A stretch of DNA of 21,202 nt from a virus: the IMG/VR virus record IMGVR_UViG_3300022927_000148, positions 1 through 21,202 of that record; one strand, 5' to 3'. The translations under genes and the position numbers were made by a program. This document shows, piece after piece, positions 1-21,202 of the stretch. Numbering within the stretch: position 1 is the first letter of the stretch; each line of letters starts with the position of its first letter. The notes under the pieces are model-generated. The model did no database searches, was not told where the DNA came from, and worked only from the letters and a program-made list of their open reading frames with translations.

Positions 1-1215
1 TAGTGTTGCGCCGTTAATACTGTAGTCATTTGTTGAGACTATCAGTCCATTTACGAACACTAAAACGCTGTGTACTGTGTGGTCTGCTTGACAAGTGAAG
101 TCGGTTGTACTACCGTCACCTGTGTATTCGTGACTTGTATAAACAAGATTGAGAGTATTATTTGTAACACTACCTGCTTGGAGTTGTGTAACTGTGGCGT
201 GTGCTGAACGATGTTTTATAATTACTTCGCCTCCTTGCGGAACAGCATCATTTAGTGTTAAAATATTATTTGAAACTGTATAGTTTTCTGTAACACCAGG
301 TACTTGTATAACAGCATCTACATATACATCTATTGATTCTGCGTCTGCTGGAGTACTAGCAAGTGTAAAACTACTTTGTGAACTAGCCGTTACCTGATAA
401 ACTTCTGTTGATGGTACTGTTCCATCAACTACGCTATCTGTAAAACTAAATCCACCACTACCGTCGGTAGTTAGAATTTGACCAGCAGAACCATCGCTGA
501 TTCCTAAATCAGTTAGTTCTTCTGGAACGTCTGTGATTTCAACTAATACAACACCACTTCCTTCGTCAGTAATCTGGAAACCATTTGTTGTATTAAATTT
601 AATAGTTGCTACGTTCGGAACATTTACATTTGGGCTATCGTTTACTTCTAATATACCCAAACCTTGTGTTGCAGCGGCACTTAATCCAAATGTTCCAGTG
701 TAAGTAGCACCACTTACATATACACTGTTACCTGTAAAACTTTTTCCGTTTGGTAGATTTTCACCAATAAAATGTAGTACGCCTGCTTGATAATCAAAGA
801 ACCATTCGTCATCGTTACCACTACCAGCAATAAACACCTGATTACTTAAACTACCTGCTCCGGCGGCATCACCAGCAGTGTGAATATAAACTTTAACTAG
901 GTATGTAGATCCAAATTCTGGTGGGATCCAATCACTTACACCAGTTTTCCAAGTTCTATTTGCTGTTGCTGTGCTATCAACAGTACATTCAACTGGCGTA
1001 CTTGTTGGATAAACTGTAACTGTACTAGAACTTGTGCTAGGCATAACGCCTGGAATAGTACTAGCATCTGCCAAAAGTTTATCAGCACGGAGTAAAAGTG
1101 GACTAACAATACTTTCGTTGGCGGCAAGTTTATTGGCATTAGTGTCAGTTTTAGCGACACCATAACCTAACTTTTTCCATAAGTAGTCAACTTTTTGGGT
1201 ATCTGAAACTGCCAT
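1..1215 (-). CDS. Virion structural protein, tail-fibre-like (C-terminus outside window)
   Basis: An open frame of 405 codons runs from an ATG at 1215 to the left edge with no stop, so the C-terminus lies outside the window. The start ATG overlaps the TAA of the upstream gene (TAATG), which indicates translational coupling. The N-terminal ~45 residues look helical (DYLWKKLGYGVAKTD). After that the protein is rich in Gly, Ser, Thr, Val and Asn and reads as beta-structured. The stretch GSAGQILTTDGSGGFSFTD around residues 245-265 is a motif seen widely in phage tail-fibre and fibre-attached proteins. Neighbouring genes are also structural. No catalytic motif is visible. I infer an exposed tail or fibre component; a baseplate-attached adaptor is possible. 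Confidence 0.72.
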   Translation of the reverse strand, partial: MAVSDTQKVDYLWKKLGYGVAKTDTNANKLAANESIVSPLLLRADKLLADASTIPGVMPSTSSSTVTVYPTSTPVECTVDSTATANRTWKTGVSDWIPPEFGSTYLVKVYIHTAGDAAGAGSLSNQVFIAGSGNDDEWFFDYQAGVLHFIGENLPNGKSFTGNSVYVSGATYTGTFGLSAAATQGLGILEVNDSPNVNVPNVATIKFNTTNGFQITDEGSGVVLVEITDVPEELTDLGISDGSAGQILTTDGSGGFSFTDSVVDGTVPSTEVYQVTASSQSSFTLASTPADAESIDVYVDAVIQVPGVTENYTVSNNILTLNDAVPQGGEVIIKHRSAHATVTQLQAGSVTNNTLNLVYTSHEYTGDGSTTDFTCQADHTVHSVLVFVNGLIVSTNDYSINGATL

Positions 1216-4200
1216 TAGCTCGCTGCTCCTACGCTAATTGAGTTGAGCGTTTGGAATCCGTCTAACCCTATACGAACCAGTACGACATTACCTGTTGCGT
1301 TACTCATGTTTTCACTACCTAGTGTTAGTGTATAACTGTTATTAATACTTGATCCTGTTGGAATAACATCAGCACCAGTTAAGGCGCAACCGTCACTACC
1401 GTTACCACCGCCGCTTGTGTTTGCTCCTGGTACGCCTACTCCCAAATACTGTGAGGTACCATCTATCCAACCATTTGCTCCGCTGGCTGTATCAACAGTA
1501 GTTCCCGGCGCGGCAATCCAAAGTCCAGCAATACCTGTGCTACTATTAATTGTTACATCAAAGTTAGCAACAACTTGTCTACGGAAAGCAAATGTATAAT
1601 ATTGTCTACCATTGTCACTACTTCTGTCTGGTCCTACTGGCAAATAACCTGTACTTAAATCTTCTGTGTAATGTGTTAGTGTACCTAAACGCACTGTTGC
1701 TTCTTGTGTTCCACTGACTGCTTCATTACCCTGCCACACATTGTTTGTATAGTAGTTTGTAGCACCGTTAAAACTAGGTGTATCAGTTGTCGCACTTAGG
1801 AAATCTGCTATACGCAAACCACTATCTGTATAAGTTCCGTTACCTAAACTACCGGAAACTGAAACTGTTGTATCGCTAAATCCTGTTGGGTTTGCTGTAT
1901 GAACTTGAATCTTAGGACCATTTAATTCAACATATCCACCTGTTCCGTTAACATTATACGCTCTAAATTTAATTGTTTCAATACCAATAACACTACTGCT
2001 TGTTAAACTAATGGTTTGATCGCCAATAGCATAAGGACTACTTACACCAACGTTAACGTTTGGAATACCACCTGTAAGCATACTACTTGTGCCATCAATA
2101 TCTGTATATGATTTATACTGTGTACTAACTGTGGCTCCGCTTGTGCTTTCGTAGTTTGTACCATTTGCTATTTCAAATACTTGTGTAGTATCTCTATATG
2201 CTTGTCCAGTTAAATTACTAATTGTAGCACCGCTTAATGTTAGTGTTGGGCTACCAGTATTGTAATAAGGAATACCGCTGATATATCTATATGTACCAGC
2301 ATTATTTTCTGTTAGTGTAGCACTACTTACATCAACTGTAGGTGTGCTTGTCATGTCATCATAAACTACTGTAACATAATTTGTGTTACCAGTTGAGGAA
2401 TGTTCTAATCTTTGATCGTTAACACCTACATTATAAGATGTTAAAGACTGTGTAATCTTTGCGTCAAATGTTTGATAAAATCCACTTGGGTAACTACTGC
2501 CTATTGTAGTATGAGCGTCACCTTGTCCACTTACAATTAAACTTGTAAATGTGCCGTTTTCATTAGTAGCAGTAGTAAATGTTTTGTTACCACTATCAAT
2601 ACCATTGATAATTGCTGTCAGTGTTCCACTTAAACCATCATAAACATTGTTAACTGTACTTGTGTCAATGGTGCCGCTAGTATAACGTCTAGCAGTAGTA
2701 GTTGTTAAACTATCTCCTGCGCTAAGTGGGTTAGTGTCACTATTATCTGTAAACCCTGCTGCCAGTTTTGGACTAGAACCTTGATAACTATCTGATAATG
2801 TTATAGATGCGCTACTTAATCCGCCAGGCGCACTAGGCACAGCATGTAATGTGAATGTTAAACTTTCGCTATCGCTTTGTGCTGTTAAATCTGGAGTTCC
2901 GCTTGCTGTAAGTTGAACTGTATAATTTTGTCCTGTAGCAATACCAGTAAAGTTATGGTCCAGTGTAGCACCTATTGTACCAGCACTACTGCCATCTTCT
3001 AAAATAATTGATGGGTTGCCATAAAAATCCCAAACATATTGATCAGCATTTTGTGAAGTGTTTGTAAATCTTGCTAGGGCTCTATTATTGCCGTTGTAAT
3101 CCGTACCAGCATACAAATCATATTGATTATCACCACTCTTGTCACTTACTGTAACTGCTGTACCTGCTAGGTTAGCACGAACATCTGGTTCAACATGAAC
3201 TGTAAAGTCAGATGTTACAAAAGGACTATTTCCGTGTGGGGTATTAAGTGTTAGTCTACCAGTATAATCCACTGCTGTTCCATTTGCTTGTTCTGTCGAT
3301 GTTAAAGAATATTTGTGTGTAATGCTTCTACCATGATCACCACTAGCATTTGTGCCAGCATTTACTGTTGATGTTGTTCCATCTCCCCATGTATAAACAT
3401 ATTGACTACCGTATGTAGCATAACTACCTACTGTTGTTTCTGTGTCGTTTGTAAATGTAACTGTTAACCCGTTATTGCTTTCTTCGTTAATACCAGTTGT
3501 AATATCAAGAGAAACTTCAGGAGTATGGTCATCATAAATTTTATATGTGTTATTATCACTTGTAGGTGTAGTACCAGGAGTTGCTGTATTATGACTATCT
3601 AAAGTAAGTGTTACTTGTCTTTGTAATTCTTGTTCAACACTTGCTGTAAATGTATGAGCGAGTCTACCACCGCCTACTCCACCAGCACTTGAATCACTAG
3701 TGATTACATCCGGTGTGCTTCCATCTCCCCATGCCCATGTATATTGAATTGTTGCTCCACTTGTATTTGTAGTTGTATTTTCAAAATAAATTGTATCACC
3801 ATCGTCCCATGATGTAATAGGACTTCCGCCTGTTGGTGAATCATAGGCATCAAAACTAACAACAGGAGTTGCTGTATAAATTGTAACATATCCAGTACGT
3901 TCTTTACTTGCCGTACTACCACTTCCAGTACCGCCATCATTAAATGCTTCTACACTGACATCAAAAGGACTTCCTGTATTAGTACTATATGTATGTGAAG
4001 GAGTTGTACTTGTTGTTGCTGTAGTGGTTGAACCATCACCCCAATCAATAGTATATCTATTTGGATTACCGGTTGATGAAATGTTTAGTGTAACTGCTAA
4101 ACCCGCACCTCCAACAAGTGGAGAACCTGTAAAATCTACGTCTTTAACAAATGTATTATTACGGATATTTTCGATTGTTTCGTTTAGATCATCAATCGCA

Positions 4201-4469
4201 TCTGTAATTGTTTGTTGTGAATCAAATCCCTGAAAAGCACCATCACCAAATGTTCCATCCACAGGTGTACCCAATGTTAGATTACCGCCACTACCTGATT
4301 GAGCATCAACGTATGCTTTAGTTGCTAAATCCTGAGCGTCGGTTGGATCACTAGCATTTTTAACTTGCTTGGTTGAAGCATCAATATTACCAGTAGTGCC
4401 AGCGTCTAATACTAAATCATTGTCATCTGCTTTGATTTTATTAGTAGCATGGTTAATGTTAATGGCCAA
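1215..4469 (-). CDS. Large virion structural protein with PKD-like repeats
   Basis: This 1084-aa protein has a fibre-type N-terminus: residues ~20-55 carry the pattern DAGTTGNIDAS...DPTDAQDLATKAYVD, typical of phage fibre stalk-attachment segments. Three clear PKD-type signatures follow (WGDGS at ~143 and ~247, WGDGT at ~361). A degenerate fourth (YVWDFYGN) lies near 527. The rest is Ser/Thr/Gly-rich and beta-like, with few Cys or Trp. PKD and related Ig-like folds in phage virions usually bind surfaces or glycans, so I infer an exposed adhesin-like tail or capsid decoration. The start is TTG at 4469, supported by AGAGGA at 4478-4483 on this strand, 8 nt upstream. A late promoter lies just before it. 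The stop overlaps the next start. Confidence 0.82.
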   Translation of the reverse strand: MAININHATNKIKADDNDLVLDAGTTGNIDASTKQVKNASDPTDAQDLATKAYVDAQSGSGGNLTLGTPVDGTFGDGAFQGFDSQQTITDAIDDLNETIENIRNNTFVKDVDFTGSPLVGGAGLAVTLNISSTGNPNRYTIDWGDGSTTTATTSTTPSHTYSTNTGSPFDVSVEAFNDGGTGSGSTASKERTGYVTIYTATPVVSFDAYDSPTGGSPITSWDDGDTIYFENTTTNTSGATIQYTWAWGDGSTPDVITSDSSAGGVGGGRLAHTFTASVEQELQRQVTLTLDSHNTATPGTTPTSDNNTYKIYDDHTPEVSLDITTGINEESNNGLTVTFTNDTETTVGSYATYGSQYVYTWGDGTTSTVNAGTNASGDHGRSITHKYSLTSTEQANGTAVDYTGRLTLNTPHGNSPFVTSDFTVHVEPDVRANLAGTAVTVSDKSGDNQYDLYAGTDYNGNNRALARFTNTSQNADQYVWDFYGNPSIILEDGSSAGTIGATLDHNFTGIATGQNYTVQLTASGTPDLTAQSDSESLTFTLHAVPSAPGGLSSASITLSDSYQGSSPKLAAGFTDNSDTNPLSAGDSLTTTTARRYTSGTIDTSTVNNVYDGLSGTLTAIINGIDSGNKTFTTATNENGTFTSLIVSGQGDAHTTIGSSYPSGFYQTFDAKITQSLTSYNVGVNDQRLEHSSTGNTNYVTVVYDDMTSTPTVDVSSATLTENNAGTYRYISGIPYYNTGSPTLTLSGATISNLTGQAYRDTTQVFEIANGTNYESTSGATVSTQYKSYTDIDGTSSMLTGGIPNVNVGVSSPYAIGDQTISLTSSSVIGIETIKFRAYNVNGTGGYVELNGPKIQVHTANPTGFSDTTVSVSGSLGNGTYTDSGLRIADFLSATTDTPSFNGATNYYTNNVWQGNEAVSGTQEATVRLGTLTHYTEDLSTGYLPVGPDRSSDNGRQYYTFAFRRQVVANFDVTINSSTGIAGLWIAAPGTTVDTASGANGWIDGTSQYLGVGVPGANTSGGGNGSDGCALTGADVIPTGSSINNSYTLTLGSENMSNATGNVVLVRIGLDGFQTLNSISVGAAS

Positions 4470-4477
4470 CTTTTCAT

Positions 4478-4483
4478 TCCTCT
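4478..4483 (-). promoter_or_regulatory. Ribosome binding site supporting a TTG start
   Basis: AGAGGA on the minus strand sits 8 nt before the TTG at 4469. The nearby ATG inside the same leader (GGAATGAAAAG) is in a different frame, so this site favours TTG as the real start of the PKD-repeat gene. Confidence 0.6.
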
Positions 4484-4501
4484 ATAAGTTCGTTTACTAT
4501 G

Positions 4502-4509
4502 TATTTATA
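4502..4509 (-). promoter_or_regulatory. T4-type late promoter
   Basis: The minus strand reads TATAAATA exactly, the T4 late promoter element recognised by gp55-directed RNA polymerase. It is followed by CA, giving TATAAATACA. It lies in the 51-nt gap before the PKD-repeat gene, about 33 nt upstream of its TTG start, which matches the spacing of the other late promoters here. Confidence 0.8.
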
Positions 4510-4520
4510 ATAATCTAATG

Positions 4521-5222
4521 TTAGATCGTAATAGTTGATCTATGATTAGACAATACTACCCAGCCTGAACTGGTGTACATTAATGTTGCTGTTTCTCCAG
4601 CATTGTTAAATGTAATACTTGAAAAACCTAACGGCGTGTCTGGTGTTAAAACAACAGTTGATGCCGGGGCACTTACTTGAGCAATGATTTTAATTTGTCC
4701 ATTTGAACCATCTGGTAAACTAACAGCATTTGACGTTGTGCCATTAAAATGTGAAACTGCTGTACTTGCACTAACTGGGCCAGTAGTAACAACATCTTCA
4801 CTTGTGCTATTTAAATGTAAATTTTGTGTATAAACGTTTGACCATTCTTTAACATCACTTCCAATGTTATATGCGTTGTCTGTACTTGGTACTACATCAC
4901 TACTAATGTTTGCGTTTAAAGTTAAACTGCCGCCAGCATTACCAAGTGTAATAACATCACCATTAGCAACAAGTGTACCACCAATATACTGATTGCCGCC
5001 TACCCAACTACCACCTTGTACTGAAAGAGCAGCCGGAGCATAACCTGGATCAGTTGGATCAGTTAATTCTGTCCAATTTGGTATATTATTTAAATCAATA
5101 TCGTCTACGCTGTTGAGAGCAAGATCAGTTAATGTCGTGGCTCCAGATGAAGTAACACTGGTTGCTGTTACCGCACCTACAATAATGAGTTCGTTGTTGT
5201 CTGGATTTATATAAGTTGCCAT
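4521..5222 (-). CDS. Virion structural protein, short fibre-like
   Basis: The protein is 233 aa. Its beginning (MATYINPDNNELIIVGAV) and early Ser/Thr/Gly-rich segment resemble the N-termini of fibre-type proteins next to T4-like capsid genes. The middle has GSDVKEWSNVYTQNLHLNS (~residues 122-140), a pattern common in phage fibre shafts (NIGS...W.nvY...lhl). The C-terminus (GETATLMYTSSGWVVLS) resembles a compact beta cap. No enzyme motif is visible. It follows gp23 after a terminator and has its own likely late promoter, so it is probably expressed late as a virion component. A Shine-Dalgarno GGAG lies shortly before the ATG. Its exact place in the particle cannot be told. Confidence 0.72.
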   Translation of the reverse strand: MATYINPDNNELIIVGAVTATSVTSSGATTLTDLALNSVDDIDLNNIPNWTELTDPTDPGYAPAALSVQGGSWVGGNQYIGGTLVANGDVITLGNAGGSLTLNANISSDVVPSTDNAYNIGSDVKEWSNVYTQNLHLNSTSEDVVTTGPVSASTAVSHFNGTTSNAVSLPDGSNGQIKIIAQVSAPASTVVLTPDTPLGFSSITFNNAGETATLMYTSSGWVVLSNHRSTITI

Positions 5223-5248
5223 CCATTTTTCTCCAATATCTATATGTG

Positions 5249-5256
5249 TATTTAGT
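5249..5256 (-). promoter_or_regulatory. Probable late promoter (ACTAAATA)
   Basis: The minus strand reads ACTAAATACA, which matches the last six bases of the late element TATAAATA and the CA that follows it at the other sites. It lies 27 nt before the ATG at 5222 and just downstream of the gp23 terminator, where a fresh promoter is expected. Confidence 0.5.
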
Positions 5257-5270
5257 TAATTCTACTCATA

Positions 5271-5297
5271 AAAAAACAGGACCCGAAGGTCCTGTTT
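5271..5297 (-). terminator. Rho-independent terminator after gp23
   Basis: On the minus strand a perfect 10-bp stem (AAACAGGACC / GGTCCTGTTT) closes a TTCG tetraloop and is followed by a T run. The arms are 5274-5283 and 5288-5297. The C(UUCG)G loop is an unusually stable tetraloop. The site lies 24 nt after the gp23 stop and before a new late promoter, so it separates the head block from the fibre genes. Confidence 0.92.
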
Positions 5298-5320
5298 CTC
5301 TATTTCTAAATAAGCAAATC

Positions 5321-6484
5321 TTACTGGAATGTAAGTGTGCCAGAGTTAACGGCAATCTTGCTTAGGTAGTCAGCAGCGTTACCAAGAGATGAAGCCTGGT
5401 TGCTTAGTTCAACATAACCATAACGTGTCATGAATGAAACAACAGGTTCAAATGTACTTGGATCAAGTACTGTACCGCTTGACATTAGAGGGATATATGG
5501 GCAGTAGAACGCAGCAGCGTCAATTTCGCCTTCACCCTTGTAACCAACGATGATGTTGGCACTGTCTGAAGCGTACTGGTTAACGAATACTTTCATTGTA
5601 CCGTTTAGAGTACCTACAAACTTGGTGTTTGTTGGTGCTTCAAAAGGACCTTCAGTTGTTCTTGCGAACGCTGAAGTTGTCGCACTTTGTAGTACAGTTA
5701 GGATAGTTGGTGAAACAACAACCCAGTTACCTGCGCCACGACGTGTTCTTGAAGCAATTAAGTTTGCTGAACGGTTGATAAGAACAGCAAGAGCAGCGTG
5801 TTGGTCACCAACGAATGTTGGAGTACCGCTTACACCACCTTGGTTGTAAGTATCAGTTGCTGTACCAGCAAGTGTGTCTAGTGAAGTTAGAACTTCCTGA
5901 TCGATTTCAGCAGTAATCTCTTGAGCAAGAGCTTGCATGATTTCTGCTTCAACGTCTAGGCCGTGCATAGACTGTGCGTCTTGAGCGGCTTCGAAAGTCC
6001 AACGTGCGCTTAGTTTGCGTGTCTTCGCTTCGACAGTTTGCTTTAGTACCTGGATGCTTAGAGCGCGGCCTGCTTCTGCTTCAAGAGCTGAAGTAGAATC
6101 GGCTTTGCCTGAACTAGCATTACCAGAATAACCATTAGCAATAGCAAATGGGCTTAGGGCTTCGTCACCAGCAGTAACGCCAGCGGCGGTTGCTGAGTAA
6201 CGTACACGTAGAGTGTGGATTTGACCAACAGGTCCAGTCATTGGCTGTACGCCAACTAGTTCGTTAGCAATAACGGTTGGCATAACACGACGGATAACTG
6301 GTAGGATCACTTTGTTTAGCGTGGCAACGTTGCCAGACATTGTAGTGCCAGCAGCTGCAGTCTCAGCGAGATACGCTTTTGTATTCTCGAGAGTTGCTTC
6401 CATAACCGCTTTCTTGTTGCCTGTCAAACCGTCAGTAAGGGCGCCTTTAGTAACGTCCCAATTTTCAAATAGGTTTTGTGACAT
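5321..6484 (-). CDS. gp23: Major capsid protein (T4 gp23 family)
   Basis: This is the hexameric shell subunit of a T4-like head. The signature segment at residues ~60-96 (ILPVIRRVMPTVIANELVGVQPMTGPVGQIHTLRV) aligns directly with T4 gp23 (MVRRAIPNLIAFDICGVQPM...GQVFALR). The protein is 387 aa, against 521 in T4. Part of the shortening is N-terminal: about 41 residues lie before a YLAE/TAAAG junction that fits the gp21 consensus (L/I-x-E), whereas T4 removes 65. The C-terminal part (FYCPYIPLMSSGTVLDPSTFEPVVSFMTRYGYVEL) is typical of the family. AAAGGAGT precedes the ATG. It is the last gene before the UUCG terminator and lies 20 nt after gp22. Confidence 0.97.
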   Translation of the reverse strand: MSQNLFENWDVTKGALTDGLTGNKKAVMEATLENTKAYLAETAAAGTTMSGNVATLNKVILPVIRRVMPTVIANELVGVQPMTGPVGQIHTLRVRYSATAAGVTAGDEALSPFAIANGYSGNASSGKADSTSALEAEAGRALSIQVLKQTVEAKTRKLSARWTFEAAQDAQSMHGLDVEAEIMQALAQEITAEIDQEVLTSLDTLAGTATDTYNQGGVSGTPTFVGDQHAALAVLINRSANLIASRTRRGAGNWVVVSPTILTVLQSATTSAFARTTEGPFEAPTNTKFVGTLNGTMKVFVNQYASDSANIIVGYKGEGEIDAAAFYCPYIPLMSSGTVLDPSTFEPVVSFMTRYGYVELSNQASSLGNAADYLSKIAVNSGTLTFQ

Positions 6485-6503
6485 TTTGGTATACTCCTTT
6501 AAT

Positions 6504-7595
6504 TTAAATAATACCGGCTAATTTTCTTAGGTTAATAATTTCAGCATCGCTATCAGTGTCCTGTGTGCGAGCCTTGTTACCTGTAATCTCAGTCTTCTGA
6601 GACTCGTTTAGAGTTTGCGCTTTAGATGTTGTTTGTTCGTTAAGAACAGTTGGTAAATACTTTTTAAACGCTGTTGACAATCTGTCAGTAGCAACGCTTT
6701 CAAGTAAGTTACCCATCAATTCACGCTTATCTTTTGCTAATGGGCCTAGCAAGTCAGCAAGTACTTTAGCACGATCTTGTGCTTCAGCAACACGTTTTGC
6801 TTTTTGCTCTGCTTCATTAATCATTTCTTCCTTCTCTTCAACAACTTTCTGTGTTTCGGTTAATTGAGCCTTAACTTCTTCAAGTTGCTTATTAAGAGAA
6901 GAAATTTGAGTACCTTCTGCGAGATGAGAACTCATAAACTCAGTAGCAAAAGTTTCGAAGATCTTACGACCAAACATATTTTCTTTTGCTTTCTGAATGT
7001 CTTCTTTTAGTGTACCTAGCTCTGATGTAATTGTTGATTCAACAATACTTGCTAGTTTAGTAGAAGCCTTTTCAATGAATTTCGCTTTCGCTTCGGCAAT
7101 CATTTCCTTGCCTTCCTGAACAAGTTTAACTTTCTGTTCTAGTAAGTCTTTTTTGTCCTGGTGGAAATCGTTAAGTTCTGTTGTTAGTTGCTCCATTACG
7201 AAGTCTTCTAACTTGGCAAAGTTACCTTCTTGAAGTTTACGGTCATCACGAAGTTCCTGTACTTCAGTTTTTAATGTTTCCATTACAAACTGGTCCAGTA
7301 ACTTAGCATGTTCCGCAATCGCTTTTTTGTAAGATACACTTGCTTGGATAGCGGCTTGTTTGTCTTCAGCAAACTCAGACAATTCAGTTTTAATTGTGTC
7401 AGTTAGCATAGCGTCCATCGCTTCTACCATCTGCTCTTTGTCTGATTCATAACGCTGTGCGAATTCTTCACGTAATTCAATAGTGATTTCTTCGCGAGCT
7501 TCTGAAAGTTTCGCTTCCCAGGCTTCAGTAAGTGTACTACGCACTTCTTCTGAAAGAACTTCTGAACTTAGGAGTTGTTCGATTGCATGAGCCAT
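6504..7595 (-). CDS. gp22: Prohead core scaffolding protein (T4 gp22 family)
   Basis: This is the major internal scaffold on which the gp23 shell assembles; in T4 it is later degraded by gp21 and expelled. The 363-aa protein is highly charged, almost Cys/Trp-free and strongly helical, with long coiled-coil-like Glu/Lys/Gln-rich stretches from ~15 to ~285. It starts MAHAIEQLLSSEVLSEE. Several L/I-x-E tripeptides (for example LSE near residue 14) are potential gp21 cleavage sites. The C-terminal tail (NKARTQDTDSDAEIINLRKLAGII) resembles gp22 ends. It is longer than T4 gp22 (269 aa). The ATG directly abuts the gp21 stop (TAAATG), and the ribosome site AGGAGAA lies within the gp21 coding end. Confidence 0.93.
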   Translation of the reverse strand: MAHAIEQLLSSEVLSEEVRSTLTEAWEAKLSEAREEITIELREEFAQRYESDKEQMVEAMDAMLTDTIKTELSEFAEDKQAAIQASVSYKKAIAEHAKLLDQFVMETLKTEVQELRDDRKLQEGNFAKLEDFVMEQLTTELNDFHQDKKDLLEQKVKLVQEGKEMIAEAKAKFIEKASTKLASIVESTITSELGTLKEDIQKAKENMFGRKIFETFATEFMSSHLAEGTQISSLNKQLEEVKAQLTETQKVVEEKEEMINEAEQKAKRVAEAQDRAKVLADLLGPLAKDKRELMGNLLESVATDRLSTAFKKYLPTVLNEQTTSKAQTLNESQKTEITGNKARTQDTDSDAEIINLRKLAGII

Positions 7596-8240
7596 TTACG
7601 TTCTCCTAATATCTAGGTTATTAATCAATCTAAGTACCTCTTCCTGGAGATACTTTTGTGCTTTAGTGTCATGGTTGGTAGCCTTAGCCACGTCCATTAA
7701 AATATTTCCACGCTTACCATTCATAATCGCTTCATATAATGGATCTGGATATGCGTCCGGTGCACTTGGGTTAGCAACAATATCTACTGTTTGAATTTCG
7801 AAACCACTAACATTTCCGCTTCCGTCTACTTCTCCGCTACCTCTACTTGACACACCTAGCCTACACTTGTTTTCCAATAAGGTTTTACAAATATTACCCA
7901 TTGGAGTTGGTAGTAGTCTGAGGCGTCCTAAACCATCACTGCCGTTCATCCACATCTTTTCGATGATATGGCTTACACGGTCTAGATTTACTTGTAAATC
8001 ATCTGGATGGTCTGCTTCACCTAATACTGAATATCCCTCATCAATTCGTAACTGAATATTTTTAACAGCCTTTGAAATTTCTGTAACGGGATAAACACGT
8101 TGGTTTTGATTACGCTTTTCACCTTGTACAAAGATGCCTTCCATGTACAGGTTTTTGTTGCCGTTGCCGTCATCTTTGGCTTCAACAATACAATTTGCCT
8201 GGTCAAATGAAAGTTTTTCTACAAGGGTTACATTAGCCAT
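7596..8240 (-). CDS. gp21: Prohead core protease (T4 gp21 family)
   Basis: This serine protease matures the prohead by cutting scaffold and capsid proteins after L/I-x-E. The 214-aa protein matches the T4 gp21 family in length and motifs. The N-terminal strand region (NLYMEGIFVQGEKRNQNQRVYP) is followed by GEADHPDDLQVNLDRVSH, with the likely catalytic His78. Then comes CRLGVSSRGSGEVDG, with the likely nucleophile Ser131 or Ser132. VDIVANPSAPDAYPD (from ~152) is the typical third conserved block. These assignments rest on family knowledge; the residues are visible. It lies between the acidic core protein (6 nt gap) and gp22 (abutting), as in T4. Confidence 0.95.
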   Translation of the reverse strand: MANVTLVEKLSFDQANCIVEAKDDGNGNKNLYMEGIFVQGEKRNQNQRVYPVTEISKAVKNIQLRIDEGYSVLGEADHPDDLQVNLDRVSHIIEKMWMNGSDGLGRLRLLPTPMGNICKTLLENKCRLGVSSRGSGEVDGSGNVSGFEIQTVDIVANPSAPDAYPDPLYEAIMNGKRGNILMDVAKATNHDTKAQKYLQEEVLRLINNLDIRRT

Positions 8241-8246
8241 AATCTA

Positions 8247-9038
8247 TTATCCTTTTGCCTTTGGAGCAGGTTTCAAATCACCAGCGTCTTGTGGGCTAGT
8301 TGCTTCCATTTTCTTTGGAGCAGGAGCCTTACCGCCTTTTTCAGCACCGCCTTTTGATACCATGTCATTACCTGACTTGTTACCGCCTTGCTTGCCGAAT
8401 GGATCTTCAATACCCTTGCTTACTGGGCTTGATTTACCGTCTGAACCATCTGTGTGAGTTACGTTAACTGCTGTTAACTTGGCTTCTTCGTCTAGTTCTT
8501 CAACTTCGGTTTCATCTAATTCTTCTTCTTCGCCTTCAAACGCCATTTCTTCTTCCATGTCATCTTCCATGTCATCTTCCATGTCGTCTTCTTCGTCAGC
8601 ATCGTCGCCAACTAGTTTTGCGAATTCAGCCTTAAGATCGGCTAAAGCATCGTCGACACTTGCGATAGCATCTTCAACACTTGATTCATCTCCGTCCATT
8701 TCTTCGTCGTCGTCGGCTAGTTCCATTTCAGCGTCTAGATCCATGTCTAGTTCACCTTCATCTTCATCTTCACCTTCGCCAAACGCTTCTTCGGCTTCAA
8801 TTTCTTCTTCGTCAGACGCAATGTCGTCTAGGAAGTCGCCGGCTTCTTCGTCGCCGATTGCTTCTTCCAGATCATCTTCATTGATATCGTCTTCAACGAT
8901 TTCATCTTGCTCAACAAGATCTGACCAGATCTCACGAGCTTTTTCTACGAAAGTCTCATGTAATAGCTCTTGAGCTGTTTGCTCTTCACCATTAACTAGG
9001 GACTCGATAATTTTTGTATAACGATCACGAGCACTCAT
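8247..9038 (-). CDS. Acidic prohead core component (gp67-like)
   Basis: The 263-aa protein has three parts. Residues 1-45 form a helical head (RYTKIIESLVNGEEQTAQELLHETFVEKAREIWSDL), whose pattern resembles the start of T4 gp67. Residues ~46-190 are extremely Asp/Glu-rich. Residues ~190-263 form a Lys/Gly/Pro-rich tail. The position between gp20 and gp21 is where T4 has genes 67 and 68, both prohead core proteins. T4 gp67 is about 80 aa, so this version carries a long acidic insertion and a basic tail. AAAGGAGA precedes the ATG. I assign the prohead-core role mainly from synteny and the N-terminal pattern; a gp68-type protein or a 67/68 fusion is possible. Confidence 0.72.
   Translation of the reverse strand: MSARDRYTKIIESLVNGEEQTAQELLHETFVEKAREIWSDLVEQDEIVEDDINEDDLEEAIGDEEAGDFLDDIASDEEEIEAEEAFGEGEDEDEGELDMDLDAEMELADDDEEMDGDESSVEDAIASVDDALADLKAEFAKLVGDDADEEDDMEDDMEDDMEEEMAFEGEEEELDETEVEELDEEAKLTAVNVTHTDGSDGKSSPVSKGIEDPFGKQGGNKSGNDMVSKGGAEKGGKAPAPKKMEATSPQDAGDLKPAPKAKG
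8551..8586 (-). repeat. Three tandem 12-nt units in the acidic core gene
   Basis: The plus strand reads three successive copies of TCTTCCATGTCA at 8551, 8563 and 8575, the last differing by one base. They encode the repeated DDME block in the acidic stretch. Such a short in-frame repeat can expand or contract by slippage without breaking the frame. Confidence 0.85.
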
Positions 9039-9073
9039 ATTAATCTCCTTTAAAGAATAGGTTATAACATTAC

Positions 9074-9081
9074 TATTTAAG
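9074..9081 (-). promoter_or_regulatory. Possible late promoter for the core/protease/capsid unit (CTTAAATA)
   Basis: The minus strand reads CTTAAATA, matching TATAAATA in its last six bases, 36 nt before the ATG at 9038 and just after the hairpin at 9104-9127. Unlike the better sites here it is followed by GT rather than CA. It is the best candidate for driving the 67-like/21/22/23 unit, but the match is imperfect. Confidence 0.4.
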
Positions 9082-9103
9082 ATGTCTTGGTATAATATAA
9101 AGT

Positions 9104-9127
9104 AAAACGCGGTTAAAACCGCGTTTT
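9104..9127 (-). terminator. Terminator-like hairpin between the portal and core units
   Basis: AAAACGCGGT - TAAA - ACCGCGTTTT forms a perfect 10-bp stem with a 4-nt loop, ending in a T run on either strand. It sits in the 123-nt gap after the 68-aa gene and before the acidic core gene. It would end or attenuate transcripts from the portal promoter. Because it is symmetric it could work in both directions. Confidence 0.82.
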
Positions 9128-9161
9128 TGGTTAAAATAAAGTTTTTTACTGCTAAAAAACG

Positions 9162-9368
9162 TTATTGTTCTGGTTGTGCTTGTCCTGCTCCACCATATTG
9201 TTGCTTATATTGTGCTACTTGCTCAATATGCTCTGCTTTGGACAATTCACGCATGTTTCTTAGTTTGTTCAAGTGTCTTAGTGTAAGTTTAGGACGTCTT
9301 GTATCATCTACTTCCCACTTGTTAAATTCATCGTCTTTTGCGTTTTGTGCTAATTCGCCAAATCTCAT
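9162..9368 (-). CDS. Small basic conserved protein after the portal gene
   Basis: The protein is 68 aa and basic in its middle (DDTRRPKLTLRHLNKLRNMRELSKAEH), predicted helical, with a Gln/Gly-rich end. Its ATG overlaps the portal stop (TAATG), so it is probably translated by coupling. Small proteins with an L-T-L-R-x-L-N-K-L-R-type core are known to me from the same place in marine T4-like phages, but I know of no assigned function. The position next to gp20 and the prohead-core genes suggests a role in prohead or neck assembly. It does not look like the acidic T4 gp67. Confidence 0.72.
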   Translation of the reverse strand: MRFGELAQNAKDDEFNKWEVDDTRRPKLTLRHLNKLRNMRELSKAEHIEQVAQYKQQYGGAGQAQPEQ

Positions 9369-11050
9369 TATTGTTCTCCTTGTCCTGTTCCTGGAATAGG
9401 ACTAGTTGCCCCACTAGTTGACTCTGCTCCTGCTGACGGATCTGCTCCAGCCATGTCTTCACCACCTGCTTCTTCTGGAGGTGCTGTTTCAGTTGGCTCA
9501 AAACCTTCAATGTCACCACTACGCAATCCTAGTGTACCCAAGCCACTCTTGCTTTCAAATTCAGGACTACTGTCGGTGTTTTCATCTCTCCACATTGCTT
9601 CGTTTTCCACAATCTCATCTTCACTAAGACCAAGATATTTCTTGAGTATAAAGCGTCTGCTAAGATAAGGAACGCCTTCAAGATTGCCAAACAACGCCGC
9701 TCTGCTGTTGTCAATTTCAATTTCTCTGTATTGACTAAAGCTCTGTGGCTCAATAAATTGTAAATCAAATAAACTACTAGGTACTTCGATTCCTCTAAAT
9801 TTAAGGAACAGTTTAAATTCTTTATCTAGTTCACTTAGTAGTATACGCTGTATTCTCTGACAATACTGACTAAAACGAAACTCCTGAATAAGAGCAGTAC
9901 CTACTCTACCATCTGTAAATGCGGCAGTTCCATCATCTGGGCCTGTTGGCAAGTAACTACTAGGTACTCGCAAACCACGCATTAATTTGTTGTTAAAGTA
10001 TTTTAAATCATCAATCTCACCAAGGTTGTTTCCACCTTGTAGTACGTCAACCTTACTACCACGTCCTTCACCTGTTTGAGCAAAAAAGTAGTCTTCCATA
10101 ATTGACAGTGGGTTATAAGCGGCATCCATGACGTTTGTGCCACCACCAGTTTTGTTTGGAATACGAGTTTGGTGTACTTCGTTTTTAACTCTTTCTACAA
10201 ATGCCATTGCTTTGTGTGCTGGCATGTTACCTACATCAATATAAAACACACGTCTTTCTGGCGCACGTTGTACACGGTAGATAATAATACTATCTTCTAG
10301 TAATTCTTTTTGTTTGTATACTTTGAAAACTGCTTCAAGAATACTGACACCAAAAGGCCAACTGGCTGTCATGCCATCAGTTAGAGCAATATGTATAACA
10401 TTACTAGCATCTACAGCATACTCACTATTTTGTGCGCTGTATCCGCCCTGGAAAACACCAGCACTCTTGCTAATAGGAGTAAGTGTACCACCAGGTCCAG
10501 CATTAACACCCATGTTGTTTAGTTTACGAGTGTCAGTTGTTACCAAATCTTTGAGATTAAGGTTAATATTTTTCATAATGTACTGATCAATTTCTTTACC
10601 AGTACTTTCGTTTACGATGGCTTTAGTAACGTCTTCTGGATTGACCCAGATAAGTTTATATGTTTCTGGATCTCGAATAAAAAACTGATCTCCGTATTTG
10701 ATAGCACTACGGAACATACCAAAAACACGTTTTTCAAAATCGTTAATATTACACCACTGACGCAAACCAGTTTCCAGTGCGTTAACTTCACTTTCAGTTG
10801 CGTCATCTTTAAAATGAATTTCAAACGGCAAACGTGTATCATTGTTTGTTTGTGTACTAAATTCAGCAATAGTATCGAGAGCAGTATTAATTTCACTGTC
10901 CATATCCATTTGATCATATTGCGTATATCTTTCAATACGATTTGGCTGGCCACTGTAAACTTCAGGTAGCCAACTTTGCCAACGATTGGCTTTAGCACGA
11001 GCACCAGTCGTTTCTCCGTCGTATCTTGTAAAATGTTTCTTCCAAGCCAT
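9368..11050 (-). CDS. gp20: Portal vertex protein (T4 gp20 family)
   Basis: Twelve copies of this protein form the portal ring where head assembly starts, where DNA enters and where the tail joins. The 560-aa protein is slightly longer than T4 gp20 (524). Family features in order: an N-terminal RYTQYDQMDMDSEINTALDTIAEFST block (~41-65), FEKRVFGMFRSAIKYGDQFF (~102), the RVQRAPERRVFYIDVGNMP block (~263-282), LPTGPDDGTAAFTDGRVGT (~372-391) and the C-terminal SRRFILKKYLGLSEDEI (~467). From ~500 a Glu/Gly/Ala/Ser/Pro-rich tail probably accounts for the extra length. It has its own late promoter, and its stop overlaps the next start. Confidence 0.97.
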   Translation of the reverse strand: MAWKKHFTRYDGETTGARAKANRWQSWLPEVYSGQPNRIERYTQYDQMDMDSEINTALDTIAEFSTQTNNDTRLPFEIHFKDDATESEVNALETGLRQWCNINDFEKRVFGMFRSAIKYGDQFFIRDPETYKLIWVNPEDVTKAIVNESTGKEIDQYIMKNINLNLKDLVTTDTRKLNNMGVNAGPGGTLTPISKSAGVFQGGYSAQNSEYAVDASNVIHIALTDGMTASWPFGVSILEAVFKVYKQKELLEDSIIIYRVQRAPERRVFYIDVGNMPAHKAMAFVERVKNEVHQTRIPNKTGGGTNVMDAAYNPLSIMEDYFFAQTGEGRGSKVDVLQGGNNLGEIDDLKYFNNKLMRGLRVPSSYLPTGPDDGTAAFTDGRVGTALIQEFRFSQYCQRIQRILLSELDKEFKLFLKFRGIEVPSSLFDLQFIEPQSFSQYREIEIDNSRAALFGNLEGVPYLSRRFILKKYLGLSEDEIVENEAMWRDENTDSSPEFESKSGLGTLGLRSGDIEGFEPTETAPPEEAGGEDMAGADPSAGAESTSGATSPIPGTGQGEQ

Positions 11051-11076
11051 TGGGTAATTTACCTTTAATTATATTG

Positions 11077-11084
11077 TATTTATA
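11077..11084 (-). promoter_or_regulatory. T4-type late promoter of the portal gene
   Basis: The minus strand has an exact TATAAATA inside the 16-base string TAATTGTATAAATACA (11075-11090), which also occurs intact on the plus strand at 17040-17055 before the gp26-like gene. It lies in the 53-nt gap between the tape-measure-like gene and gp20, about 27 nt before the ATG. Confidence 0.88.
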
Positions 11085-11103
11085 CAATTATCTAAGTAGA
11101 GAA

Positions 11104-13959
11104 TTATATATTTCCAGAGCTAAACATACGTCTGCGATCACGATTCGAATTTTCTATTCGCATTAGATCTCTGAGCTCTCTTAGTGATGTTAGCATACTT
11201 TCTTTAATTTGTCGAATGTTTTTTAGTTCTTCTTCAGTATCATTGCCTGATTCTTGAACCACGTCACCCTGAGTACTCATATCCTGCATCATCTGTATAG
11301 CATCAGCAAATTTTTCGAACTTAGAAGTAAATGCGTTAGCAAATTTATTGTCGACATTGCTAAAATCTAACTGTTCAATAAATTGAGGACCTGCTTCTGC
11401 CATCATTTGCTGTAACTCAGCAGACCCAAGATAACTTTCATTCAACGCTGTAGCATCAGCATAAGGAATAGCATTGTTTAGTGACTCAGTTGTTCCGCTA
11501 CGGGCGGCGGCAAACACACTGTTTAATCCACCAATACCTAGATCTTCAACTGCTTTTAAAATCTTGTCAGTGTCAGTAGCATTTAATATATAGCCAGATT
11601 CGGTTGGAACAAATATTTCGGCGCCTGCTTCACCAACAAGATAAGGTCTAGAACCAGTAACAGGTCCGCCAAATCTTCTGGCTTCTAACCATTTTTCTAT
11701 TACCCAATTTGGATAAGTGGTTCTCCACTTTTGAGCCTGCTCTGCTCCACCTTTCTTTGCTCTCTCCCACTGTTGATCTAAGAATTCAATCTGTGCTGGT
11801 AACATCGGGTCTTTAGGACTTATTGGCCTACCATCGATTAGAATAAAACTCGCTCCGCTAGACGCTTCATCACCAGGCTTGTAATTTGGATCATTTTTTG
11901 TTTTTTCATCAAATCTTGTTTGTTTATCGTCTAGTGCTTTTCTTAATTCAAAAAGTAATGATGATTCACCTTCTTGTTGTCTATATTCACCACCATCAAC
12001 ACCTAGCATCTCTAAGCCTTCACTATCAAACCCGGGTATAAGTCCTACAGTATTTCTCCATATTTTACCCATGACACCATCACCCATTATATCGTTAAAC
12101 ATGTCAGCAAATGGGCTTGTAATCTCTCTATAATATCCTTGAACATTATCAAAAAAACTATCGCTATCTTTAAGTCTGTCTGTTTCAAGTTGATCAAGAG
12201 TTAATGCCAGTTGTTGCCAATCTTCTTCATTAGCATTTCCCTGGGTCGCTTTTTTCATCAGTTTATCTATTTCGTCATCAGTGGTGTCGCCAATGAGGTT
12301 TTCGAAAAAATTCCTGTTAAACTGGTTATCTTCTTTATCAAAAGTTTCTTCCATCCAGTCTTTCATGTTACCCAAACTATCAGTGACGTCAGTTAATGCT
12401 TCGCCCATGTTGTCCATGTCTGGTAGTAATGCCGCTTGTGCTTTAAAGAACATTTCAGTGGCGTCATTTACTACTTTAACTGTTTTACCACTTTCTGCTA
12501 ATCCTCTGGCTGTTTCACTAGTGACTTTCTTGAACTCTGTGTCAGTCATTTCAGCACGTTTCTTTTCATTTTTTATTAAATTCAGTCGAGCAATTCGAAT
12601 TTCTTTACTGAATTGGAACACTTCGTCACCCACCTGGGCAGCAGATGAACCAAACTGTGACGGATCAGCGTTCATGATTGCTTTTCTGAACACGTTTCCT
12701 TGATCTGCTAGTTGTCCTGTTTGCACAGCCTTGTTAACTTTTCCAATCAAACCTGGTATTGTTTTTTCGACTTGAGATGTTAAACCAGTACTAATATTTG
12801 ACAATGCAGTGTCCAAATCAAATGTACTTGGATCATCAGCCGCTCTCATAGCAGCAGTAGTAAGTGCCTCAGTAAGTTTTTCGCCTAATGGGCCAAGACT
12901 TGGCGAAATATCAGCAAGTTCTGTTTGTAATGCTTTTAAAACGTCACCTTGATTCTTATAACCAGCATCATACAGACTGTCAATAGCACCAGCGACTTCA
13001 ACATCTGTAAGTTTTGACATTCTGCGTTTAATAATATCGTTACGATTTTCGCCAGTAACAGCAGCCAATGCTGATGTTTCCAACATAAGATCTGTAAATC
13101 CTTTTTTCAATTTATCTTGTGCGTCAACTGTTTGTGCGTTTACTGTACCTGTTAAACGCATAGCGTCAATATAACCAGCGTATGTTTCGGCCATTTGTGC
13201 GCTTTGCATACCCCAATCACCATACTGGTCACCTAGATCATTTAACTCACCAATCATTCTAGTAAAGTTGCTTGTGCCCTGACTGATGTTTGATCCTAAT
13301 GATTGGATAGCACCGCCATAATTGCTTACAATTTTACCTAAATCTTCATAAGCAAGACCAGCATCATAGGCGCCCATACGAAGTTCTTCAAAAGCACTTA
13401 GGTTAGTATACATAACAGCACCGCTGTCAATCATACTCTGTTGTACTTCGCTAAACTGTTCGAATTTACCAGCAGCAATACCTGCCCAGGTAGTAAATGC
13501 TACACCACCCTTTTTAGCAAGGTCGCCATATCTTGACATTCCTCCCATTGCGCCACTGAACTTTTCTCCCATGGCTTTGCTCATTTTAGGGAAGACAGCG
13601 CCAAACGCTCCTGGAAGATCTTGAGCTAAATTAACTGTACTACTAATAGGCTTTTGTGTATTGCTTAACTTGCCAAGGATACCAGAAAGACTTCTGGTTG
13701 CTTTTGTAATTCTATCGCCTATACTACGCTTTGCTATATTAGTAAGGCGTTCAGAAGCCTCACCAACACCTTTGGCTCTTGCCGCCGCAGCCTGAGCAGA
13801 ATTATCCATACTCATTACTTTACCAGTAATTTCTTCATAAAGGTCGTTGTTATGACTTAATGCTCTGCCGATATTACCCAGTGTGGTTTCAGTTGCCCAC
13901 TGGGGGACATTGGCTGCAATGTCAACACCGTTAATGTTAAGTTTCAAACTATCTGCCAT
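11104..13959 (-). CDS. Tape-measure-like tail protein, second of a tandem pair
   Basis: The protein is 951 aa. Near the C-terminus (~772-785) it has PYLVGEAGAEIFVP after RFGGPVTG, a signature often found in phage tape-measure proteins (GGxV...PxLVGExGpElfvP). The N-terminal half is Ala/Gly/Met-rich and helical, with a hydrophobic segment near 150-168. The C-terminal ~45 residues are a helical charged tail ending DRRRMFSSGNI. Tape-measure proteins set tail length and occupy the tail tube. Residues ~174-314 align by eye, in order, with ~169-309 of the preceding 1023-aa protein, so the two look like tandem paralogues. The start overlaps that gene by 11 nt, with only a weak ribosome site. T4 gp29 (590 aa) is much smaller, so this could also be a different tail component. 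Confidence 0.68.
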   Translation of the reverse strand: MADSLKLNINGVDIAANVPQWATETTLGNIGRALSHNNDLYEEITGKVMSMDNSAQAAAARAKGVGEASERLTNIAKRSIGDRITKATRSLSGILGKLSNTQKPISSTVNLAQDLPGAFGAVFPKMSKAMGEKFSGAMGGMSRYGDLAKKGGVAFTTWAGIAAGKFEQFSEVQQSMIDSGAVMYTNLSAFEELRMGAYDAGLAYEDLGKIVSNYGGAIQSLGSNISQGTSNFTRMIGELNDLGDQYGDWGMQSAQMAETYAGYIDAMRLTGTVNAQTVDAQDKLKKGFTDLMLETSALAAVTGENRNDIIKRRMSKLTDVEVAGAIDSLYDAGYKNQGDVLKALQTELADISPSLGPLGEKLTEALTTAAMRAADDPSTFDLDTALSNISTGLTSQVEKTIPGLIGKVNKAVQTGQLADQGNVFRKAIMNADPSQFGSSAAQVGDEVFQFSKEIRIARLNLIKNEKKRAEMTDTEFKKVTSETARGLAESGKTVKVVNDATEMFFKAQAALLPDMDNMGEALTDVTDSLGNMKDWMEETFDKEDNQFNRNFFENLIGDTTDDEIDKLMKKATQGNANEEDWQQLALTLDQLETDRLKDSDSFFDNVQGYYREITSPFADMFNDIMGDGVMGKIWRNTVGLIPGFDSEGLEMLGVDGGEYRQQEGESSLLFELRKALDDKQTRFDEKTKNDPNYKPGDEASSGASFILIDGRPISPKDPMLPAQIEFLDQQWERAKKGGAEQAQKWRTTYPNWVIEKWLEARRFGGPVTGSRPYLVGEAGAEIFVPTESGYILNATDTDKILKAVEDLGIGGLNSVFAAARSGTTESLNNAIPYADATALNESYLGSAELQQMMAEAGPQFIEQLDFSNVDNKFANAFTSKFEKFADAIQMMQDMSTQGDVVQESGNDTEEELKNIRQIKESMLTSLRELRDLMRIENSNRDRRRMFSSGNI

Positions 13960-16900
13960 AATTTACCGACTCTCTCTGGTTTGTCCTTCGCTGTGACTCA
14001 TTGATATCAGATATCAGGTATGCCATTTCTTCTTCTAATTGTGCTAGTGCACTATATATCTCTATTTTGCTATTTGATGTTGGTTCTCCATTTGCCAGAT
14101 TATCTAGATAACTACCAACTCCTGATTGTACTTCTCCTAGTTCAAAACTTCTAGGAATAAACATTTCTGGTCCACCACCGTCACCAACAATACCAGCCAT
14201 CATTGCTTCTATGTTTCCACCTAAAGCAAATGCTCCAATTTTTTTTCTTCTCTTTTCGAGTTCTTTTAATTCTTCAGGACTCATTTTTGCTTTTTTTGCT
14301 TCAAACTCTGCTTTGGCTTTTGCTCGACGTTGAGCAGCTAAATCTGGTCCACCATATCGTTTAATGGCTTGTTCAGCACGTTTAACTGAATCTTTCCACT
14401 TTCGTTTGGCCAGGCTTGAACTATTCATTGGCCCGTCTTTCAATGTTTCGTATCTCCACAAGGCTGCTTCTAATTCATTTTTAAACCCTTGATATCTTGT
14501 AACAAACCCTCCTGATTGTATATTAACTGATTTTACAATCTTGTCTGGTATCGGTATACTAACTTTAGTACCTTCAGGTTGTTGACTAACTTTTGGCTTA
14601 GCCTCTGGTTCTGGCGTTGGTTTCTTTTCAGTTTCTGGCAACTCTGTATCGTCACTGTTCCAGAAACTATTCCACCATTCTGAAAGTGTCTGAATAGGAT
14701 CAAAGTCCCATTCGCCTGTATCATCTGGTTCACTTGTTGGTGTTACAACATTTGGAATATCAGGTAAATTATTACCATTATAATTGCTACCAGTTTCAAT
14801 ATCTACAATTTCAGCATTACGTCTGGCTGTTACTGTTTCAGCAGTAACAGTATCAGTTTCTTCGCCGCCTGCTTTGTTTGCTCTGTCAATATCTGCCTGT
14901 CCAGCATCAGTTACTTCCCAGGAGAACGGAGCACCACCAAACCAATCGTAACCCCAACCTCTGTCATATTGTTGTGCTACAGTTTGTTTAACTATTTTTT
15001 CTCCGTCACTATCTTTTATTGTTAATATTTCTTTTCCATGTTTAGCGCCTTGATCTTCAATCTTATACAAGTCACCACGAACATTTTGATCTTTATATAC
15101 TTCTTCTTTGGCTTTGTCAAGCTCAGCCTTTGCTTCTCTGACTTTGGGATCATATTTACTTCTTGTATCTGCTATGTTACCTTTCACCTCAGCCATTTCA
15201 CTGTCAATCTTTTTAATTTCGTTTTGTATGTCTTTTTTCTTATCAGGATCAGTGATAGATTTCATTTTTTCCAATGCCATTGACTTTTGATTTGCTAACG
15301 CATTAAGATCCTTTTCAAAAGGTGCTAGTGCTTCTTTTCTGTCGTTGTACAAATCTTCATACACTTTAAATTGTTCTTTAGTTCTTTCAGTTAACTCATC
15401 TTTATTTGCTGATCCGCCTATTAGGGCATTCATACCCTTGCCCATCAGACTTAATCCAGTGTTAATTTTCTCAAAAGCAAAACTCATACCTTCAAAGCCA
15501 GGAAGTATTTTATGTTCAGTTTGTTTCATTCCCTTGGCAAAACTATCTACAACATCAACTGATTGATCAGCAATTTCAGTTGCTTCAGGTACTTTTGCCA
15601 TTCCAACTTTTAATTCTTGTTCAGTCATGTCCATGAATCCAGTTTTGCCTGCCTGTCTTGCCTGCATAATCATGGTGTTCACAGCTCTGGCCGCAGGATG
15701 ACCAGAATCAAATAGTTTAGCGCCAGCAATTGATTTATTAAACTTTTGCATTTCCATTACTAGATCTTGGCCAACAAGTTGTCCGCTAGTTGTTCCTTCC
15801 ATTATCTTAAAATAATGTTGGGCAATACCAGGGCCTAGCATATTAAGTCTCTCTACAAGTTCGCGGTTAGCATTGTTTACTGGGTCAGTATCTAGGTGTA
15901 AATCAGCAAGCGTACCAGTAAAGTTTTGAAGCATCATATCTCTCATCTCTGGACCCATGACTAACTCAGCCAGATAAGAGATTTCTCCTTGTGCTTGCAA
16001 GACATTATCTTTAGCGTTTGCTCCAAAACGTTCGGTAATAATTTCACCGTTACGTCTAAATGCTTCCTGGAAATCAACATCTTTTTGCGCCGCTTCTCTG
16101 AGTTTTAACATTTCTTTTCTAGTCATACCAGTTTTTCCGGCAAGGAATGTTGTCATTACACTGGACTCTGTAAATCTAGCGGCAATTTGTGCTTTTGCTC
16201 TGTCATCTAATGTTCTGACTTCACCAAAGCCATAAAGCATATCTGCTTCTTCTGCTAAACGGGCGGTTAATTCCTTGGTGCTGTACCCCATATCAGTTAT
16301 GCCCAGTCTACCTGATTCTACTTGAGCATTAAATCTTAAAAAGTCACTCGCACCTTTTAACGAATCCCCGCCAACATTTGCCAGCATTGCTTTGTGATTA
16401 TCAAGTATAGGCGACAGTTCAGCCATACTTTGTCCAACTTCAGCTGCTAACCCTCTTAACTGAGTCATATCATTGATATCAGTGGCAATTAGTCCAAATT
16501 CAATCATTGTTCTTAATTGCTTTTCTTGACTCATTAAATATGCTCCAGCGGCTGATCCGAGAGCAGAAGTTCCTAGTAAAAATTTACCACTAGTGTCTAG
16601 GACACCACTAACACTTTTCTTAAAACTACCAATGTCTTTGTCTTTCCAGCCAGCACCTGTTAACGCATCACTAATATTACCAAAAACACCGCCCATGGCT
16701 TTGACGCCTTCCATTAATCCTTCAATTGGATCATTGGCACGTTGCATACTCATAATATCACCGGCAGTATCATGCTGCATTGCGGCTGTTAATTTTCTGC
16801 CTTGTTCATGATAACTGGCAATTACTTCATCAAGATTTTCACTTAGTAAATCTAACCCAGCTGCTTCACGAATTTTGTTGGATTTTTGTGCTAGATTGGT

Positions 16901-17020
16901 GTAGATACTGCTCTGGCGTCTATAGATTCCCTCAGCCGTGGCTTCAGATGCCCACGTACTCTGACTATAAATCTGGGTGATAAGTTGTGCTATCTCATCT
17001 GGGTTTAATTCTTCTGCCAT
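13949..17020 (-). CDS. Tape-measure-like tail protein, first of a tandem pair
   Basis: The protein is 1023 aa. Near the C-terminus, FALGGNIEAMMAGIVGDGGGPEMFIPRS (~931-958) is a variant of the tape-measure signature GG...VGExGPElfiP. In front lies a Lys-rich linker (~890-930). A hydrophobic Gly/Ala-rich segment lies at ~137-165. A long charged coiled-coil-like region spans ~540-645 and a Pro/Glu/Asp/Thr-rich linker ~780-850. The C-terminal helix ends in an Arg/Asn-rich tail, like the neighbour's. Large size, helical character and location in a structural block fit a tape-measure or tail-interior protein. It is read from ATG (GCGATGGCAG) after a late-promoter-like element, and the following gene overlaps its end by 11 nt. 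The host or target interaction is unknown. Confidence 0.66.
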   Translation of the reverse strand: MAEELNPDEIAQLITQIYSQSTWASEATAEGIYRRQSSIYTNLAQKSNKIREAAGLDLLSENLDEVIASYHEQGRKLTAAMQHDTAGDIMSMQRANDPIEGLMEGVKAMGGVFGNISDALTGAGWKDKDIGSFKKSVSGVLDTSGKFLLGTSALGSAAGAYLMSQEKQLRTMIEFGLIATDINDMTQLRGLAAEVGQSMAELSPILDNHKAMLANVGGDSLKGASDFLRFNAQVESGRLGITDMGYSTKELTARLAEEADMLYGFGEVRTLDDRAKAQIAARFTESSVMTTFLAGKTGMTRKEMLKLREAAQKDVDFQEAFRRNGEIITERFGANAKDNVLQAQGEISYLAELVMGPEMRDMMLQNFTGTLADLHLDTDPVNNANRELVERLNMLGPGIAQHYFKIMEGTTSGQLVGQDLVMEMQKFNKSIAGAKLFDSGHPAARAVNTMIMQARQAGKTGFMDMTEQELKVGMAKVPEATEIADQSVDVVDSFAKGMKQTEHKILPGFEGMSFAFEKINTGLSLMGKGMNALIGGSANKDELTERTKEQFKVYEDLYNDRKEALAPFEKDLNALANQKSMALEKMKSITDPDKKKDIQNEIKKIDSEMAEVKGNIADTRSKYDPKVREAKAELDKAKEEVYKDQNVRGDLYKIEDQGAKHGKEILTIKDSDGEKIVKQTVAQQYDRGWGYDWFGGAPFSWEVTDAGQADIDRANKAGGEETDTVTAETVTARRNAEIVDIETGSNYNGNNLPDIPNVVTPTSEPDDTGEWDFDPIQTLSEWWNSFWNSDDTELPETEKKPTPEPEAKPKVSQQPEGTKVSIPIPDKIVKSVNIQSGGFVTRYQGFKNELEAALWRYETLKDGPMNSSSLAKRKWKDSVKRAEQAIKRYGGPDLAAQRRAKAKAEFEAKKAKMSPEELKELEKRRKKIGAFALGGNIEAMMAGIVGDGGGPEMFIPRSFELGEVQSGVGSYLDNLANGEPTSNSKIEIYSALAQLEEEMAYLISDINESQRRTNQRESVNYGR

Positions 17021-17045
17021 CGCTCATTAACTACTATTTTAATTG

Positions 17046-17053
17046 TATAAATA
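17046..17053 (+). promoter_or_regulatory. T4-type late promoter of the gp26-like island
   Basis: Exact TATAAATA on the plus strand, 40 nt before the ATG at 17093. It shares the 16-base context TAATTGTATAAATACA (17040-17055) with the portal promoter. Confidence 0.88.
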
Positions 17054-17073
17054 CATTTGTGCATTTACTAATG

Positions 17074-17081
17074 TATTTATT
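17074..17081 (-). promoter_or_regulatory. Probable late promoter of the tape-measure-like pair (AATAAATA)
   Basis: The minus strand reads AATAAATACA, seven of eight matches to TATAAATA plus the CA extension, about 54 nt before the ATG at 17020. With the plus-strand late promoter at 17046 it forms a compact back-to-back pair whose transcripts would overlap slightly at their 5' ends. Confidence 0.55.
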
Positions 17082-17082
17082 T

Positions 17083-17087
17083 GGAGA
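17083..17087 (+). promoter_or_regulatory. Ribosome binding site fixing the gp26-like start
   Basis: GGAGA lies 5 nt before the ATG at 17093. It overlaps the in-frame TTG at 17081, so the TTG cannot be the start and the protein begins MSQNPLIAAY. Confidence 0.75.
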
Positions 17088-17092
17088 ATCCC

Positions 17093-17929
17093 ATGAGTCA
17101 AAACCCATTAATTGCGGCTTATAAAAAGCCAGCATTATATGTCAGTCTCCCTAGCGGTGGAAAATACTATGAACCAAAGCCAAGATTAAGTGCTGATGGT
17201 GAACTGGCAGTATATCCAATGACAGCGAGGGACGAACTTATTACTAAAACGCCAGATGCGTTGTTTAACGGCGAAGCAACAATCAGTTTGTTGAATAGTT
17301 GCTGTCCGGACATTGAAAACCCTGCTCAAGTACCAGTTAGTGATTTAATGGTACTGATGCTTGCTATTAGACAGGCAAGTTATGGTCCAGAAATTGATGT
17401 TGATCTACAGTGTCCTGAGTGTAATCATATAAACAGCCTAACTATGTCAGCAACTAGATTGCTTGGAAGCATTCAGATAACAGAAGTTGACCCAATAGTT
17501 GCTCTTGATAATGGTTTCAAGGTTACTGTAAAACCATTTAATCTAACAGACAGAACTAAACTACAATTACAAGGCGTTAAACAACAGCGTATTGTAAGAG
17601 ATATGAGCAATTCTGATCTAAGTGATGAAGAACGAAACAAACGCTTTGGTCAGACATTTATTGAACTTGCTGAACTTACTATTTCACTTATCAGTAACTG
17701 TATTGTTAGCGTATCAGTACCAGATTCAGACGAATCATTTGAAGACAATGTAACTATTTTAGAGTGGTTACAGAGTATTAGCAAAAAAGATTACGATATG
17801 ATTAGAGAACGAGTAGAACAGATGAGTGAGGACGGTATGAATCGTGAGTTTGACGCTACTTGTGAAGATTGTAAGCATAAATGGAAAACAGATATCGAAT
17901 TGGATATCGCAAATTTTTTCGCAGGTTGA
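17093..17929 (+). CDS. Baseplate hub protein (T4 gp26-like)
   Basis: The protein is 278 aa from the ATG supported by GGAGA. The N-terminus (YKKPALYVSLPSGGKYY) and the block AVYPMTARDELITKTPDALFNGEA (~39-62) are characteristic of the T4-like baseplate hub family that includes gp26 (T4 gp26: 208 aa). Two CxxC knuckles, Cys107/Cys110 (CPECNH) and Cys257/Cys260 (CEDCKH), are 147 residues apart and look like a zinc-ribbon pair closing an inserted helical region. In T4, gp26 is needed for hub assembly together with gp51. Here the gene is the first of a plus-strand pair behind a late promoter, divergent from two tape-measure-like genes. Acting with them as an assembly partner is inference. Confidence 0.78.
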   Translation: MSQNPLIAAYKKPALYVSLPSGGKYYEPKPRLSADGELAVYPMTARDELITKTPDALFNGEATISLLNSCCPDIENPAQVPVSDLMVLMLAIRQASYGPEIDVDLQCPECNHINSLTMSATRLLGSIQITEVDPIVALDNGFKVTVKPFNLTDRTKLQLQGVKQQRIVRDMSNSDLSDEERNKRFGQTFIELAELTISLISNCIVSVSVPDSDESFEDNVTILEWLQSISKKDYDMIRERVEQMSEDGMNREFDATCEDCKHKWKTDIELDIANFFAG

Positions 17930-18147
17930 TCGCCACTAGTCAACCGCACGAGACTGAACAAATTGTGGAGAGGTACAACAAAGGCCTCGAAGACGCAGAA
18001 GCAACATACATGGATATAATGTTATATAGTGGCGGTGCTATTAGTTATCAGGACCTGATGACTATGCCACTACCATCTGTGACTATATTGATTAAACAAA
18101 TGAATGCCCGAACAGAAAGACAAACTTCCGCCAGCAAAAAACGCTAA
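17881..18147 (+). CDS. Small partner of the gp26-like gene (possible gp51/hub-assembly role)
   Basis: From ATG at 17881 this is 88 aa, overlapping the gp26-like gene by 49 nt. An in-frame TTG at 17926 overlaps the gp26-like stop as TTGA and would give 73 aa (MIATSQPHETEQIVERY...). Neither start has a strong ribosome site, and TTGA coupling makes the shorter form plausible. The conserved-looking part, YMDIMLYSGGAISYQDLMTMPLPSVTILIKQMNARTE, is a short helical domain whose L..GG...L..MP...I..LI pattern resembles small tail-assembly chaperones. In T4 the gene after 26 is 51, a hub-assembly factor of 249 aa, so homology is uncertain. The end overlaps the opposing gene by 4 nt. Confidence 0.7.
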   Translation: MENRYRIGYRKFFRRLIATSQPHETEQIVERYNKGLEDAEATYMDIMLYSGGAISYQDLMTMPLPSVTILIKQMNARTERQTSASKKR

Positions 18148-18632
18148 CCAGTGATTAGTTTATAATAGTCTTCTGGCCAACTGTCATAATATTTGGTAGA
18201 GTGTAAGTATTTGCGCTTTTCCATTATATCATCATATAACTGTATAAACACGCAATTAGTGAAGTTTTTAGCAAAATGCCCTGATGTTGTTGAACTAGTA
18301 AAGTACAGCAAGTCAGGGTGTTTCTTTCTGAGAGTTTCTAGTTCAATCTCAACAAGTGACATATCACAAACATCACCTAGCCAAGCGATACCTATTTCAT
18401 AATTAGTTTTGTCAAACGTTTCAAGTTGAACTGATCTATCACTCAGAGCATTGATAAACTGTATTTTGTTTTGTAGTCGTGCTTTTCTAGCAAACGGACA
18501 TATAGGAAAGCCATCTTCTTTTTTTGCTTCGATCTTTTCAATAGTCCACTTCAAGAACTCATCTTGAAATTGTTCAAATGTCATATTTTTTCTTTCTTGG
18601 GAGTCTTTAACAGATGCCTTACGGCATCTCAT
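18144..18632 (-). CDS. Hypothetical protein with an FPICPFARKAR motif
   Basis: I cannot assign a function. From ATG at 18632 it is 162 aa. An internal ATG at 18584 (MTFEQFQDEFLKW) would give 146 aa and looks like the natural N-terminus, because the first 16 codons overlap a hairpin and read as a leader. The most distinctive part is FPICPFARKARLQNKIQFI (~42-60), with a second acidic/hydrophobic block AWLGDVCDMSLVEIELETLRKKHPDLLYF. Proteins with a CPFA-type motif occur in marine T4-like phages without known role, as far as I recall. No signal peptide or membrane segment is evident. It converges on the plus-strand pair, with stops sharing CTAA and no terminator between. Confidence 0.68.
   Translation of the reverse strand: MRCRKASVKDSQERKNMTFEQFQDEFLKWTIEKIEAKKEDGFPICPFARKARLQNKIQFINALSDRSVQLETFDKTNYEIGIAWLGDVCDMSLVEIELETLRKKHPDLLYFTSSTTSGHFAKNFTNCVFIQLYDDIMEKRKYLHSTKYYDSWPEDYYKLITG
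18612..18629 (-). other. Hairpin at the start of the hypothetical gene
   Basis: AGATGCC - TTAC - GGCATCT forms a perfect 7-bp stem. On the minus strand it begins 3 nt after the ATG at 18632. It could act as leader structure controlling access to the internal ATG at 18584, or mark that the 18632 ATG is not used. There is no T run, so it is not a typical terminator. Confidence 0.55.
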
Positions 18633-18705
18633 CTTCGTTTCACTTCGTTCAACTCGACGAATTTTTATAATCGGAAACTTTTAAAAGAGTATTTGATTGT
18701 AGTAG

Positions 18706-18713
18706 TATTTATG
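18706..18713 (-). promoter_or_regulatory. Possible late promoter of the hypothetical gene (CATAAATA)
   Basis: The minus strand reads CATAAATAC, seven of eight matches to TATAAATA, 74 nt before the ATG at 18632 and 122 nt before the ATG at 18584. A weaker TATAAAAA lies nearer, at 18662-18669. Either could drive the gene late. Confidence 0.42.
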
Positions 18714-18734
18714 GTACTTTTCCCTGATATTTCA

Positions 18735-18766
18735 TTCACACTTAGCCTGAAATGGCCAAGTGCGAA
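18735..18766. other. Strong isolated hairpin in the intergenic region
   Basis: Plus strand: CACTTAGCC (18739-18747), loop TGAAAT, GGCCAAGTG (18754-18762), a 9-bp stem with one G-U type pair. It is extended by TTC/GAA (18735-18737 and 18764-18766) past a single A-C mismatch. It is flanked by ACTTTTCCC direct repeats (18716-18724 and 18771-18779). There is no good T tract, so termination is uncertain. It could be an RNA processing or binding element, or a transcript end for the convergent plus-strand pair. Confidence 0.55.
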
Positions 18767-18814
18767 TTCAACTTTTCCCATCAAGTCAAACACATCGTTA
18801 TAGTAAAACCTTTT

Positions 18815-19037
18815 TACAGGGAGACGCGGTTACGCTAAACGTCTTTACTTACTGCTTATAAACGCAGGAACACACATTGCCTAACGACGACTTTGTGCTA
18901 CCCGTAGGTTGTAATTGGACAACAGAGCCTACTCATTGTTTAAGTACACGGCGCACCAGAATCTGACGGTGGACGAACCACAGCCTCAAGGTGAGTCGAG
19001 CAACCTCGACCAAACTGAGCATGTTAGCCTATATTAG
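18815..19037. ncRNA. Candidate structured RNA or cluster of tiny genes
   Basis: G+C reaches 57% over 18961-19020 (34 of 60 by count), against AT-rich surroundings. Possible helices in order: AGAC-GCG/CGC-GTCT (18822-18844), CTGC/GCAG (18852-18867), GTAGGTTGT/ACAA-CCTAC with a 5-nt bulge (18904-18932), GTGG/CCAC near 18970, and GTCGAG/CTCGAC around a CAAC loop (~18994-19009) inside CTCA/TGAG. I could not match it to tRNA, tmRNA, RNase P RNA or a group I or II intron core. Short plus-strand frames at 18877 and 18915 (TTG starts with weak ribosome sites) are the coding alternative. Strand and transcription are unknown. Confidence 0.3.
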
Positions 19038-19075
19038 TAATATATTAGAATTGTATTAGTAAGAGATGGTCTCTA

Positions 19076-19495
19076 TCAGCCCTCTTTTAGAATATGCGAG
19101 CCGTGTACTTTGATTTGAATTATGCCGTTATAATATTCTTTTGTTTCAAGAACTTTTCTTTCAAATTGTTCTCTTGCTTCTATATAACTACATTCTGCCT
19201 TTGATTTGCCGTAATATAATATTTCTCGGGTAAATTTGTCTGTGCCTAGTTCTTCTACGTCAGCCTTTAATTCGTCGTTTGATCCCCAATAATCGCGCCA
19301 ATCTGATTCTACTGTATAACGTCTTTTTCTAGTTTTGCCTTTAAGTGGTGGTCTTGATCTTTTAAAACGAGCCAGTTTTTTGCCTATATATTTTCTGCCA
19401 TTAGTAGTATTCGTGATTAGATATACGAACCCAGTACAATCTTCTGGAAGTTCTGTTACAAGTTCGCCTTCATACGTCCAATCGCTATTATTCAT
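19076..19495 (-). CDS. SegE-like GIY-YIG endonuclease
   Basis: The protein is 139 aa. The GIY-YIG domain begins at ~21 with TGFVYLITNTTNGRKYIGKK, where FVY (23-25) replaces GIY and YIG (36-38) is intact. A basic stretch (ARFKRSRPPLKGKTRKRR, 42-59), DWRDYWGSN (65-73) and a helix with a likely metal-binding Glu at ~106 (SYIEAREQF) follow. This layout matches the small phage SegE-like family, free-standing homing-type nucleases of T4-like phages. It is longer than a bare nuclease domain but has no obvious separate DNA-binding module. The ATG overlaps the previous gene by 8 nt. It may spread itself into related genomes, or may be a repair or recombination nuclease; activity is unproven. Confidence 0.85.
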   Translation of the reverse strand: MNNSDWTYEGELVTELPEDCTGFVYLITNTTNGRKYIGKKLARFKRSRPPLKGKTRKRRYTVESDWRDYWGSNDELKADVEELGTDKFTREILYYGKSKAECSYIEAREQFERKVLETKEYYNGIIQIKVHGSHILKEG

Positions 19496-19682
19496 CTAAG
19501 TTTCTTTTAATATCCTGTACAACATCTATACCTAACCCTTCGCGAACTTGACGAGAGGATAAATCAGGATATCTAGTAAAAACTGATGAATTTTCTGTGG
19601 TAATAGTAATAGTATTACCAAGTGAGTCGTGAGTCCATGGATAGATTTCACCTATAATTTTAATGTCATCATCATCACCCAT
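19488..19682 (-). CDS. Small acidic hypothetical protein between gp46 and SegE-like genes
   Basis: The protein is 64 aa, acidic at the N-terminus (MGDDDDIKIIGEIYPW), with a distinctive end SSRQVREGLGIDVVQDIKRNL. I do not recognise a family. The ATG is 2 nt after the gp46 stop (TAA AC ATG), and the stop overlaps the SegE-like start by 8 nt, so the three genes form a tight operon. Length, in-frame tight packing and plausible composition make it a real gene. Its neighbourhood suggests a link to recombination or repair, but that is only context. Confidence 0.75.
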   Translation of the reverse strand: MGDDDDIKIIGEIYPWTHDSLGNTITITTENSSVFTRYPDLSSRQVREGLGIDVVQDIKRNLDE

Positions 19683-19684
19683 GT

Positions 19685-21202
19685 TTACGCATCCACTATT
19701 TCAACCTCTGTATTAAAGGTTGTAAATCCATTCTCTTTTGTTACTTGTAGTACGTTATTAACACGACCTACAAGTTCATCACGGTGTGAAATAAGCAAAA
19801 TGTTTTTGTGACGTTCACGTTCCATTTTCTTTAATACGCCTAGTGCGCTTTCAACACCCATGGTATCCATACCACTATCAACAAGTTCATCAATACATAT
19901 TAAACTAATAGGATGATTCATACTTTCAAATACATCACGAAATGCCCAACTTAAACCAAGTATAAGTCTGTTACGTTCTCCACGTGATAAATTGTCAAAG
20001 TCTAAATCCTGTCCTAACTGTATAATACTAACTGTTAGATCTGACTGGAACTGCACTTCATGTGGCAATCCCAATCGTGTAATATAATATTCCAGTCTTG
20101 AATTTAAAAACTGTAAATTTTGTTCAATGATACGTTTGCGAATAAAACTATCTTTGTTAGTTAATAGTTTAAGTAAAAACTCTTGATGATCCTTCAGTTC
20201 ATTCAAACGATTTACTTCACTCCAGTCTACTTCTTGTAATCCAGTATTACGGAGTGCGTCAATTTGTTCTTCATATGGATCGGTTTCTTCTTCTTTACGC
20301 TTAATATCATTTGATACACTTAAAATACTATTCTGATGCTCATACGCTTCATGTACATTATTATAATGTAAATTAGGAGCAACCCCTAATTCTCCTAAAT
20401 CATTAAGTGCTACTTTATAATCATTTATCATTTGTGTTTCAGAACCAATATGTCTTACTGAATCTTCTACTAATTCTGTCTTTTGAGCAATAATTTTATC
20501 ATGTTGTTCGTCATGAATCTCTTGTCCACAAGCATAACACTTGTGTTCTAGTGTAGCATCTAAATCTGCTTGTGCTTTGTCTAGACGTTTTTGTTCTCTT
20601 TCAATACTGGTAGTAAGTTTGGCAATTTCACTGTTCAGTGTATCAATTTGTTGCTTCTTTGAAATAAATTTTTCAAAATCTACATGTGCTTGTAACTCTG
20701 CTTGTATATCTACTTGTTCTAAATTTTTTAGTTCTCGTTTCAATGTTTTTAAATCATCGTCTCGTTTCGTAAACCAAACACGTTGACGCCTTTCTAGATC
20801 ACTAATACTAGAACCTATGCGTTCGTTTGCCTCTTCAATACCTTTGATCTTATATGTTTCTTCTTGTACACCATCTTTACTTTTTTTAACAAGTTCTTTT
20901 AGTGTTTCTGCTTTTTCACTAAGTTGTGTGATACCCAAAAGTTGTTCAATAAGTTCACGTTGATCATTTGCTCGCATACTAAGAAAAGGTTCAGTATATG
21001 TGTTTAACGCCATTACATGTTTAAACATAGTATGGCTCATACCTAGAAGTCTTTCAATTACACGCTGGCTTTCACGACCTTCTCCCTGCATTTCATCTGT
21101 ACTAGCAGTATCAGAATCATTAACTAAGAAACGGAACAAGTTAGGTTTGCGTCCTCGTTCAATTCGATAAGGCACGCCGTCTTTTTCAAAGTCAACAGTA
21201 AC
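19685..21202 (-). CDS. gp46: Recombination endonuclease subunit (T4 gp46, Rad50/SbcC-like; N-terminus outside window)
   Basis: The frame is open to the right edge (505 codons before the stop), so the N-terminus with the Walker A site lies outside. The frame continues upstream of the GTG at 21175 with VTVDFEKDG, so that GTG is internal. Visible in order: KPNLFRF; a long coiled coil; a zinc-hook CYACGQ (Cys at visible residues ~222 and 225); a second coiled coil; the ABC signature LSRGERNRL (~405); Walker B SLICIDE (~433-439) with D-loop VDSGMD; and an H-loop LISHRDE. With gp47 it forms a nuclease-ATPase for double-strand-break processing, recombination-dependent replication and host DNA breakdown. 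The end abuts the 64-aa gene. Confidence 0.95.
   Translation of the reverse strand, partial: VTVDFEKDGVPYRIERGRKPNLFRFLVNDSDTASTDEMQGEGRESQRVIERLLGMSHTMFKHVMALNTYTEPFLSMRANDQRELIEQLLGITQLSEKAETLKELVKKSKDGVQEETYKIKGIEEANERIGSSISDLERRQRVWFTKRDDDLKTLKRELKNLEQVDIQAELQAHVDFEKFISKKQQIDTLNSEIAKLTTSIEREQKRLDKAQADLDATLEHKCYACGQEIHDEQHDKIIAQKTELVEDSVRHIGSETQMINDYKVALNDLGELGVAPNLHYNNVHEAYEHQNSILSVSNDIKRKEEETDPYEEQIDALRNTGLQEVDWSEVNRLNELKDHQEFLLKLLTNKDSFIRKRIIEQNLQFLNSRLEYYITRLGLPHEVQFQSDLTVSIIQLGQDLDFDNLSRGERNRLILGLSWAFRDVFESMNHPISLICIDELVDSGMDTMGVESALGVLKKMERERHKNILLISHRDELVGRVNNVLQVTKENGFTTFNTEVEIVDA

Follow-up and report, generated by a model that had tools for sequence, protein, structure and literature searches.

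The window analysed here is a 21.2-kb record of an uncultivated virus (21,202 nt), representing a fragment of its genome. The phage is T4-like, with gp23, gp21, gp20 and gp26 recognised by profile and scaffold-type and gp46-like genes present as well, and its nearest named relatives are the jumbo T4-like phage PA5oct (portal identity 54%), Sinorhizobium phage Phosso, Atu_ph07 and CBB. Two long genes, A and B, are located on the minus strand between a divergently oriented gene of the gp26 family and the portal gene. Paralogue A, the gp26-proximal copy, occupies positions 13949-17020 and encodes 1023 aa, while paralogue B, the portal-proximal copy, occupies 11104-13959 and encodes 951 aa; both ORFs are found as the preliminary description gave them, and they overlap by 11 nt (13949-13959, minus strand). 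The portal protein gp20 is encoded directly downstream of B on the same strand (9368-11050; phrog_213, E=2e-112). On the plus strand, divergent from A, lies the gp26-family gene (17081-17929; PF12322, phrog_150), a putative tail-assembly chaperone whose short form has 282 aa. Each of the two long proteins begins with an N-terminal block, residues 1-530 of A (15431-17020, minus strand) and residues 1-540 of B (12340-13959, minus strand), and each carries a motif towards its C-terminus: VGDGGGPEMFIP at residues 945-956 of A (14153-14188, minus strand) and VGEAGAEIFVP at residues 775-785 of B (11605-11637, minus strand), the latter being common to annotated tape measures.

Two other genes of the window are recorded here as separate observations. 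A 1084-aa protein (1215-4469, minus strand) contains repeats that by eye resemble PKD/Ig-type domains (WGDGS...), for which a Pfam search gave nothing above threshold; contig G006 has a comparable ORF of 1047 aa (60511-63654) whose N-terminal start is the same. A SegE-type GIY-YIG homing endonuclease gene (19076-19495, minus strand; PF19835, E=3e-35) lies near the gp46-like gene.

The preliminary description held that A and B align by eye in their N-terminal halves without reordering. BLASTP bears this out with a collinear alignment of about 535 aa at 22% identity (48.9 bits, E=1e-9), compared with at most 30.8 bits in 600 shuffles (global or by block) and 24.3 bits for reversed A. The comparison of profiles built from six orthologues per family (A has orthologues in L001, L002, L005, L006, L007 and others) gave an hhalign probability of 99.6% (E=6.9e-25 over 495 columns), while the T4 gp29 family, which serves here as the negative control, gave E values of 0.08-0.25 and probabilities below 1%. 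Judged by these alignments, A and B are true paralogues. We also considered that they might be the two halves of one broken gene and rejected this possibility, since an N-terminal block is present in both and both are kept as clades. The C-terminal signatures described earlier are present in both proteins, and motifs of this tape-measure type also occur in relatives L001, L002, L076 and L077; for the motif of B, alignments to proteins annotated as tape measures in Vibrio phages reach E values of 5e-5. The motif class is also found in 2.6% of shuffled sequences, and by itself it would be modest evidence for a tape measure. The AlphaFold models of A and B are almost all helix, at low confidence (pLDDT 52.6 and 44.5), and a long helix is predicted to end both of them, in keeping with the similar C-terminal helix noticed before. 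A lacks an N-terminal strand segment that B shares with the single-copy genes of relatives.

The adjoining gp26-family gene matches PF12322 with 77 bits, against a cut-off of 24.5. Its end contains the slippery sequence AAATTTTTTC (17911-17920, plus strand), in which the heptamers A AAT TTT and T TTT TTC are in phase, and an extension in the -1 frame (17914-18147, plus strand) that would yield the long form, of about 355 aa. Among relatives, 82 of the 82 distinct ends of this gene had a phased -1 slippery site with a -1-frame extension, compared with 2 of 936 control ORFs; in named phages, the gene is annotated only as a plain short gene. We therefore predict a short and an extended form produced through the -1 slippery site, as in the G/GT chaperone arrangement of phage lambda, where a slippery site ending the short ORF gives a C-terminally extended product (PMC5009743). 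The T4 proteins gp26 and gp51, listed as hub assembly chaperones (PMC3004832), are encoded by two separate genes, unlike the single gene with a slippery site found here. Both match phrog_150 (T4, L084 5803-7229), gp51 over its full length and with the additional C-terminal family phrog_634, so that the short and long chaperone forms of T4 look like duplicated genes and not like one frameshifted gene. In Atu_ph07, gp26 was not found within the stretch examined, and a 500-aa amidoligase-like gene stands in its place beside the tape-measure-like gene (L082 9824-11326, minus strand). According to PMC10885494, which cites Vladimirov et al. 2022, the chaperone assignment in T4-like phages has already been published. 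Given that assignment, the frameshift signature, which first looked new, is not claimed as new and is used as support only. Frameshifting was reportedly described by Vladimirov and colleagues in other T4-like groups too.

Most relatives with both flanks visible have a single long ORF, of about 600-1400 aa, between gp26 and the portal gene. PA5oct and CBB, both jumbo phages, belong to this one-gene type, and the genes CBB_251 (phrog_14121), EST35_0148 of PA5oct and AUZ94979 of Atu_ph07, which occupy the same slot upstream of the portal gene, are homologous to A and B by profile. Those of PA5oct and CBB have a divergent gp26-family gene alongside, as A and B do. These phages have one gene, annotated only as structural or hypothetical, whereas the slot of one clade is filled by A and B as a pair or by A1, A2 and B as a triplet (36 clusters at 85% identity). 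The relatives were reached by IMG/VR scans with the portal protein and with an alignment of B, the latter raising the set to 36 clusters; scans with a single A or B protein found nothing, and the alignment of A had no stretch conserved enough to serve as a query. By tblastn, the A-family proteins had no match among named phages, so that an A gene was undetectable in any of them, and all pair-bearing phages are uncultured and known as contigs, several of them fragmentary. At the A/B junctions of relatives, the genes usually overlap by 1, 4, 8 or 11 nt or lie close to 0 nt apart. Triplets are found in L099, L117 and L122-L124, with A1, A2 and B in tandem and of similar length (L122 2677-10475, L117 2462-10571, L099 4882-12703).

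In the phylogenetic tree, all A proteins, including A1 and A2, form one clade with support of 100/100, and all B proteins form another with support of 100/99. The grouping of A with B is supported at 100/96 against chosen single-copy outgroups and more weakly, at 85/76, in a wider set. The A2 proteins of the triplets are an extra early branch of A, while A1 groups with the ordinary A. B is closer than A to the single-copy genes of relatives, and the stem branch is longer for A (1.48) than for B (0.63). As read from this topology, the pair is shown to descend from one tandem duplication at the base of the pair-bearing clade; and since each copy forms a single clade across orthologues that are only 20-33% identical, both copies appear to have been retained for a long time. 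Another tandem pair, of 809 and 920 aa with Peptidase_M15 on the second copy, occurs elsewhere in the tree (L072 4790-9985), which suggests that duplication occurred more than once; a later loss is the alternative for this case, since the single-copy L075 adjoins one of the L072 copies in the tree.

The tape-measure character proposed in the preliminary description is well supported, though indirectly, while a descent from the tape measure of T4 is not: the hhalign values against gp29 given above, together with the lack of any phrog_1283 match, led us to reject the identification of A or B with gp29. The portal-adjacent protein is nevertheless most likely a tape measure, as judged from several lines of evidence: the adjoining gp26 gene with its conserved slippery site in the lambda G/GT arrangement, the lack of a gp29 homologue in the relatives searched, the wall hydrolases in the C-terminal half of several members, and the presence of a single-copy homologue in virions. 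A further line is that Foldseek searches with the model of B, a low-confidence one, matched many tape-measure and minor tail proteins at low TM-scores; against the PDB, the same model had no match below 0.001. A separate gp29-type tape measure was looked for in PA5oct, Atu_ph07, CBB and 12 large contigs and none was found, whereas that of T4 was detected; reading through the ORFs of one 221-kb contig showed no large helix-rich ORF other than A and B among its structural genes. Virions of PA5oct contain the single-copy homologue, as do those of CBB, with 29 peptides and 50% coverage (PMC5259590); one peptide of the portal-adjacent gp231c was detected in phAPEC6 (PMC7247149). A point against the portal-adjacent gene is that in Atu_ph07 another gene, gp701, is named the tape measure (PMC6102473).

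We also considered the phrog_11190 protein beside the hub lysozyme gene of PA5oct and CBB as another candidate tape measure and thought it less likely, since a protein of this family in G006 has a lysozyme-like domain fused to it and lies near baseplate genes. A fusion of a lysozyme-like domain with a phrog_11190-type structural protein is recorded at L180 4638-7058 (minus strand), and in PA5oct and CBB the phrog_11190 protein is a separate gene adjoining the hub lysozyme gene; the fusion and the neighbouring lysozyme gene together suggest a hub protein.

The location beside the portal gene would also suit head-internal or ejection proteins, comparable to the T7 core proteins or to an inner body, and lytic transglycosylase domains occur on some T7-type ejection proteins. 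The PHROGs class of the CBB homologue, head and packaging, speaks for such proteins and against the tape-measure reading, and an inner body is present in the head of the related phage phAPEC6 (PMC7247149). We regard this explanation as improbable, since it leaves aside the adjoining gp26 chaperone with its conserved frameshift site, the tape-measure-type C-terminal motif in A, B and the four relatives named above, and the failure to find any other tape-measure candidate in relatives. The short forms of the proteins, of 636-723 aa, also speak against it, since their span of about 95-108 nm, taking 1.5 A per residue, would fit a T4-size tail; by comparison, the CBB homologue has 722 aa and the CBB tail measures 123 nm including collar and baseplate (PMC5259590).

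The total lengths of A and B are correlated across the 36 clusters (r=0.94) and are nearly equal within each phage. When each protein is split at the end of the conserved block, the N-terminal block is nearly constant across the clade, with 515-536 aa in A and 536-552 aa in B, while the C-terminal part ranges between 116 and 728 aa (A) or 110 and 612 aa (B), again with r=0.94 between the two. In 34 phylogenetic contrasts on a FastTree tree with midpoint root, the correlation was 0.84 for the C-terminal parts (permutation p<1e-4) and 0.07 for the N-terminal blocks; many contrasts are near zero, so the value of 0.84 rests mainly on several shifts between short and long forms. L115, a cut contig whose lengths match the triplet L117, was excluded from the statistics on both parts. 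This combination of N-terminal blocks of constant length with C-terminal parts that vary several-fold in step appears to be new. Instead of contact between the chains, a common selective pressure or recombination of the whole block could underlie the co-variation. The near-equal lengths of A and B within each phage are the opposite of what two length classes would need and, together with overlapping or abutting genes that favour coupled expression, make it very improbable that A and B serve as alternative rulers giving one phage two tail types or lengths, even if either chain alone would suffice in length for a normal-sized tail.

Wall hydrolases were recognised in the C-terminal half of several members. 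In the triplet of L122, VanY is found on A1 (2e-22) and SLT on A2 (2e-8), with no recognised enzyme on B; GH19 is present on A in L163 and L167; M15 is found in the second copy of L072 and in L079, and a VgrG3-like C domain in L059. The matches are stronger on A in L122, L163, L167 and L125, and hydrolase-type matches below the Pfam cut-off are found on B too, in L006 and in L163, where it is a weak VanY match. Profile searches recognised no hydrolase on the window's own A and B. A C-terminal stretch of A in L006 is lysozyme-like by eye but had no match among solved structures, and we claim no enzyme for it. The bias of the enzymes towards A, its longer stem branch, its missing N-terminal strand segment and the closeness of B to the single-copy genes would agree with a division of labour, in which B alone is still the tape measure, while A, no longer part of the ruler, now serves as an ejected or tail-interior protein (a lysin, a membrane channel or a DNA conduit). 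We consider this unlikely, although less so than the explanations above, because the N-terminal block of A is as rigid as that of B and its C-terminal part tracks that of B, neither of which a freely ejected protein needs, and the enzyme-type matches extend to B.

The preliminary description had left the choice between a hetero-oligomeric ruler and a copy turned into another ejected protein. The evidence favours joint use, given the constant N-terminal block, the co-varying lengths, the adjacent or overlapping genes and the long joint retention, with a degree of specialisation added to it, as indicated by the longer A stem and by hydrolases that sit on single copies; the two options are not fully separable. 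Our main reading, to which we assign a probability of roughly 0.6, is that A and B form a hetero-oligomeric tape measure of ancient duplication, handled by gp26, that occupies one tail lumen and splits its cargo between the chains. A and B would have arisen when the tape-measure gene of the phage was duplicated in tandem long ago, and the gp26 chaperone, in its short and its -1-frameshifted long form, would handle both chains. These would fill the lumen of the same tail as mixed strands of one bundle, with the N-terminal blocks of constant length running parallel and in register and the length-matched C-terminal parts lying towards the tip, the end at which single paralogues of some lineages bear a cell-wall hydrolase. 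Upon ejection the enzymes would be delivered, and one tail could thus bring more than one wall-cutting activity. More tentatively, and at somewhat less than even odds, the tape measures of the whole clade may be obligate heteromers, each built from two or three paralogues that have a common ruler block and split the wall-penetration enzymes, and that arose as tandem duplication took the locus from one gene to three.

Compared with known systems, A and B would share with T4 gp29 (phrog_1283) the proposed role, a long and predicted mainly helical fold, and gp26-family chaperones encoded nearby, and they differ from it in having no detectable sequence relation, another gene position and more than a single copy. 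The hydrolase-bearing proteins of these phages resemble P1 Sit and phiCbK gp95, which are long and helical and have their enzyme in the C-terminal half (PMC9024508, PMC3556154), with the difference that there a single protein does this, while in some phages of the clade the enzymes are spread over the paralogues.

In the open-access literature we found no report of paralogous tape measures, nor one that names the portal-adjacent structural gene of RaK2-like jumbo phages as a tape measure; our analysis proposes this identity for that unnamed protein. Phage tails are usually described as having a one-gene ruler, with the length of the gene setting that of the tail. If the heteromeric ruler is true, one chain could carry, for example, a peptide cutter and another a glycan cutter, and two or three co-evolving paralogues would offer a natural experiment that distinguishes the measuring part, the block of 515-552 aa, from the free cargo of 110-728 aa.
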